Part shown: one piece after another, positions 1-64,000 of the stretch | Layout: every line of letters starts with the position of its first letter | Numbering within the stretch: the stretch's first letter is position 1 | From: Devosia sp. 67-54 | GTDB taxonomy: Bacteria > Pseudomonadota > Alphaproteobacteria > Rhizobiales > Devosiaceae | Direction of reading: 5' to 3' | DNA: 64,000 bases | Assembly: GCF_001899075.1 (NCBI RefSeq) | Contig: NZ_MKVA01000005.1 | Span: 1-64,000 of the forward strand | Made by a program: the position numbers and the translations under genes | The notes under the pieces: model-generated | What the model saw: only the letters and a program-made list of their open reading frames with translations | Databases searched by the model: none | What the model was told of the DNA's origin: nothing

Positions 1-58
1 CTCCGGGAAAATCACCTCAACCCAAGAAGAATCCAATCACAGTCTAATGTAAACACTG

Positions 59-150
59 CCCCGCAAGGGGGAGGGGGGCGATGGACCTGCATTCGCCGAT
101 GCTTCAGTCGGGCTCCCCTCCCCCTTGCGGGGAGGGGATGGGGTGGGGGC
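59..150. repeat. G/C-rich inverted intergenic repeat
   Basis: Two oppositely oriented copies of a motif built on CCCCTCCCCCTTGCGGGGAGGGG face each other around a roughly 35-base centre (the left copy reads CCCCGCAAGGGGGAGGGG). Bases 1-58 before it show no gene. The same motif pair recurs near 27528-27632, so this looks like a dispersed palindromic element at the 3' end of the acetamidase gene. It could also fold in RNA and help end transcription from the minus strand. Confidence 0.6.
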
Positions 151-165
151 GCCGACCACCGGAGT

Positions 166-1092
166 CTATCGCATCGTGAAACGGTCTAAGCCTTTCGGCA
201 GCCACTTCCGGTCCAGCCGGCAGGCGACGGTGTAGGCGGGGTCGAAGACGTTGCCGATGTCGTAGCGCACGGCCTGGCCGAGCAGATGGCTCGCGGCCAG
301 GGTGTCGAGGCCGTATTCGGCCAGCCAGCGCACCATCTCGGTGGTGGCGTGCTGCAGCGCCTGGTCGAGCGGGCGGGCGTTGCCGAGGGTGAAGATGTCG
401 TCGCCGGCCATGCCGCGCGGCCAGACGATGGCGCGTTTTTCCACCGTCAGCCGCACCGTGACCTCGAAGCAGGTCTCGACGCCGGTGCCGACGATCTCGC
501 CGTCGCCCTGCACGGCGTGGCAGTCGCCGAGGAAGAACAGCGCGCCGGGCATGGCGACGGGGAACCAGACGGTGGCGCCGGGGCCGAGGCGGCGATAGTC
601 CATGTTGCCGCCATGCCCGCCGCTGGTGGCGGTGGAGATGGCCTGGCCCAGCGCCGGGGCGACGCCGAGGCAGCCGATCATCGGCGCCAGCGGAAAGCTG
701 AGGCCGGCGATGGCGGCGGGCGCGTCCTCGAGCGTCACGGTCTGCGCGTTGCGGTCGATGCGCCAGGTGGCACGGTCGCGCGGCGGCAGATGGGCGACGA
801 AATCGGGGTCGACGACGTTCTCGGCCAGCGCGGCGCGGGTCCAGCCGGTGGGGCGGATCGGCGTCATGTCGAGGATGTCGACCCTGAGGCTGTCGCCGGG
901 CGCGGCGCCGCTGACGGCGATGGGGCCGTTCATCGGGTTGGGGCCGTGCATGACGTTGCTGCCGGCCTTGTCCCAGCCATTGGCGTCGATGGTTTCGGTG
1001 ACGACGATGTCGCCGCTGTCGACGGTCAGGGCCGGCGGGTGGCTGCCGAGCGTGTTGTACCAGCGGGCGGGGGCGAAGCGGTGGGTGGTCAT
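166..1092 (-). CDS. Acetamidase/formamidase family amidohydrolase
   Basis: A 308-residue protein of the FmdA/AmdA family, cytoplasmic enzymes that hydrolyse formamide, acetamide or related short amides to ammonia and the acid. Family features are the early 'VMHGPNPMNGPI' stretch, the 'GDCHAVQGDGEIVGTGVET' segment that holds conserved acidic and His residues, and the usual length of about 300. The start is set by an ATGA overlap with the stop of the upstream gene (1089-1092), so the two are translationally coupled. No amide transporter or urease genes are nearby, so the actual substrate cannot be told. The family assignment is firm. Confidence 0.88.
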   Translation of the reverse strand: MTTHRFAPARWYNTLGSHPPALTVDSGDIVVTETIDANGWDKAGSNVMHGPNPMNGPIAVSGAAPGDSLRVDILDMTPIRPTGWTRAALAENVVDPDFVAHLPPRDRATWRIDRNAQTVTLEDAPAAIAGLSFPLAPMIGCLGVAPALGQAISTATSGGHGGNMDYRRLGPGATVWFPVAMPGALFFLGDCHAVQGDGEIVGTGVETCFEVTVRLTVEKRAIVWPRGMAGDDIFTLGNARPLDQALQHATTEMVRWLAEYGLDTLAASHLLGQAVRYDIGNVFDPAYTVACRLDRKWLPKGLDRFTMR

Positions 1093-1709
1093 TCGAGGGT
1101 CTCCAGCCACTCGACATACTCGGCGGAATGGTCGCCGTCAGCACCCGGCATGCCGGGCTTGGTGAGGATGCCGCGGCGCGGGGGGATGTAGCTGCGGATG
1201 CGGCGGGTCTGGCGGTCGCCATGGCCGTAATTGAAGGCCGCGAATTTCGGGAAGAATTCGAGCTCGTCATAGGGCAGATGGTCGTGGATCCACCAGGCCA
1301 TGGCCTCCCAGCGGCCGGTGGTTTCGTACCAGGGGATCAGCGCATGCACGATGATGGTGGCGCAGGCGCCCATCTCGCCCCTGGCGGTGCGGCGGTCCCA
1401 GATGTGGCCGGCGAAATTGCTCTCGTTGCTGCCGCAGTTGAGATTGTGCTGGTTGCCGAAGCGGTTGACCTCCGGGCTGCGATAGGCCGAGCGGACCGAG
1501 ATGCGGCCGAAGCGGTCCCACAGCGGCTCGAGCGCCTCCTCGCACAGCTTGCGGCCGGCCATGATGGCGAGGTCGGGATCGTCGGGGATGTTCTGGATGC
1601 GGTGGAAATTGGCGATCTCGGAATAGAGGAAGTCGCGCATGAAGAAGTTGCGGCTGAGCCGGACCCGGCCCAGTTCCTCCAGGGCGCGCATGCTGCGCGG
1701 TGGCTTCAT
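1089..1709 (-). CDS. Peptidase M15-like protein with altered metal site
   Basis: A 206-residue protein without a signal peptide. The centre 'RISVRSAYRSPEVNR' and the later 'LPYDELEFF' block resemble M15 D,D-carboxypeptidases and phage endolysins (typical 'SGYRSPE..N' and 'LPFDQLI'). Where M15 enzymes have zinc-binding His residues, my alignment by eye gives Asn (in 'NESNFAGHIWD' and 'AAFNYGH'), so it may bind no zinc or do something other than peptidoglycan cleavage. The ATG at 1709 is preceded by GGAG at a suitable distance. It is coupled by ATGA to the acetamidase downstream. An alternative is a family-specific hypothetical protein with only chance resemblance to M15. Confidence 0.6.
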   Translation of the reverse strand: MKPPRSMRALEELGRVRLSRNFFMRDFLYSEIANFHRIQNIPDDPDLAIMAGRKLCEEALEPLWDRFGRISVRSAYRSPEVNRFGNQHNLNCGSNESNFAGHIWDRRTARGEMGACATIIVHALIPWYETTGRWEAMAWWIHDHLPYDELEFFPKFAAFNYGHGDRQTRRIRSYIPPRRGILTKPGMPGADGDHSAEYVEWLETLE

Positions 1710-1780
1710 CGTCTCGCTTCTCCCCGACCCCATCGATAGAGTGCCGCACGTTCCGCCACCAGCAAACCCGGATTCGGCCG

Positions 1781-2395
1781 ATGCTGCACGTGATCTTCAT
1801 CATCGCCATCGCCGCCGAGGCCATGACCGCGGCGCTCGCCGCCGGGCGGCGCAAGATGGACTGGTTCGGGGTGTGCGTGCTGGCGGCGGTGACGGCGCTG
1901 GGCGGCGGCACCATGCGCGACACGCTGCTCGGCCACTATCCGCTGAGCTGGGTGGCGGACCCGACGCTGCTGCTGATCTGCTGCGGCTTCGCGCTGCTGA
2001 CCATCGCCCTGGCGCGCTTCATGGAGCATCTGCGCTGGCCGTTCCTCCTGCTCGACGCGCTGGGGCTGGTGGTGTTCACCATCATCGGCTGCAACGTCGC
2101 CATCGAGATGGGCGAATCGCCGGTGATCGTGATCGTCGCCGGGATGATCACCGGCATCGTCGGCGGCATCATGCGCGACGTGCTGTGCAACGACATCCCG
2201 CTGGTGTTCTCGAGCCAGCTCTACGCCACCATCTCGATCGTCACCGGGGCGCTCTATTATCTCGGGCTGCAGCTCAACCTGATGCACGATCTGGTGACGG
2301 TGCTGGCCGTCGTCATCGGCTTCAGCCTGCGCGTGCTGGCCATCCGCTTCAACTGGGGCATGCCGAAATTCATCTACGACAAGGAGCTGAGGTAG
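1781..2395 (+). CDS. TRIC/UPF0126 family inner-membrane protein
   Basis: A 204-residue, highly hydrophobic protein with about seven membrane segments. It has the duplicated glycine-rich signature of the trimeric intracellular cation channel family: 'TALGGGTMRDTLLG' in the first half and 'TGIVGGIMRDVLCN' in the second, typical of YadS/YicG-like proteins. Bacterial members form cation-permeable homotrimers, but the physiological role is unclear. ATG 1781 is chosen because it directly precedes the first hydrophobic helix; longer starts add a non-homologous leader. It is divergent from the M15-like gene with about 70 bases shared for both promoters. Confidence 0.85.
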   Translation: MLHVIFIIAIAAEAMTAALAAGRRKMDWFGVCVLAAVTALGGGTMRDTLLGHYPLSWVADPTLLLICCGFALLTIALARFMEHLRWPFLLLDALGLVVFTIIGCNVAIEMGESPVIVIVAGMITGIVGGIMRDVLCNDIPLVFSSQLYATISIVTGALYYLGLQLNLMHDLVTVLAVVIGFSLRVLAIRFNWGMPKFIYDKELR

Positions 2396-2584
2396 GCGCG
2401 TTGCTCGCAATCGCCAACACGTGAGCGCGTTCTGCCGCTGGAGTTTTGCATGCCGTCGAAATCCCGCTTTACGTCCCACGATTTTTGCGGCAACGTGGCA
2501 AGTGGTGGACATGCCGTAGTCACGGGGTAGTCGGGTCGCCGACCGTGTGCCATCGCCGGGCGTTTGGGAGTTCACCCATGCGCG

Positions 2585-2610
2585 CCGGCCAAAGTTTTTT
2601 CTTTTGCCGG
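2585..2610 (+). other. Leader hairpin ahead of ABC ATPase
   Basis: CCGGCCAAAG and CTTTTGCCGG form a stem with one mismatch around a loop of six T. It ends about ten bases before the GGAGGGG ribosome site of the gene at 2633. The remaining 237-base gap (2396-2632) shows no gene. A regulatory role is only a possibility. Confidence 0.3.
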
Positions 2611-2632
2611 ACGCCGGCGTGGAGGGGACCGA

Positions 2633-3691
2633 ATGGGTGCCGTAAGCATCAACAATGTGCGCAAGAACTACGGCAACATGGAAGTGTTGCACGGCGTGTC
2701 GGTGGACATCGCCGACGGCGAGTTCGTCATCCTGGTCGGCCCGTCGGGCTGCGGAAAGTCGACGCTGCTGCGCATGATCGCCGGCCTCGAGGAGATCACC
2801 TCGGGCGAGATCTCGATCGCCGGGCGCGTGGTCAACAACCTGCCGCCGAAAGAGCGCGACATTGCGATGGTGTTCCAGTCCTATGCGCTCTATCCGCACA
2901 TGACGGTGGAGCAGAACATGGGCTTTTCGCTCAAGCTCGCCCGCGTCGACAAGGAAGAGACGCGCAAGCGCGTCGCCAACGCCGCCGCGATCCTCGGCCT
3001 CGAGCCCTACCTCAAGCGCTATCCGCGGCACCTGTCGGGCGGCCAGCGCCAGCGCGTCGCCATGGGCCGCGCCATCGTGCGCAACCCGGCGGTGTTCCTG
3101 TTCGACGAGCCGCTCTCCAACCTCGACGCCAAGCTGCGCGTGCAGATGCGCTCGGAGATCAAGCAGAACCACATGCGGCTGGGCACCACCACGGTGTATG
3201 TGACGCACGACCAGATCGAGGCCATGACCATGGCCGACCGCATCGTGGTGATGCATGACGGCATCATCGAGCAGATCGGTTCGCCGCTCGAGCTCTACGA
3301 TCGCCCGGCCAATCTGTTCGTCGCCGGCTTCATCGGCTCGCCGGCCATGAACATGATCGCCGGCAAGATGGAGGGGAATACCTTCGTCGCCGCCGACGGG
3401 ACGCGCGTCGAGCTCAGCAATCCGCCGGCCGGCGCCGCCGGCAAGGCGGTGACGCTGGGCGTCCGTCCCGAGCATCTGCATCTCGATCCGGCCGGGCTGC
3501 CGGCGGAGATCCTGACGGTCGAGCCCACCGGCTCGGAGACGCAGGTGGTGGCGCGCTTTGCCGGCCAGGAGATCATGGGCGCGTTCCGCGAGCGCGTCAC
3601 GGCGCGTCCGGGCGAAAGCATCCGCATCCGCCCCGAGCCCACCGCGGTGCACCTGTTCGACAGCCAGACCGGCGCCCGCCTCACGGCGTAA
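2633..3691 (+). CDS. Orphan sugar-type ABC importer ATPase (UgpC/MsmK-like)
   Basis: A 352-residue ATPase of the MalK/UgpC class that energises binding-protein-dependent uptake of sugars or glycerol phosphate. Visible motifs are Walker [10 protein letters not shown] (36-44), Q-loop '[12 protein letters not shown]', signature LSGGQRQRV, Walker B '[12 protein letters not shown]', the switch His in '[11 protein letters not shown]' and a C-terminal OB-fold regulatory region. The start at 2633 has a strong GGAGGGG six bases upstream. No permease or binding-protein gene adjoins it, so it may serve importers encoded elsewhere, as shared MsmK-type ATPases do in other bacteria (inference). A terminator follows. 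Confidence 0.88.
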
Positions 3692-3716
3692 GCGTCCGCA
3701 CGACGATTTTTTTGCG

Positions 3717-3743
3717 GGGCGCCGTCGCGAGACGGCGCCCTTT
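3717..3743 (+). terminator. Rho-independent terminator after ABC ATPase
   Basis: A perfect ten-base-pair stem, GGGCGCCGTC / GACGGCGCCC, with a GCGA loop is followed by a short T run. It lies 25 bases after the stop at 3691, between convergent genes. Confidence 0.75.
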
Positions 3744-3765
3744 GCCTTGGCGGCGTGGGCCGGCC

Positions 3766-4905
3766 TCAGTCTTCGAGCAGATAGCCCCGGCGCTGCGGCA
3801 GCGGCGCGGTGCCGACGATCTTGGCCACCGCCTCGCCGCGCGCCACGTATTTGCGCAGCGTGCGCGACAGCACCAGGCCATCGGTGCCGGCGACCAGCGG
3901 GGTGCGGGCGAGGAAGGCTTCGGGGCCGTCGAGCGCGATGAGGTCGGCGACGGGCTGGCCCTTGTGCACGCGCTGGCCGAGGTCGACGCGGTAGGCGAGC
4001 AGCCCCGCCGCCGGGGCGCGGACGATGTCGGTGGCCTCGAACGGCGCGGTGAGTCCCATTGGCTCGGGCCGCGGTCCCGGGTCGGCCGCGATCAGGTCGC
4101 GGCCGGCAAAAAAGCCGAACAGGCGCAGCGCGTCCTGCTCGCCGAAATGGTCGAAGCTGTCGGCAAGGCCACGATATTCGAGCGTCGCGGTGGCGCTGGC
4201 CAACGGGATCGGCTTGCCGGGGTTGCTCTGCGCCAGCTTGCGGTAGAGCAGCGGCAGCACTTCGTCGAAGGAGCCGCCGCCGGAATCGGCCGCGGTGAGC
4301 ACGGCGGCCGCGCCCATCCATTCGGCCAGATCCTCGAGCTCGGGCATCAGCTCGGGGGAGGTGAAGATGTGCAGCAGCGAGTCGGAATCGCAGTGCAGGT
4401 CGAGCACGAATTCGGCGTCGTGCGCCTCCTTGAGCAGGATCAGCCGGAGCTGTTCGGCGGCGGTGCGCGGCTGCTGGCTGTCGATCCACTGCGCCACGGT
4501 CTTGCGGATCAGGGTGACGTTGAAGCGCTCGTCGTCGCCGAGCCGGCCGCTGAGCTGGGTGCGGACCATGGCGAACAGGTCGGGCCATTGCCGGTTGTAG
4601 TTGACGCCGGTGTCGAGGTCGGTGCGGCCGAGGTGCTTGTGCTGCACCAGATTGGCCATGCCGAGCGGGTTGGCCATGGGGATCACGGTGAAGCGGGCGC
4701 GCAGCAGCTCCTGCTCGTCGGCCTCGCGCAGCATCGGCAGCAGATGGTGCAGCAGCATGGTGCCCGGCTGCTCGTCGGCATGCAGCGCCGCCTGCAGATA
4801 GACCTTCTCGGGGGCGTCGGGGGGACCGATGCGGTAGAACGGCAGTTCGGCGGTGAGGCCCGGCGTGTCGCCGCGCAGCTTCAGCACGTGCAGGTGGAAG
4901 GTCAT
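3766..4905 (-). CDS. Succinylglutamate desuccinylase/aspartoacylase family deacylase
   Basis: A 379-residue zinc-dependent deacylase of the AstE/AspA branch of M14-like carboxypeptidases, which release an acyl group from an N-acyl amino acid. The zinc site reads H42-x2-E45 ('LHADEQPG', here HADE) and H171 in 'VLDLHCDSD'. It is longer than typical AstE (about 320), with a C-terminal beta-rich extension. Its ATG overlaps the stop of the permease gene (ATGA at 4902-4905), so it is the last gene of the amino-acid ABC operon starting at 8203. This suggests the imported solute is an acylated or otherwise modified polar amino acid, deacylated after uptake (inference). Confidence 0.83.
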   Translation of the reverse strand: MTFHLHVLKLRGDTPGLTAELPFYRIGPPDAPEKVYLQAALHADEQPGTMLLHHLLPMLREADEQELLRARFTVIPMANPLGMANLVQHKHLGRTDLDTGVNYNRQWPDLFAMVRTQLSGRLGDDERFNVTLIRKTVAQWIDSQQPRTAAEQLRLILLKEAHDAEFVLDLHCDSDSLLHIFTSPELMPELEDLAEWMGAAAVLTAADSGGGSFDEVLPLLYRKLAQSNPGKPIPLASATATLEYRGLADSFDHFGEQDALRLFGFFAGRDLIAADPGPRPEPMGLTAPFEATDIVRAPAAGLLAYRVDLGQRVHKGQPVADLIALDGPEAFLARTPLVAGTDGLVLSRTLRKYVARGEAVAKIVGTAPLPQRRGYLLED

Positions 4906-5654
4906 GACAGCCCCTGGACGCGGCGCCAGCTGAACTTCAGCCGGCGCTCCTGCGGCAGGTGCCGCATCAGCCGGCGGTAGATCAGGCCGAACAGGTAGAA
5001 GATGGCGAAGGAGATGACGAGGAAATAGCCGGCGGCGACGCCGAAATGCAGGAACACGTTGTAGTCGCGCTGGAACAGCACTTCGGCGAGGTTCATCAGG
5101 TCGCGCTGGTCGCCGATCACCGGCAAAGTGAAATACACCAGCGCCGTGGCCTGGAACAGGAACACCACCTCGTTGGTGTAGGCCGGCCAGGCGATGCGGA
5201 TGAGGTTGGGCCAGGTCACCGACCAGAAGCGCTGGCGGCGGCTCATGCCGTAGGCGCGGGCGGCCTCGACCTCGCCCCTGGGCACGGTGATCAGCGCGCC
5301 GTAGAAGATCTCGGCGGTGTAGGCGGTGGTGTTGAGCGCCAGGATCGCCGGGCCGAGGAACAGCGGGTGCAGCACGAACCCGTCGATGCCGAGCGGCTTC
5401 CAGGTGCTGAGGTTGAAGGCCAGCACCAGCGAGTAGAAGGCGAAGAGCTGGATGAAGAAGGGCGAGCCGCGGAAGAAATAGATGTAGGCCCGGCTCAGCC
5501 GGTTGACGATCTGGTTGGGCGAGTTCTTGCCCAGCGCCAGAAGGATGGCGAAGCCGAAGCCGGCGGGAATCGCCGCCACGGCGAAGTAGATGTTGAACAG
5601 CGCGGCGGGCGCCATGCGGACCACTTCGCCGATGAGCACGTCGAGGGCCGTCAT
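4902..5654 (-). CDS. Polar amino-acid ABC transporter permease (HisM/ArtM type)
   Basis: A 250-residue inner-membrane permease with about five helices and the HAAT-family EAA loop 'EVEAARAYGMSRRQRFWSV', which docks the ATPase. It pairs with the permease encoded just upstream to form the heterodimeric channel. The start is the ATG at 5654 that overlaps the upstream stop (ATGA). A much longer upstream reading frame is not supported by homology. Substrate class is basic or polar amino acid, judged from the binding protein. Confidence 0.9.
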   Translation of the reverse strand: MTALDVLIGEVVRMAPAALFNIYFAVAAIPAGFGFAILLALGKNSPNQIVNRLSRAYIYFFRGSPFFIQLFAFYSLVLAFNLSTWKPLGIDGFVLHPLFLGPAILALNTTAYTAEIFYGALITVPRGEVEAARAYGMSRRQRFWSVTWPNLIRIAWPAYTNEVVFLFQATALVYFTLPVIGDQRDLMNLAEVLFQRDYNVFLHFGVAAGYFLVISFAIFYLFGLIYRRLMRHLPQERRLKFSWRRVQGLS

Positions 5655-6508
5655 GTGGCGTTCTGCTCGGCCAGCGGCATGCCGCGGCGCAGCCGGCGGC
5701 CGATGGCGCCGAAGATCTTCTCGGAGACGAAGGTCACGAGGATGTAGAACACCAGCAGCACGAAATAATAGCGCCAGCGCCAGTCGTCGTGGACGAGGCC
5801 GGCGGCGCGCGAGAAATTGGCGGCGCCCAGCCGCTGCGCCCAGGCGACGAAGTCGAGGATCTGCAGCAGCGACAGCAGCGAGGTGGCCTTGACGATGCTC
5901 ATCCACACATTGGCGATGCCGGGCAGGGCATAGACCCACATCTGCCGGATGTGGACGCGGCGCAGCACCTGCATGCGAGTCATGCCGTAGGCGCGGGCGG
6001 CCTCGAGCTGGCCGGCGGGCACGGCGCGCAGCGCCCCGGCGATGACGCTGGCGACGAACGCGCCATAGACCAGCCCCAGCGACACGCTGGCGAGGATCAG
6101 ATAGCCGAAGCTCGAAAAGCTGATGTTGGCGGCATCGCAGGGCGGCCAGCGGCCGGCGTTGAGCGCCAGCGTTTCGGGGGTGCAGACCTGGAACGAATAG
6201 ACCCATTCCACCGCCTGCTCGAAGGCCAGCGGGAAGAACAGGAAGAACAGCACGTCGGGCACGCCGCGCACGATGTTGATGTAGGCGGCGGCGAACCAGC
6301 GCAGCGGCAGCGGGCCGTTGCTGCGGGCGGCGGCCGCGACGAGGCCGACGACCAGCGCGATGGCGGCGCCCAGCACCATGGCGGCAAGGGTGTACTGGAC
6401 GCTGGCGTACCAGTTGAGGTGCTTGCCGTTGCTGATGTAGCCCAGCCAGAACACGAGATCCTGGCCAAGGAAATCCTTCAGCCCCTGCGGCAGGATATCG
6501 ACCAGCAC
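5651..6508 (-). CDS. Polar amino-acid ABC transporter permease (HisQ/ArtQ type)
   Basis: A 285-residue permease with an N-terminal extension before the core helices and the EAA loop 'QLEAARAYGMTRMQVLRRV'. A roughly 40-residue periplasmic loop with two Cys lies between helices two and three, a feature of some rhizobial members. The likely initiator is GTG at 6508, after a G-rich stretch and 58 bases downstream of the binding-protein gene. A slightly different start is possible. It overlaps the next permease gene by ATGA. Confidence 0.87.
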   Translation of the reverse strand: MLVDILPQGLKDFLGQDLVFWLGYISNGKHLNWYASVQYTLAAMVLGAAIALVVGLVAAAARSNGPLPLRWFAAAYINIVRGVPDVLFFLFFPLAFEQAVEWVYSFQVCTPETLALNAGRWPPCDAANISFSSFGYLILASVSLGLVYGAFVASVIAGALRAVPAGQLEAARAYGMTRMQVLRRVHIRQMWVYALPGIANVWMSIVKATSLLSLLQILDFVAWAQRLGAANFSRAAGLVHDDWRWRYYFVLLVFYILVTFVSEKIFGAIGRRLRRGMPLAEQNAT

Positions 6509-6566
6509 GCTCTATCGCCCCCCGGAACGGAAACAGGCGGAGCCGGAGCTCCGCCTGCCGAAATTC

Positions 6567-7322
6567 TTACTTCTTGTAGAACGGACCGCCCTTCTTGTCG
6601 GGGAAGTATTTGGTGATCAGCCCGTCCAGCGTGCCGTCGTCCTTCATGGACTGCAGCGCGGTGTTGAACTTCTTGGTGAGCTCGGTGTCGGTCTGGCGCA
6701 TGCCGACGCCGACGCCGTCGCCGATCAGGATTTCCGGGCCGTCGGCCTTGAGCTTGCCGCCCGACGCCGACACCGCCTCGCCCACGACCGAGCCGTCGAG
6801 GAAGATGATGTCGAGATTGCCGGCGTTGAGGTCGGCCATCTCCTGGTCCTGCGTGTCGTAGGTCAGGATGGTGTTGCCGTCCTTGAGGTTGGACTCGAGA
6901 TAATTGGCCTGGATGGTCGCCTTCTGCGCGCCCAGCTTCATGCCCTTGATGTTGGCATAGTCCACCTTCTTGTCGGCCAGCGTCAGGAAGGTCGAGGGAT
7001 CGGGCGGGAAGTAGGGATCGGTGAAGGCGATGGTCTTCTTGCGCTCGTCGGTGATGGACATGTCGTCCATGATGGCGTCGTAATTGCCCGCCAGCAGGTT
7101 GGGAATGATGCTGTCCCAGTCGTTGACGATGAAGCTGCACTCGACGCCGGCGCGCTTGCACATCTCGGTGCCGACATCGACGTCGTAGCCGCCGAGCTTG
7201 CCGCTGTCGTCGGTGAAATTGTAGGGCGGGTAGCTGCCCTCGGTCGCGATCTTGTAGCTCTGGGCCTGTGCCCCAAGGGTCAGCGCTGCCAGGGCAGCCG
7301 CGGCCAGTATCAGCCGGTTCAT
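6567..7322 (-). CDS. Basic/polar amino-acid ABC substrate-binding protein
   Basis: A 251-residue periplasmic binding protein of the SBP_bac_3 (HisJ/ArgT) family. A signal peptide (1-20, cleavage after 'AQAQ') precedes the ligand-binding lobes. The start of the mature fold reads 'KIATEGSYPPYNFTDDSGKL' and the 'GYDVDVGTEMCKRAG' and 'AIMDDMSITDERKKTIAFT' segments match LAO-type proteins. The ligand is likely lysine, arginine, ornithine or a derivative. A 16-base palindrome sits between the ATPase gene and this one, so it may have its own control. Confidence 0.9.
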   Translation of the reverse strand: MNRLILAAAALAALTLGAQAQSYKIATEGSYPPYNFTDDSGKLGGYDVDVGTEMCKRAGVECSFIVNDWDSIIPNLLAGNYDAIMDDMSITDERKKTIAFTDPYFPPDPSTFLTLADKKVDYANIKGMKLGAQKATIQANYLESNLKDGNTILTYDTQDQEMADLNAGNLDIIFLDGSVVGEAVSASGGKLKADGPEILIGDGVGVGMRQTDTELTKKFNTALQSMKDDGTLDGLITKYFPDKKGGPFYKK

Positions 7323-7394
7323 GATGGGTCTCTCCTAACGTTCGACGCATGGGCCGCGTCTGCTGCGCGGCTCTGGCAGCTAGGCTTACCGCAA

Positions 7395-7410
7395 TTGACG
7401 CATGCGTCAA
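7395..7410. promoter_or_regulatory. Perfect 16-base palindrome between ABC ATPase and binding protein genes
   Basis: TTGACGCATGCGTCAA is fully self-complementary. It starts immediately after the ATPase stop codon and about 75 bases ahead of the binding-protein start. It could be an operator for a dimeric regulator or a small mRNA hairpin that sets relative expression. The half-site spacing is two bases longer than an FNR/FixK box. Confidence 0.5.
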
Positions 7411-7411
7411 A

Positions 7412-8203
7412 TCAGGCGTGGCTGCCGGCGCTGAGGAATTGGCGGAGGCGGGGCGACCGGGTGGCGCCGAAAACCTCGGCGACCGGGCCTTCCTCCTCGA
7501 TCTTGCCCTGGTGCAGGAAGACGGCGCGATCGCCCACGGTGCGGGCAAAATCCATGTCGTGGGTGACCAGGATCATGGTGCGGCCCTCGTCGGCGAGCAG
7601 CTTGATGACGCGCAGCACCTCGACCTCGAGTTCGGGATCGAGCGCCGAGGTCGGCTCGTCGAACAGCATCACGCGCGGATTGATGCAGAGCGCCCGGGCG
7701 ATGGCGGCGCGCTGCTGCTGGCCGCCGGACAACTGGCCGGGGTAGCTGTGCGCCTTGTCGGCGATGCCCACCTTGGCCAGCATCTCCATGGCCTCGCCGC
7801 GCACTTCCGCCTTTTCGCGCTTCTGCACCAGGATCGGGGCTTCCATGACGTTGTCGAGCACGCTCATGTGGCTCCACAGGTTGAACTGCTGGAACACCAT
7901 GCCCAGGCCGGAGCGGATGCGGCGGATCTGCGCCTCGTCGGAGACGCGGCGATGCGGCGGCGTGCCGGCCAGCGCGATGGTCTCGCCGGCGATCCGGACG
8001 GTGCCGCTGTCGGGCACTTCGAGCATGTTGACGCAACGCAGCAGCGTCGACTTGCCCGAGCCGGACGAGCCGATCAGCACCACTACCTCGCCCTCATGGG
8101 CGGTGATGGACACGCCCTTCAGCACCTCCACCTCGCCAAAGCTCTTGTGGATCGAGTCGAGCTCGACGATCGGGATGGCGGGGCGGGAAGCGGGCGCAGT
8201 CAT
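7412..8203 (-). CDS. Polar amino-acid ABC transporter ATPase (HisP/OccP type)
   Basis: A 263-residue ATPase with Walker A GSSGSGKST (45-53), Q-loop 'GMVFQQFNLWSHMSV', signature LSGGQQQRA, Walker B 'VMLFDEPTSALD' and switch His in 'LVTHDMDFAR', all typical of the HAAT family. It is the first gene of a five-gene leftward operon: ATPase, binding protein, two permeases, deacylase. The start at 8203 is chosen over an upstream ATG at 8239 because homologues begin shortly before 'IVELDSIHKSFG'. Confidence 0.9.
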   Translation of the reverse strand: MTAPASRPAIPIVELDSIHKSFGEVEVLKGVSITAHEGEVVVLIGSSGSGKSTLLRCVNMLEVPDSGTVRIAGETIALAGTPPHRRVSDEAQIRRIRSGLGMVFQQFNLWSHMSVLDNVMEAPILVQKREKAEVRGEAMEMLAKVGIADKAHSYPGQLSGGQQQRAAIARALCINPRVMLFDEPTSALDPELEVEVLRVIKLLADEGRTMILVTHDMDFARTVGDRAVFLHQGKIEEEGPVAEVFGATRSPRLRQFLSAGSHA

Positions 8204-8317
8204 GGCCGGCAAACTGCGGGCAATGCGCGGCGGATGCAAGGGGTGTGAATGGCGGGCGGGGACGAGACGACCGCCAGCCCCTCTCGGGGCGGCGGCCGGA
8301 CCCTGTCGCTTGCTGCC

Positions 8318-9112
8318 TTACGCCGCCACCCGCGACCCTTCGTCGAAGAACAGCGCCTGGCTGATCAGGGCCTTCACCATGTCGGGGTTGAACGGCTTGG
8401 TGACGAGGAAGGTCGGCTCCGGCCGTTCGCCGGTCAGCAGCCGCTCGGGGAAGGCGGTGATGAAGATCACCGGCAGGGCCTCGGTCGAGAGGATGTCGTT
8501 GACCGCATCGATCCCCGACGAGCCGTCGGCGAGCTGGATGTCGGCGAGGATCATCTTGGGATGGGTCTTGCCGTACAGCGTCACCGCCTCCTTGTGGGTG
8601 CGGGCGATGCCGACCACCTTGTGGCCTAGCGATTCCACCAATTGCTCGATATCCATGGCGATCAGCGGCTCGTCCTCGATGATGAGGATGTCGGTGGCCA
8701 CCTGGCGGGAAATCTCGCGCGAGGCCTGGTCGAGCAGCGCGGTGAACTCGGCGTCGGAGACGTCGAGGATTTCGGCGGCCTGCTCGTTGGTGAAGCCCTC
8801 GACCGCCACCAGCAGGAAGGCCTGGCGCGGCCTGGGCGACAGATTGGCGAGATTGTGCGCGGCGCGCTGTTCCCAGACGAAATGCGGCTGCGGCGAGGGA
8901 ATGCGCACCGCCGAGGACGAGAACAATTGCGAAAACAGCTTGTAGAGCGCGATGCGGTCGTTCGAGGCTTCGGGAAAGATCGACGTATCGGCGATCAGAG
9001 CCTCCAGCGTGGCGGCCACGTAGGCGTCACCGGAGGTTTGCGATCCGGTCACGGCGCGCGAAAAACGGCGCAAATAGGGGAGGTGCGGCGCAATCCGCAT
9101 GGACAAGGTCAT
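8318..9112 (-). CDS. phyR: PhyR, anti-anti-sigma response regulator of the general stress response
   Basis: A 264-residue PhyR. The N-terminal part (about 1-130) mimics an ECF sigma factor, and the C-terminal receiver (about 140-257) has the acidic pair E146/D147, phospho-acceptor D191 ('MILADIQLADG') and Lys in 'LVTKPFNPD'. In known alphaproteobacteria, phosphorylated PhyR captures NepR and frees EcfG. The start fits the family opening 'RIAPHLPYLRRFSRAVTGSQ'. It is divergent from nepR-ecfG and has an exact EcfG promoter upstream (9158-9182), so the loop is self-reinforcing. No cognate HWE/HisKA2 kinase gene is in the window. Confidence 0.97.
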   Translation of the reverse strand: MTLSMRIAPHLPYLRRFSRAVTGSQTSGDAYVAATLEALIADTSIFPEASNDRIALYKLFSQLFSSSAVRIPSPQPHFVWEQRAAHNLANLSPRPRQAFLLVAVEGFTNEQAAEILDVSDAEFTALLDQASREISRQVATDILIIEDEPLIAMDIEQLVESLGHKVVGIARTHKEAVTLYGKTHPKMILADIQLADGSSGIDAVNDILSTEALPVIFITAFPERLLTGERPEPTFLVTKPFNPDMVKALISQALFFDEGSRVAA

Positions 9113-9157
9113 TCAGAAGGCTCCCTTTGACGCTTTTGTTGGTCAACCCGCACAGCT

Positions 9158-9182
9158 AACGGACGGATTCGAAGTTCGTTCC
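9158..9182 (-). promoter_or_regulatory. EcfG promoter of phyR
   Basis: On the minus strand GGAAC (9182-9178), a 16-base spacer and CGTT (9161-9158) match the EcfG consensus exactly. It lies 46 bases upstream of the phyR start. Confidence 0.9.
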
Positions 9183-9190
9183 ATGTTGGC

Positions 9191-9215
9191 GGAACTTTTC
9201 GACCGAACCCGCATT
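9191..9215 (+). promoter_or_regulatory. Probable EcfG promoter of nepR-ecfG
   Basis: GGAAC (9191-9195), 16 bases, then CATT (9212-9215): one mismatch to CGTT. Its -35 lies back to back with that of phyR (GTTCC, 8 bases, GGAAC), so the divergent promoters share one compact control region. Confidence 0.6.
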
Positions 9216-9282
9216 TATGCTACCACGTCAGAGCTTAGCGTCACTCTGGTTCAAGGTCCGGGTAGTGAAAGACAAGTCCAAG

Positions 9283-9468
9283 ATGAACGAAATGAGTGTT
9301 CCGCGTCAGCGGCGCACGGATGATGGGCTCGGCCCGAATTCCGATATCGGCGCAAAACTGCGCGCTTTCTATGGCGCGGTGCAGGATCAGCCGATCCCGG
9401 ACAAGTTCCTGGATCTGCTGGAAAAACTCGATCAGGTCGAACAGGCCGCGAAGCGGAAGGGCAACTAA
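9283..9468 (+). CDS. nepR: NepR anti-sigma factor
   Basis: A 61-residue NepR. The family core 'IGAKLRAFYGAVQDQPIPDKFLDLLEKL' is intact (quoted in part; residues about 23-50), with basic flanks. It holds EcfG inactive until PhyR-P titrates it. A GTG at 9265 would add six residues and has AAGG upstream, so the exact start is uncertain. The ecfG start codon follows the TAA directly, which favours matched synthesis of sigma and anti-sigma factors. Confidence 0.93.
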   Translation: MNEMSVPRQRRTDDGLGPNSDIGAKLRAFYGAVQDQPIPDKFLDLLEKLDQVEQAAKRKGN

Positions 9469-10017
9469 TTGCAGGAATCCCCGTCGTTCAAGCGGGAGTT
9501 GCTGGCGACGTTGCCGTCGCTTCGCGCCTTCGCGGTGTCCCTGAGCGGGCGCCACGACCGGGCCGACGATCTCGTGCAGGACACGATGATGAAGGCCTGG
9601 GCCAAGCAGGACAGCTACCAGATGGGCACCAATATCAAGGCCTGGCTGTTCACGATCCTGCGCAACGAGTTCTATTCGCAGATGCGCAAGCGCGGCCGCG
9701 AGGTGCAGGACACCGACGGCGCCTTCACCGAGCGGATGTCGGTGCACCCCAGCCAATACGGCGTGCTCGACATGGCCGATTTCAAGAAGGCGCTCGACAC
9801 GCTGCCGCCGGACCAGCGCGAGGCCATCGTGCTGATCGGCGCCTCGGGCTTCTCCTACGAGGAGGCGGCCGAGATCTGCAAATGCGCCGTCGGCACCATG
9901 AAGAGCCGGGTCAGCCGCGCCCGCACCCGGCTGCAGGACATCCTGAAGATTTCCGGCGAGGCCGATTTCGGTCCCGACGCGGTGTCGTCGCAGGTCACCA
10001 CGCATTCGCTGACCTGA
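9469..10017 (+). CDS. ecfG: EcfG family RNA polymerase sigma factor
   Basis: A 182-residue ECF sigma factor of the EcfG group, master regulator of the alphaproteobacterial general stress response. Region 2 (about 20-85) has 'RADDLVQDTMMKAW' and 'AWLFTILRNEFYSQ'; region 4 (about 105-160) has 'LPPDQREAIVLIGASGFSYEEAA' split over the helix-turn-helix and 'GTMKSRVSRARTRL'. Translation starts at a TTG (9469) with no gap after the nepR stop, preceded by GGAAGG inside nepR. No in-frame ATG is near enough to replace it without losing region 2. It is convergent with the receiver gene. Confidence 0.96.
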   Translation: MQESPSFKRELLATLPSLRAFAVSLSGRHDRADDLVQDTMMKAWAKQDSYQMGTNIKAWLFTILRNEFYSQMRKRGREVQDTDGAFTERMSVHPSQYGVLDMADFKKALDTLPPDQREAIVLIGASGFSYEEAAEICKCAVGTMKSRVSRARTRLQDILKISGEADFGPDAVSSQVTTHSLT

Positions 10018-10022
10018 GGCGG

Positions 10023-10451
10023 CTACTGCGCCTCGCGCCGTCGCGCCAGCGCGCGGCGGCAGGCGGCCAGCAGGTCGGCGTCGCTGAACGGCTTGCCGAC
10101 GAATTCGGCGGTTTCGAGAACCGTGTCCGCGAGCTCGCCGCGGAACGCCGAACATACCACCACGGCGATGCCGACGGCGACCAGCCGCTCGGCCAGCGCG
10201 ACCTCGCCGGAGTTCGGCCCGGGCGGGTTGACGATGGCCAGATCGAATTCGTGCAGGCGTTCGGCCAGCGCCGCCAGCTCATTGTAATTCTTGGCGAAAA
10301 CGGCCGCCTTGGCGTTGGCGTCCTCGAGCACGCGCTGGATGTCCAGCGCGATGAGGAATTCCTCCTCGACGATCAGAAGACGCTCGCCCGACAGCACTGC
10401 ACTGGCCCCAGAAAGACGCCGCAGAAGGCGTCCGAAGCGCTGAATCGTCAT
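10023..10451 (-). CDS. Stand-alone receiver-like protein lacking the phospho-acceptor Asp
   Basis: A 142-residue single-domain receiver. The acidic cluster E29-E31 ('LLIVEEEF'), S101 ('VVVCSAF') and K120 ('FVGKPFSD') are at their usual places, but the phospho-acceptor position is N75 ('LAIVNPPGP') instead of Asp. The protein therefore probably cannot be phosphorylated in the ordinary way. Its place next to ecfG suggests a part in the stress circuit, for example as a constitutive or competing partner of a kinase (inference). It is divergent from the Crp/Fnr gene with only 43 bases between them. Confidence 0.8.
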   Translation of the reverse strand: MTIQRFGRLLRRLSGASAVLSGERLLIVEEEFLIALDIQRVLEDANAKAAVFAKNYNELAALAERLHEFDLAIVNPPGPNSGEVALAERLVAVGIAVVVCSAFRGELADTVLETAEFVGKPFSDADLLAACRRALARRREAQ

Positions 10452-10494
10452 TTAACAATGACATGTCAGAGCGCCTGCAACCTCAACATAAGCG

Positions 10495-11295
10495 ATGGCG
10501 TTTGCTTCGTGGACTCGCGATGATAGCAGGGATCAGGATTTGGGCGTCATTCTGCCAGTCTCAACGCGACGAGTTCCCTGCGAGCAATGCCCCCTGCGTG
10601 CAATGGCCCAGTTCCGGACCTTCACGTCGGAAGAACTGCGTTTCGTCTCCAGCTTCAAGCGCGGCGAGCTGGTGGCCGAGCCCGGCACGGTGATCCTGGC
10701 CGAAGGCGCCCATAGCGCGCAGCTCTTCACCCTGCTCAGCGGCTGGGCCTTCCGCTTCAAGACGCTGGAAGACGGACGGCGGCAGATTCTCAATTACTGC
10801 CTGCCGGGCGACCTCGTCGGGCTGCAGGGCTCGGTGATCGGGGCGATGGAGCATTCGGTCGAGGCGCTGTCGGCGGCGGTGCTGTGCGTGTTCCAGCGCG
10901 ACCGGCTGGCCGAGCTGTTCCGCAACCATCCCGGCCTCGGCTTCGACGTCACCTGGCTCGCCTCGCGCGAGGAGCGGATGCTCGACGAGAACCTGCTGAG
11001 CGTCGGCCGGCGGTCGGCCATCGAGCGGGCGGCCTATCTGGTCGCCTTCCTCTACCAGCGGGCGTCGTCGGTGGGGCTGGTCGAGCAGAAGGCGCTGCTC
11101 ATTCCGATCACGCAGCAGCACGTGGCCGATACGCTCGGGCTGTCGATCGTGCATACCAACAAGACGCTGCGCAAGCTGATCGACCGCCGGCTGATCCGCT
11201 GGCACGACCGGGCCTGCGAGGTGCTCGATCCGGCGGGGCTGATGGAAATCGCCGGCTGGACCGGGCTGCCGGAAGCGCGGCGGCCGCTGATCTGA
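10495..11295 (+). CDS. Crp/Fnr family transcription regulator
   Basis: A 266-residue regulator: N-terminal cyclic-nucleotide-type beta-barrel (about 45-150, 'LAEGAHSAQLFTLLSGWAFR') and a C-terminal winged helix with the recognition segment 'VADTLGLSIVHTNKTLRKL'. A Cys pair at the start ('VPCEQCPLR') recalls FNR-like proteins, but the further Cys needed for a standard FNR iron-sulfur cluster are not clear. Many Hyphomicrobiales members of this group lack one. The start is uncertain, because the ATG at 10495 has no strong ribosome site. Its stop is directly followed by the EcfG promoter of the next gene. Confidence 0.87.
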   Translation: MAFASWTRDDSRDQDLGVILPVSTRRVPCEQCPLRAMAQFRTFTSEELRFVSSFKRGELVAEPGTVILAEGAHSAQLFTLLSGWAFRFKTLEDGRRQILNYCLPGDLVGLQGSVIGAMEHSVEALSAAVLCVFQRDRLAELFRNHPGLGFDVTWLASREERMLDENLLSVGRRSAIERAAYLVAFLYQRASSVGLVEQKALLIPITQQHVADTLGLSIVHTNKTLRKLIDRRLIRWHDRACEVLDPAGLMEIAGWTGLPEARRPLI

Positions 11296-11296
11296 C

Positions 11297-11321
11297 GGAA
11301 CGAAGCGCCGCGCCGGCCGTT
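11297..11321 (+). promoter_or_regulatory. EcfG promoter of the lipid-kinase-like gene
   Basis: GGAAC (11297-11301), 16 bases, CGTT (11318-11321): exact consensus. It begins two bases after the Crp/Fnr stop and 29 bases ahead of the ATG at 11350. Confidence 0.85.
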
Positions 11322-11349
11322 GCTGCGCGAGGCTCGGGGGCAGGCACAC

Positions 11350-12297
11350 ATGCGCATCATCGGCGTCTTCAACCGCGACGGCGGCACCTTCAAGACCACG
11401 GACATGGACGCCTTCGTGGCCACGGCCACCGGCATATTCACCGAGGCCGGGCACGAGTTCGAGGCGCGGCCGGTCGAGGGCCGGAGCCTCATCGGCGAGC
11501 TCGAGCGCGCCGCGGCGGCGGCCGAGGTGCTGCTGGCCGGCGGCGGCGACGGCACCATCTCGGCGGCGGCCGGCATCGCCTACCGGCGCGGCATCCCGCT
11601 GGCGGTGCTGCCGGCGGGCACCATGAACCTCTTCGCCCGCTCGCTGGGCGTGCCGCTGAAGCTCGAGCCGGCGCTGGCGGCGCTGGCGGCGGGCGTGGTG
11701 AAGTCGGTCGACATCGCGACGGCCAACGGACGGCCGTTCGTGCACCAGTTCTCGGTGGGGCTGCATCCCAAGCTGGTCAAGCTGCGCGAGACGCTGAGCT
11801 ACAAGGGCCGCATCGGCAAGATGCTGGCTTCCAGCCGCGCCGCGATCGGCGCCGTGGTGCGGCCGCCGAACTTCACCGCCGAGGTCGTCACCGCGCACGG
11901 GCTGGAGCGGCGGCGCACCGCCGGCATCTCGGTCAGCAACAATCCGTTCGACGAGGGGCATCTGCCGCTGGCCGACACGCTCGATCGCGGCGTCCTGGGC
12001 ATCTACGTCATCAAGCCGCTGACGCCGCGGGCGCTGCTCGGGCTGGGCTGGGGCATGCTGCGCGGCAAGTGGAAGAGCCTGCCCGAGATCATCGAGCGCG
12101 AGGCGCGCGAGGCCATCGTGCGGTTCCCGCGCAAGACGTCGGGCGCCATGGCGGTGATCGACGGCGAGCTGATCCGGCTGAGCGACAAGGTCGAGCTCAG
12201 GATCCATCCGGCGGCGCTCAAGGTGCTGGTGCCGCGCGATGCGGAGGCGCCGCCCGCCAGTGACGACGCACTGGCGCCGGCGCTGAGCACGCCGTGA
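11350..12297 (+). CDS. Diacylglycerol kinase-like lipid kinase
   Basis: A 315-residue protein of the DAGK catalytic family (YegS/DgkB-like), which phosphorylates diacylglycerol or related lipids with ATP at the inner membrane surface. The nucleotide motif GGGDGT lies at 64-69 and the 'LPAGTMNLFAR' block follows at about 86-96. ATG 11350 is preceded by a GGGGCAGG ribosome site. An exact EcfG promoter sits in the 54-base gap upstream, so membrane-lipid turnover is probably part of the stress response here. A hairpin terminator follows. Confidence 0.88.
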   Translation: MRIIGVFNRDGGTFKTTDMDAFVATATGIFTEAGHEFEARPVEGRSLIGELERAAAAAEVLLAGGGDGTISAAAGIAYRRGIPLAVLPAGTMNLFARSLGVPLKLEPALAALAAGVVKSVDIATANGRPFVHQFSVGLHPKLVKLRETLSYKGRIGKMLASSRAAIGAVVRPPNFTAEVVTAHGLERRRTAGISVSNNPFDEGHLPLADTLDRGVLGIYVIKPLTPRALLGLGWGMLRGKWKSLPEIIEREAREAIVRFPRKTSGAMAVIDGELIRLSDKVELRIHPAALKVLVPRDAEAPPASDDALAPALSTP

Positions 12298-12298
12298 G

Positions 12299-12328
12299 AA
12301 AACCCCGCCCGGAAGGCCGGACGGGGTT
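12299..12328 (-). terminator. Bidirectional hairpin terminator
   Basis: AACCCCG and CGGGGTT frame a longer stem (CCGG/CCGG inside, AAGG loop). On the minus strand it is followed by TTTTCTC, the expected form for the small gene at 12356-12589. It may also stop the lipid-kinase transcript from the other side. Confidence 0.75.
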
Positions 12329-12355
12329 CCAAACTGCTTTGCGATTTGCCTCGGG

Positions 12356-12589
12356 CTAGAGGCTGTTGGCGCCGGCTTCCACCGGTTGCTGGCCGAGCTT
12401 GCGCAGGGCCTGCTCGATGGCCTTCAGATCCTCGCCATCGTCGCCATCGATGGGGGTCATGCCCTCGGTGGCGCTGCGCTCCTTGCTCAGGGAGTCGGCC
12501 TCGAGCTGGCGCAGGACTTCGATCTTCTCATTGTCCTCAAGAGCGTCGTCCTTAAGGATCGTCACAATCTGCCGTTTGATGTGAGACAT
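12356..12589 (-). CDS. Small soluble protein in the EcfG regulon, unknown function
   Basis: A 77-residue, acidic and helical protein of unknown function: 'ILKDDALEDNEKIEVLRQLEADSLSKE' is split over predicted helices. It has no membrane segment, signal or Cys. The ribosome site is GAGAGGATTTGCC before the ATG at 12589. An exact EcfG promoter lies 58 bases upstream and a hairpin with a T run follows the stop, so this is a self-contained stress-induced transcript. Confidence 0.75.
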   Translation of the reverse strand: MSHIKRQIVTILKDDALEDNEKIEVLRQLEADSLSKERSATEGMTPIDGDDGEDLKAIEQALRKLGQQPVEAGANSL

Positions 12590-12646
12590 GGCAAATCCTC
12601 TCGGTTCATGTCGCCCGCCGCCTGACGCGGCCGACGGGCATTAGGT

Positions 12647-12672
12647 AACGGGGGAGGGCAGGCCCAGGTTCC
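12647..12672 (-). promoter_or_regulatory. EcfG promoter of the 77-residue protein gene
   Basis: On the minus strand GGAAC (12672-12668), 17 bases, CGTT (12650-12647): exact consensus. It overlaps the last base of the stop codon of the holin-like gene. Confidence 0.85.
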
Positions 12673-13115
12673 TATTTGCGGCGCTCCCGGTCGTCCTTCC
12701 TGAGCAGCAGCGCCGAGGCCAGCGCGGCGCCCGCCGGCAGGCCGATCTGTTTGAACAGCGGCGAGCGCAGGATCAGCGGAACGGCGGTGATGATGGCGGT
12801 GGTGACGAGCGCCGTCATCTCGGCGCCCTTTTTCTTCTCGGCATCGCGTTTGGCCGCGATGCCGTCCTGGATGTGGGCCACGAGGAAGATGACGAGCGCG
12901 ATCAGCGCCGCCGCAAGCGCGATGATCAGCGGCGCGATCACCGGGCCGACGGCGTAGGCGAGGGCGGTGTTGATCGCCACCAGCACGAAGGCGGCGAACA
13001 CCACGCCCAGGGCGCCGATCAGGCCCCAGATGATGGCCTGGCGCTTGACGCCGGCGGTGATCGACGCCGCCTCGATGCCGAGCAGCGACAGGAGAGGCGC
13101 CAGAACTGCGAGCAT
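12672..13115 (-). CDS. Phage-holin-like / DUF1469-type membrane protein
   Basis: A 147-residue protein with three or four hydrophobic segments: 'LIGALGVVFAAFVLVAI', 'VIAPLIIALAAALIALVIFLV' and a third near the C-terminus, joined by a charged loop ('AAKRDAEKKKG'). This is the arrangement of the holin-superfamily proteins often found beside DUF883 genes. It is four bases downstream of the DUF883 gene, so both are made from the same EcfG-driven mRNA. A membrane-stabilising role under stress is inferred; real phage lysis is unlikely since no phage genes are near. Confidence 0.72.
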   Translation of the reverse strand: MLAVLAPLLSLLGIEAASITAGVKRQAIIWGLIGALGVVFAAFVLVAINTALAYAVGPVIAPLIIALAAALIALVIFLVAHIQDGIAAKRDAEKKKGAEMTALVTTAIITAVPLILRSPLFKQIGLPAGAALASALLLRKDDRERRK

Positions 13116-13119
13116 GGCG

Positions 13120-13563
13120 CTACCGGGTGATGACGGCGAGCAGGAAGCCCAGCGCCACGGCGCCCGCCACCGCGGTCAGCGGCTTCTCGCGAATGGTGTC
13201 CTTGATCTGCTTTTCGAAGGCGCCGAATTCGTCCTGCGCATAGTCGAGCGCCGACTGGCCACGGGCGGCGAGCTCGTCGGCGCGGGCGCTGGCGGTGCTC
13301 TTGAGCTCGTTGGCGCCGGTCTGGCCCATGCGGCTCAGCGTGCCGGCGATGGATTTGAGGTCCGACTGCAGCTGCGTGACCTGGTCCTGCAGGTTGTCGG
13401 TCTCGGCGTCGATCGCCGGGGAAACGCGGCTGCGGCGGCGGGCGCCGGCGGCGGCCGAGCGGCGCGGACGCGAGGCGCCGCGGCTGGACGAAGAGGAGGT
13501 GGAGGATGCGGCCTGGGCACTGCCGTTGCTGCGGCCCGGGGCCATGTCGTCGGTGTCGGCCAT
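13120..13563 (-). CDS. DUF883/ElaB-YgaM-like membrane-anchored protein
   Basis: A 147-residue protein. A Ser/Arg-rich, disordered N-terminus (about 1-50) is followed by a long amphipathic coiled-coil helix ('NLQDQVTQLQSDLKSI') and a C-terminal GxxxG-like membrane anchor ('REKPLTAVAGAVALGFLLAVI'), as in ElaB/YqjD, which bind ribosomes or protect membranes in stationary phase. AGGAG lies at a good distance before ATG 13563. The EcfG promoter at 13600-13625 drives it. Confidence 0.85.
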   Translation of the reverse strand: MADTDDMAPGRSNGSAQAASSTSSSSSRGASRPRRSAAAGARRRSRVSPAIDAETDNLQDQVTQLQSDLKSIAGTLSRMGQTGANELKSTASARADELAARGQSALDYAQDEFGAFEKQIKDTIREKPLTAVAGAVALGFLLAVITR

Positions 13564-13589
13564 CGTGGATGCTCCTGGGTTCGGTGACG

Positions 13590-13654
13590 CTCTGGTTGCA
13601 ACGCCGCTGCCGGGGGCCGGGTTCCCGTCGCCGACAGCGGCGTTGCAACCAGAG
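13590..13654. repeat. Perfect 20-base inverted repeat flanking the DUF883 promoter
   Basis: CTCTGGTTGCAACGCCGCTG (13590-13609) is repeated as its exact reverse complement at 13635-13654, with 25 bases between. Each arm contains the 8-base palindrome GTTGCAAC, and the left arm carries the CGTT -10 of the EcfG promoter. It may be a paired operator or a large hairpin. Confidence 0.85.
13600..13625 (-). promoter_or_regulatory. EcfG promoter of the DUF883-holin operon
   Basis: On the minus strand GGAAC (13625-13621), 17 bases, CGTT (13603-13600): exact consensus, 37 bases upstream of the ATG. It is embedded in the inverted repeat 13590-13654. Confidence 0.88.
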
Positions 13655-13696
13655 AAAACAAACACCCCGGTCCGCGGGGGAGTGCGAACCGGGGTG
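13651..13696 (-). terminator. Terminator after the DUF3309-like gene
   Basis: CACCCCGGT (13663-13671) pairs with ACCGGGGTG (13688-13696). On the minus strand the stem is followed by TGTTTGTTTTCTC. It separates the two-gene small-protein transcript from the DUF883 promoter. Confidence 0.7.
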
Positions 13697-13739
13697 GTTT
13701 ATGCGGGTCGAAAGGGGGGCGACCTAGGACCCGCAGAGC

Positions 13740-13895
13740 TCAGATCCGACCCATCAACACGAGGATGATGACGATCACGAGCACGACGCCGACAATCCCA
13801 GAGGGGAAATATCCCCAGGAGCGGGAGTATCCCCAGCTCGGGATGGCGCCGATCAGCAACAGGATGAGGATGACGATGAGGATTGTGCTGAGCAT
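13740..13895 (-). CDS. DUF3309-like small membrane protein
   Basis: A 51-residue protein with two hydrophobic helices ('MLSTILIVILILLLIGAI' and 'GIVGVVLVIVIILVLMGRI') around a Trp/Tyr/Gly/Ser turn ('PSWGYSRSWGYFPSG'), the pattern of DUF3309. AAGGAG precedes the ATG at 13895. It follows another small membrane protein gene by 31 bases and is likely co-transcribed with it. Function is unknown; such proteins often accompany stress regulons. Confidence 0.82.
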   Translation of the reverse strand: MLSTILIVILILLLIGAIPSWGYSRSWGYFPSGIVGVVLVIVIILVLMGRI

Positions 13896-13926
13896 CTTGG
13901 CGTACTCCTTGGTGGACGCTGGCGTT

Positions 13927-14094
13927 CTAGAAGGCGACGAACAGGAATGCCGCCGCCACGGCGAGGATGCCGATCGCCGGAGCCATCGCACCCAGGACCG
14001 CGCCCAGATGTACGCGCCCGTCATACCCCTCGACCGACCACACCATGGCGGAGCGGGCCGAGTGTTCCAGAGCGTTGATCTCCATCTGCGTCAT
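13927..14094 (-). CDS. Small C-terminally anchored membrane protein, unknown
   Basis: A 55-residue protein: a soluble N-terminal half ('MTQMEINALEHSARSAMVWS') and a C-terminal helix ('APAIGILAVAAAFLFVAF'). AAGGA lies upstream of the ATG at 14094. A GGAAC-N16-AGTT element at 14180-14204 could be its promoter. It is probably the first gene of a two-gene transcript with the DUF3309-like protein. I recognise no family. Confidence 0.65.
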   Translation of the reverse strand: MTQMEINALEHSARSAMVWSVEGYDGRVHLGAVLGAMAPAIGILAVAAAFLFVAF

Positions 14095-14179
14095 CGCCTT
14101 GATCCTTTTTGTCTTTTGACCGGGAGGGAGGGCCCGGTCTCCGCCTTGGACAGTCGCGCATGAGGTGCGCTGGCCAGAT

Positions 14180-14204
14180 AACTGGCGGCGCGGAAGATGG
14201 TTCC
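14180..14204 (-). promoter_or_regulatory. Near-consensus EcfG promoter
   Basis: On the minus strand GGAAC (14204-14200), 16 bases, AGTT (14183-14180): one mismatch in the -10. It is 86 bases upstream of the 55-residue membrane protein gene. Confidence 0.45.
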
Positions 14205-14266
14205 AGACGAGAGGGGCAATCGGCAGTCGGGCTGGCCCGATCGCGGCTGTCTCGAGACGAGTGCCG

Positions 14267-15145
14267 CTATTCCACCCGCACCACGTCCACCGACTGCTTG
14301 GTCTCGTGGCGGCCGGAGGTGCGCAGCACGCCCACGATCGGGGAGATGTCGGAATAGTCGCGGCCATGGCCGATGGTGATGTGGTCGCTGCCGGCCAGCA
14401 TGGCGTTGGTGGGATCGAATTCCACCCAGCCGGCGTGCTGGCCGCACCAGGCGCGCACCCAGGCATGCATGGCGTCGGCGCCTTCGAGCCGCGGCTTGCC
14501 CCTGGGCGGGATGGTGCGCAGGAACCCCGAGACGTAGGCGGCGGGGATGCCGACGCCGCGCAGGCCGGCGATCATCACATGCACGAAGTCCTGGCAGACG
14601 CCGCGCCGGAGCTGGAAGGCCTCGAGCGGGGTGGTGTCGACATTGGTGGATTTGCGGTCGTAGGCGAAGTCGCGGTGGATGGCGAGGCAGAGGTCCATCG
14701 CCGCGGCGCGCACCGAGGTAGTGCGCCCGAGGCTCTGGCGCGCATAGTCGGTGATCGCCCGGCTCAGCGGCACGCGCGGCGAGGCGGCGAGGAAATGGTG
14801 CGGGGAATTGCCGTCGAGCGACCACAGCGCGCCGAGCTCGCGCTGCAGTGCCGCGAGGTCGGGCGACAGGTCGGCGGGCGGGGCGCTGTCGTCGACGCCG
14901 ACGCGGGCGCTGAGGCGGACGTCGAGCCGGTCGTGATAGCCGGCATAGGCGATGGTGGTGACGAGATTGCCGAAGAAGTCGGTGAAATTGGTCTGGATGT
15001 CGGGCTCGGGGTCGAAGGCGATGGACGAGGCGATCACCCGCTGCACGCCGGGGATCGACGCCGGCGCCACCCGCACCAGATGCCGGTCGCCATGCACGAA
15101 GCCCTCGTAGTCGTAATGCAGCTCGAGGCGGACGTCATAGAGCAT
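14267..15145 (-). CDS. Transglutaminase-like cysteine protease (bacterial N-terminal domain type)
   Basis: A 292-residue protein with the N-terminal beta domain typical of bacterial transglutaminase-like proteins (about 1-90) and a catalytic core with the triad C184 ('RRGVCQDFVHV'), H227 ('DAMHAWVRAW') and D244 ('VEFDPTNAM'). No signal peptide is visible. It is the last gene of a leftward set with an ATP-grasp/alpha-E fusion and a DUF2126 transglutaminase. Such clusters are widespread and have been predicted to make or process a peptide or amide-linked product, but the product is unknown. A palindromic repeat separates it from the next gene. Confidence 0.88.
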   Translation of the reverse strand: MLYDVRLELHYDYEGFVHGDRHLVRVAPASIPGVQRVIASSIAFDPEPDIQTNFTDFFGNLVTTIAYAGYHDRLDVRLSARVGVDDSAPPADLSPDLAALQRELGALWSLDGNSPHHFLAASPRVPLSRAITDYARQSLGRTTSVRAAAMDLCLAIHRDFAYDRKSTNVDTTPLEAFQLRRGVCQDFVHVMIAGLRGVGIPAAYVSGFLRTIPPRGKPRLEGADAMHAWVRAWCGQHAGWVEFDPTNAMLAGSDHITIGHGRDYSDISPIVGVLRTSGRHETKQSVDVVRVE

Positions 15146-15166
15146 TGAATGCTCCGTGCTCGTTCG

Positions 15167-15298
15167 GCCCCTCACCCCCCTCGCTGCGCGAGGGACCCTC
15201 TCCCCGGAGGGGCGAGGGGAGGCGAGGGAGGCTTCGGGGCCAGCCTCCCCTCGCCCCTTTGGGGAGAGGGTGGCCGCGCAGCGGCCGGGTGAGGGGCC
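15167..15298. repeat. Dispersed palindromic repeat (GGCCCCTCACCC family)
   Basis: GGCCCCTCACCC at 15167-15178 returns as GGGTGAGGGGCC at 15287-15298, with further nested complementary blocks (CCCTCTCCCC / GGGGAGAGGG). Elements of this type are common between genes in rhizobia and relatives. It lies within the transglutaminase cluster and could shape mRNA stability. Confidence 0.75.
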
Positions 15299-15312
15299 GT
15301 GCGATCACCGCG

Positions 15313-17724
15313 CTAGACGAAATACGCATCGGCCAGCAGTCCCGCGAGGCGCGCGATGCCGCTGCCGAGGGCGGCGAGGCGGTCGCTGCTCATGTCGTCC
15401 GGCTCGGCCACCAGCAGCTCGGTGTGCAGTTCCAGCACCGCGCGGGCGGCGGGCGAGAGCTGGCCGTCGGCGATGCCGCCGGGCAGCTTCTCGATCTGCT
15501 CGCGCAGCTCGGCGATCTGGAACAGCACCGAGCGCGGGTTGAGCGGGTCGAGCACCAGCAGGTCGATGTAGGAATTAGCGCCGGCGGCGACGTTGTAGCG
15601 GCGGCGGTGCGTCATGACGCTGTCGCCGATCTCGAGCAGCATGTCGAGCGCGCCATCGGGGGCGTCCTCGCGCGTCAGCCAGCGGGTGATGCCGGCCATC
15701 TGGATGCCGCGCTCGAGCCGGCGGCCGGTTTCGAGGAAGCGCCAGCCGGCGAAGCGGTACATGTTCTCGTGCACCAGCCCCGAGAAGCCGGCGAGCTTGC
15801 GCAGCAGCACCGTCATGGCGCGCGTCGCGTCGTCGCCCGGCTGCACGCGGCTGGCGAAATTGCGGGCGGTCTTGCGCAGGTCGGCGAGCGCCAGCCAGCC
15901 GTCGGGCGAGAAGCGGTCGCGGATCTGGCCGGCCGAGTGCACGGCGCTGTCGAGCGCGCCCAGCAGGCCCTGCGGCAGCGGCTCGGTGGCGTCGATGTCG
16001 ATGCCGTCGAGATAGAGCCGGGTGTCGGCGAGCAGCGGCAGGTCCGGATTGGAGACCTCGGCGAGCCGGGCATTGTAGGCGCGCAGGATGCGCACCGTCG
16101 CCTCGCAGCGCTCGGCGTAGCGGCCGAGCCAGATCAGGTTGTCGGCGGCGCGGCTGGGCAGATTGCCCACCGATTGCCGCCGCAGCTTTTCGCCCGCCTG
16201 CGGCAACAGGCTGACGCGCTCGACCGGGGTGCTGCTCACCACCCAGACGTCGGCCGCCTGGCCGCCGCGCTGCATGGTGATGGCGGTGGTGTCGAGGCTC
16301 GAGCCGACGCGGGCGAAGCCGCCCGGCATGATGGTCCAGCCGCGCGCGGTGCGGGCTGCGTAGACGCGCAGCGTGATCGGGCGCGGCTGCAGCCGGCCCT
16401 CGACATAGACCGGGGCGGTCGACAGCGTCACCGGCTCCTGGCCGGTGAAGCGGCCGCCATCGTCGAGCAGCCTTTGCCGCAGCGCGTCGCGCGCCGCGGG
16501 CTCGAGCGCGGCGCCGAGCATGGTGTGCTCGCGGTCCTCGATGGCCAGCGTGGTCGAGAAGGCGGGGCCGACCATCATGCGCTCGAAATTGTCGAGCACG
16601 TGCCGGCGCTCGGCATCCTGCCCGCACCACCAGGTGGCGATGCCGGGCAGATGCAGCGGCGTGCCGAGCAGCGCCTGGCTCAGCCGCGGCAGGAAGGCGG
16701 CGAGGGCGCGCGTCTCGAGGATGCCCGAGCCGATGGCGTTGACCATCGACAGCGAGCCCTGGCGGATGGCCTCGACCATGCCGGGCGTGCCGATGCGGCT
16801 GTCGACGCGCAGCTCCAGCGGGTCGGTGAAGCTCGAATCCATGCGCCGCCACAGCACGCTCACCGGCTGCAGGCCGGCGACGGTGCGCACCATCATCTGG
16901 CCGTCCTCGACCACCAGATCCTCGCCCTCGAGCAGCATGAAGCCGAGATAGCGGGCGATGTAGGCGTGCTCGAAATAGGTCTCGTTGTGCTGGCCCGGCG
17001 TCAGGATGCCGACGCGGCCGTCGGCGTGCCGCGCCGCGGCGTTGAGGCTGTCGCGGAAATCGCGGAAGAAGCCGGCCAGCCGGTGCACGTTGAGGCGAGC
17101 ATAGATGTCCGACAGCGCGCGCGTCGTCGCCACCCGGTTCTCGAGCGCGAAGCCGGCGCCGGAGGGCGCCTGGGTGCGGTCGCCCAGCACCCACCAGCCG
17201 CCGTCGGGGCCGCGTCCCAGCTCGAAGGCGCAGAAGTGCAGATAGTGTCCGCTCGCCGGCGCGAGGCCGACCAGCGGGCGCAGGAATTCGGGGTTCTGCG
17301 CGATCAGCTCGGGCGGCAGCATGCCGCGCGCCACCAGCTGGTTGCCGCCATAGATGTCGGCGACCACGCGCTCCAGCAGCTCGGCGCGCTGCACGAGGCC
17401 GGCGGTGATGTGCTGCCAGTCGGCCTCGCCGATGATCAGCGGCACGTGCGCCAGCGGCCAGGCGCGCTCCTTGCCGGCGGCGCCGTCATATTTGCGGTAG
17501 AACACGCCGGCGTCGCGCAGATACTGGTCGGCGCGCTCGAAGCGGGCGTTGAGCCCGTCCGGCCCCAATTCGTCGAAGCCGGCGAGCAGCTCGGTCCAGC
17601 CGGGGCGGACGGTGCCGGCCGGATCGATCATCTCGTCGGGAATGCCGGGCAGCAGCCGATAGCCGGCGAGCAGGCCGCTGTCCCCGGGCGGTTTCGGAAC
17701 CTGACGCTGAGTCCGCTTGTCCAT
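15313..17724 (-). CDS. Circularly permuted ATP-grasp / alpha-E domain fusion protein
   Basis: An 803-residue fusion. The first part (about 1-470) is a circularly permuted ATP-grasp protein (DUF404/DUF407, COG2308) with 'GDRTQAPSGAGFALENR' (141-200 region) and 'ILTPGQHNETYFEH'. The second part (about 500-803) is an all-helical alpha-E domain (DUF403, COG2307) starting near 'LPSRAADNLIWLGRYAERCEATVR'. ATP-grasp enzymes ligate a carboxylate to an amine with ATP; the substrate here is not known. In many genomes the two parts are separate genes, so the fusion supports a direct physical partnership. It starts 12 bases after the DUF2126 gene ends. Confidence 0.9.
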   Translation of the reverse strand: MDKRTQRQVPKPPGDSGLLAGYRLLPGIPDEMIDPAGTVRPGWTELLAGFDELGPDGLNARFERADQYLRDAGVFYRKYDGAAGKERAWPLAHVPLIIGEADWQHITAGLVQRAELLERVVADIYGGNQLVARGMLPPELIAQNPEFLRPLVGLAPASGHYLHFCAFELGRGPDGGWWVLGDRTQAPSGAGFALENRVATTRALSDIYARLNVHRLAGFFRDFRDSLNAAARHADGRVGILTPGQHNETYFEHAYIARYLGFMLLEGEDLVVEDGQMMVRTVAGLQPVSVLWRRMDSSFTDPLELRVDSRIGTPGMVEAIRQGSLSMVNAIGSGILETRALAAFLPRLSQALLGTPLHLPGIATWWCGQDAERRHVLDNFERMMVGPAFSTTLAIEDREHTMLGAALEPAARDALRQRLLDDGGRFTGQEPVTLSTAPVYVEGRLQPRPITLRVYAARTARGWTIMPGGFARVGSSLDTTAITMQRGGQAADVWVVSSTPVERVSLLPQAGEKLRRQSVGNLPSRAADNLIWLGRYAERCEATVRILRAYNARLAEVSNPDLPLLADTRLYLDGIDIDATEPLPQGLLGALDSAVHSAGQIRDRFSPDGWLALADLRKTARNFASRVQPGDDATRAMTVLLRKLAGFSGLVHENMYRFAGWRFLETGRRLERGIQMAGITRWLTREDAPDGALDMLLEIGDSVMTHRRRYNVAAGANSYIDLLVLDPLNPRSVLFQIAELREQIEKLPGGIADGQLSPAARAVLELHTELLVAEPDDMSSDRLAALGSGIARLAGLLADAYFV

Positions 17725-17736
17725 CGCCCAGAGTGC

Positions 17737-20700
17737 TTAGTGGATCGGTCGGCGCAAATCGAGCGTGAGCGGGAATTCGCCGGGGATTTCCTCGGGCGGT
17801 GGTGAATAGGCGCCCGGCGTGTGGCCGTCGGCGACGAAGCGCGCCAGCCGCCGCGCCTCGGCCTCGTTGCCGTTGACCGGGAAGGTCTCGTAATTGCGGC
17901 CGCCCGGATGCGCCGTGTGGTAGACGCAGCCGCCGATCGCCCGTCCGGTCCAGGTGTCGTAGAGATCGAAGGTCAGCGGGGCGTTGACCGGCAGCACCGG
18001 ATGCATGCCGCCGGCGGGCTGCCAGGCCTTGAAGCGCACGCCGGCGACCGAGGTGCCGGCGATGCCGGTGCGCGTCAGCGGCACGCGGCGGCCGTTGCAG
18101 GTGACGATGTAGCGTTCCGGATCGGGGCCGGCCAGCTTCACCTGCAGCCGTTCGACCGAAGAATCGACGAAGCGCACGGTGCCGCCGATGGCGCCCTGTT
18201 CGCCCATCACGTGCCAGGGCTCCAGCGCCTGGTTGAGGGTGAGCGTCATGCCCTCCACCTCGATCTCGCCGCAGAAGGGGAAGCGGAATTCGAGCTGGGC
18301 GGCGAACCAGTCGGGGTCGAGGTCGAAGCCGTGCCGACGCAGATCGGCGAGCACGTCGAGGAAGTCGGCCCAGACGAAATGCGGCAGCATGAAGCGGTCG
18401 TGCAGGCTCGTGCCCCAGCGGATGAAGCTGCCCTGCAGCGGCGCCGTCCAGAAGCGGGCGATCAGCGCCCGCACCAGCACCTGCTGCGCCAGGTTCATGC
18501 GGGCATCGGGTGGCATCTCGAAGCCGCGGAACTCCACCAGCCCCAGCCGGCCGGTCGGACCATCGGGCGAATAGAGCTTGTCGATGCAGATTTCCGAGCG
18601 GTGGGTGTTGCCGGTGACATCGACCAGCAGGTTGCGGAACAGCCGGTCGACCAGCCACGGGGCAGGGGGCGGCGCGGTGCTCGGCGCCGGCACCTGGCGC
18701 AGCGCGATCTCGAGCTCGTAGAGGCTATCGTGCCGCGCCTCGTCGATGCGCGGCGCCTGGCTGGTCGGGCCGATGAACAGGCCGGAGAACAGATAGCTCA
18801 GCGCCGGGTGATGCTGCCAGTGCAGCACCAGCGATTTCAGCAGGTCGGGACGGCGGAGAAAGGGCGAATCCGCGGGCGTCGCGCCGCCGATCACCACGTG
18901 GTTGCCGCCGCCGGTGCCGACATGCTTGCCGTCGATCATGAATTTGTCGGCGCCCAGCCGGCTCTGCCGCGCCTCCTCGTAGACGATGCTGGTGGTGGCC
19001 ACCGCCTCGTCCCAATTGGCGGCGGGGTGGATATTGACCTCGATGACGCCGGGGTCGGGGGCGACGCGGATGACGTTGAGGCGCGGATCGAAGGGCGGCG
19101 GATAGCCCTCGATCTGCACCGGCAGGCCGAGCGCAGCCGCCGACGCCTCGGCCGCCGCGACCAGCTCGAGATAGTCTTCGAGCTCGGCGACCGGCGGCAG
19201 GAACACGCACAGATGCCCGTCGCGCACCTCCACCGCCACCGCGGTGCGCACGCTGCCCTCGATCTCGGACAGCACTTGCTCGGTGCGCTCCTGCTGGCCG
19301 CCGGCATCGGCGGTGAACGAGGCCGTCGGCTGCTCGCGGGCGCGCAGCATCGCCTCGGCGGGCGGCAGTTCGCCCACCGGCTGCAGCGGGTCGCGCGGCA
19401 CCACATGCGGATAGGCGGTCGGCGCCAGGTGCCGCAGCGAGCTCAGCGGCAGGCGATAGCCCACCGGCGAGTCGCCGGGGGTCAGGAACAGCTTGCCGCG
19501 GCGGGTGCGCCATTTCTCGCTGACCCAGCGGCTCTGCGCTGCGATGGCGTTCCAGCGCTGCACCGGCAGCACGTAGCCGGTGGGGCGGTCGAGGCCGCGG
19601 TCGAACACCGCCGCCATGCGGGCGCGGGCCTCGGCATCGGCGAGTTCGGAGTTCGAGGGGTCGACATTGGCGGGAAGCCTCGCTTCCTTCAGCAGCCACT
19701 CGCCCGGGTCCTCGTAGGCGGCATCGACGGTGTCGCCGCCGAGGCCGAGATGCTCGGCGAAGCGGTGCAGAAATTGCGAGGCGGTGGAATCGCTTGCGGC
19801 GGTTTTCTCGGCCTCCTTGGCAACCAGCCTTTCGTCGCGCCAGATCGGCTGGCCGTCGCGCCGCCAGAACAGCGAGAAGGTCCAGCGCGGCAGGCTCTCG
19901 CCCGGATACCATTTGCCCTGGCCGTAATGCAGGAAACCGCCCGGGGCGATGCGCTGGCGCAGCCGCCGGATCAGCGTGTCGGCGCGGGCGCGCTTGGTCG
20001 GGCCGACGGCGTCGGTGTTCCACTCGCCGCTCTCGAAATCGTCGATGGACACGAAGGTCGGCTCGCCGCCCATGGTGAGGCGAACATCGTTCGCTTCGAG
20101 CACAGAATCGACATGGCGCCCCAACGCATTGAGCCGGCTCCAGCTTTCGTCGGAGAACGGCCTGGTGATGCGCGGGTGCTCGGCGATGCGGCTCACCTGC
20201 ATGTCGAAGGCAAAGTCGGTGTGCACCGGGCCGATGGCGGAGAAGGCGCCCGAAATCGGCGCCGCGTTGCGATAATGCGGCGTGGCGGCGAGCGGGATGT
20301 GGCTCTCGCCGGTGAGCAGGCCCGAGGTGGGGTCGAGCCCGATCCAGCCGGCGCCGGGCAGGTACACTTCGCACCAGGCGTGCAGGTCGGTGAAATCGTG
20401 GTCGGTGCCCGCCGGCCCATCCAGCGACACCAGATCGGGCTTGAGCTGGATCAGATAGCCGGAGACGAAGCGCGCGGCAAAGCCCAGGTGGCGCAGGGCC
20501 TCGACCAGCAGCCAGCCGCTGTCGCGGCACGAGCCCTGCGCCCGCGCCAGCGTCTCTTCCGGCTCGAACACGCCGGTTTCGAGCCGCACGATATAGCCCA
20601 CCGCGCGCTGCACCAGCGCGTTGAGCTCGGTGACGAAATTCACGGTGTTGCGCGGCGTGCGGTCGACCGAGCGCAGGAAGTCCGCCAGCAGCGGCCCCGC

Positions 20701-21066
20701 CGGCTGCGGCGTCATATAGATCGAGAGGTCGTCGCGCAGCGCCTCCGGGTACTGGAACGGCCAGGTCTCGGCGCTCTCTTCGACGAAGAAGTCGAACGGG
20801 TTGTAGACCGTCATGTCGGCGACGAGGTCGACCTCGATCTTCAGCTCGGTCACCGGCTCGGGGAAGACGTGCCGGCTCAGCCAGTTGCCGTAGGGGTCCT
20901 GCTGCAGGTTGACGAAGTGCCCGGCGGGAAACACCTTGAGCGAATGGCTCAGCACCTTCGTCTTGGAATGCGGCGCCGGCTTCAGCCGGATGATCTGCGG
21001 GTTGAGGATGACCGGACGGTCATAGGTGTAATGCGTCAGGTGATAGATCGCGGCTTTGATCGACAA
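17737..21066 (-). CDS. Large transglutaminase-like protein with DUF2126
   Basis: An 1109-residue protein. Residues 1-300 form a transglutaminase unit with the triad C180 ('[10 protein letters not shown]'), H229 ('[10 protein letters not shown]') and D245 ('GLDPTSG'). The rest (about 300-1109) is DUF2126 (COG4196), with a glutamine-synthetase/glutamate-ligase-like feel in '[20 protein letters not shown]' (split) and '[21 protein letters not shown]', but its activity is unproven. It is the first gene of the leftward three-gene cluster. No signal peptide is seen, so the system is likely cytoplasmic. The start at 21066 matches the beta-strand opening '[14 protein letters not shown]' of the family. 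Confidence 0.9.
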
Positions 21067-21227
21067 ACTCGTCGCTCGTCCTATTGCGCCAGGGCGTCCC
21101 GGAGCCGAGCTTAGCCAGCCGGCGGCGGCGCGTCGAGGCTTCCCGGTGGCCAGCCGGTCCTGTCGTCAACGAAATGCCGCAGACCCGGTGCAGACAGCCC
21201 GGCCCGCAAGGCGAAACGGAGGATGCG

Positions 21228-21716
21228 ATGAAACGCAGGGATGTGATGCTGGCCGGCGGCGGCCTCGCCCTGCTGCTGCCGGCGCTGCCGGCGCAGGCGG
21301 ACGACGATGTGGCGGCGCTGGTGCGTAAATATATCGGCGCCTGGAATTCGCACGACGCCAAGGCGGCGGCGCGGTATCTCAGCGAAGAGTTCACCTGGTA
21401 CGACCCGTCGGCGGGCAATCCGGTGCAGGGCCGCGACAAGGTGGTCGGCACGGTGATCGCCTCCTACCTCGCCGCCGTGCCGGACCTGGTGTGGGAAATG
21501 CTGGGCAAGCCGATCGTTGCCGGCGACATGCTGGCGCTGCAATGGCGGCGGTCGGGCACCAACAGCGGCGCCTGGGCCGACGGCAGGCCGGCGACCGGCA
21601 AGAGCTTCATGCAGCTGGGCGCCTCGGTGTTCAGCCTCCGCGACGGCAAGCTCGCGACGCAGTCGGACTATGCCGACATGCTCGGCTTCTACCGCCAGAT
21701 GGGCTGGCCGGCGTAG
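21228..21716 (+). CDS. Exported SnoaL/NTF2-like protein
   Basis: A 162-residue protein with a signal peptide of Tat character ('KRRDVMLAGGGLALLLPALPAQA') and an NTF2/SnoaL-like alpha-beta cone ('YIGAWNSHDAKAAARYLSEEF', 'SYLAAVPDLVWEM', split). SnoaL-like folds bind small hydrophobic ligands, and polyketide cyclases are only one use. The ATG at 21228 has ACGGAGG upstream. It stands alone on the plus strand, divergent from the DUF2126 gene and ending four bases before the end of the HAD-kinase gene. Confidence 0.75.
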   Translation: MKRRDVMLAGGGLALLLPALPAQADDDVAALVRKYIGAWNSHDAKAAARYLSEEFTWYDPSAGNPVQGRDKVVGTVIASYLAAVPDLVWEMLGKPIVAGDMLALQWRRSGTNSGAWADGRPATGKSFMQLGASVFSLRDGKLATQSDYADMLGFYRQMGWPA

Positions 21717-21719
21717 CGC

Positions 21720-23987
21720 CTACGCGATCGCCTCCAGCGCCTGCCGCTGCTCCAGCATCGCCAGGAACACCCGGTAGTCGCGGTCGAACTGCGCCCGATG
21801 CTCCGGGTTGGGCCGGCGCGCCGTGCCGCCCTGCTGCATCGCCATGGCGGCGGCGCTGAGTGAGCCATAGAGGCCGGCGGCGGTTGCCGCCACCATGGCG
21901 GTGCCGAGCAGCGTCGCGTCGTCGGTCGCCGGCTCGACCACGGTGCAGCCGGTGGCGTCGGCGTAAAGCTCCATCAGCAGCGGGTTGTGGGTGTGGCCGC
22001 CGGTGACGTGCAGCGTGCCGATGGCGTAGCCGTGGCGGTTGAGCGTATCGAGGATGTGGCGCACGCCCAGCGCAATGCCGATTGCGGCGCGCCAGTAGAG
22101 GCGGCAGAGGCTGTCGAAGCCGCTGTCGAGCGTCAGCCCGGAGATCACGCCCAGTGCGTTGGGGTCGGCCAGCGGCGAGCGGTTGCCGTGGAAGTCCGGC
22201 AGCACGTGCAGGCGCCGGCCGAGCCCCACGCCCTCGGTCTCGCGCAGCGCCATGATGCGGGCGATGATGCGATGGTGCATCTCGGCCGGCTCGCCGCCGG
22301 CGCCGTGCCAGCGGATCAGATGGTCGAGCAGCGCGCCGGTCGCCGACTGCCCGGCCTCGTTGAGCCAGGCGTCGGGCAGCACGGCGCCTTCGTACGGCCC
22401 CCATACGCCGCGGATCGGGCGCGGATCGGGCGACAGCGCCATGACGCAGCTCGAGGTGCCGGCGATCAGCGCCAGATGGCGGTGGATGGAGCCGGTGTCG
22501 CCGGCGAAGGCGCCGAGCGTGCCGAGCGCTCCGGCATGGGCATCGATCAGCCCGAGCCCGACGCGGCAGCGCCGGGTGAGGCCCAGCGCCGCGGCGGCGG
22601 CCTCGGTCAGCGGCCCGAGGTCGGTGCCGATGGGGCTGGCGCGGTCGGGCAGGCGGCCGCGCTCCAGCATGTCGGCGAGCCCCACCTCGGCCAGGAAATC
22701 GGGCTGCCAGCCGCCGGCGCCGCCGATCCAGGTCCATTTGCAGGTCAGCGTGCATTGCGAGCGGGCATTGGCGCCGGACGCCTTCCAGGTCAGGAAGTCG
22801 GCGAGATCGAAGATCTGACCGGCGGCGGCCCAGGTCTCGGGCACGTGGCGCTTCAGCCACATCAGCTTGGGCACCTCCATCTCGGGCGACATCACGCCGC
22901 CGATGGAGTCGAGCACGGCGTGGCCGGTTGCCGTGCACTCGCCGGCCTCGGCCAGCGCCCGGTGGTCGAGCCAGACGATGGTGTCCCAGCGCGCCTCGCC
23001 ATCGGTGCTGACCGGCAGCGGAACGCCGTTCCGGTCGCGCACCACCAGCGAGCAGGTGGCATCGAAGCTGATGCCGGCGACGTCCTCGGGGCGCGCCGCG
23101 GCGGCGCGCATCGCCGCCCGCACCGCGAGGCCCACCGCCTGCCAGATCTGCTCGCTGTCGTGCTCGGCGTGGTTGGCGTCGGTGCGACGCATGTCGATGG
23201 GGTGCTCGGCGCGGCCGAGCAGCACGCCGCTGGCGCTCACCACCCCGGCGCGGGCGCTGCCCGTGCCGACATCGACTGCCACCAGCAGGTCCCGCATCCC
23301 GCTGCTCTCCCTCGCCTCGAGCCCTTCTAGCAGGCCGGGCAGGTCGCGCATATCGGACAGCACCGCGTCGGGATGCAGCGCGGCGATGGTGCCGGCCAGC
23401 CCCGACGGCTCGATATGGCCGCCGCCGGTGAAGGCGACGACGCGCATGCCGGCCTTCTTGGCGGCGATGATGCCGGGCGGGCTGTCCTCGATCACCACGC
23501 AGTCGGCCGGCGCGACGCCCATGCGCTCGGCCGCGAGCAGGAACAGATCGGGCGCCGGCTTGCCGTGCCCGACCATGCTGGCCGAAAAGATGGCCGGCTT
23601 GAACCGCGCCAGCAGCCCGGTGACCTCGAGGCTCAGCCGGATGCGCTCCATCTGGCTCGACGAGGCGACGCAGAACGGCACGCCGAGCTGCGGCAGCACC
23701 TCGATCAGCCCGGCCATCGGCTTCAGTTCCTGCCGGTAGGTATCGGCGAGGTCGCGCCGCATCGCCTCGAGCGCGGCGTCGTCGAGGCGCAGCCCGTGCA
23801 GATCGTCGAGGCTCTGCGCGATCGAGGAGAAGCTGCGGCCTAGGTAGTTGCGGAATCCGGCCTCGGCGCTGACGTCGAGCCCGGCATTGGCCAGCGCGCG
23901 CAGCAGCACCTGCATCGCCAGCGGCTCGGAATCGACGAGCACGCCGTCGCAGTCGAAGATGATGAGGCGGATGGGAGAGGCGGGCAT
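21720..23987 (-). CDS. HAD phosphatase - FGGY carbohydrate kinase fusion
   Basis: A 755-residue bifunctional protein. Residues 1-225 are a HAD hydrolase of the beta-PGM/sugar-phosphatase type: nucleophile motif 'IFDCDGVLVDSE' (10-21), 'SSSQMERIR' and 'VIEDSPPGI'. Residues 231-755 are an FGGY-family pentulose/ribulokinase-like enzyme beginning 'LLVAVDVGTGSARAGVV' with 'VTGGHTHNPLL' near the C-terminus. The linker 'LEARESSGM' is short. It is the last gene of the polyol operon, so it should phosphorylate the ketose produced by the dehydrogenase (inference). ATG at 23297, preceded by AGGGAG, could allow the kinase to be made alone. Confidence 0.85.
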   Translation of the reverse strand: MPASPIRLIIFDCDGVLVDSEPLAMQVLLRALANAGLDVSAEAGFRNYLGRSFSSIAQSLDDLHGLRLDDAALEAMRRDLADTYRQELKPMAGLIEVLPQLGVPFCVASSSQMERIRLSLEVTGLLARFKPAIFSASMVGHGKPAPDLFLLAAERMGVAPADCVVIEDSPPGIIAAKKAGMRVVAFTGGGHIEPSGLAGTIAALHPDAVLSDMRDLPGLLEGLEARESSGMRDLLVAVDVGTGSARAGVVSASGVLLGRAEHPIDMRRTDANHAEHDSEQIWQAVGLAVRAAMRAAAARPEDVAGISFDATCSLVVRDRNGVPLPVSTDGEARWDTIVWLDHRALAEAGECTATGHAVLDSIGGVMSPEMEVPKLMWLKRHVPETWAAAGQIFDLADFLTWKASGANARSQCTLTCKWTWIGGAGGWQPDFLAEVGLADMLERGRLPDRASPIGTDLGPLTEAAAAALGLTRRCRVGLGLIDAHAGALGTLGAFAGDTGSIHRHLALIAGTSSCVMALSPDPRPIRGVWGPYEGAVLPDAWLNEAGQSATGALLDHLIRWHGAGGEPAEMHHRIIARIMALRETEGVGLGRRLHVLPDFHGNRSPLADPNALGVISGLTLDSGFDSLCRLYWRAAIGIALGVRHILDTLNRHGYAIGTLHVTGGHTHNPLLMELYADATGCTVVEPATDDATLLGTAMVAATAAGLYGSLSAAAMAMQQGGTARRPNPEHRAQFDRDYRVFLAMLEQRQALEAIA

Positions 23988-24014
23988 GGTTCGAACTCGC
24001 GATCGGTGCCTTAC

Positions 24015-24150
24015 CCGCGACGCGGGGGAGGGGGACCGCCGTCAGGCGGTGGACAGGGGCGGGCCCGGACTCGGGACCGTGGCCGCCCTTTCCACCATGC
24101 TTGGCATGGCCTCCCGCTTCCGTAAACGGGAGAGCGGCCGACCGCCGCGG
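24015..24150. repeat. G/C-rich repeat remnant between kinase fusion and mtlK
   Basis: The 165-base gap holds short inverted blocks (CCGCCGTCAGGCGG and GCCGCGG-type runs, CCCGCGACGCGGG) and no gene. It resembles a worn copy of the dispersed intergenic elements seen elsewhere in the window. Confidence 0.4.
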
Positions 24151-24152
24151 CC

Positions 24153-25634
24153 CTACAGCGTCCCGTCCAGATACGCCGCGAGCGTCGCGCGGGTGCCCTT
24201 GTCCCAGATGGTGCGGAGCGCGTGGCTGAAGGCCTCGGCATAAATATCGCTCCGGCCCAGCGCGCCGAAGATGTCGGTCATCTCGAGCCAGGCTTTCGGC
24301 TCCTGCCGCGCGCGCTTCGCCTGCGCCTGCAGCCGGTCCCAGCTCGGATCGTTGGGCGGGATCGGGGCGCCGCTGTCGGTCTCGCCGTAGCAGTAGCGGC
24401 ACCAGAAGGCCGAGACCAGCGCCAGCCCGGTCACGCCCTGGCCCGCCGCCAGCCGGTCGGCCGCCGAGGGCAGGATGAATTTCGGCTGCCGGTTGGAGCC
24501 GTCGAGGCAGAGCCTTGTGATGGTGTCGCCGATCTTGGGGTTGGAGAACCGCCGCTCGATCAGCGTGTAGTAGCCGCCGAGATCGGTGTCGGGTACCGGC
24601 GGCACGATCGGGATGATCTCCTCGCGCTCCAGCTTTTCGAGGAAGCCGCGCACCAGCGGGTCGGCCATCGCCTCGTGCACGAAGTGGATGTCCATCAGCC
24701 CCGCCGGATAGGCGATGGCGGCGTGGCCGCCATTGAGGATGCGGATCTTCATGTGCTCGAACGGCGCCACGTCGGGCACGAACTGCACGCCCACCTTTTC
24801 GAGCGCCGGGCGGCCGAGGGGGAAATTGTCCTCCAGCACCCATTGCCGGAAGTTCTCGCAGAACACCGGCCAGTTGTCGGCGATGCCGAACTCGCTCGCC
24901 AGCAGCGCCCGCTCGCGCTCGCCGGTGGCCGGGGTGATGCGGTCCACCATGCCGTTGGGGAAGGCGACATTGGCGCTCACCCAGGCGGCGAGCTCGGGAT
25001 AGATCAGCTTGGCGAGCCCGACCACGGCGTTCTGCGTCACGTGGCCGTTGCCGGGGATGTTGTCGCAGCTCATCACCGTGAACGGCGCAATGCCGACGTC
25101 GCGGCGGCGCTTCAGGCCGGCGAGGATCAGCCCGAACACCGTCTTCGGCTGCGTCAGCAGATCCCTGGCGTCGGCGGCGATATCGGGGTGCGTGGGGTCG
25201 AAGCGCTGCGTCGCCGGATCGATGTAGTAGCCGCCCTCGGTGATGGTCAGCGACACGATGCGGATCGCCGGATCGACCAGCCGGTTGACGATGGCGGAGC
25301 TGTCGCCGATCGGCAGATGGTCGATCATCGGCGCGGTGACGCGGGCGGCGGAGGTATCCGCCTCCTGCTCGACCACGGTGGTCAGCCAGTCCTGCGCCAG
25401 CAGGCTGTCGCGCATGCCCGCGTCGGCCGGGCGCACGCCGGCGCCGACCAGCGCCCAGTCGTGGTCGAGCCCGAGGCCGAACAGATCGTCGAGATACACC
25501 GCCTGGTGGGCGCGATGGAAATTGCCGACGCCGAAATGCACGATCCCCGCCGTGAGGCCCGCCGGATCGTAGCCCGGCACCCGGGCCGTGCGGCTGAGCT
25601 CGCGGAAGGCGTGGCGCGACAGTTTGGTCGGCAT
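24153..25634 (-). CDS. mtlK: Mannitol 2-dehydrogenase (polyol-specific long-chain dehydrogenase)
   Basis: A 493-residue cytoplasmic NAD-dependent enzyme oxidising D-mannitol to D-fructose, and commonly D-arabitol or sorbitol as well. The N-terminal nucleotide site is 'VHFGVGNFHRAHQ' (about 30-43) and the active-site block 'MKIRILNGGHA' (about 295-305) supplies the catalytic Lys, Asn and His of the PSLDR family. Length is typical. The start at 25634 is chosen because 'MPTKLSRHAFREL' matches family N-termini. It follows the transporter ATPase gene by 11 bases in the smo operon. Confidence 0.93.
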   Translation of the reverse strand: MPTKLSRHAFRELSRTARVPGYDPAGLTAGIVHFGVGNFHRAHQAVYLDDLFGLGLDHDWALVGAGVRPADAGMRDSLLAQDWLTTVVEQEADTSAARVTAPMIDHLPIGDSSAIVNRLVDPAIRIVSLTITEGGYYIDPATQRFDPTHPDIAADARDLLTQPKTVFGLILAGLKRRRDVGIAPFTVMSCDNIPGNGHVTQNAVVGLAKLIYPELAAWVSANVAFPNGMVDRITPATGERERALLASEFGIADNWPVFCENFRQWVLEDNFPLGRPALEKVGVQFVPDVAPFEHMKIRILNGGHAAIAYPAGLMDIHFVHEAMADPLVRGFLEKLEREEIIPIVPPVPDTDLGGYYTLIERRFSNPKIGDTITRLCLDGSNRQPKFILPSAADRLAAGQGVTGLALVSAFWCRYCYGETDSGAPIPPNDPSWDRLQAQAKRARQEPKAWLEMTDIFGALGRSDIYAEAFSHALRTIWDKGTRATLAAYLDGTL

Positions 25635-25645
25635 AGGCGTAGTCC

Positions 25646-26653
<1,008 letters not shown>

Positions 26654-26662
26654 GTCGATTTC

Positions 26663-27492
<830 letters not shown>

Positions 27493-27527
27493 CTAGAGCC
27501 TCCCGAGGGGGTTGCAGTCAGGGCTCC

Positions 27528-27632
27528 CTCCCCCCTTGCGGGGGAGGGCTGGGGAGGGGGGCAGCGCGCACCGGCGGTGGCCGTGGCCCCCACCCCCAGC
27601 CCCTCCCCGCAAGGGGGAGGGGGGCGCCGACT
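27528..27632. repeat. Inverted G/C-rich repeat inside the smo operon
   Basis: CCCTCCCCCCTTGCGGGGGAGGG on the left faces CCCTCCCCGCAAGGGGGAGGG on the right (both read in part), as in the copy at 59-150. It sits between smoF and smoG, where a strong RNA fold could change the ratio of upstream to downstream gene products. Confidence 0.65.
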
Positions 27633-27652
27633 GCACGTGTCGGTTTCGGATG

Positions 27653-28525
27653 TCACGCATCGAGATTCTTCCCCACGATGCGGATCAGGAAGATCGCGAC
27701 GATGTTGGCGAGGATCACGGCGATGACGCCGCCGGCCGAGGCGCCGCCCACATCGAAGTTCAGCAGCGCCTGCACATAGACCAGGAAGGGCAGGTTGGTG
27801 GAGGCGTAGCCGGGGCCGCCCTGCGTGGTGACGTAGATTTCGGCGAAGATGCCGAGCAGGAAGATCGTCTCGATCAGGATCACCACGGTGATGGCGCGGG
27901 CGAGGTGCGGCAGGATGATGTAGATGAAGCGGTTGACGAAGTTGGCGCCGTCCATCTCGGAGGCTTCCTTCTGGTCTTCGTCGAGCGATTGCAGCGCCGT
28001 CAGCAGGATCAGCGTCGCGAAGGGCAGCCACTCCCAGGCGGTGATCAGCGTTACCGAGAACAGCGGGAAGTCCTGCAGCCAGGGGATGGGACGCTGTCCG
28101 AACAATTGCGCCAGCCAGGCGAAGATGCCGTATTGCGGGTGCATCAGCATGTTCTTCCACACCAGCGCCGAGACGGTGGGCATGACGAAGAACGGCGCGA
28201 TCACCAGCAGGCGCACGATGCCCTGGCCCCAGATCGGCTGGTCGAGCAGCAGCGCCAGCAGCACGCCGCCGATCACCGTGATCAGCAGCACCCCCACCAC
28301 CAGGATCAGGGTGTTGCCGATGGCCTGCACGAAGGCCGGGTCGGTCAGGAAGAAATAGTAGTTGCGGAACCAGACGAAGCCGGCGCGGTCGGGATGCTGC
28401 AGGTTGTAGCGCTGGAACGAGTACCAGAGCGTCAGCACCAAAGGCACGATCATCCACACGAACAGGATGATCACCGAAGGGGCCATCATGAAGCGCGCCA
28501 AGGTGCGCGTCTGGCGGGTCGCCAT
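27653..28525 (-). CDS. smoF: Polyol ABC transporter permease SmoF
   Basis: A 290-residue MalF-type permease with six helices; the EAA-type loop is 'QKEASEMDGANFVNRFIYI'. It starts at ATG 28525, with GGGAGGACGAGAAC just upstream; a further ATG 27 bases earlier is less likely. It partners SmoG. The gene is separated from the binding-protein gene by a 278-base stretch filled by a dispersed palindrome. Confidence 0.9.
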   Translation of the reverse strand: MATRQTRTLARFMMAPSVIILFVWMIVPLVLTLWYSFQRYNLQHPDRAGFVWFRNYYFFLTDPAFVQAIGNTLILVVGVLLITVIGGVLLALLLDQPIWGQGIVRLLVIAPFFVMPTVSALVWKNMLMHPQYGIFAWLAQLFGQRPIPWLQDFPLFSVTLITAWEWLPFATLILLTALQSLDEDQKEASEMDGANFVNRFIYIILPHLARAITVVILIETIFLLGIFAEIYVTTQGGPGYASTNLPFLVYVQALLNFDVGGASAGGVIAVILANIVAIFLIRIVGKNLDA

Positions 28526-28582
28526 GTTCTCGTCCTCCCCCCACGGCGCCACGAACCCTCGCAGTCGGCGCCAGCCGCTCCA

Positions 28583-28712
28583 CTCTCATCCGCCCTTCGG
28601 GCACCTTCTCCCGTCAAGGGAGGAGGCTACGGAACCGCGAACTCTCAGTCGGCGTCCCTTCTCCCCCTCGGGGGAGAAGGTGGATCGGCCGAAGGCCGAG
28701 ACGGATGAGGGG
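28583..28712. repeat. Dispersed palindromic repeat between smoE and smoF
   Basis: CTCATCCG ... CCTTCTCCC on the left pairs with GGGGAGAAGG ... CGGATGAGG on the right, with nested arms (GGCCGAAGGCC). Such elements are common in the order. It lies in the gap between the abundant binding protein and the permease genes, so it may protect the smoE mRNA or attenuate readthrough. Confidence 0.75.
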
Positions 28713-28803
28713 CGGCCCCTTACGCGATATTCAAGTCGTTCTCACCCCGTTGGGGCCGCCCGGCTAGAGGGACCGGGCGACCCCGACCTGCGGGGAGGTC
28801 GGC

Positions 28804-30105
<1,302 letters not shown>

Positions 30106-30135
30106 GGATGTCCTCCCGTTGACGAGGCGAGCATA

Positions 30136-30181
30136 TGCCCCGCTAGTGGGCAAATACTCACCAAATCTTAACGTGTGTCAA
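30136..30181 (-). promoter_or_regulatory. smoE promoter with inverted-repeat operator candidate
   Basis: On the minus strand TTGACA (30181-30176), 17 bases, AGTATT (30158-30153) form a plausible sigma70 promoter. Overlapping the transcription start region is TGCCC-N7-GGGCA (30136-30152), a likely site for the SorC-type repressor encoded upstream. Confidence 0.55.
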
Positions 30182-30260
30182 GCCGTCGCAGCGGGCGCCG
30201 CGCAGCGCGCCTGCCCCAGCGTGGTGGGCCAGGATCGGGACTATTCGCAGTTTCAGGGAG

Positions 30261-31220
30261 TTATCGCGCCGACAGCAGCCGCGTCGCGGTGCGCTCGTCG
30301 GTGATCAATCCGTTGACGAGCCGCCGATTCAGCGCCGCAATCGTTCCGGGCAATTTTCTCTCGCCCATGGCAAGTGCCACGACCAACGAGCGCTCGCGCG
30401 AGGGCATCGGCGCGCTCATCACCCGGTCGTTGGTGAGGCCCTCGATCATCTTGCCCTGCGCATCGAACGCCCAGCCGACGATCTCGCCGACGGCGCCGGC
30501 CTTCTGCAGCGCCTTGAGCTCGGGCTCGGTGATGAAGCCGTCGACATAGAGCGGGGCGTCGGGGCCGAGGTCGCCGATGCCCACGAAGGTGATGTCGGCG
30601 CGGGCGCTGAGCGACAGCGTCTCCTTCACCATCGGCTGGCGCAGCAGCATCTCGCGCTCCTCCGGCGAGGAGGCGATCACCGGCAGCGGCATGGGGAACA
30701 TCCGCGCCTTCACCGCATCGGCCATGTTGAAGATCACGTTGTAGTACGAGGCCGAGCCGTCGGGCGCGATGTTGCCGGTCAGCGACACGATCTTGTGCTG
30801 CGGCGCCTCCATCGGCGAGAGCTGCTCGATGGCCGCCTTCAGCGTGCGGCCGGTGCCGATGGCCATGACGATGGGGGCAGGGGATTTGAGCCGCCGCTCG
30901 ATCTCGGCGGCGGCGGCCTGCGCCACGCCGATGATGGTGGAATCGGATTCCGGATCGGAGGGCACCACCTCGACCAGGTCGAGCGCGAAGCGCTGCCGCA
31001 GCTTTTCGGCCAGCTCCATGCAGCGGCCGATCGGGTGGTCGAGGCGCACCTTGATCAGCCCCTCGCTCACCGACAGCGACACCAGCCGCTGCGCCGTCTG
31101 GCGCGACACGTTGAGCTTTTTGGCGATCTCTTCCTGGTTGTTGCCGGCGACGTAGTAGAGCCAGCCGGCCCGTGCGGCGTCGTCGAGGCGTCGCCCGCCC
31201 TGATCTTGCCGGCTGCTCAT
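30261..31220 (-). CDS. SorC/DeoR-type sugar-binding transcription regulator
   Basis: A 319-residue regulator: N-terminal helix-turn-helix with 'NQEEIAKKLNVSRQTAQRLV' (about 25-45) and a C-terminal SorC sugar-phosphate binding domain (about 65-319; 'VMAIGTGRTLKAAIEQL', 'VGIGDLGPDAPLYVDGFI'). Proteins of this type sit ahead of polyol operons in rhizobia and respond to a sugar phosphate or polyol. It is 155 bases upstream of smoE in the same direction, with a separate promoter region for smoE. The start at 31220 is favoured over one 57 bases upstream by homology. Confidence 0.87.
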   Translation of the reverse strand: MSSRQDQGGRRLDDAARAGWLYYVAGNNQEEIAKKLNVSRQTAQRLVSLSVSEGLIKVRLDHPIGRCMELAEKLRQRFALDLVEVVPSDPESDSTIIGVAQAAAAEIERRLKSPAPIVMAIGTGRTLKAAIEQLSPMEAPQHKIVSLTGNIAPDGSASYYNVIFNMADAVKARMFPMPLPVIASSPEEREMLLRQPMVKETLSLSARADITFVGIGDLGPDAPLYVDGFITEPELKALQKAGAVGEIVGWAFDAQGKMIEGLTNDRVMSAPMPSRERSLVVALAMGERKLPGTIAALNRRLVNGLITDERTATRLLSAR

Positions 31221-31298
31221 CGGATGCGGGTTCCCAGGCGGCGGACCTGCCGCCGAATGGGCCAGTCTTACGGCCAAAGATTTCCCCGGCGCAAGCGC

Positions 31299-32093
31299 TC
31301 AGCTGTCCTCGGCGGCGAGGCCCCAGGGAATGGGCTCGGCCGGACGGGCGTTGAGGCCGGTGCGGATGTCGCGCTCGGTGTCCTCGAGATGGGCGCGCAT
31401 GGCGGCGCCGGCGGCCTTGGGATTGCCCTCGCGGATGGCGGCGAGGATGGCGTCGTGCGCCGCGATGGTGTCGTCCACGGTGTGGCCGCGCAGATCGTGG
31501 CCGCGGCGGCTCAGATGGAAGCTGCGGCGCAGCGGCGTCGCCATCGCCTCGAACAGGTACGAGATCAGCCGGTTGCCGCTCGACAGCGCCACCGCCTCGT
31601 GGAAGCCGACATCGTGCTGGTGGAAGCGTTCCTCATTGGCCTCGACATCGAGGCCGGCCTTGCCCGCCTCGGCGGCGTCGCGCATGCCCTGCATGGCGCT
31701 TTCGGCGGCGAGGATGCCGGCCCGCGTGGCGCGCCGCGCCGCCAGCGTCGCCGACTGCACCTCGAGCGACATGCGCAATTCGATCAGGTCGAACAGGCCC
31801 TTGGGATCGTTGCGGATCACTGTCGACAGGAAGTCGGAAAAGGCGACGCCGCTCGGCTCCCTGACGATGGCGCGGCGGCCGCGGCCGACATCGAGCAGGC
31901 CGCGGCCGGCGAGCATCTTCACCGCCTCGCGCACGGTCAGGCGGCTGACGTCGAAGCGCAGCGCCAGATCGCCTTCGCTGGGCAGGCTGGCGCCCGGCGC
32001 CATCTGCGTCAGCACCATCTGGGCCAGCGCCTCGGCGACCACCGAAGCGGCAGTTGGCGGCGGTGCGCCAGCGCTCTTTTCCGGACCGGACAT
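31299..32093 (-). CDS. FadR/GntR family regulator (FCD domain)
   Basis: A 264-residue regulator with a GntR winged helix (about 17-85; 'LPSEGDLALRFDVSRLTVREAVKML') and a C-terminal helical FCD domain with likely metal/ligand His residues ('HDVGFHEAVALSSGN', 'HLSRRGHDLRGH'). Members usually bind an organic acid or sugar acid and repress adjacent catabolic genes. Neighbours are the SorC regulator (same strand) and chvE (divergent), so it may control chvE-gguAB or only itself. Confidence 0.88.
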   Translation of the reverse strand: MSGPEKSAGAPPPTAASVVAEALAQMVLTQMAPGASLPSEGDLALRFDVSRLTVREAVKMLAGRGLLDVGRGRRAIVREPSGVAFSDFLSTVIRNDPKGLFDLIELRMSLEVQSATLAARRATRAGILAAESAMQGMRDAAEAGKAGLDVEANEERFHQHDVGFHEAVALSSGNRLISYLFEAMATPLRRSFHLSRRGHDLRGHTVDDTIAAHDAILAAIREGNPKAAGAAMRAHLEDTERDIRTGLNARPAEPIPWGLAAEDS

Positions 32094-32515
32094 ATCCCCT
32101 CACATGTCAGATATCTTTTGAAGCATATCGACTTTTTTGCCGTGAGAAAAGAGCGGCACGGCGCCGGCGCGGGCAAAACCGGGCCGTCAAAAATTTAATG
32201 AAAGCGCTGACAGCCCAGCGTTTCCTTGAAAAATCATACTAAGGACCGGCTTTCCCGATAGAGACCGGCCAGTTCTCCAGCTTTACAGGAATATCTGATT
32301 ACTCTAGCGTCCGGCCCGCGCGCCAAGATCGTGCGCACACAGGCCGCCAAGGGCCGGTGACGGGAGGGTGCAGGGCGGGTGCAGCGGGGAACGTTTGGTT
32401 CCCGGCGGCCAGTTTGCCGTGAGCGGCGCCGAGGCGCCGCACGTCCTTCCCCATCGCCTGCAGGTGGCGCATGCCGGTTCGCCGGCGCAACACACACCGT
32501 TCCGGGAGGACGATC
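32094..32515. other. Gene-free control region between FadR-type regulator and chvE
   Basis: A 422-base stretch with no gene. Near the regulator start it holds TCACATGTCA and an ATATC...GATAT pair (autoregulation candidates). Further on are the LacI-like core TGAAAGCGCTGACA (about 32198-32211) and a 6-base inverted repeat GGGAAC-N5-GTTCCC (32387-32403), about 113 bases ahead of chvE. I see no clear -35/-10 pair. Confidence 0.4.
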
Positions 32516-33589
32516 GTGAACGCAATGAAACTTCTGATGTCGGCCGCCGTCATCAGCGCCGTGGCGCTGACGTCGGGGGCGACTTTCGCCCAGGACAAGG
32601 GCCTGGTCGGCGTGCTGATGCCGACCAAGACCTCGCAGCGCTGGATCAATGACGGCGACGCCGTCAAGTCGCAGCTCGAGGCCAAGGGCTACACCGTCGA
32701 CCTGCAATATGCGCAGGACGACATCCCCAACCAGCTCAGCCAGCTCGAGAACGAGATCACCAAGGGCCCGAAGGCCCTGATCATCGCCTCGATCGACGGC
32801 ACCACCATGTCGGACGCGCTGCAGAAGGCGGCCGATGCGGGCGTCGTCGTGGTCGCCTATGACCGCCTGATCAAGAAGACCCCGAACGTCGACTACTACA
32901 CCACCTTCGACAATTTCGGCGTCGGCGTGATCCAGGCGAACTCGCTGCTGAAGGGGCTCAAGGAGCGCTTCCCCAACACCAAGCCGTGGAACGTCGAGCT
33001 GTTCGGCGGCTCGCCGGACGACAACAACGCCTTCTTCTTCTACAACGGCGCCATGTCGATCCTGCAGCCGCTGATCGACAACGGCACCATCAAGATCAAG
33101 TCCGGCCAGATGGGCATGGACAAGGTCGGCACGCTGCGCTGGCTCGCCGCCACCGCGCAGGCCCGCATGGACAACCTGCTGTCGGCCAACTACTCGGACG
33201 GCAGCCGCGTCGACGGCGTGCTGTCGCCGTATGACGGGCTGAGCCGCGGCATCATCGCTTCGCTGCGCGCCGTCGGCTACGGCACCGCCGACCAGCCCTG
33301 GCCGATCGTCACCGGCCAGGACGCCGAGACCGCGTCGGTCAAGGCGATCATCGACGGCGAGCAGTACTCGACCGTGTTCAAGGACACCCGCGACCTCGCC
33401 AAGGCCACCGTCGATCTCGTCGACAAGGTGCTCTCGGGCGGCAAGCCGGACGGCCTCGACACCACGACCTACAACAACGACGTCAAGGTGGTCCCGTCCA
33501 TCCTGCTGACGCCGCACGAGGTCGACAAGTCCAACTACCAGGCGCTGGTGGTGGATTCCGGCTACATCAAGGCCGAAGACCTGAAGTAA
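32516..33589 (+). CDS. chvE: Multiple-sugar periplasmic binding protein ChvE
   Basis: A 357-residue periplasmic protein: signal peptide (1-25, 'SGATFAQDK') and a class I sugar-binding fold ('[19 protein letters not shown]', '[19 protein letters not shown]'). ChvE binds xylose, galactose, glucose, arabinose and related aldoses for uptake by GguAB, and in Agrobacterium also signals to VirA. The start is GTG at 32516, since GGGAGG is six bases before it; ATG at 32525 is too far from that site. A terminator-like hairpin separates it from gguA, which would keep the binding protein in excess. Confidence 0.93.
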
Positions 33590-33606
33590 TCGGGTCGCAC
33601 GAATTG

Positions 33607-33634
33607 AAGGGTCCCGCCCGGCGGGGCCCTTTTC
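33607..33634 (+). terminator. Intercistronic terminator/attenuator chvE-gguA
   Basis: GGGTCCCGC and GCGGGGCCC form a stem followed by TTTTC. It lies 18 bases after the chvE stop. As gguAB follow closely on the same strand, it probably works as partial attenuation. Confidence 0.7.
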
Positions 33635-33699
33635 GTTCCGATGCCCCGCCGATAACATCGTCCGCATGGCGTGCCTGACCGGGAGCAGGTTTTCCACTC

Positions 33700-35232
33700 A
33701 TGACCACTGCCATTCTGGAGATGCGCGGCATCACCAAGACGTTCCCTGGCGTCAAGGCGCTGTCGAACGTCAACCTCACCGTCGAGGAAGGCGAGATCCA
33801 CGCCGTGGTTGGCGAGAACGGCGCCGGCAAGTCGACGCTGATGAAGGTGCTGTCCGGCGTCTACCCATCCGGCGACTACGAGGGCCAGATCGTCTTTCGC
33901 GGGCAGGAATGCCATTTCAGGGGCATCCACGACAGCGAGCGGATGGGCATCGTCATCATCCACCAGGAGCTGGCGCTGGTGCCGATGCTGTCGATCACCG
34001 AGAACATCTTTCTGGGCAACGAGCATGCCCGGCACGGCATCATCGACTGGAACGCCAACGAGACGCGGACGCGCGAGCTGCTGAAGCAGGTGGGCCTCAG
34101 CGAGGATCCGCGCACGCTGATCACCAATATCGGCGTCGGCAAGCAGCAACTGGTCGAGATCGCCAAGGCGCTGAGCAAGGAAGTCAAGCTGCTGATCCTC
34201 GACGAGCCCACGGCGTCGCTCAGCGAGAAGGACAGCCAGGCGCTGCTCGACCTGCTGCTCGGGTTCAAGCGCCAGGGCCTCACCTCCATCCTCATCTCGC
34301 ACAAGCTCAACGAGGTGCACCGGGTCGCCGACCACGTCACCATCATCCGCGACGGGCAGACCATCGAGACGCTGGGCAAGGGCGAGATCAGCGAGGACCG
34401 CATCATCACCTCGATGGTCGGCCGGCCGCTGGAAGACCGGTTCCCGCCGCGCGATCCGAAGATCGGCGAGGTGGTGTTCGAGGTGAAGGACTGGTCGGTG
34501 TACCACCCCATCCATGCCGAGCGGCAGGTGATCAAGGGCATCTCGATGAACGTGCGGCGCGGCGAGGTCGTCGGCATCGCCGGGCTGATGGGGGCCGGGC
34601 GCACCGAGTTCGCGATGAGTCTCTTCGGCCGCTCCTATGGCCGGCGCATCACCGGCGAAGTGCGGCTCAACGGCAAGCCGGTCGACATCTCGTCGGTGGG
34701 CAAGGCGGTCGACCGCGGCATCGCCTACGTCACCGAGGACCGCAAGACCTACGGTCTCAACCTCATCGACCACATCAAGCACAACATCACGCTGGCCAAT
34801 CTGGGCGGCGTGTCGCGCGCCGGGGTGATCGACGATCTGCGCGAGATCGACGTCGCCAACGACTATCGCGGCCGCACCAACATCCGCTCGTCGAGCGTCT
34901 ACCAGAAGACCGGCAATTTGTCGGGCGGCAACCAGCAGAAGGTGGTGCTGAGCAAATGGCTCTTCGCCAACCCGGAAGTGCTGATCCTCGACGAGCCGAC
35001 GCGCGGCATCGACGTCGGCGCCAAATACGAAATCTACACCATCATCGCCCGGCTGGCCGCCGAGGGTAAGGCGATCGTCGTCATCTCGTCGGAAATGCCC
35101 GAGCTGCTCGGCGTCTCCGACCGCATCTACGTCATGAACGAGGGCCTGTTGGTCGGCGAAATGGCGGCGCGCGACGCCAGCCAGGAAAAGATCATGCGCG
35201 CCATCGTTCGGGGAGAAGGAATAGCCTCATGA
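33700..35232 (+). CDS. gguA: Multiple-sugar ABC transporter ATPase GguA
   Basis: A 510-residue tandem ATPase of the RbsA/XylG class. The first half has Walker [10 protein letters not shown] (about 37-45) and '[12 protein letters not shown]'; the second has the usual degenerate 'GLMGAGRTE' and '[16 protein letters not shown]' plus '[14 protein letters not shown]'. It powers import of sugars bound by ChvE. Its TGA overlaps the gguB ATG (35229-35232). Confidence 0.94.
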
Positions 35233-36527
35233 GCACCGAAACCGCTCCGTCACCCCGCACCACCGTCGCCGAGGATGTCCCGGCGGCGTCGCGACGCCGC
35301 CTCGCGATGTCGTCGCTGGTCGACAATCTGCGCGACTACGGCCTGGTGCTGGCGCTGATCGTGATCATGCTGTTCTTCCAGTACACGACCGGCGGCACGC
35401 TGTTCAAACCGGTCAACCTCAGCAACCTCGTGCAGCAGAACAGCTTCATCATCGTGATGGCGCTGGGCATGCTGCTGGTCATCGTCGCCGGCCATATCGA
35501 CCTCAGCGTCGGCTCGGTCGCCGGCTTCATCGGCGCGCTGGCGGCGATGATGATGGTGATCTGGCCGCTGGGCATCTTCTCCAACCCGCTGGTGGTGTCG
35601 ATCATCTGCCTCGCGGTGGGCGGCCTCATCGGCGGGGCGCAGGGCTACTGGATCGCCTATCACCGAATACCCAGCTTTATCGTCACGCTCGCCGGCATGC
35701 TGATCTTCCGCGGCTGGTGCCAGGCGCTGCTCGGCGGCGGCTCGTCGGTCGGCCCGCTGCCCGACGACTTCAAGGCGCTGAGCTCGGGCTTCCTGCCCGA
35801 TTATGTCGGCAGCCTCGAGCTCATCCCGCCCACCGTCAACGCCGCCGGCAAGACCATCATCGGCAGCGGCCTGACGCTGCACATGACCACCCTCATCATC
35901 GGCATCGTCGGCGTCGCCGCCTATGTGCTGCTCGGGCTGCGGGCGCGCCGCTCGCGCGTGCGGCACGGGCACGAGGCCGAGCCGCTGGCGCTGTTCGCCG
36001 GCAAGACCGTGGTGATCGGGCTGCTGGCGCTGTTCCTCGTCTACCAGTTCGCCACCTACAAGGGCGTGCCGATCGTGCTGCTGGTGATGGCGGTGCTGAT
36101 CGGGGTGTTCGTGTTCCTCACCAAGCAGACCACCATCGGCCGGCGCGTCTACGCCATGGGCGGCAACGTCAAGGCGGCGCAGCTGTCGGGCATCAAGACC
36201 GACCGGCTGACGCTGCTGGTGTTCGTCAACATGGGCGTGCTGTCGGCGCTGGGCGGCCTGATCATCGCCGCGCGCCTCGGCCAGGCGGTGCCGGCCGCCG
36301 GCCTCGGCAGCGAGCTCGACGTGATCGCCGCCGTGTTCATCGGCGGCGCCTCGGCCATGGGCGGCGTCGGCCAGGTCGCCGGCTCCGTGGTCGGCGGCTT
36401 CATCATGGGGGTGATGAACAACGGCATGTCGATCATGGGCGTCAACGTCGACTGGCAGCAGGTGGTCAAGGGCCTGGTCCTGCTCGGCGCTGTGGTGTTC
36501 GACGTCTACAACAAGAACAAGGGCTGA
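35229..36527 (+). CDS. gguB: Multiple-sugar ABC transporter permease GguB
   Basis: A 432-residue permease of the RbsC/XylH class with ten or more helices, an N-terminal cytoplasmic tail, and the family block '[23 protein letters not shown]' (near 370). A long insert about residues 195-260 is normal for GguB/XylH. It is coupled to gguA by ATGA. No gguC-type gene follows; a convergent acetyltransferase gene does. Confidence 0.94.
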
Positions 36528-36541
36528 TCCGGCAGGCCGGA

Positions 36542-36565
36542 CTCCTCCCCGCTCGCGGGGGAGGG
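36542..36565. terminator. Hairpin between convergent gguB and GNAT genes
   Basis: CTCCTCCCCGC and GCGGGGGAGGGG fold around TC. It lies 15 bases after the gguB stop and 12 before the GNAT gene end, so it can serve both strands. It may also be a fragment of the G/C-rich intergenic repeat family. Confidence 0.5.
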
Positions 36566-36576
36566 GATCCCGGCTG

Positions 36577-37035
36577 CTATATCTTCTTGCTCATATAGAC
36601 CGTCGTTCCACCCAGATGGAACGGCTCGGTCCGGTCGATCTGGTACCCGACCGTCTTGTACAGCTGCACATTCGCCGCGAACGCCTCGTTGGTCAGCAGC
36701 CGCAACTGGCCGGTACCGGCGATCTCGGCGCGCTTTTCGGCCCAGGCCAGCAGCTTGCGTCCCAGCCCCTGGCCCTGCCGGTCGACGCGCACGGCGACGT
36801 TCTCGATCCACAGATGGTCCGGCCGGTGCTCGGTCTCGATCAGCCCGACGATCTCGTCGCCCTCGCACAGGAGGTCGAAATCGTGCTCGGCCAGCGCCGC
36901 CGCATAGTCCACGCGCATCGGCATCGGCTCGCGGTCGATCACCGGCACCCAGCGGGCATAGGCGGCGCGCACCAGGTCGCGGATGGCGTCCACATCGTCG
37001 CGCGTCGCCGGCCGGAACCGCAATGTGTCGGCCAT
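36577..37035 (-). CDS. GNAT family N-acetyltransferase
   Basis: A 152-residue acetyl-CoA-dependent transferase with the GNAT core: 'RFRPATRDDVDAIRDLV' (beta1-alpha1), 'LWIENVAVRVDRQGQGLGRKLL' (motif A; the R/Q-x-x-G-x-G/A loop is RQGQGLG) and 'NVQLYKTVGYQ' (motif B). The substrate is unknown. It is the last gene of the leftward unit from 41780, starting 8 bases after sseA, which suggests that the imported compound or its breakdown product could be acetylated (weak inference). Confidence 0.87.
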   Translation of the reverse strand: MADTLRFRPATRDDVDAIRDLVRAAYARWVPVIDREPMPMRVDYAAALAEHDFDLLCEGDEIVGLIETEHRPDHLWIENVAVRVDRQGQGLGRKLLAWAEKRAEIAGTGQLRLLTNEAFAANVQLYKTVGYQIDRTEPFHLGGTTVYMSKKI

Positions 37036-37042
37036 GGCGCGC

Positions 37043-37879
37043 TCAGGCGTCCTTGACGATGGCGGTGTCGCTGCGGCCGCCCCATTCCGCCCACGAGCCG
37101 TCATAGACGGCGACGTCCCTGGCGCCGGCGAGCTGCAGCGCCAGCATCAGCGTCGAGGCGGTGACGCCCGAGCCGCAGGAGGTGACGATCGGCCGGCTCA
37201 GATCGATGCCGGCCCGCGCGAACAGCGGCGCCAGCTCCGTGACGGGCTTCAGCCGGCCGTTCGCCACCAGCTCGCCGGCGGGCATGTTCTTCGCTCCGGG
37301 CATGTGTCCCGAACTGAGGCCCGGCCGCGGCTCCGCCTCGCGTCCGGCGAAGCGGCTGGCGGGGCGGGCGTCGGCGATCTGCTGGCCGGCGGCCACCGCC
37401 GCCTGCATCTGGGGCAGCGAGCGGACCAGCTCGGGCCGGAAATGCGGGGTGAAGACTGCCGGCGCGCGCCGGGTCTCGCCCTGCGCCAGCGGCCGGCCTT
37501 CGGCGCGCCATTTCGGGCCGCCGCCCTCGAGGATGCGAACGTCCGGCGCGCCCATGGCGAGAAACTCCCACCAGACGCGCGGCGCCGAGAACAGCCCGGC
37601 CTCGTCGTAAACGACGATGGTCATGCCGTCGCCGATGCCGAGGGCGCCGACGGCGCGGGCGAACTCGGCCGGCGGCAGCAGCATGTGCGGCAGATCGGTG
37701 CCGTGGTCGGCGATGCCGTCAATATCGAAATACACGGCGCCGGGAATGTGCCCCGCCAGGTACTCCTCGCGCGGCTTGCGGTTGGCGGCCGGCAGAAACC
37801 AGCTCGCATCGACGATGACGATGTCGGCGTCGCCCAGATGCGTGGCGAGCCAGTCGGTGGTGACGAAGAGATTGTCCAT
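37043..37879 (-). CDS. sseA: 3-Mercaptopyruvate sulfurtransferase
   Basis: A 278-residue two-domain rhodanese. The active loop CGSGVTA around C225 is that of mercaptopyruvate sulfurtransferases rather than thiosulfate sulfurtransferases. The N-terminal domain is inactive, lacking Cys at the same place ('YDEAGLFSAPRVW'). It moves sulfur from 3-mercaptopyruvate to a thiol acceptor, in cysteine breakdown. It starts 2 bases after the ABC ATPase stop, so it is part of this transporter operon. Confidence 0.92.
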   Translation of the reverse strand: MDNLFVTTDWLATHLGDADIVIVDASWFLPAANRKPREEYLAGHIPGAVYFDIDGIADHGTDLPHMLLPPAEFARAVGALGIGDGMTIVVYDEAGLFSAPRVWWEFLAMGAPDVRILEGGGPKWRAEGRPLAQGETRRAPAVFTPHFRPELVRSLPQMQAAVAAGQQIADARPASRFAGREAEPRPGLSSGHMPGAKNMPAGELVANGRLKPVTELAPLFARAGIDLSRPIVTSCGSGVTASTLMLALQLAGARDVAVYDGSWAEWGGRSDTAIVKDA

Positions 37880-37881
37880 GC

Positions 37882-38952
37882 TCAGTCGCCGAGAACGAGG
37901 ATGTCGCTGCCGGCCAGCGTCACCTGCACCGGCGCGGCGCGGCCCGGCGGCGGCGTGCGCTGGTCGTTGAAGGTGTCGACGTGCACGGCGTTGCCCTGGC
38001 CGAGGTCGACCTTGAGGCGGATCACCGAGCCGAGGAAGCTCACATCGGCCACGGTGCCGTCGAGCACGATGTCGCGCGCCGCGCCGTTCGCGAGCTGCAC
38101 CGCCTCGGGCCGCATGGTCAGCGACACGGTATCGCCGGCCCGGGCGCCGGCGGGCAGCGAGGGCACCACCACCGGCTGGCCGTCGATCGACACGGCGCGC
38201 CGCGCCGGATCGTCCACCCGGGCGCTCAGCGTGTTGAGCTGGCCGACGAAGGTGGCAACGAAGCGCGTCGCCGGCTTGTTGTAGATCTCGAACGGCGTGC
38301 CGACCTGCTCGATATTGCCGGCGCTCATCACCACGATGCGGTCGGAGATCGACAGCGCCTCCTCCTGGTCGTGCGTCACGAAGATGGTGGTGATGCCGAG
38401 GTCGCGCTGGATGGCGCGGATCTCCTGGCGCAGCGACACGCGAATCTTGGCGTCGAGCGCCGACAGCGGCTCGTCGAGCAGCAGCATGCGCGGCTTGGGC
38501 GCCAGCGCCCGGGCCAGCGCCACGCGCTGCTGCTGGCCGCCCGACATCTCGAACGGGAAGCGCTTGCCGTAGCCGGAAAGCCCGATCAGCTTCAGCATCT
38601 CGTCGACGCGGGCGCGGCGCTCGGCCTTGGGCATGCCGGCGATCCTGAGGCCGAAGCCGACATTGTCCTCGACATTCATGTTGGGGAACAGCGCATAGGC
38701 CTGGAACACCATTCCGATCTGGCGCTGGTTGGGCGGCAGCGGCGAGATGTCCTTGCCCTCGACCAGGATGGTGCCAGAAGTCGGTCGCTCGAAGCCGGCG
38801 ATCATCCTGAGGATCGTGGTCTTGCCGCAGCCCGAGGGGCCGAGCAGCGTCACGAACTCGCCCTTGCTGAACGCCAGATTGGCGCCCTTGACCACGGTGT
38901 TGCCGCCGAAACTCTTGACCAGATTGTCGATGCGCAGGAAATCGTCGGCCAT
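37882..38952 (-). CDS. PotA/FbpC-like ABC transporter ATPase
   Basis: A 356-residue ATPase: Walker A GPSGCGKTT (38-46), 'MVFQAYALFPNMNVEDN', signature MSGGQQQRV, 'MLLLDEPLSALDAKIR', 'FVTHDQEEALS' and a C-terminal TOBE region. This is the class used for polyamines, iron(III), 2-aminoethylphosphonate and similar solutes. It lies between its permease genes and sseA with gaps of two bases. Confidence 0.9.
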   Translation of the reverse strand: MADDFLRIDNLVKSFGGNTVVKGANLAFSKGEFVTLLGPSGCGKTTILRMIAGFERPTSGTILVEGKDISPLPPNQRQIGMVFQAYALFPNMNVEDNVGFGLRIAGMPKAERRARVDEMLKLIGLSGYGKRFPFEMSGGQQQRVALARALAPKPRMLLLDEPLSALDAKIRVSLRQEIRAIQRDLGITTIFVTHDQEEALSISDRIVVMSAGNIEQVGTPFEIYNKPATRFVATFVGQLNTLSARVDDPARRAVSIDGQPVVVPSLPAGARAGDTVSLTMRPEAVQLANGAARDIVLDGTVADVSFLGSVIRLKVDLGQGNAVHVDTFNDQRTPPPGRAAPVQVTLAGSDILVLGD

Positions 38953-38954
38953 GG

Positions 38955-39746
38955 TCAGTCCGTGAGCGGGGCGGTGCGGGGGGCGAAGCGGGCGAGCAAC
39001 TGGATCATGCCCATCGCCGCCCAGGTGATGACGAAGGAGATCACGGCCAGCGCCGCCGGCTCGAAGGCGCGGTTGGCGCCGATGTTCTGCATGTAGACGC
39101 CGAAAGCCGGGCGGTTGAGCAGGCTCGCGATGGTGAACTCGCCGATGACGATGGCGAGCGTCAGGAAGGCGCCCGACAGCGCCGCGACGATGATGTTGGG
39201 AAAGATCACGCGGATCAGGATGGTCGGCGTGTTGGCGCCAAGGATGTTGGCCGCCTCGGTCAGCGTCTGCACGTCGATCGTGCGCAGCCCGGTGTCCACG
39301 GCGCGGTACATATAGGGCAGGGCCAGCGCCACATAGGCCAGCGTCAACAGCACATTGGTGCCCAGCGTGCTGTTGGTCAGCGGCAGGATGGAGCTCGAAT
39401 TGTACATGCGGATATAGCCGAACACCAAGATGATCGGCGGGATGATCAGCGGCAGGAGCGTCACGAATTCGATGATCGGGCGCAGCTGCGGCGCGCGCAG
39501 GCGCACGAAATAGGCGGCCGGCACCACCAGCAGCAGGCCGACGATGATGGTCGCCACCGCGACCACCAGCGAGAACACGAAGGTTTCCTGGAATTGCGGC
39601 GAGTTCAGCACGTTGGTGTAGGCGTCGAGGCTCAGCGTGCCGCGGCGGATCGACAGCGAGAACTGCACCGTGGCGATCAGCGGCAGCAGGAAATACGCCG
39701 CGCCGAGCAGGAACACGATCCAGGCCCAGGGCTTGCCGCGCTTCAT
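38955..39746 (-). CDS. PotC-like ABC transporter permease
   Basis: A 263-residue permease with six helices and the EAA-like loop 'TLTEAANILGANTPTILIRVIFP'. The start at 39746 overlaps the stop of the other permease by ATGA; a longer frame upstream is not real. It forms the channel with the PotB-like protein. Confidence 0.9.
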   Translation of the reverse strand: MKRGKPWAWIVFLLGAAYFLLPLIATVQFSLSIRRGTLSLDAYTNVLNSPQFQETFVFSLVVAVATIIVGLLLVVPAAYFVRLRAPQLRPIIEFVTLLPLIIPPIILVFGYIRMYNSSSILPLTNSTLGTNVLLTLAYVALALPYMYRAVDTGLRTIDVQTLTEAANILGANTPTILIRVIFPNIIVAALSGAFLTLAIVIGEFTIASLLNRPAFGVYMQNIGANRAFEPAALAVISFVITWAAMGMIQLLARFAPRTAPLTD

Positions 39747-40681
39747 TTGAGCCACCTCTCGGCGCGGGTGCGGATCACCAGGTAGACGATGTTGGCCACC
39801 GCGGTGATGACGATCATGCCGAGCGCCAGCGCCGCGCCGAGCCCGGGGTTGTTGAGCACGTCGCCGCGGATCTGCGCATAGAGCAGGATCGGCACGATGT
39901 TGAGCGACGAGCCGGTCAGCGCGTAGGCGGTGGCGATGGCGCCGAAGGCGTTGGCGAACAGCAGCGACAGCGTGCCCAGCAGATTGGGCCACAGGATCGG
40001 CAGGCCGATGAAGCGCCAGAACTGGAACGGCGTTGCGCCGAGCGTCGCGGCCGCTTCGGTCCATTCCTTGCGCAGCCCGTCGATGGCCGGCGCGATGATC
40101 AGGATCATCAGCGGGATCTGGAAGTAGCAATAGGTGATGGTCAGGCCCCAGAAGCTCAGGAGGTTGAAGCCGGCGCGATAGATGTCGACGCCGAAATAGA
40201 GCTTGAGCAGCACCGTGACGAGGCCGAGCCGGCCCAGCGTCGAGATGAAGGCGAAGGCCAGCGGAATGCCGGCGAAATTGGAGGCGACGCCCGAGAACGT
40301 CATCACCGTCGAGCGGATGCCGGCGGGCAGGCGGCCGCGGATGATGGCGAGCGCGATCAGAAGCCCGGCGACGCAGCCGAACGCCGCCGAGGCGGCCGAG
40401 ACGCGGATCGAGATCCAGAACGAGCTCAGGATCTGCGGCGTGCCGAGGTCGGCGAGGTTCTGCAGCGTCAGGCTGCCCTTGGCGTCGAGAAAGGCGCCGA
40501 CCACCAGATAGAGCGTCGGCACGACGAGGAACAGCACGGCGAACAGCAGGAACGGCGCCACCCCCAGCAGGTCGCCGAGGCGGACGCCGCGGAAGCTCGC
40601 GAGCAGCCCCCGTGACGAAGCGGCCCCGGCCGAAGCCGGGGCAGCATTGGGTGCAGCGATTGTGTCCAGGCTACTGGACAT
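39743..40681 (-). CDS. PotB-like ABC transporter permease
   Basis: A 312-residue permease with a disordered Ala-rich N-terminus (1-30) and six helices; the coupling loop is 'WTEAAATLGATPFQFWRFI'. Its start overlaps the last 11 bases of the binding-protein gene. It pairs with the PotC-like protein. Confidence 0.9.
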   Translation of the reverse strand: MSSSLDTIAAPNAAPASAGAASSRGLLASFRGVRLGDLLGVAPFLLFAVLFLVVPTLYLVVGAFLDAKGSLTLQNLADLGTPQILSSFWISIRVSAASAAFGCVAGLLIALAIIRGRLPAGIRSTVMTFSGVASNFAGIPLAFAFISTLGRLGLVTVLLKLYFGVDIYRAGFNLLSFWGLTITYCYFQIPLMILIIAPAIDGLRKEWTEAAATLGATPFQFWRFIGLPILWPNLLGTLSLLFANAFGAIATAYALTGSSLNIVPILLYAQIRGDVLNNPGLGAALALGMIVITAVANIVYLVIRTRAERWLK

Positions 40682-41780
40682 TGGCTCCGACGGTCGCGTC
40701 CCAGCCCTTGGTGATCGCGTCCTTGGCGGCAGCCTGCTCGTCGAGCGTCGGGAACACCGCCTTGGCGTAGAGGGCGGGGTCGGGCAGCTTGTCGAGCAGC
40801 TCCTTGGGGATCACGTTGCGGGCCGCGAGGTCGTTGAAGCGGATCGGGTGGCAATAGCCGGCGAGCCACAGCAGCTGGCCCTCGTCGGAGTACAGATACT
40901 CCTCCCAGAGCTTGGCGGCGTTCGGGTGCGGCGCGTAGGCCGAGATGGCCTGGATATAGACGCCCGCCACCACCGCGTCGGACGGCACCACCACCTGCGC
41001 CTTGGGGTTGCCGGCAAAGCCGTCGCGCCAGGCGAGGGCGTTGTAGTCCCAGGCGGCGACGATGGGCGAGGTGCCCTGCGCCACGGTCGCGGCCTTGCCG
41101 ATCACCGGCACGAAATTGCCGGCCTTGTTGAGGTCGGCGAAGTAGGCGAGGCCCTTGCTGCCGGCATCGGCGCCGGCGGTGCCGCCGCTGGCGAGGCCGG
41201 CGGCATAGACCGCCTGGATCGCCTGGTTGGACGAGCGCGGGTCACCCGACAGCGCGAACTGGTTGGCGTAGTCGGACTTCTTGAGGTCGGCCCAGCTGGT
41301 GGGCGGGGTGGCGACGAGGTCGTCGTTCACGAGGAACGCCAGCACGCCGTAATAGTCGCCGTACCAGTAACCGTCGGCGTCCTTGGCCGAATCGGGGATC
41401 GAGTCCCAGGTCGAGACCTTGTAGGGCTGGATCAGCTTGGCGTCCTTGGACGAGGGGCCGAAGCTCAGGCCCACGTCGATGACGTCGGGCGCCTGCGGGC
41501 CGGTGTTGCCCTGGTTGGCCTTGATCGCCTCGATCTCGTCGCCCGAGCCGGCGTCGGGGTTGAGCTCGTTGATGGTGATGCCCGGATACTTCGCCTTGAA
41601 GCCGTCGAGCACCTTGTCGTAGCCGCACCAATTGTGCGGCAGCGCGATGGTGGTGAGGTTGCCCTCGGCCTTGGCGGCCGCGTAGAGGGCGTCGAGGTCG
41701 TTCGCCGCATAGCTCGGCGCGGCGACGCCCACGAGGGCGATCGCCGACACCGAAGCGGCGAGGATGGATTTCATGTTCAT
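40671..41780 (-). CDS. PotD/AfuA-like periplasmic binding protein
   Basis: A 369-residue extracellular binding protein with a signal peptide (1-25, 'ALVGVAAPSYAAND'). The body ('LDALYAAAKAEGNLTTIALPHNWCGYDKV', shown in part; 'YCHPIRFNDLAARNVIP') fits the spermidine/putrescine - iron - thiamine type II group. A ligand cannot be read from sequence. It starts the six-gene unit binding protein, two permeases, ATPase, sseA, GNAT. GGGAG precedes ATG 41780. Confidence 0.88.
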   Translation of the reverse strand: MNMKSILAASVSAIALVGVAAPSYAANDLDALYAAAKAEGNLTTIALPHNWCGYDKVLDGFKAKYPGITINELNPDAGSGDEIEAIKANQGNTGPQAPDVIDVGLSFGPSSKDAKLIQPYKVSTWDSIPDSAKDADGYWYGDYYGVLAFLVNDDLVATPPTSWADLKKSDYANQFALSGDPRSSNQAIQAVYAAGLASGGTAGADAGSKGLAYFADLNKAGNFVPVIGKAATVAQGTSPIVAAWDYNALAWRDGFAGNPKAQVVVPSDAVVAGVYIQAISAYAPHPNAAKLWEEYLYSDEGQLLWLAGYCHPIRFNDLAARNVIPKELLDKLPDPALYAKAVFPTLDEQAAAKDAITKGWDATVGANVQ

Positions 41781-42047
41781 GCACGTCTCCCTGAAATAGG
41801 CTTTTCTTGTGCTCGAGGAGGAGGGTGGAAAGCCGCGGCCTGCCTAGTCGCGGCCAATGACAGCCGCGTGACAGCCACTCGGCGTCCATCTTTCCGGCGC
41901 TGCCGGTCCCTTGCCGGCGTCACATTGCGATCGGCTGCCCGTGCCTCCTGTCCGATTGTGACAATCGCGACACTGCCTCTTTTGCGCTGCGGTGTCGATG
42001 GGGAGCCAGCGATGCTGGCGTGCACGAGACGCGCAGCTTTCCACACT

Positions 42048-42178
42048 GTCATTCCCGCCTCCTTCCGCATCGTCATTCCCGCATGTCCCACATCGTCATT
42101 CCCGCGAAAGCGGGAATCCAGGCGGAGTGTTCGGACGTCCGTGAGCCCGGTCTGGATTCCCGCCTGCGCGGGAATGAC
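42048..42178. repeat. GTCATTCCCGC-type palindromic repeat with extra half-sites
   Basis: GTCATTCCCGC occurs at 42048, 42072 and 42095. The last copy continues as a hairpin (GAAA loop, GCGGGAATCCAG), and a matching inverted unit ends at 42178 (CTGGATTCCCGC...GCGGGAATGAC). This is a very common dispersed element in alphaproteobacteria; its translation is often misannotated as a small protein. Confidence 0.85.
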
Positions 42179-42753
42179 GATGTGGAAGGAACCGCGCCAT
42201 CGATCCGCCCCACCACGTGTCATCCCCGCGAAACCGGTGCCCCGACACCTCTATCCCCCACCGCAGCGCCAATTTCCCCTTCCCCCACAATCCCCTGCAA
42301 CAAATCCGCCGTCCGCCAATCCACCACCCTTCAGCCCGGGTGTACTCTCACCCCATCCCCTCGCGATTGCGAGGTCGCGACGAACGGTCGGCGGGGGGAG
42401 ACCGGTGTGGGTGGGGTGTCGACCCCATCCGGGCCGGTTCTGCCGGGAACCATGGGTGAGCCAATCCTGCACCCAGGGTCCCGGGATCGCTCCGAGGGTG
42501 TTGCCATCCGAGGGGCTTGGAGCTGTGGGGTCAACTCGGCAAGACCCCGCATCTCGACGCGGTCCCTGCGCGCCGCAGTCAAGAGGCTGGTCGAAGGCAG
42601 GACCTGGTCGTAAACCCCAGTCGCGTGGCGAGGCTCCGGTCTCACTACACGCCGTCTACCGGCTCCGGGATCGGAGCCTCGCCATGCCGCATACCACATG
42701 CGGCGCCGACTGCCCTCGCAACCGGGCCACCGGAGGCGCGCGCTCGCCCGCAG

Positions 42754-42770
42754 TTTAGACCCGTTCCAAG
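42754..42770. promoter_or_regulatory. Candidate Irr (ICE) box ahead of imelysin operon
   Basis: TTTAGACCCGTTCCAAG matches 11 of 14 fixed positions of TTTAGAA-N3-TTCTAAA, the iron control element bound by Irr in Hyphomicrobiales. It is about 90 bases upstream of the imelysin start. A TGA-N9-TCA pair (42787-42801), the RirA-type pattern, lies just downstream. Confidence 0.45.
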
Positions 42771-42860
42771 CTTGGGCGATATTTCTTGATGCGACCGTTC
42801 AGCTTTGTTACCGCGCCCGCATTGTTTCGGGCGAACATTCACGAGCATGGAGAGGTGACG

Positions 42861-44117
42861 ATGCGAGCGCTTGGATTTGGGGTTGTCCTGGGGGCGTGCG
42901 CCCTCGCACTGCCGGCGCTGGCGGCCGACATATCGGCCGAGGCGGTGATGAAGAACTACGCCGCCATCGCGCTTGCCGGCTATTCCGATGCGCTGACCAA
43001 GGCCGAGGACCTCGACACCGCGGTCAAGGCGTTCCTCGCCAACCCGACCGACGACACGCTGAAGGCGGCGCGGCAGGCCTATATCGACTCGCGCCCGCCC
43101 TACCAGCAGACCGAAGCCTTCCGCTTCGGCAATCCGGTGGTCGACGACTGGGAGGGCCGGGTCAACGCCTGGCCGCTCGACGAAGGCCTGATGGACTATG
43201 TCGACACTGCCTCCTATGGCGCCGAGAGCGATGAAAACCCGCTCTATACGGCCAATGTCATCGCCAACAAGACGGTGCTGATCAACGGCAAGGAAGTGGA
43301 CGCCAGCAACCTCACGCCGGAGTTCCTGTCGGGCACGCTGCAGGAGGCGGGCGGCATCGAAGCCAACGTCGCCACCGGCTACCACGCCATCGAATTCCTG
43401 CTCTGGGGCCAGGATCTGCACGGCACCGGCCCGGGCGCCGGCGAGCGTCCGGCCACCGACTACGACCTCAAGGCCTGCACGCACGGCAATTGCGATCGCC
43501 GGGCGCAGTACCTGCAATCGGCGGTGGACCTCCTGGTCTCCGACCTCAAGGAGATGGTGGGCGACTGGCAGGAGGGCGGGGCGGCACTCAAATCCTCGCA
43601 GGAGACCGGCCTCAAGGCCATCCTCACCGGCATGGGCTCGCTCTCTTATGGCGAGCTGGCCGGCGAGCGCATGAAGCTCGGCCTGCTGCTGCACGATCCG
43701 GAAGAGGAGCACGAGTGCTTCTCCGACACCACCTATCTGTCGCTGATGAACGACGCCAAGGGCATCCAGAACGTCTATCTGGGCAAGTACACGCGCGTCG
43801 ACGGCAGCGTGGTCGAGGGGCCGTCGATGTCCGAGGTGGTGGCCAACGCCGACCCGGCGCTCGACACCGAAATCCGCGGCCTGCTCGACGCCACCATGGC
43901 CAAGTTCGACATCATGAAGACGCGCGGCGACACCATCGAGAAGTACGACCAGATGATCGGCGAGGGCAACACCGAGGGCAACAAGGTGGTGCAGGACGCG
44001 ATCGACGCCCTGATCGCCCAGACCCGCGGCATCGAGCGTGCTGTGGCGCTGCTCAAGCTCGACGTCACCGTCGAAGGCAGCGACAGCCTCGACAACCCGA
44101 ACGCCGTGTTCAAGTAA
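42861..44117 (+). CDS. Imelysin family periplasmic protein (IrpA-like)
   Basis: A 418-residue protein with a signal peptide (1-22, 'LALPALAADI') and two helical-bundle imelysin domains. The signature GxHxxE is present as G173-H175-E178 ('GYHAIEFLLWG'). Family members (IrpA, ICMP, EfeO relatives) act in iron-related processes at the periplasm; direct iron binding is debated. GGAGAGG precedes ATG 42861. It is the first gene of a four-gene operon with a di-haem protein, a second imelysin and a DUF1513 protein, and has iron-box candidates upstream. Confidence 0.92.
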   Translation: MRALGFGVVLGACALALPALAADISAEAVMKNYAAIALAGYSDALTKAEDLDTAVKAFLANPTDDTLKAARQAYIDSRPPYQQTEAFRFGNPVVDDWEGRVNAWPLDEGLMDYVDTASYGAESDENPLYTANVIANKTVLINGKEVDASNLTPEFLSGTLQEAGGIEANVATGYHAIEFLLWGQDLHGTGPGAGERPATDYDLKACTHGNCDRRAQYLQSAVDLLVSDLKEMVGDWQEGGAALKSSQETGLKAILTGMGSLSYGELAGERMKLGLLLHDPEEEHECFSDTTYLSLMNDAKGIQNVYLGKYTRVDGSVVEGPSMSEVVANADPALDTEIRGLLDATMAKFDIMKTRGDTIEKYDQMIGEGNTEGNKVVQDAIDALIAQTRGIERAVALLKLDVTVEGSDSLDNPNAVFK

Positions 44118-44206
44118 GGCGCCGTACGGGCCGACACTCCGGGCTGCGCGCTTCCGCCGCGCGGCCCCTCGTCTTTCCCGGCCGGGGATATGCTACACCG
44201 CTCGCC

Positions 44207-45718
44207 ATGCACCGTCTGCTCACCCTCGCCCTGATCGTCGCGCTGTTCGCCGGCATCGTCGCTGCCGACGACAAGCCGGTGCGCAGCGACCTGACGCCCA
44301 AGGACCTGGCGCGGGTGCTGAAGGTCACGGCGCCGACCACCGATTTCACCAAGCCCGAACAGTTCGAGCCGCTGCCGGCGGGCGCGGCGACCACCAAGAA
44401 GCTCATCAACCGCGATATCTTCTCGCAATTCTCGGCCAATCTGAGCTTCGACGACCAGGAGAAGTTCAGCCTCGGCAACGGCTTCTTCCGCAAGGAATGG
44501 GTGGCCGCGCCGGCCTCGACGCAGGCGTCGGACGGGCTTGGGCCGCTGTTCAATTCGCGCGGCTGCCAGAACTGCCACCTCAAGGACGGGCGCGGGCATC
44601 CGCCGATGGGGGCGGCCGACGACGGCGTGTCGATGTTCCTCCGCCTCTCGGTGCCGCCCAGCACCGAGGCCGAAAAGCAGGCGCTGGCGAGCGGGCAGCA
44701 GAACGTCGTCCCGGAGCCGACCTACGGCACGCAGCTCCAGAATTTCGCGGTCACCGGCCTCAAGGCCGAAGGGCAGATGCGGGTGAGCTACACCGACCTG
44801 CCGGTGACGCTGGGCGACGGCACGGTGGTGACGCTGCGCGAGCCGCATTACGACGTGGCCGACCTCGCCTACGGGCCGCTGGCCAAGGACGTGCAGATCA
44901 GCCCGCGGGTGGCGCCGCCGATGATCGGGCTCGGCCTGGTCGAGGCGATCCCGCAGGAGGACATCCTCGCCCACGCCGATCCCGACGACGCCAACCATGA
45001 CGGCATCTCCGGCAAGCCCAACTGGGTCAAGGATCTGCAGAGCGGCCAGATCATGCTCGGCCGCTTCGGCTGGAAGGCGGGCGCCCCGACCATCCGCACG
45101 CAATCGGCGGAAGCGTTCGCCGGCGACATCGGCATGTCGACGCCGCTCAACAACAAGCCGTATGGCGATTGCACCGCGGCCGAGGCCGCCTGCCTCGCGA
45201 TGCCCAATGGCGAGTCGCCGCAGCTCGGGGTGTCGGAGGCGCCCGACCCGATCCTCGATCTGGTGACCTTCTACTCGCAGAATCTGGCGGTGCCGGCCCG
45301 CCGCGACGTCGCCGATCCGGCGGTGCTGCGCGGCAAGGAGGCATTCTACACCATCGGCTGCATCGGCTGCCACGTGCCCAAATACGTGACCTCGCGCCGG
45401 GCCAGCGTCGACGAGCTCAAATTCCAGCTCATCTGGCCGTATTCCGATTTCCTGCTGCACGACATGGGCGACGGCCTCGCCGACTTCCGCGACGAGGCGC
45501 AGGCCAATGGCTACGAGTGGCGCACGCCGCCGCTGTGGGGGATCGGGCTGACGCAGACGGTGTCGGGCCACACCTACTTCCTGCACGACGGGCGGGCGCG
45601 TAACCTCACCGAAGCCATCCTCTGGCATGGCGGCGAAGCGCAGAAGGCGCGCGACGCCTTCGCTAACCTGCCGAAATCGTCGCGCGACGATCTTCTGGCC
45701 TTCCTGGGATCCCTCTGA
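44207..45718 (+). CDS. Di-haem c-type oxidoreductase (DUF1111 family)
   Basis: A 503-residue exported protein: signal peptide (1-20, 'VALFAGIVAADD'), two haem c motifs C120-x2-C123-H124 ('RGCQNCHLKDGRGHP') and C385-x2-C388-H389 ('IGCIGCHVPK'). The fold is that of the COG3488/DUF1111 'thiol oxidoreductase' group related to MauG-like di-haem enzymes. In this operon type it probably gives or takes electrons during periplasmic iron handling (inference). The stop and the next start share TGATG. Confidence 0.9.
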   Translation: MHRLLTLALIVALFAGIVAADDKPVRSDLTPKDLARVLKVTAPTTDFTKPEQFEPLPAGAATTKKLINRDIFSQFSANLSFDDQEKFSLGNGFFRKEWVAAPASTQASDGLGPLFNSRGCQNCHLKDGRGHPPMGAADDGVSMFLRLSVPPSTEAEKQALASGQQNVVPEPTYGTQLQNFAVTGLKAEGQMRVSYTDLPVTLGDGTVVTLREPHYDVADLAYGPLAKDVQISPRVAPPMIGLGLVEAIPQEDILAHADPDDANHDGISGKPNWVKDLQSGQIMLGRFGWKAGAPTIRTQSAEAFAGDIGMSTPLNNKPYGDCTAAEAACLAMPNGESPQLGVSEAPDPILDLVTFYSQNLAVPARRDVADPAVLRGKEAFYTIGCIGCHVPKYVTSRRASVDELKFQLIWPYSDFLLHDMGDGLADFRDEAQANGYEWRTPPLWGIGLTQTVSGHTYFLHDGRARNLTEAILWHGGEAQKARDAFANLPKSSRDDLLAFLGSL

Positions 45719-46791
45719 TGCGCCTGATCGCCGCCGCCGCGTTCGCCGTGCTCGCCTCGCCGGCGCTGGCCGCCAACGCCATCCCGTTCCACGACATGAT
45801 CGCCGGGATGATCGACGATTATGCCCGCCCCAAATTCGCGGCCTTCGCCACTTCGACCGCAACGCTGCGCGACACCGTCGCCGGCCTTTGCAGGGCGCCG
45901 TCGGCCGAGGCGCTGAACAAGGCGCAGGACGCTTTCCGCACCACCGTGGTCGCCTATTCCGAGGCCGAATTCCTGCGCATGGGGCCGCTGCAGATCGGCG
46001 ACCGCGAGGAGCGGCTGCTGTTCTGGCCCGACAGCAAGGGCATCGCGCTCAGGCAGGTGCAGGCGGCGCTGGGCAGCAAGGACCCGACGGCCGCGGCGCC
46101 CGACACGCTGCAAGGCAAGAGCGTTGCCATGCAGGGACTGGCGGCGGTCGAGTTCCTGCTGTTCGGCACCGGCGCGAACGATCTCGCCTCGGCGGCGGGC
46201 GCCTATCGCTGCAGCTACGCCTCGGCGGCCAGCACGCTGATCGCCGGCATCGCCGACACCATCAATGCCGAATGGATTGCCACCGGCGCCGGCAGCGCCG
46301 CCGACTCCATGCTCAACCCGCAGCCGGCGAGCAGCGACTACCGCACCGAGCTCGAGGTCATCAACAAGATGGCAGCGACACTGACCTTCGGCAACGACGC
46401 CATCCGCGACCAGCGGATCGCGCCGATCCTCAGCCTCAGCACCGGCGTGCCCAAGCCGCGCTCTGCGCTGTTCTGGCGCTCGGGGATGACGGCGAAAGCG
46501 CTCGAGGCCAATTTCACCGGCCTGCTCGATTATTTCCGCGCGGCCAGGTTCGAGCCGGCGCTGGATGCCGCCAACCGGTGGGTCGGGCGCAGCATAGTCT
46601 TCGAATTCGAGGGCGCCATCGAGGCGGCAAAGGAAGTGCCGCAATCGGTGGAAGGGGCGATCAAGGATCCCGAGGGAATGCTGGGCCTCAGGCAGATGTA
46701 CGTCTCCACCGGCTCGCTCGACACGCTGGACGAAAACCTGGCCGTCGCGCTGGGGCTGTCGGCCGGCTTCTCGGCACTGGACGGCGACTGA
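45718..46791 (+). CDS. Second imelysin family periplasmic protein
   Basis: A 357-residue protein with a signal peptide (1-18, 'LASPALAAN') and an imelysin fold ('CRAPSAEALNKAQDAFRTTVVAYSEAE', split). Where the first imelysin has GxHxxE this one reads 'GLAAVEFLLFG': Glu and Gly are kept, His is Ala-replaced. Two imelysins of different type around a di-haem protein is a recurring arrangement, so the pair may form a complex with unequal roles. It starts inside the stop of the haem gene. Confidence 0.88.
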   Translation: MRLIAAAAFAVLASPALAANAIPFHDMIAGMIDDYARPKFAAFATSTATLRDTVAGLCRAPSAEALNKAQDAFRTTVVAYSEAEFLRMGPLQIGDREERLLFWPDSKGIALRQVQAALGSKDPTAAAPDTLQGKSVAMQGLAAVEFLLFGTGANDLASAAGAYRCSYASAASTLIAGIADTINAEWIATGAGSAADSMLNPQPASSDYRTELEVINKMAATLTFGNDAIRDQRIAPILSLSTGVPKPRSALFWRSGMTAKALEANFTGLLDYFRAARFEPALDAANRWVGRSIVFEFEGAIEAAKEVPQSVEGAIKDPEGMLGLRQMYVSTGSLDTLDENLAVALGLSAGFSALDGD

Positions 46792-46792
46792 G

Positions 46793-47884
46793 ATGTGGCA
46801 GCGCCGCGCATTCCTCAAGGCCGCCGGCGCCGGCTTTGCCGCCTCGCTGCTGCCGCAGCCGGCCGAGGCGCTGGCGCGCGCCGAGCTGGTGTTCGCCACC
46901 GCGACGCAGGAGCGGCCCGGCCAATATGGCGCGCGCGTGCTCACCGAGACCGGCAAGCTCATCGCCGATGTCGAGCTGCCGGTGCGCGGCCATGACGTGA
47001 CCTACTCGCCCGAGGCAGGGCGCGCGGTGGTGTTCGCCCGCCGCCCCGGCACCTTCGCGGTGGTGTTCGACCCGACGGGACAGGCGGCGCCGCAGACCAT
47101 CGCCAGCGTCGAGGGGCGGCACTTCTTCGGCCATGGCGTGTTCTCGCCGGACGGCAGGCTGCTCTATGCCACCGAGAACGATTTCGAGGCCGGACGCGGC
47201 GTGCTCGGCATCTACGACGTGGCCGGCGGCTATCGGCGTATCGGCGAGTTCCAGACCTATGGCGTCGGACCGCACGAGGTGATCCTGCTCCCCGACGGCA
47301 AGACCTTCGCCATCGCCAATGGCGGCATCGAAACGCATCCCGACTACGGCCGCAGCGAGCTCAATCTCGACAGCATGGACCCGTCGCTGAGCTTCGTCGA
47401 CGCGCGCGATGGCCATCTCGTCGGCCAGCTCCGGCTCGCGACCGAGCTGCACCAGCTCTCGATCCGGCACATGGTGGTGGATGCGGCGGGGCGTATCTGG
47501 TTCGGCTGCCAGTTCCGCGGCCATACGGGCATGCCGCAACTCGTCGGCTACGCCACGCTCGACGGCGACATCCGCCTGATCGAGCTGCCGCCGGACGCGC
47601 TTGCGGGCCTGCGCAACTATGTCGGTGGCCTCGCGATCTCGGCCGACCTCGAGACGGTGGCGGTGTCGTCGCCGGTCGGCGGCACGATCCTGTGCATCGA
47701 TGCGGCCAGCGCCGCGCCGATCTCGCAGACGCTGCTGGCTTCGACCTGCGGCGTTGCGACCGACAGCAGCGGGTTCATCGCCAGCAACGGGCTCGGGCAG
47801 TGGCTCGGGCTCGACGGTTCGGCCGTCGGGGCGCAGAAATTCGACTTCCAGTTCGACGAGCATCTGCGGCAATTGCGCAGCTAG
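46793..47884 (+). CDS. DUF1513 beta-propeller-like exported protein
   Basis: A 363-residue protein exported by the Tat route ('MWQRRAFLKAAGAGFAASLLP'). Repeated strands such as 'GHGVFSPDGRLLYATENDF' and 'GVGPHEVILLPDGKTFAIANGG' indicate a seven-bladed propeller of the DUF1513 family. Tat export suggests folding with a cofactor or metal in the cytoplasm. It starts one base after the imelysin stop and ends the operon, convergent with thuR. Confidence 0.9.
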   Translation: MWQRRAFLKAAGAGFAASLLPQPAEALARAELVFATATQERPGQYGARVLTETGKLIADVELPVRGHDVTYSPEAGRAVVFARRPGTFAVVFDPTGQAAPQTIASVEGRHFFGHGVFSPDGRLLYATENDFEAGRGVLGIYDVAGGYRRIGEFQTYGVGPHEVILLPDGKTFAIANGGIETHPDYGRSELNLDSMDPSLSFVDARDGHLVGQLRLATELHQLSIRHMVVDAAGRIWFGCQFRGHTGMPQLVGYATLDGDIRLIELPPDALAGLRNYVGGLAISADLETVAVSSPVGGTILCIDAASAAPISQTLLASTCGVATDSSGFIASNGLGQWLGLDGSAVGAQKFDFQFDEHLRQLRS

Positions 47885-47893
47885 AGGGTAGCT

Positions 47894-48904
47894 CTAGAGC
47901 TTCGGTCCGGTGGATTCGCGCAGCACCAGGTCGACCGGCCAGAGCTCGTGGATTTCGCTGGCCGGCTTGCCCGCCAGCAGCTGCGTCAGCAGTTCGGCGA
48001 CGCGCGTTCCGGCGGCGCGGATCGACGAGCGCGTGGTCGACATAGAGGGCACCATGTTGTCGGCGTTGAGATACGGGAACACGTCGTCGTGCGCGATCAT
48101 CGACACGTCGCGGCCAAGCACCAGTCCGGCCGAGCGGATGGCGCGGAAGACGCCGAGCGCGGTCATCATCGAGCCGGCAACGAAGGCGGTCGGGCTCGGG
48201 GTGCGCTCGAGCATGCGCTGGGCGTTGCGGAATCCCATTTCATCGGTGAACACGCTGTTGACCAGGAACGCCGGGTTGACCGGCTCGCCGCGTGCGGCGA
48301 AGGCGGCGCGGTAGCCGGCCTCGCGGTGGATGGTGAAGGTCATGCCGCGCGGGCCGTTGAGCAGAGCGATGCGGCGGTGGCCGAGATCGAGCAGGTGCGC
48401 CGTGGCGCGCTCGGTGGCGCCGGCATTGTCGATATCGAGCCAGGCATGGGGCAGGGCGCTTTCCGACCGTCCGTGCAGGATGAACGGCAGCTTCAGTTCG
48501 TTGAGCACGCTGATGCGGCGATCGTTGGGGTAGGGCGAGGCCAGCACCACGGCGTCGACGCGCTTGCTGGCCGCGGCGCGATGGTAGGCGGCGATCTCCT
48601 CGTCCTCGGTGGTCACGGTGGACACCAGGATGTCGATCTCGTCGTGAATCAGGCGCTCGGCCAGGCCGCCGAGGAATTCGACGGTGTGCGGGCCATAGGC
48701 GTTGTTGTGCAGCACCCAGCCGAAGGCGCCGGCGCGGCCGGTGGCGAGGCGGCGGGCGCTGGCATTGGGGCGATAGCCCAGGCGCGCCGCGGCTTCCGTC
48801 ACGCGGCGGCGTGTCGCCTCGCTGACCTCGGGGTAGCCGTTGAGGGCACGGCTGACCGTGGTCTGCGACAAGCCGAGCTCGCTCGCCAATTGCTTGAGAT
48901 TCAT
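47894..48904 (-). CDS. thuR: LacI family regulator, likely ThuR
   Basis: A 336-residue repressor: helix-turn-helix at the N-terminus ('NLKQLASELGLSQTTVSRALNG', 2-23, quoted in two parts) with hinge, then a periplasmic-binding-like effector domain. It is divergent from thuEFGKAB, and operators of the form TCAAAGCGCTTTGA lie by the thuE promoter. Trehalose or maltose, or a keto-derivative, is the expected inducer (inference from the rhizobial system). The start at 48904 matches LacI N-termini. Confidence 0.88.
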   Translation of the reverse strand: MNLKQLASELGLSQTTVSRALNGYPEVSEATRRRVTEAAARLGYRPNASARRLATGRAGAFGWVLHNNAYGPHTVEFLGGLAERLIHDEIDILVSTVTTEDEEIAAYHRAAASKRVDAVVLASPYPNDRRISVLNELKLPFILHGRSESALPHAWLDIDNAGATERATAHLLDLGHRRIALLNGPRGMTFTIHREAGYRAAFAARGEPVNPAFLVNSVFTDEMGFRNAQRMLERTPSPTAFVAGSMMTALGVFRAIRSAGLVLGRDVSMIAHDDVFPYLNADNMVPSMSTTRSSIRAAGTRVAELLTQLLAGKPASEIHELWPVDLVLRESTGPKL

Positions 48905-49170
48905 CCTCGCTGCCGCTCCCAACGCACCGTGCCGGCCTGGCTGGCGTCGCTTTACGCGACGGCCAGCTGTTTGCACAGGCAAGCCCGGGCGCGATGTATC
49001 CAAAGCGATTTCAAATTCCAGGGCAAGGGTTTGGCGAGATGAAGAGCGTACCTCAGATGGCGCTGACTCGACTTTCCGCGCGCCCGCGCGTGAGATGCGG
49101 CTATATCATTGATATAAAATGTGAAAATTCGGATGATCCCGAAATAATGCAGCATCTGCTCGCACCCTGC

Positions 49171-49200
49171 TTGACAGTTTCGAGCACTTGCAAATACGGT
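49171..49200 (+). promoter_or_regulatory. thuE promoter
   Basis: TTGACA (49171-49176) with a weak -10 (TACGGT, 18 bases on). The first ThuR-type operator starts six bases after it, the classic place for repression. Confidence 0.6.
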
Positions 49201-49205
49201 TCTAG

Positions 49206-49257
49206 TCAAAGCGCTTTGAGGGCCAGGCGACATAGGTTCGGGCTCAAAGTGCTTTCA
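49206..49257. promoter_or_regulatory. Two LacI-type operators of the thu operon
   Basis: TCAAAGCGCTTTGA (49206-49219) is a perfect 14-base palindrome. TCAAAGTGCTTTCA (49244-49257) is a close second copy, centre to centre 38 bases away. The spacing suits cooperative binding or a small loop by the tetrameric or dimeric regulator. Confidence 0.8.
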
Positions 49258-49354
49258 GGGAGGAGTTCCTCAGCCGAGGTCAGGAAACGCCGGGTCCGGC
49301 GGCCTGTAGTGCTGGGCTTTTTCCTGCAAGATCAGTTCCTTGGGAGGATGTTCA

Positions 49355-50617
49355 ATGAACCTGAAATCGATCGCCGGCGGCCTGCTGCTCGGCGCGCTGC
49401 TCGCGGGCTCCGCCTCGGCGGCGACCCTTAGCATTGTGAACGGCGACACCGGCGGCAATCTGCAATGGCTGCGCGGTGTGCTCGACGAGTACCAGAAGAC
49501 CTCGGGCGACACGATCAACATCGTGCCGATGCCGTCGTCGACCACCGACCAGTTCGGCCAGTACAAGCTCTGGCTGGCGGCCGGCAACAGCGACATCGAC
49601 GTGTACCAGACCGACGTGATCTGGGCGCCGCAACTGTCCGACCAGTTCGTCGACCTCAGCACCGCGGCCAAGGATGTCAGCAAGGACTTCTTCCCGTCGA
49701 TCATCGAAAGCCAGACGGTCAACGGCAAGCTCGTCGCCATCCCGTTCTTCACCGATGCGCCGGCCCTGTTCTACCGCAAGGACCTGCTCGAAAAGTACAA
49801 GCTGCCGGTGCCCAAGACCTGGACCGAAATGGCCTCCGAGGCCAAGACCATCCAGGACGGCGAGCGCGCTGCCGGCAACAAGGATTTCTGGGGCTTCGTG
49901 TTCCAGGGCAACGCCTATGAGGGCCTGACCTGCGACGCCCTCGAATGGGTGAAATCCTATGGCGGCGGCCAGATCGTCGAGCCCGACGGGTCGATCTCGA
50001 TCAACAATCCGAAGGCCGTCGCGGCCCTCGAGGAAGCCAAGAGCTGGGTCAACACCATCTCACCGCCCGGCGTGCTGTCCTACGGCGAAGAAGAAAGCCG
50101 CGGCGTCTGGCAGCTGGGCAATGCCGCCTTCATGCGCAACTGGCCTTATGCCTACGCGCTCGGCAATGCCGCCGACTCGCCGATCAAGGGCAAGTTCGAC
50201 GTGAGCACGCTGCCGGTCGGCGCCGAGGGCGACAAGCCCGCCTCGACGCTGGGCGGCTGGAACCTCGCGGTGTCCAAATACTCCAAGAACCAGGACGCCG
50301 CGATCAAGCTGGTGATGTATCTGAGCTCGGCCGAGGTGCAGAAGAAGCGCGCCATCGACCTCAGCGCGCTGCCGACCCGCCAGGCGATCTATGACGACGC
50401 CGACGTGGCCAAGGCGCAGCCGATCATCCCGAACTGGAAGTCGGTGTTCCAGAATGCCGTGCCGCGTCCGTCGGCCCCGACCAAGACCAAGTACAACGAG
50501 GTGTCCAACCTCTTCTGGTCGGCGGTGCACGACACGCTCAGCGGCAACGGCTCCGCGGCCGACAACCTCGAGCAGCTCGAGGCCAAGCTGACGGACCTCA
50601 AGGGCGCTGGCTGGTAA
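49355..50617 (+). CDS. thuE: Trehalose/maltose-binding periplasmic protein ThuE
   Basis: A 420-residue family 1 binding protein with signal peptide (1-22, 'LLAGSASAATL') and a fold start 'LSIVNGDTGGNLQWLRGVLD'. Size and gene order (thuE-F-G-K-A-B behind a divergent LacI gene) match the rhizobial trehalose/maltose/sucrose importer. GGGAGG stands before ATG 49355. A strong 12-base-pair hairpin after the gene separates it from thuF. Confidence 0.92.
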   Translation: MNLKSIAGGLLLGALLAGSASAATLSIVNGDTGGNLQWLRGVLDEYQKTSGDTINIVPMPSSTTDQFGQYKLWLAAGNSDIDVYQTDVIWAPQLSDQFVDLSTAAKDVSKDFFPSIIESQTVNGKLVAIPFFTDAPALFYRKDLLEKYKLPVPKTWTEMASEAKTIQDGERAAGNKDFWGFVFQGNAYEGLTCDALEWVKSYGGGQIVEPDGSISINNPKAVAALEEAKSWVNTISPPGVLSYGEEESRGVWQLGNAAFMRNWPYAYALGNAADSPIKGKFDVSTLPVGAEGDKPASTLGGWNLAVSKYSKNQDAAIKLVMYLSSAEVQKKRAIDLSALPTRQAIYDDADVAKAQPIIPNWKSVFQNAVPRPSAPTKTKYNEVSNLFWSAVHDTLSGNGSAADNLEQLEAKLTDLKGAGW

Positions 50618-50640
50618 CTTCGGAAACCAGTACCTCCCTC

Positions 50641-50674
50641 GCGCGGACGGCCAATTCCCATCGGCCGTCCGCGC
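50641..50674 (+). other. Intercistronic hairpin thuE-thuF
   Basis: GCGCGGACGGCC (50641-50652) and GGCCGTCCGCGC (50663-50674) form a perfect 12-base-pair stem with a 10-base loop and no long T run. It likely stabilises the thuE part of the mRNA or attenuates transcription, so binding protein exceeds permease. Confidence 0.75.
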
Positions 50675-50694
50675 TCCTTGATCGAGTGCCCCCC

Positions 50695-51675
50695 ATGAGC
50701 GACATCGCGATCCCGGCCAAGGCCAACGCTACCCGGCGCCCCGACGAGTCCGATCTCGTCAAGCAGCGCGTGCGTGCCGCCATGTGGTTCCTGCTGCCGA
50801 TGCTGGCGGCGCTGGCGGTGGTCGCGGCCTGGCCGCTGCTGCGGACCATCTGGTTCTCGATGACCGACGCCTCGCTGACGCATCTGGCCGACGCCAGGTT
50901 CGTCTGGTTCAACAATTATCTGCACTGGACGGTGCTGAAGAGCGGCAAGGTCATCTGGTCCGGCGTGCTGGTCGATCCGGCGTGGTGGAACGCGGTGTGG
51001 AACACGCTCCGCTTCGCGGTGCTGTCGGTCGCCTTCGAGACGGTGTTCGGCGTCATCGTGGCGCTGGTGCTCAACGCCGAATTTCCCGGGCGCGGCATCG
51101 TGCGCGCCGCGGTGCTCATCCCGTGGGCGATCCCGACCATCGTTTCGGCCCGCATGTGGGGCTGGATGTTCAACGACCAGTTCGGCATCATCAACGACAT
51201 GCTGATGCATCTGGGGCTGATCAGCACCAAGATCGCCTGGACCGCTTCGGCCGACACGGCCTTCTACGCCATCCTCATCGTCGACATCTGGAAGACGACG
51301 CCGTTCATGGCGCTGCTGATCCTCGCGGCGCTGCAGATGATCCCGCGCGACATCTACGAGGCGGCCGCCATCGACGGCGTGCATCCGGTCAAGACCTTCT
51401 TCCGCGTGACGTTGCCGCTGATCCGGCCGGCGCTGATGGTGGCGGTGATCTTCCGTCTGCTCGACGCCATGCGCATCTTCGACCTGGTCTACGTGCTGAC
51501 GCCCAATTCGGCGCAGACCAAGACCATGTCGGTGATCAGCCGCGAGAACCTCATCGACTTCGACAAATTCGCCTACGGCTCGGCGGAGTCCACCCTGCTG
51601 TTCCTGATCATCGCGGTGATGACCATCCTCTACATCTGGATCGGGCAGGTGCGTTTCGAGGGAGGCACGCGATGA
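50695..51675 (+). CDS. thuF: Trehalose/maltose ABC permease ThuF
   Basis: A 326-residue MalF-type permease; N-terminal cytoplasmic tail (1-30), six helices and EAA loop 'IYEAAAIDGVHPVKTFFRVTLP' (split). The ATG at 50695 lacks a good ribosome site, in line with lower expression than thuE. It overlaps thuG by ATGA. Confidence 0.92.
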   Translation: MSDIAIPAKANATRRPDESDLVKQRVRAAMWFLLPMLAALAVVAAWPLLRTIWFSMTDASLTHLADARFVWFNNYLHWTVLKSGKVIWSGVLVDPAWWNAVWNTLRFAVLSVAFETVFGVIVALVLNAEFPGRGIVRAAVLIPWAIPTIVSARMWGWMFNDQFGIINDMLMHLGLISTKIAWTASADTAFYAILIVDIWKTTPFMALLILAALQMIPRDIYEAAAIDGVHPVKTFFRVTLPLIRPALMVAVIFRLLDAMRIFDLVYVLTPNSAQTKTMSVISRENLIDFDKFAYGSAESTLLFLIIAVMTILYIWIGQVRFEGGTR

Positions 51676-52541
51676 GCACGATCGACCAGGTGCAGCGCGT
51701 GAGCTCGTTCGACCTGTGGAAGCTCGTCAAGAAGACGGCCTTCTACCTGCTGGTGCTGTTCATCGTCGTGGTGATGGTGTTCCCGTTCTACTACGCCATC
51801 CTCACCAGCTTCAAATCCGGCACCAATCTCTTCATCGTCACCTACTGGCCGCACGAGCTGAATTTCGCCAACTACCTCAACGTGCTGCAGAGCGCGGCCT
51901 TCCTGCAGAACTTCGCCAATTCGATCATCGTGGCGACGCTGACGGTGCTGCTGTCGCTGCTGCTGGCGGTGACCGCGTCCTATGCGCTGAGCCGGGTGAA
52001 TTTCCGCGGCCGCGGCGTGCTGCTGATGACCATCCTCGCGGTCTCGATGTTTCCGCAGATCGCGGTGCTGGCCGGCCTGTTCGAGCTGATCCGCTTCTAC
52101 AATCTGTTCAACACGCTGTGGGCGCTGATCTTTTCCTACACCATCTTCTCGCTGCCGTTCACCGTGTGGGTGCTGACCACCTTCATGCGCGACCTGCCGG
52201 TCGAGATCGAGGAGGCGGCGATCGTCGACGGCGCCACGCCGTGGATCATCATCTGGCGCGTGTTCCTGCCGCTCCTGTGGCCGGCGATGGTGACGACGGG
52301 CCTGCTCGCCTTCATCGCGGCGTGGAACGAATATCTGTTCGCGCTCACCTTCACCTCCAGCAATTCGGCACGCACGGTGCCGGTCGCCATCGCGCTGTTC
52401 TCGGGCAATTCCGAGCACGAGATCCCGTGGGGCACGATCATGGCGGCCTCGGTGCTGGTGACGGCGCCGCTCGTCGTGCTGGTGCTGATCTTCCAGCGCA
52501 AAATCATTTCCGGCCTCACCGCCGGCGGCGTCAAAGGGTAG
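51672..52541 (+). CDS. thuG: Trehalose/maltose ABC permease ThuG
   Basis: A 289-residue MalG-type permease with six helices and the EAA loop 'EIEEAAIVDGATPWIIIWRVFLP' (split). Start at 51672 (GGAGGCACGCG upstream) overlaps the thuF stop; a far longer upstream frame is spurious. It completes the membrane channel. Confidence 0.92.
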   Translation: MSTIDQVQRVSSFDLWKLVKKTAFYLLVLFIVVVMVFPFYYAILTSFKSGTNLFIVTYWPHELNFANYLNVLQSAAFLQNFANSIIVATLTVLLSLLLAVTASYALSRVNFRGRGVLLMTILAVSMFPQIAVLAGLFELIRFYNLFNTLWALIFSYTIFSLPFTVWVLTTFMRDLPVEIEEAAIVDGATPWIIIWRVFLPLLWPAMVTTGLLAFIAAWNEYLFALTFTSSNSARTVPVAIALFSGNSEHEIPWGTIMAASVLVTAPLVVLVLIFQRKIISGLTAGGVKG

Positions 52542-52546
52542 TTTTC

Positions 52547-53557
<1,011 letters not shown>

Positions 53558-53690
53558 GTCGCATGCGATGAACACCCCCTGACGTCTTGCGTTCACCCCA
53601 ATGGCGGTGCACTGAGGCGCCGCCGAAGCTTCGAAACCGTTTTGGCCGCGGGCCCATTCCCCGAGATCCGGCCGTCCAAAGGAGACCATC

Positions 53691-54500
53691 ATGCCCATCC
53701 GAGCCACAGTCTGGGGCGAGAACGTCCACGAGCAGAAGAACAAGGCGGTCGCCGAGAATTACCCCAAGGGCATGCATGCCCAGATCGCGGCGCGGCTCAA
53801 CGAAGACAAGAACATCAAGGCGACGACCGTCACCCTGCAGGACGCCGAGCACGGCATGACCGAAGCCAAGCTCGACGACACCGACGTGCTGGTGTGGTGG
53901 GGCCATGCGGCGCACGACAAGGTCGACGACGCCATCGTCGAGCGCGTGGCGACGCGGGTCTGGCAGGGCATGGGGCTGATCGTGCTCCACTCCGGCCACC
54001 ATTCGAAGCTGTTCAAGCGGCTGATGGGCGCTCCGGCCAATCTGCACTGGCGCGAGGCGGGCGAGCGCGAGCGGATCTGGGTGGTCAATCCGGGGCATCC
54101 GATCGCCAAGGGCCTGCCCGAATATTTCGAGCTCGAGACCGAGGAGATGTACGGCGAGCCGTTCACCGTGCCCGAGCCGCTCGAGACCGTGTTCATCTCG
54201 TGGTTCCAGGGTGGCGAGGTGTTCCGTTCGGGCCTCACCTACCGGCGCGGCGCCGGCAACATCTTCTATTTCCGGCCGGGCCACGAAACCTATCCGACCT
54301 ACCACGACAAGACCGTGGGGCAGGTGCTGCGCAACGCCGTGAACTGGGCCTACAACGCCGAGCGGCACGCCGAACTGCTGAAGGCCCCGAACCGGCCGGT
54401 GGAGCAGGCCATCGAGCACATCGAGGAGCGCGGGGCACATCTCACCAAGGAGATGATGCAGGCGGCGACCGATTGGGCCGAGACGTCCAAGTCCCGCTGA
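53691..54500 (+). CDS. thuA: Trehalose utilisation protein ThuA
   Basis: A 269-residue protein of the ThuA family (class I glutamine-amidotransferase-like fold). Markers are '[15 protein letters not shown]', '[18 protein letters not shown]' and the late '[21 protein letters not shown]' (split). With ThuB it acts on trehalose and related disaccharides in rhizobia, where 3-keto sugars are involved. AAAGGAGA precedes ATG 53691. It follows thuK by 133 bases. Confidence 0.92.
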
Positions 54501-54521
54501 GCGCCGGAGGAAGTTGCAACC

Positions 54522-55568
54522 ATGCGTCTATTGATTCTGGGCACCGGCGGCATGGCGAAGAACCATGCCAAGCACTTCGCGGCGATCGACGGGGTCACCG
54601 TGGTGGGCGGCGTCGATGTCGATCCGGTGCGGCTCGAGGCGTTCAAGGCCGCGCACAACATCGAGCACGGCTTCGCCTCGCTCGATGCGGCGCTGGCCTG
54701 GGGCGAGTTCGACGCCGTCGCCAACGTCACGCCGGATTCGATCCATCATCCGACCTCGATCGCGGCACTGCGTGCCGGCAAGCACGTGTTCTGCGAAAAG
54801 CCGCTGGCGACCGACGCCAACAAGGCGTTCGAGATGGTCGAGGTCGCCGAGCAGAGCGGCCTCGTCAACATGGTCAACCTGACCTACCGCAACGTGGCGC
54901 AATTGCAGCGCGCCCGCGAGATCGTGACCTCCGGCCAGATCGGGGCGGTCAAGCATGTCGAGGCCAGCTATCTGCAGAGCTGGCTGGTGTCGAAGGCCTG
55001 GGGCGACTGGCGCACCGAAAGCCAGTGGCTGTGGCGGCTGAGCAAGAAGCACGGCTCCAACGGCGTGCTGGGCGATATCGGCGTCCATATCCTCGATTTC
55101 GCCTCGTTCGGCTCGGGGCTCGACATCGAGCACGTGTTCGCCCGCCTCAAGACCTTCGACAAGGCGCCGGGCAACAGGATCGGCGAGTACGACCTCGACG
55201 CCAATGACAGCTTCACCATGGCGGTCGATTTCTCCAATGGTGCCCTCGGCGTTATCCACGCCACCCGCTGGGCCACCGGGCATTTCAACGAGCTGCGGCT
55301 GCGCGTCTATGGTGAGCGCGGCGGCGTCGAGGTGCAGCACCGGCACGACTGGAGCAAGCTGCGCGTCTGCCTCGGCGAGGACGTCGAGACCGGCACCTGG
55401 ACCGAGATGGAGGTGCCGCCGGTGCCGACCAATTACGAGCGCTTCGCCGGCGCCGTCCGCTCGGGCAAGAACCAGCAGCCGGACTTCCGCCACGCGGCGG
55501 AGTTGCAGAAGGTGCTCGACTTCGCCATGGCGTCGGACATCGAGCACAAGGAACTGGCCACGCACTGA
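54522..55568 (+). CDS. thuB: Gfo/Idh/MocA family dehydrogenase ThuB
   Basis: A 348-residue NAD(P)-dependent oxidoreductase: N-terminal Rossmann motif 'LILGTGGMAKNHAKHF' (3-18), the EKP motif 'VFCEKPLATDANKAFEM' (about 89-105) and a C-terminal alpha/beta domain. In the rhizobial thu operon the product is tied to oxidation of disaccharides at C3. It starts 21 bases after thuA and ends the operon. Confidence 0.92.
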   Translation: MRLLILGTGGMAKNHAKHFAAIDGVTVVGGVDVDPVRLEAFKAAHNIEHGFASLDAALAWGEFDAVANVTPDSIHHPTSIAALRAGKHVFCEKPLATDANKAFEMVEVAEQSGLVNMVNLTYRNVAQLQRAREIVTSGQIGAVKHVEASYLQSWLVSKAWGDWRTESQWLWRLSKKHGSNGVLGDIGVHILDFASFGSGLDIEHVFARLKTFDKAPGNRIGEYDLDANDSFTMAVDFSNGALGVIHATRWATGHFNELRLRVYGERGGVEVQHRHDWSKLRVCLGEDVETGTWTEMEVPPVPTNYERFAGAVRSGKNQQPDFRHAAELQKVLDFAMASDIEHKELATH

Positions 55569-55622
55569 CCTTGCATCGGGGGCCGGCGCTTCCCATGTTT
55601 CTGCCGCAATCGGAGGCAGGTC

Positions 55623-55874
55623 ATGGATATCGTTTGGGCCATCATCGTGGGGTTCTTCGCCGGCATCATCGCCAAGCTGGTGACGCCGGGCGGCCCCAAT
55701 CCGCGCGGCTTCATCCTGACGACGGTGCTGGGGATCGTCGGCGCCGTGGTCGCCACCTTTCTCGGCCAGGCCATTCATCTCTACGGGCCCGGCGACAGCG
55801 CTAATTTCCTCGCCCAGATCATCGGCGCGATCATCGTGCTGCTGATCTGGCGGCAGGTGGTGCGGGCGCGCTGA
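55623..55874 (+). CDS. GlsB/YeaQ/YmgE family stress membrane protein
   Basis: An 83-residue inner-membrane protein with three hydrophobic helices and the family signature 'FFAGIIAKLVTPGGPNPRGFILTTVLGIVGAVVATFLG' (residues 11-47, shown split here by eye into helix, Gly/Pro turn, helix). Members are often stress-induced, but I find no exact EcfG promoter in front. GGAGGCAGGTC precedes the ATG. Function is not known at the molecular level. Confidence 0.87.
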   Translation: MDIVWAIIVGFFAGIIAKLVTPGGPNPRGFILTTVLGIVGAVVATFLGQAIHLYGPGDSANFLAQIIGAIIVLLIWRQVVRAR

Positions 55875-55940
55875 GACCGGCTGACAGCCGCACGCGGATT
55901 TGCTATTTCGCCTCCGGGGCAGAGCTGTTTCGGGGGCGCC

Positions 55941-56579
55941 ATGGTCAAAAACACGGCCAGGTTCGATCGTAAGTCGTGGGCGCTGAACGGCGCCAACACG
56001 TGGTATTACAACCGCCGCATCTGGGTGCTTTCCCGCGAGCTCGCCAAGGCGATCCCTGGGCGCGGCAGCGTTCTCGACATCGGTTGCGGCGACGGGCAAT
56101 TGGCGCTGGCGCTGATGAAGCTCCGGCCGGATCTCAAGGTCGAGGGCGTCGACGTGGTGGCGCGGCCGAAGACGCTGATCCCGGTGTCGCAATACAACGG
56201 CACGCGGCTGCCCTTTGCCGACAAGAGCTTCGACTACGTCACCATCGTCGACGTGCTGCACCACACCAACGATGCCACCGTGGTACTGTCGGAGGCGTCG
56301 CGCGTCGCGCGCAACGGCGTCGTCATCAAGGATCATCTGCGCGAAGGCTGGCTGGCCCAGGCGACGCTGGCGTTCATGGATTGGTGCGGCAATATCGGCG
56401 ACGGCGTGCCGCTGCCTTACAATTTCCTGTCGCGCGCCGAATGGCAGGGCGCCTTCTTCAAGTCGAAGCTGCAATCGCTGATGACCAACGAGAAGCTCGA
56501 TATCTACCTGCCGCCGGCGCGCTGGCTGTTCGACCGGCAGTTGCATTTCGTGTCGTTCCTCGAACCACGGACGGCCTGA
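55941..56579 (+). CDS. Class I SAM-dependent methyltransferase
   Basis: A 212-residue methyltransferase of the Methyltransf_11 type. Motif I 'VLDIGCGDGQLALAL' (44-58), acidic 'VEGVDVV', and post-motif 'LPFADKSFDYVTIVDVLHHT'. The late Trp/Phe-rich region ('WLFDRQLHFVSFLEPR') is characteristic of a small alphaproteobacterial group. Neighbours give no hint of the methyl acceptor; lipid or small-molecule targets are possible. Confidence 0.85.
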   Translation: MVKNTARFDRKSWALNGANTWYYNRRIWVLSRELAKAIPGRGSVLDIGCGDGQLALALMKLRPDLKVEGVDVVARPKTLIPVSQYNGTRLPFADKSFDYVTIVDVLHHTNDATVVLSEASRVARNGVVIKDHLREGWLAQATLAFMDWCGNIGDGVPLPYNFLSRAEWQGAFFKSKLQSLMTNEKLDIYLPPARWLFDRQLHFVSFLEPRTA

Positions 56580-56662
56580 AGCATCGTCTTTCGACGATGA
56601 TTTTGGGGTGGCGCAGCCGGTCGATTTGAGTAAGCTCCCCGGCGTTTGCTTGGGAGTTGCGA

Positions 56663-57310
56663 ATGCGGACTGCATTGATCGTCTGGGGCGGGTGGAACGG
56701 GCACGACCCCGAAGAGTGCGCGGCGATCTATCGTCGCTGGCTGCACGAGGACGGATTCACGGTGCGGGTCGAGACCGACACGGCGGTGTTCGGCGATCCC
56801 TCGATCCACGATCTGTCGCTGATCGTGCCGATCTTCACCATGTCCAAGATCGAGCGCGAGCACGCGCAGAATTTCGCCAAGGCGGTGGAAGGCGGCGTCG
56901 GGGTGGGCGGGCACCATGGCGGAATGAGCGATGCGTTCCGCGATTCCGTCGATTATCAGTTCGTGATCGGCGGCCAGTGGGTCGCGCATCCGGGCAACAT
57001 CATCGACTACACCGTCGACGTGGCGCGGCCCGACGATCCGATCATGCAGGGCCTGCCGGCGTCGTTCCCCTATCACTCCGAGCAGTACTACATGCACATG
57101 GACCCGGCTGTGGAGGTGCTCGCCACCACCACCTTCTCCGGCGAGCATGCGCCCTGGACCAAGGGCGTGGTGATGCCGGTCGCCTGGAAGCACCGCTACG
57201 GCGCCGGCAAGGTGTTCCACTGCACGCTCGGCCACCGGGCCTCGGAGTTCGAGGTCAAGGAGATGGCCACCATGGTCCGCCGTGGCATCAACTGGGCGGC
57301 GCGCGACTGA
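56663..57310 (+). CDS. Second ThuA-like domain protein
   Basis: A 215-residue protein of the ThuA-like superfamily ('ALIVWGGWNGHDPEECAAIY', 'VGVGGHHGGMSDAFRDS', 'VFHCTLGHRASEFE'). It is shorter than ThuA at 53691 and only distantly similar. Related proteins occur with carbohydrate genes. The start is ATG 56663, six bases after GGGAG; a TTG at 56657 is too close to that site. It stands between a methyltransferase and a redox operon. Confidence 0.85.
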   Translation: MRTALIVWGGWNGHDPEECAAIYRRWLHEDGFTVRVETDTAVFGDPSIHDLSLIVPIFTMSKIEREHAQNFAKAVEGGVGVGGHHGGMSDAFRDSVDYQFVIGGQWVAHPGNIIDYTVDVARPDDPIMQGLPASFPYHSEQYYMHMDPAVEVLATTTFSGEHAPWTKGVVMPVAWKHRYGAGKVFHCTLGHRASEFEVKEMATMVRRGINWAARD

Positions 57311-57424
57311 GGCCTCGCTTTCCGGCCGTCTCACGCGACGTTCACGGGGCTTTTGCCCGACGTGACTTGAAACTGGGCAGGAATGGGTGCGTTTCTGCCT
57401 GCGTGAGGATGCGACGAGGGCGAG

Positions 57425-58633
57425 ATGGCGGTCATGGAGCAGGGTGTGTCGGGGCTTGACCCCGGTGCCCGCAATGCGGCGGCTGGTCTGAGTATTGTTG
57501 CTGCTCTTGCCGGGGCCGCAATCGTCGCGATGCTGCTCGCGGCGCCGGCGGTGCTGGCGGCCTGGGGCGTCGATCGGCCGGTCGATGCGCTCACCCTGTC
57601 GCTGCTGGCGGCGGGCGCAGTGTTCATGCTGCTGGGGGGGGTCATCGCCGTGCCGCGGCTCGGCCTTGGCGGTGCGATTGCGCTGATCGGCGTGCTGTTC
57701 TGGCTTTGCGGCTGCATCAGCTTCAAGAGTTTCGGCTGGGTACTGGGCGCGCCGCTGCTGCTGGGCTTCCTCGGCGCCTTCACCGGCATGGTCAGCCACG
57801 ACCGCCGGGCGGCCGACGGCGACGCCACGCTGGTCTATCGGCAGAGCGGGCTGACGCGGCTGACGCACTGGGTCTGGGCGGTGGCGATGTTCTTCCTGCT
57901 GCTGTCGGGGCTGCAGATCTTCAACGCCCGGCCCAACCTCTATATCGGCCAGCAATCCGGCTTCGGCTTCGACAACTCCATCCTCGACATCTACGCCGTC
58001 AACGGCCCCAACGGGCCGGCGGGGCAGACGAAGCTCTTCGGCCACACCTTCGACACCACCGGCGTCTTGGGCATGAGCGGCGCGGCCGACCGGCCCGTGT
58101 TCACGGCCTTTCCGGGCTGGGCGACGATCCCCTCCTATCGCGACCTCGCGACCGGCCGGGTGGTGCATTTCTTTTTCGCCTGGGTGCTGGTGGGCACGCT
58201 GGCAATCTGGCTGATCAACGCGCTGGCCATCGGACATCTGTGGCGCGATATCGTCCTCAAACCGCGCGACCTGCGGGCGCTGCCGCGGGACATCCTCGAC
58301 CATCTGCGGCTGCGCTTTGCCCATGGCCGCAGCTATACGCCCCTGCAGAAGCTCGCCTATTTCGCGGTGTTCGTGGTCGCCTTTCCGCTGATCATCGCCA
58401 CCGGCCTCACCATGTCGCCGAATTTCGACGCGACGCTGCCCTGGCTGGTCGATCTGTTCGGCGGCCGGCAGACGGCGCGGACCATCCACTTTTTCACCAT
58501 GCTCGCCTTCGTGCTGTTTTTCGTGGTCCACATCGTCATGGTGGTGCTCGCCAACCCGATCAACGAATTGCGCTCGATGATCACGGGATATTACCGGACC
58601 AACGTTCGCGGCCGCGAGGGGGAGGAACGCTGA
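57425..58633 (+). CDS. Cytochrome b561-like membrane subunit
   Basis: A 402-residue membrane protein. Three or four extra helices at the N-terminus (1-125; unlike the usual 200-250-residue members) precede a Ni-hydrogenase-type cytochrome b domain. Four His candidates for two b haems are in 'LTRLTHWVWAVAMFF', 'GRVVHFFFAW', 'ARTIHFFTM' and 'LFFVVHIVMV'. It is one base from the molybdopterin oxidoreductase gene, so the two proteins form an electron-transfer pair, akin in principle to MsrQ-MsrP. Confidence 0.88.
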   Translation: MAVMEQGVSGLDPGARNAAAGLSIVAALAGAAIVAMLLAAPAVLAAWGVDRPVDALTLSLLAAGAVFMLLGGVIAVPRLGLGGAIALIGVLFWLCGCISFKSFGWVLGAPLLLGFLGAFTGMVSHDRRAADGDATLVYRQSGLTRLTHWVWAVAMFFLLLSGLQIFNARPNLYIGQQSGFGFDNSILDIYAVNGPNGPAGQTKLFGHTFDTTGVLGMSGAADRPVFTAFPGWATIPSYRDLATGRVVHFFFAWVLVGTLAIWLINALAIGHLWRDIVLKPRDLRALPRDILDHLRLRFAHGRSYTPLQKLAYFAVFVVAFPLIIATGLTMSPNFDATLPWLVDLFGGRQTARTIHFFTMLAFVLFFVVHIVMVVLANPINELRSMITGYYRTNVRGREGEER

Positions 58634-58634
58634 G

Positions 58635-59426
58635 ATGGGCAAGCTGATCCTGTCGCGCCGCCGCTTCCTCACCGGCTCGGCGCTGGGCGTATCGAGCCTG
58701 GTGCTCTCGGGTTGCGACCAGTTCGACTTTCTGGGCCAGACCGACAACCAGGTGCGCGACGTGCTCGAGCGCGCCAACAGCCTCACCTACCACGCCCAGC
58801 GGCTGCTCGGCGGACAGCAGGCGCTGGCGCGGACCTTCTCCGAAAGCGAGATTCGCCAGCCGCAGCGGCCGAACGGCTCGACCGATCCCAACAGCGCCGA
58901 ATACCTGGCACTCAAGGCGAACGATTTCGCCGACTACAAATTCCGCGTCATGGGCCTCGTCGAGAACGAGCTCACCTTCTCCCTCGCCGAGCTGCGCAAC
59001 ATGCCGTCGCAGAGCCAGGTCACGCGCCACGATTGCGTCGAAGGCTGGAGCTGCATCGCCAAGTGGACCGGGACCCGGCTCGGCCCGATCCTCGATCAGG
59101 CGAAGCCCAAGCCGGCCGCGCGCTTCGTCGTCTATCACTGCTACGATTCCATGGGCGGCGGGTTCAGCGGACCGGAGGCCTATTACGAGACGTCGGACCT
59201 GATCGACGCCACGCACCCGCAGACGATCCTCGCCTACGGGCTCAACAACGCCACGCTGCCGGTCAGCAACGGTGCGCCGATCCGGGTGAGGATCGAGCGG
59301 GCGCTGGGCTACAAGCAGGCCAAATATGTGCACACGGTCGAGCTGGTCGACAGCTTCGCCAAGTTCGGCGGCGGACATGGCGGCTATTGGGAAGACCACG
59401 GCTACGACTGGTACGGCGGCATCTGA
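58635..59426 (+). CDS. Exported molybdopterin-dependent oxidoreductase (SUOX/YedY-like)
   Basis: A 263-residue Tat-exported enzyme ('SRRRFLTGSALGVSSLVLSG', 7-26). The sulfite-oxidase fold is shown by 'RHDCVEGWSCIAKWTG', where C134 should bind molybdenum, and by 'GGGFSGPEAYYETSD'. A Cys after 'LVLSG' could be a lipid anchor. Partner of the cytochrome b at one base distance. The substrate (sulfoxide, sulfite, nitrogen oxide or other) cannot be read. Confidence 0.9.
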   Translation: MGKLILSRRRFLTGSALGVSSLVLSGCDQFDFLGQTDNQVRDVLERANSLTYHAQRLLGGQQALARTFSESEIRQPQRPNGSTDPNSAEYLALKANDFADYKFRVMGLVENELTFSLAELRNMPSQSQVTRHDCVEGWSCIAKWTGTRLGPILDQAKPKPAARFVVYHCYDSMGGGFSGPEAYYETSDLIDATHPQTILAYGLNNATLPVSNGAPIRVRIERALGYKQAKYVHTVELVDSFAKFGGGHGGYWEDHGYDWYGGI

Positions 59427-59515
59427 GCCGAGGTCGTTAACCTTTTATTTACTTTGTCGGCACCGGCGGGCGCCGCTCTGATAGTCTTGCCGGAAATGGA
59501 CTGGCGGGGGTCGAC

Positions 59516-60028
59516 ATGCATCGGACGTGGAAGAAAATTGCCGCGAGCATCGCGCTTGTCGGAGCTCTCGCCGTTCCCGCCATGGTGCTGGCGCAGGGGA
59601 TGCCGACGCTGACGCTCAAGGCGCAGGCGGGGACGTTCACGGGTACCTGGGTGTACCGCAGCTTCGGCGTCAGCGCGAGCCCGAAGGACACGCTGGCCAA
59701 GCTGGCGCTTGGGCTCAACGAATTGTCGCTGATGGAGCAGGGCGGCAAGATCGCCGGCAAGCGGACCGGGCAGGGGGTCAGCTACGACCTCGTCGGCAAC
59801 TCCTTTTACGCCGCCAAGCAGGGAGCGTCGCTGCGCCTGCACGGCACCGCCACGATCGGCGGCAAGGCCTACAATTACGACTATTTCGGCTATCTGATGC
59901 CGTCATGGGGCGTCGGCGGCAACGAGCCCGACACCATCCTGGGCACGGTGCTGCGGTCCGATCCGGCCAACCCGTCGAACGCGCCGCTGATCGCCTCGTT
60001 CGCGGCGACGCGCGAGGCCGCCAAGTAG
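59516..60028 (+). CDS. Exported beta-rich protein of unknown function
   Basis: A 170-residue protein with a signal peptide (1-26, 'AVPAMVLAQG') and a small beta-structured domain ('AGTFTGTWVYRSFGV', 'YNYDYFGYLMPSWGVGG', 'TILGTVLRSD'). I recognise no family. It follows the Mo-oxidoreductase by 89 bases and may share its transcript or be separate. Confidence 0.72.
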   Translation: MHRTWKKIAASIALVGALAVPAMVLAQGMPTLTLKAQAGTFTGTWVYRSFGVSASPKDTLAKLALGLNELSLMEQGGKIAGKRTGQGVSYDLVGNSFYAAKQGASLRLHGTATIGGKAYNYDYFGYLMPSWGVGGNEPDTILGTVLRSDPANPSNAPLIASFAATREAAK

Positions 60029-60118
60029 AACGCCGTTAGCGATCTCGATACCACGTCGCAAGGTGCAGCGCGCTCCCGGGCTGCCGATCTGCTAAGACAG
60101 CCTCGCCAGAGGTGCGTG

Positions 60119-60358
60119 ATGTCGCAGGTGCAGGTGTTCTTTCGCCACAGACGGACGCTGTTGACGCGGCTCGCCGCGCTGCTCGTGCTCGGCTTCGGCG
60201 GTCTGTTGATCGTGCTGCCCCGTGCCGACGCGCATGGCGTGACCCAGGCTGCATCCGTCCAGCCCGCCGGGCGCAGCCTGCTGTCGCCCGACCGCCTCGC
60301 GGGTCCCCGCTTCAGCACGTTCTACGGTCGACCGGCCGTCACTGCGGTCGATTTCTGA
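60119..60358 (+). CDS. Small exported protein, unknown
   Basis: A 79-residue protein with a strong signal segment ('LTRLAALLVLGFGGLLIVLPRADA|HG') and about 45 mature residues, rich in Arg, Ser and Pro, ending 'FSTFYGRPAVTAVDF'. CCAGAGG lies upstream. No family recognised. Codon use fits a real gene but length limits certainty. Confidence 0.5.
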   Translation: MSQVQVFFRHRRTLLTRLAALLVLGFGGLLIVLPRADAHGVTQAASVQPAGRSLLSPDRLAGPRFSTFYGRPAVTAVDF

Positions 60359-60438
60359 ACCGCAGCTAAACGCTGCCTTGCGGGAACGTTCAACCGGGTC
60401 CCGGCATTGTTGCGCCAATGGTTCTTGGGGAGCGCAAG

Positions 60439-60558
60439 ATGCTCAAGCTGTCGTTGATCGTGATGTTCGTGCTGTCGCTGGCCACTCTCAGCCTCGCGGC
60501 GTCGGCCATTCCGTCGGTGGACGAAGGGCTGTCGCAGGTCGCCGACACGGGGCTGTGA
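60439..60558 (+). CDS. Very small single-helix protein
   Basis: A 39-residue product with one hydrophobic helix or signal ('LSLIVMFVLSLATLSLAASA') and a short acidic tail ('VDEGLSQVADTGL'). TTGGGGAGCG is well placed before ATG 60439. Upstream at 60383 a GGAAC-N17-CATT element is a weak EcfG-like promoter. Unknown function. Confidence 0.5.
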   Translation: MLKLSLIVMFVLSLATLSLAASAIPSVDEGLSQVADTGL

Positions 60559-60574
60559 CCCCCGCCGCCCTCGG

Positions 60575-60655
60575 ATGACGCCCCTGCAACTCCTGATCCT
60601 CTTGGCGGTGGTGCTGCTCGTTCTGGCGCTGGGCGGCGCCAGCCTCCTTATTTGA
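60575..60655 (+). CDS. 26-residue hydrophobic peptide
   Basis: A 26-residue single-helix peptide ('MTPLQLLILLAVVLLVLALG' then GASLLI). It begins 16 bases after the previous small gene and its end overlaps the end of the convergent acyltransferase gene. No good ribosome site; may be chance. Confidence 0.3.
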   Translation: MTPLQLLILLAVVLLVLALGGASLLI

Positions 60656-61991
60656 CGCCGGCGCTGGCGTTGGCCGGGCGCACCGGCTCGGCCGCCGCGA
60701 CCAGCGCGGCGACGGCGCGGTCGGTGATGTCGTCGACATCCGCCTTGGACAGCGCGTCGGCGGCATAGCCGACATGGATGTCGATGCCACCGCCCTGCTC
60801 GGTGGTGACGATGAACAGCGACGGCCCGAACATGTCGATGGATACCGACTCGCTGACCCCTTCGAGATGGAACGCGCCATAGTCGCCGCGGAAATTGCTT
60901 TCGCCGGCGGTGGTGATGGCGATGCCGTCGATGCGGCGGCGGTGCGTCATGGTGGGGATGGTTTCGTGCTTGTAGACGTCCCAGGTGGCGAGCTTCATCA
61001 CCGAGGCGGATTCCTGGTCGCGGGCGATGGCCGAGATCAGCTTGAACGACAGATCGCTGGCCATCGCCCAGAAATCGTCCTTGAGCGCGTGATGGGTGCG
61101 CAGGATGTCGATGTAGCAGCCGAAGGCGGTGAGCGGCAGCGCCGGCTTCATCATCCGACGCAGTTCCACCGTGGAGAGGATCGTCATCTCGTCCATGCCG
61201 AACTTTTCCCGCGTCGCGGCCAGGAAAGCCGCGCCGATGGCGCCGTGCATGGTGGTGCGGTGCGCCCGGACCGCCGCCCGGATGGCTTCGCCGACATTGG
61301 CGCCGATCTGCCGCGACACCGAGCGGCTGGCGCGCTCGGGATTGGGCACCTCGGTTTTGGGGAAGCGGACGGCCGGAACATAGGGCTTCTTGCCGCTGTC
61401 GGATTTCTTGGGCAGGCCGCTTTCGAGCGACGGCGGCAGGCCGAGCTGCACCGGCGGCAGCGCCTCCATCGCGGCGGGGTCGGCGAGATAGCGGAACAAT
61501 TCGTCGTTCAGCATCATGCCGGCCTGCGCATCGGCGATGCAGTGGTCCATGGTCGAAACCAGATAGCCGATTTCGGCGTCCTCATGGGTGCGGACCAGCA
61601 CCACGCGGATGCGCGGCAGCTTGCGCTTGTCGACCGGGATCGGGGTCTTGTTCTCCTCGGCCAGCACCCCGCGCCAGGCTTCCGGATCGGGGTCGGTCAC
61701 GACGCGGACGGGGATCCGGGCGGTGCCGCGGGTGTCGAACCAGGGCACGGGATAGACGAAGGGCGGCACGGACCGGTAGGCCATCCCCTGGTAGCGGATG
61801 TGGGAATTGAGGATCGGATGGCGCTTTTGCAGCCAGTCGAAGGCGTTTTGCAGCAATTGCGGGGTCAGGGGGCCGCGGACGCGCATGGCGCCGGAGGCGA
61901 CCAGGCCGCCGAGCATATGCAGGTAGTGGAAAATCCTCTCCTGCTCGCCGACCTGTCGCGTTTCGACCAGATTCTCGACTGAAAGCGCCAT
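60648..61991 (-). CDS. Condensation-domain/PapA-like acyltransferase
   Basis: A 447-residue stand-alone enzyme of the CoA-dependent acyltransferase/NRPS condensation fold. The catalytic HxxxD is H150-D154 ('STMDHCIADAQAG'); the N-terminal half starts 'LVETRQVGEQERIFHYLHMLGG'. The second structural motif is near 'GAIGAAFLAATREKF' and 'TTAGESNFRGDYG'. It probably transfers an acyl or aminoacyl group from the carrier protein encoded divergently at 62080 onto an amine or alcohol (inference from context). No signal peptide; cytoplasmic. Confidence 0.82.
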   Translation of the reverse strand: MALSVENLVETRQVGEQERIFHYLHMLGGLVASGAMRVRGPLTPQLLQNAFDWLQKRHPILNSHIRYQGMAYRSVPPFVYPVPWFDTRGTARIPVRVVTDPDPEAWRGVLAEENKTPIPVDKRKLPRIRVVLVRTHEDAEIGYLVSTMDHCIADAQAGMMLNDELFRYLADPAAMEALPPVQLGLPPSLESGLPKKSDSGKKPYVPAVRFPKTEVPNPERASRSVSRQIGANVGEAIRAAVRAHRTTMHGAIGAAFLAATREKFGMDEMTILSTVELRRMMKPALPLTAFGCYIDILRTHHALKDDFWAMASDLSFKLISAIARDQESASVMKLATWDVYKHETIPTMTHRRRIDGIAITTAGESNFRGDYGAFHLEGVSESVSIDMFGPSLFIVTTEQGGGIDIHVGYAADALSKADVDDITDRAVAALVAAAEPVRPANASAGVK

Positions 61992-62079
61992 TTATCCTGC
62001 CTGTTCCAACCGAGGAGCATTCCCGCCCGCTGCGAGGTTGGCTAGTATAGACCGTGTATCTGCCTGTGGGAGTTGAACG

Positions 62080-62355
62080 ATGAACGACATCGAACAGTCA
62101 ATCCTCGACCATATCAGGGGGGTCGCTGCCGCATCGCAGGTCAAGGTCGAGCGCGACACCGGCCTGCTGGAGACGGGGCTGCTCGATTCGATCAATCTGG
62201 TGGGGCTGATCCAGTTCCTCGAGGAGCGTTTCGCCATCCGCATCCCGGACAGCGACATCGGCGCCGACCTGTTCGAATCGCCGGCGACGCTGATCTCGTA
62301 TGTCGAAAAGCGGCTCGGCCGGGCCGCTGCGCCGGCCCGGGCGGTCACCGCCTAA
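62080..62355 (+). CDS. Acyl/peptidyl carrier protein
   Basis: A 91-residue carrier protein. The phosphopantetheine attachment serine is S37 in 'ETGLLDSINLVGLIQFLEERF' (split: D-S-I core). It is not the fatty-acid AcpP ('DSLD' type) but resembles the free-standing carriers used with AMP ligases. A short Ala/Arg tail follows the domain. The gene is divergent from the acyltransferase (89-base gap) and its stop overlaps the ligase stop. Confidence 0.9.
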   Translation: MNDIEQSILDHIRGVAAASQVKVERDTGLLETGLLDSINLVGLIQFLEERFAIRIPDSDIGADLFESPATLISYVEKRLGRAAAPARAVTA

Positions 62356-63845
62356 ACCGCCTCCATCAGCTTGCCGCGCAGGATCTTGCCGGTGGCGCTC
62401 TTGGGGATCTCGTCGCGGAATTCGACGATCGAGGGCACCTTCTGCGAGGCCAGCCGCTCGCGGCAATAGCGGATCAGCGCGTCGGGATTTTCCTCGGCGG
62501 CCCTGACGATCACGGCCTTGAGCTTCTGCTCGCCGGTGCGGGCGTCGGGGATGCCCACCACTACCGCCTCGGCGACGGCGGGGTGCGTGCCGAGCACCTC
62601 CTCGATCTCGAACGGGTCGACCTTGTGGCCGGCGACCTCGATGATCAGCTTGCTGCGGCCCTTGATGGTGACGTAGCCCTCTTTCGACTGGGTGCCGAGG
62701 TCGCCGGTATAGAACTTGCCGTCGCGCAGCGTCCGGGCGTTGACTTCGGGGGCGTCGAGATAGCCCTTGGTGATGGCGGGCGAGCTGACGACGATCTCGC
62801 CGCACTCCGGCCCGAACGGGTTTTCGGCCGGCTCGAGCTCGAAGGTGAGACGGGGCGCGGGAACGCCCACCGAATCCCAGGGGACGTCGGGATCGTCGCC
62901 GTCATTTATCGCGATGCTGAGGCATTCGGTCGAGCCGTAGGCCTGGGTCAGCCGGATGCCGAACCGCTCGAGGAAGCGGTCATAGGTCTCCTTGCGCAGC
63001 GCCACGCCGGCGGATTGCGCCCGGCGCAGGCGCCTGAAGCTTACCTCGTCCTTGAGGCCGGCGAGGGCGTCGAACATGAACGGCACGCCCATCAGGATGG
63101 TCACGCCCTCCGTCTCGATGGCGTTCGCGAAGCGGCCCTTGGACAGCATGAAGGGCTGGGGATCGTGCCAGTACAGCGTCGAGGCGCCGGCCGCGGCGAC
63201 GTGCGTGGCGCTCAGGAAGCCCATGGCGTGACTGCCCGGCATCATGTTGATCATGATGTCGTCGGGCTGATGCCGGCTGGTCTCGATGGCGCCCTGCATG
63301 TCGATATCCATCTCGCCGTGCGTGTGCGGCACCACCTTGGGGATGCCCGTGGACCCGGACGAGAACATGTAGAGCGCGGCGTCGTCGGGGCCGAGCTGGG
63401 GCAGGCCGGCGATGGAATAGCGCTCCAGCGCGGCGACCGAATTGTCATCGCTGCCGCCAGAGAGAAACAGCGGCAGCCGGCCGGGGCCGGCGAGATCCGC
63501 CACCAGCATCTCGGCGACTTCGGCGTAGGGCAGCGAGGCGATGACGGCGGCGACATGCGCCTTGCGCGCGGTGGCCGCCAGCTCCTGCCGTGGCGCCTGG
63601 GCATTGAGCGGAACGACCACCGCGCCGGCGGCAAACAGCGCATAGGCCAGGGTCAGCAGCTCGGGGCCGTTGATCATCAACAGCCCGACCGGCGTGCCCT
63701 TGGCGACGCCGCGCGCGATCAGGCCGCTGGCGATGTGGGCGGACCGATCGACCACCTTGCGATAGGGAATGAAGCTCTCGCCCTGGCGGAGCCCGCTCGT
63801 CGAAGGTGCCTGCTCGGCGGCGGCGACCAGCCTGTCGTAGATCAT
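62352..63845 (-). CDS. Acyl/aminoacyl-AMP ligase (AMP-binding family)
   Basis: A 497-residue ANL-superfamily ligase. Motifs: P-loop 'MFSSGSTGIPKVVPHTHG' (about 160-177), 'QAYGSTECLSIA' (A5), 'GKFYTGDLG' (A7), 'KSATGKILRG' with the adenylating Lys near the C-terminus (A10). It should activate a carboxylic acid and load it on the carrier protein S37 (inference). The substrate pocket cannot be read with certainty. It is convergent with and overlapping the carrier gene by four bases. Confidence 0.88.
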   Translation of the reverse strand: MIYDRLVAAAEQAPSTSGLRQGESFIPYRKVVDRSAHIASGLIARGVAKGTPVGLLMINGPELLTLAYALFAAGAVVVPLNAQAPRQELAATARKAHVAAVIASLPYAEVAEMLVADLAGPGRLPLFLSGGSDDNSVAALERYSIAGLPQLGPDDAALYMFSSGSTGIPKVVPHTHGEMDIDMQGAIETSRHQPDDIMINMMPGSHAMGFLSATHVAAAGASTLYWHDPQPFMLSKGRFANAIETEGVTILMGVPFMFDALAGLKDEVSFRRLRRAQSAGVALRKETYDRFLERFGIRLTQAYGSTECLSIAINDGDDPDVPWDSVGVPAPRLTFELEPAENPFGPECGEIVVSSPAITKGYLDAPEVNARTLRDGKFYTGDLGTQSKEGYVTIKGRSKLIIEVAGHKVDPFEIEEVLGTHPAVAEAVVVGIPDARTGEQKLKAVIVRAAEENPDALIRYCRERLASQKVPSIVEFRDEIPKSATGKILRGKLMEAV

Positions 63846-63960
63846 CTGACCCTCCCATGGCCCGTTGCCGGGAAGCTATACGAGGCCGCGGGGCGCGGGC
63901 AAGCGCCGTGCTCGGCCGCCGTGCGTGACCCCCAGGGCTGGGCTGCTAATGATAAGATAG

Positions 63961-64000
63961 CTAGGCGATCCTGGCGCAGCGCAGGAAGGTCATGCCATTG
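63961..64000 (-). CDS. C-terminus of a gene cut by the window edge
   Basis: The last 12 codons of a minus-strand frame read NGMTFLRCARIA followed by TAG at 63961-63963. The ending looks like a protein C-terminus, but the fragment is too short to name. Bases 63846-63960 hold no gene. Confidence 0.35.
   Translation of the reverse strand, partial: NGMTFLRCARIA

What the first reader, a model, noticed from the sequence alone, without database searches (positions are those of the whole stretch)
60648..63845. Miniature assembly line: AMP ligase, carrier protein and condensation-type acyltransferase as separate genes
The three basic activities of a non-ribosomal synthetase module occur as stand-alone proteins with intact catalytic residues (ligase A10 Lys, carrier S37, transferase H150/D154). 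The genes face different ways and overlap at the ligase-carrier stops. This could make a small N- or O-acylated metabolite, signal or lipid that is not predictable from known clusters, and large-module search tools may miss it.
Basis: partly seen in the sequence, partly recalled or inferred. Interest (0 to 1): 0.7.

Follow-up and report, generated by a model that had tools for sequence, protein, structure and literature searches.

The report
Three-gene acyl-coupling cassette with alternating strands
Three separate genes that most likely activate a small acid, hold it on a carrier protein and attach it to another molecule travel together as a cassette in two unrelated groups of bacteria, in the same odd back-to-front arrangement in every copy compared.

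Summary
In detail: a condensation-type acyltransferase (C, 60648-61991 -), a DltC-like carrier (62080-62355 +) and an AMP ligase (62352-63845 -), with catalytic residues present and a 4-bp overlap of the carrier and ligase stops. C is found in 11 of 136 genomes of the window's family (Devosiaceae by inference; carrier and ligase beside it in all 11) and in 15 of 148 Nocardia genomes. C and carrier are divergent in 28 of 28 loci compared; carrier and ligase converge in 26 of 26 with a ligase. The C-carrier promoter region is recognisably shared between the phyla by some copies. Best explanation: the ligase loads a non-amino acid onto the carrier and C transfers it to an amine or alcohol, as in the gut-bacterial fatty-acid-amide (Oaa) systems and C-1027's SgcC5, so the principle is known. 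The PapA/AzeD-like C, the fixed layout, the cross-phylum transfer and the P450 partner in Nocardia (12 of 17 loci) look new. Against a self-contained reading: large NRPS genes, or a piece of one, lie near 5 of 17 Nocardia trios. Substrates and product are unknown. New variant of a known kind, moderate interest.

The parts
60648..61991 (-). C: stand-alone condensation-type acyltransferase, 447 aa, active-site motif DHxxxDA (H150, D154, A155)
   Evidence: ORF; PapA_C 2.3e-9; nearest solved structure by sequence profile 8s6l, E 9.8e-31; predicted fold pLDDT 81.5, Foldseek rank 1 8s6l = AzeD, E 4.4e-27; H150/D154/A155 in 28 of 28 copies
61992..62079 (.). divergent C/carrier promoter region, 88 bp; TTGGCTAGTAT at 62038-62048 with TAGTAT as candidate -10 toward the carrier
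   Evidence: best 16-mer match against 17 Nocardia intervals: mean 11.5 of 16 for the window against at most 11.2 in 60 shuffles; 13.6 and 13.4 for L016 and L017; L018 and L019 do not exceed their shuffles; the 11-mer is found once in the window, 0.01 expected. A TTGACA/TATAAT scan finds nothing
62080..62355 (+). carrier protein, 91 aa, DltC-like, LDS37I attachment site
   Evidence: PP-binding 1.2e-5; best NCBIfam match DltC 45.7 bits, below the 68 cutoff; Ser37 in 28 of 28 copies
62352..63845 (-). stand-alone AMP-forming acid ligase, 497 aa, A10 Lys487
   Evidence: AMP-binding 1.8e-62 and AMP-binding_C 5.7e-18; A10 Lys and A7 Asp in 26 of 26 copies
62352..62355 (.). 4-bp overlap of the convergent carrier and ligase stop codons
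   Evidence: overlap of 4-34 bp in 20 of 26 loci (one of them, L039, corrected), stops 4-81 bp apart in the other 6 (L020, L021, L026-L029)

Best explanation
A discrete, carrier-dependent acyl-conjugation cassette. (1) A host phosphopantetheinyl transferase (one such domain was detected, of AcpS size) arms Ser37 of the carrier. (2) The ligase adenylates a non-amino carboxylic acid, probably aliphatic or aryl, and loads it onto the carrier as a thioester. (3) The stand-alone C enzyme, using His150, transfers the acyl group to a soluble amine (N-acyl amide) or alcohol (ester), with no second carrier. The product is probably a lipid-like or signal-like small molecule. The three genes are inherited and transferred as one unit, with the carrier transcribed from its own promoter, divergent from C. 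In most Nocardia copies a P450 has been added, likely to oxidise the acyl group, the acceptor or the product. Shown here: gene set, catalytic residues, co-conservation, fixed orientation, promoter conservation in part of the copies, accessory status in the genus. Inferred: every reaction step, both substrates and the product.
For: Trio in the same orientation in 28 loci, two phyla. Trees of C (28 rows) and ligase (26 rows) both place Nocardia as one clade beside the same four Devosia copies, which fits joint movement. dN/dS 0.10-0.60. Active-site residues invariant; DHxxxDA in 25 of 28 C proteins, as in the (D/H)HxxxD(S/A) motif reported for fatty-acid-amide C enzymes (PMC13142362 section 9). 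Amino-acid Asp replaced by Ala or Ser in 26 of 26 ligases. One PPTase-domain match in the genome. Ligase relatives found in the window's own genome lie in frames of 507-677 aa, none of modular-NRPS size. N. stercoris has two C-carrier pairs but one ligase match at E <= 1e-60, which fits a ligase acting in trans. Five genus-mates without the trio have its flanks only 0.7-2.7 kb apart.
Against: No biochemical data; neither acid nor acceptor can be read from sequence. Apart from the P450 (clustered in 11 of 24 loci) no other neighbour family recurs in more than 6 of 24 loci, so no acceptor-making gene, exporter or thioesterase is shared. Large NRPS genes lie within the read stretch of 4 of 17 Nocardia loci (L034, L037, L076, L080), with a short Condensation piece in L039: there the trio may serve an NRPS product rather than a free small acceptor. 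The window C is below the Pfam Condensation cutoff and PapA/AzeD-like; AzeD is titled a dehydratase, so C could do something other than acyl transfer. The window trio is more diverged from L016 (C 52%, carrier 59-60%, ligase 45%) than the flanks are (78-81% upstream, 66-74% downstream), and its dN/dS against L016 (0.34-0.60) is at the high end: relaxed or altered function in the window copy is possible. I lowered confidence from 0.70 to 0.65 after finding the NRPS neighbours.
Confidence: 0.65

Rival explanations
1. Type II NRPS unit of the C-1027 kind: the ligase is a free-standing adenylation enzyme that loads an amino acid (SgcC1/SgcC2 logic), and C esterifies or amidates it.
For: Carrier is related to PltL and D-alanyl carrier proteins; C is related to SgcC5 by sequence profile, E 3.3e-5, and by fold; SgcC5 also reads HHTAADA at its motif (alignment). 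P450s beside 12 of 17 Nocardia loci would fit oxidation of a carrier-bound substrate.
Against: Ala or Ser in 26 of 26 ligases at the position aligned to the Asp of the LgrA adenylation domain (role of that Asp recalled).
Confidence: 0.11
2. Tailoring or starter unit of larger assembly lines: the trio acylates, or primes, a peptide or polyketide made by a modular synthase.
For: Modular NRPS genes lie near the trio and P450 in L034 and L037, and the start of one (Condensation domains, cut by the fetched stretch) in L076 and L080; a Condensation piece in L039. Initiation by a ligase and a free-standing ACP is described for lipopeptides (abstract of PMC9113097).
Against: No NRPS relative other than the trio's own ligase was found in the read stretches of the other 12 Nocardia loci or the 11 Devosiaceae loci (two query proteins only; some stretches are 3-7 kb), and ligase relatives in the window's own genome are not in NRPS-size frames.
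Confidence: 0.12
3. PapA5-like trans-esterification of a hydroxylated lipid or quinone-like acceptor, with the carrier as acyl donor.
For: PapA_C matches 18 of 19 C proteins scanned, Condensation 15 of 19. P450, GMC oxidoreductase, TPP-enzyme and flavin monooxygenase neighbours could make such acceptors.
Against: Far below the curated PapA5 model (44.6 against 396 bits). No such neighbour is shared by all loci.
Confidence: 0.08
4. DltABCD-like surface modification: the carrier hands its group to an envelope polymer.
For: DltC is the best NCBIfam match of the window carrier, and the DltC model matches 11 of 11 carriers scanned.
Against: Below the DltC cutoff (45.7 against 68 bits). The ligase lacks the amino-acid Asp. 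C has the fold of soluble condensation enzymes. DltB and DltD were not searched for genome-wide.
Confidence: 0.04

Closest known systems
Fatty-acid-amide (Oaa-type) systems of gut Clostridia: OaaA / OaaACP / OaaC (PMC13142362, preprint; abstract, sections 3 and 9 and passages read)
   Same: Three free-standing proteins: acid-activating ligase, ACP and free-standing C; noncanonical (D/H)HxxxD(S/A) motif; no acceptor carrier protein.
   Different: OaaC's clade is described as nearest to starter C domains; here C is PapA/AzeD-like by sequence. Alternating strands, P450 partner in most Nocardia copies, hosts Devosiaceae (inferred name) and Nocardia. Substrates unknown. Gene orientation in oaa clusters was not checked.
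C-1027 type II NRPS SgcC1 / SgcC2 / SgcC5 (SgcC5 named in passages of PMC4425429; structure 4znm; SgcC1/C2 roles recalled)
   Same: Discrete adenylation, carrier and condensation proteins; free-standing C.
   Different: Part of an enediyne cluster with an amino-acid substrate (recalled); here the amino-acid Asp is absent and no product cluster surrounds the window trio in the stretch read.
AzeD of Pseudomonas aeruginosa (PDB 8s6l)
   Same: Closest solved relative of C by sequence profile (E 9.8e-31) and by fold (TM 0.77-0.79).
   Different: About 22% identity; titled a dehydratase; reads PHIIADG at the motif (alignment).
PapA5 acyltransferase (1q9j)
   Same: PapA_C domain; fold match at rank 11; carrier-dependent acyl transfer (recalled).
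   Different: Far below the curated PapA5 cutoff.

Membership tests
Fatty-acid-amide (Oaa-type) system | ligase, ACP and C encoded as three free-standing proteins side by side | tested here: met
   26 of 28 loci hold all three; L038 begins at a contig edge (its genome has a partial ligase match elsewhere), L036 is a second C-carrier pair in a genome with one ligase match
Fatty-acid-amide (Oaa-type) system | (D/H)HxxxD mostly followed by Ser or Ala in C | tested here: met
   DHxxxDA in 25 of 28, NHxxxDA in 2, SHxxxDA in 1; motif definition from PMC13142362 section 9
Fatty-acid-amide (Oaa-type) system | C belongs to the FAA clade next to starter C domains | not testable with these tools
   no OaaC sequence was reached; indirect sign against: window C is below the Condensation cutoff and its best Pfam match is PapA_C
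Fatty-acid-amide (Oaa-type) system | fatty acyl donor and free small-amine acceptor | not testable with these tools
   needs biochemistry
Type II NRPS (SgcC1/C2/C5 kind) | amino-acid-type adenylation pocket with the conserved Asp | tested here: not met
   Ala or Ser in 26 of 26 at the position aligned to the Asp of LgrA; role of that Asp recalled
Type II NRPS (SgcC1/C2/C5 kind) | free-standing C of the condensation fold | tested here: met
   Foldseek: SgcC5 4znm_A rank 18, E 2.9e-19, TM 0.54-0.55
DltABCD | carrier above the DltC equivalog cutoff | tested here: not met
   45.7 bits against 68
DltABCD | DltB and DltD present | not tested
   no search for them was made
PapA5 / PDIM transferase | score above the curated PapA5 model | tested here: not met
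   44.6 bits against 396; the PapA_C gathering cutoff is met
Fatty acyl-AMP ligase (FAAL) | FAAL-specific insertion that blocks CoA use | not tested
   the ligase carries the ordinary AMP-binding_C domain; no FAAL alignment was made

The most novel reading that the evidence does not exclude
The cassette is an independent invention of the ligase/ACP/C acyl-amide logic, built on a PapA/AzeD-type acyltransferase. It is a self-contained 'plug-in' that crossed from Devosiaceae-like alphaproteobacteria to Nocardia with its alternating three-strand layout and its own promoter intact, and was in places recruited beside an NRPS there. The divergent and convergent arrangement itself (carrier on a separate promoter, convergent with the ligase end) is selected because the carrier dose must be set apart from the two enzymes. 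It makes a family of acyl conjugates used for communication or envelope tuning that standard cluster mining does not name.
Probability: 0.23. Interest if true: 0.65.

Novelty: new variant of a known kind. Interest (0 to 1): 0.5.

Why it matters
It would extend carrier-dependent fatty-acid-amide or ester synthesis from gut Clostridia to Devosiaceae and Nocardia with a different class of condensation enzyme, and offers a three-protein system that can be reconstituted in one tube. The strand layout held across a phylum-level transfer is an unusual natural experiment on why gene orientation inside a tiny pathway is kept.

Tried and rejected
A single-protein scan of genome contigs found nothing; the alignment-based scan was needed. 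Plasmid relatives of C (Nostoc, Calothrix, Streptomyces; 24-27% identity, 4 records) showed no ligase-carrier trio among their annotated neighbours (that gene table is incomplete, and the Streptomyces match lies in a gene annotated FAD-dependent monooxygenase next to an NRPS), so they were set aside as distant C-family members. Wider samples gave almost nothing: order sample 4 of 397 genomes including the window, the other three weak and partial; class sample 2 of 385 including the window, the other weak and partial; order of Nocardia 1 of 397, the query genome itself. In these three calls at most four candidates per genome were scored and the genomes were thinned, so occurrence is a lower bound. 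The ten literature searches listed no paper that I recognised as about this trio in Devosia or Nocardia; I saw listings with abstract beginnings only, except PMC13142362 (abstract, sections 3 and 9, passages), PMC4425429 (passages) and PMC10880069 (passages). Considered and rejected: chance grouping; ordinary operon (orientation); decayed genes (intact frames and residues; dN/dS). A consensus promoter scan of 61900-62450 found nothing, so the promoter reading rests on conservation only. The midpoint-rooted trees place Nocardia inside the family's diversity, but the root is not shown, so the direction of transfer is inference; window, L021 and L029 are long branches, and in the C tree the fork that joins Nocardia with L016-L019 has 86/91 support only.

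Rows dropped or changed: the 10 loci that are not Nocardia appear to be the same contigs (same lengths) as copies, and were counted once. L039's carrier/ligase overlap printed as 91, probably because the match ran past the stop; from ORF coordinates it is 4, and I counted it so. Six of the 15 positive Nocardia genomes were already known, so 15 of 148 may be too high as a frequency.
Full report
OBSERVATION. The three ORFs are real and at the stated places: C 60648-61991 (-, 447 aa), carrier 62080-62355 (+, 91 aa), ligase 62352-63845 (-, 497 aa). Pfam gives PapA_C for C (2.3e-9), PP-binding for the carrier (1.2e-5), and AMP-binding (1.8e-62) plus AMP-binding_C for the ligase. No NCBIfam model passes its curated cutoff for C (4 matches) or carrier (14); for the ligase the 25 shown of 103 matches are also all below theirs.

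CO-CONSERVATION. The window is the start of a 1.2-Mb contig of a 4.2-Mb genome. A search of its family finds C in 11 of 136 genomes, with carrier and ligase beside it in the ten relatives as in the window. Contig sizes and titles from the genome scan name these as Devosia and other Hyphomicrobiales or Alphaproteobacteria assemblies, so the window is probably a Devosia and the family Devosiaceae (inference). The same scan, built on an alignment of the family, also returned 8 Nocardia loci at 46-49% identity. A search of that genus gave 15 of 148 genomes, six of them known beforehand. I compared 28 loci: 11 Devosiaceae including the window, and 17 Nocardia (16 genomes, one with two loci).

ARCHITECTURE. 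In 28 of 28 loci the carrier is divergent from C, and in 26 of 26 loci with a ligase the carrier and ligase converge. The two without a ligase are L038, which starts at a contig edge (its genome has a ligase match covering query residues 1-326), and L036, the second C-carrier pair of Nocardia stercoris, whose genome has one ligase match at E <= 1e-60. Carrier and ligase stops overlap by 4-34 bp in 20 of 26 loci (L039 counted as 4, not 91 as printed) and are 4-81 bp apart in L020, L021, L026, L027, L028 and L029. An alternating layout kept in two phyla is unusual for three genes that should be co-expressed.

PROMOTER. The C-carrier interval, measured between extrapolated first residues, is 44-192 bp. 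In L016 and L017 it matches the 17 Nocardia intervals at a mean best of 13.6 and 13.4 of 16 bases, against at most 11.9 and 11.3 in 60 shuffles. The window reaches 11.5 against 11.2. L018 (10.5 against 10.9) and L019 (9.7 against 11.8) do not exceed their shuffles; the six deeper copies were not put in this test. The shared core reads ATTTCAGGTC...GAAATTGGCTAGTATG; the window keeps TTGGCTAGTAT (62038-62048), expected 0.01 times by chance in the window. TAGTAT is a plausible -10 for the carrier; a strict sigma-70 scan finds nothing, so this is a reading from conservation only.

HISTORY. Trees of C (28 rows) and ligase (26 rows) each make Nocardia one clade (100/99 and 96/100 support) next to the four Devosia copies L016-L019 (fork 86/91 in the C tree, 99/97 in the ligase tree), with other Devosiaceae copies deeper under midpoint rooting. 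The simplest reading is one transfer of the whole unit, probably into Nocardia; the direction depends on the root. dN/dS is 0.10-0.60 in 30 gene-pair comparisons; those of the window with L016 are 0.43, 0.34 and 0.60, and high dS makes deep pairs rough. In the window and L016-L019 the trio lies between a conserved molybdopterin-reductase region and a deaminase-like gene (name recalled); in the sixth copy of the genus, G007 (L021), the trio lies on another contig than that region. In five relatives without the trio whose two flanks could be read (L107, L108, L110, L111, L114), the helicase and deaminase-like genes are about 0.7-2.7 kb apart with no trio match between; L112 and L113 showed only one flank and L109 was a 1.3-kb contig end. 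The trio is thus an accessory cassette in the genus. Window flanks are 78-81% identical to L016 upstream and 66-74% downstream, the trio 45-60%: the window copy is fast-evolving or was replaced.

NEIGHBOURS. In Nocardia a cytochrome P450 (PF00067, 4.9e-25 for L037) is near the trio in 12 of 17 loci, on either side, with a remnant in L039. L040, L041 and L074 instead carry a TPP enzyme (PF02776; MenD-like by recall), and L038, readable on one side only, neither. No P450 match lies in the stretches read around the 11 Devosiaceae loci (four of these stretches are only 3-5 kb). L020 has a flavin monooxygenase just after C. Against a self-contained system: L034 and L037 have large NRPS genes (2115 and 2800 aa read), L076 and L080 the cut start of one (two Condensation stretches each), and L039 a short Condensation piece, all within the fetched stretch; the L037, L076 and L080 starts are about 79% alike. 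With two NRPS query proteins no further NRPS was found at the other 12 Nocardia or the 11 Devosiaceae loci. Apart from the trio and P450, no neighbour family recurs in more than 6 of 24 loci.

MECHANISM. The ligase has Ala or Ser in 26 of 26 copies where the LgrA adenylation domain has the A4 Asp (alignment); from recalled knowledge that Asp binds the amino group of amino acids, so the substrate is probably a simple carboxylic acid. The genome has one PPTase-domain match, enough to arm the carrier. C is predicted with pLDDT 81.5; Foldseek's first match is AzeD (E 4.4e-27, TM 0.77-0.79), with PapA5 at rank 11 and SgcC5 at rank 18. Its motif is DHxxxDA in 25 of 28. In the fatty-acid-amide systems of gut Clostridia three free-standing proteins do what is proposed here, with a (D/H)HxxxD motif followed by Ser in 42% and Ala in 36% of sequences, and free amines as acceptors (PMC13142362, sections 3 and 9). 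SgcC5 is a named precedent for free-standing ester formation (PMC4425429 passages). I therefore commit to ligase -> acyl-carrier -> C -> N- or O-acyl conjugate of a free small acceptor, at 0.65 (0.70 before the NRPS neighbours were checked). Amide against ester is open, and in some Nocardia the acceptor may be an NRPS product.

NOVELTY. The principle is known. New, as far as the ten literature searches and the genome searches show, are the Devosiaceae/Nocardia cassette, its PapA/AzeD-like C, the fixed alternating layout with a partly conserved promoter, and the P450 variant. Membership in the Oaa clade could not be tested, because no OaaC sequence was reached.

Noticed in passing
L037:12898-21300, L034:14909-21256, L076:16013-18001, L080:2-2146, L039:6425-7372: NRPS genes or pieces near the trio and P450 in 5 of 17 Nocardia loci; the trio may feed or tailor an NRPS product there.
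   Followed up: partly
L036 and L037 (one contig of Nocardia stercoris): Two C-carrier pairs about 30 kb apart, each with a P450, but one ligase match at E <= 1e-60 in the genome: possibly two products fed by one ligase.
   Followed up: partly
L039:7966-8208 and L034:7694-7987: P450 remnants beside the ligase; L034 also has a full P450 on the other side of the trio, so the P450 is gained, moved and lost around the trio.
   Followed up: partly
L040:6462-8105, L041:11497-13140, L074:9690-11333: A TPP enzyme (PF02776, MenD-like by recall) next to the trio in three Nocardia loci that lack the P450, on different sides of it.
   Followed up: no
L020:7952-9466: Flavin-containing monooxygenase gene directly after C in a deep Devosiaceae copy.
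   Followed up: no
60358-60648 of the window: The helicase-like gene that precedes the trio in L016 and sits at this site in relatives without the trio is missing from this place in the window; whether it is elsewhere in the genome was not searched.
   Followed up: no
60648-63845 of the window against L016: Trio proteins are 45-60% identical while the syntenic flanks are 78-81% upstream and 66-74% downstream: replacement or fast evolution of the cassette.
   Followed up: partly
61992-62079 and the same interval in Nocardia loci: ATTTCA...TGAAAT forms a dyad in several Nocardia copies (for example L038, L040, L074, L079): a possible operator; the regulator is unknown.
   Followed up: no
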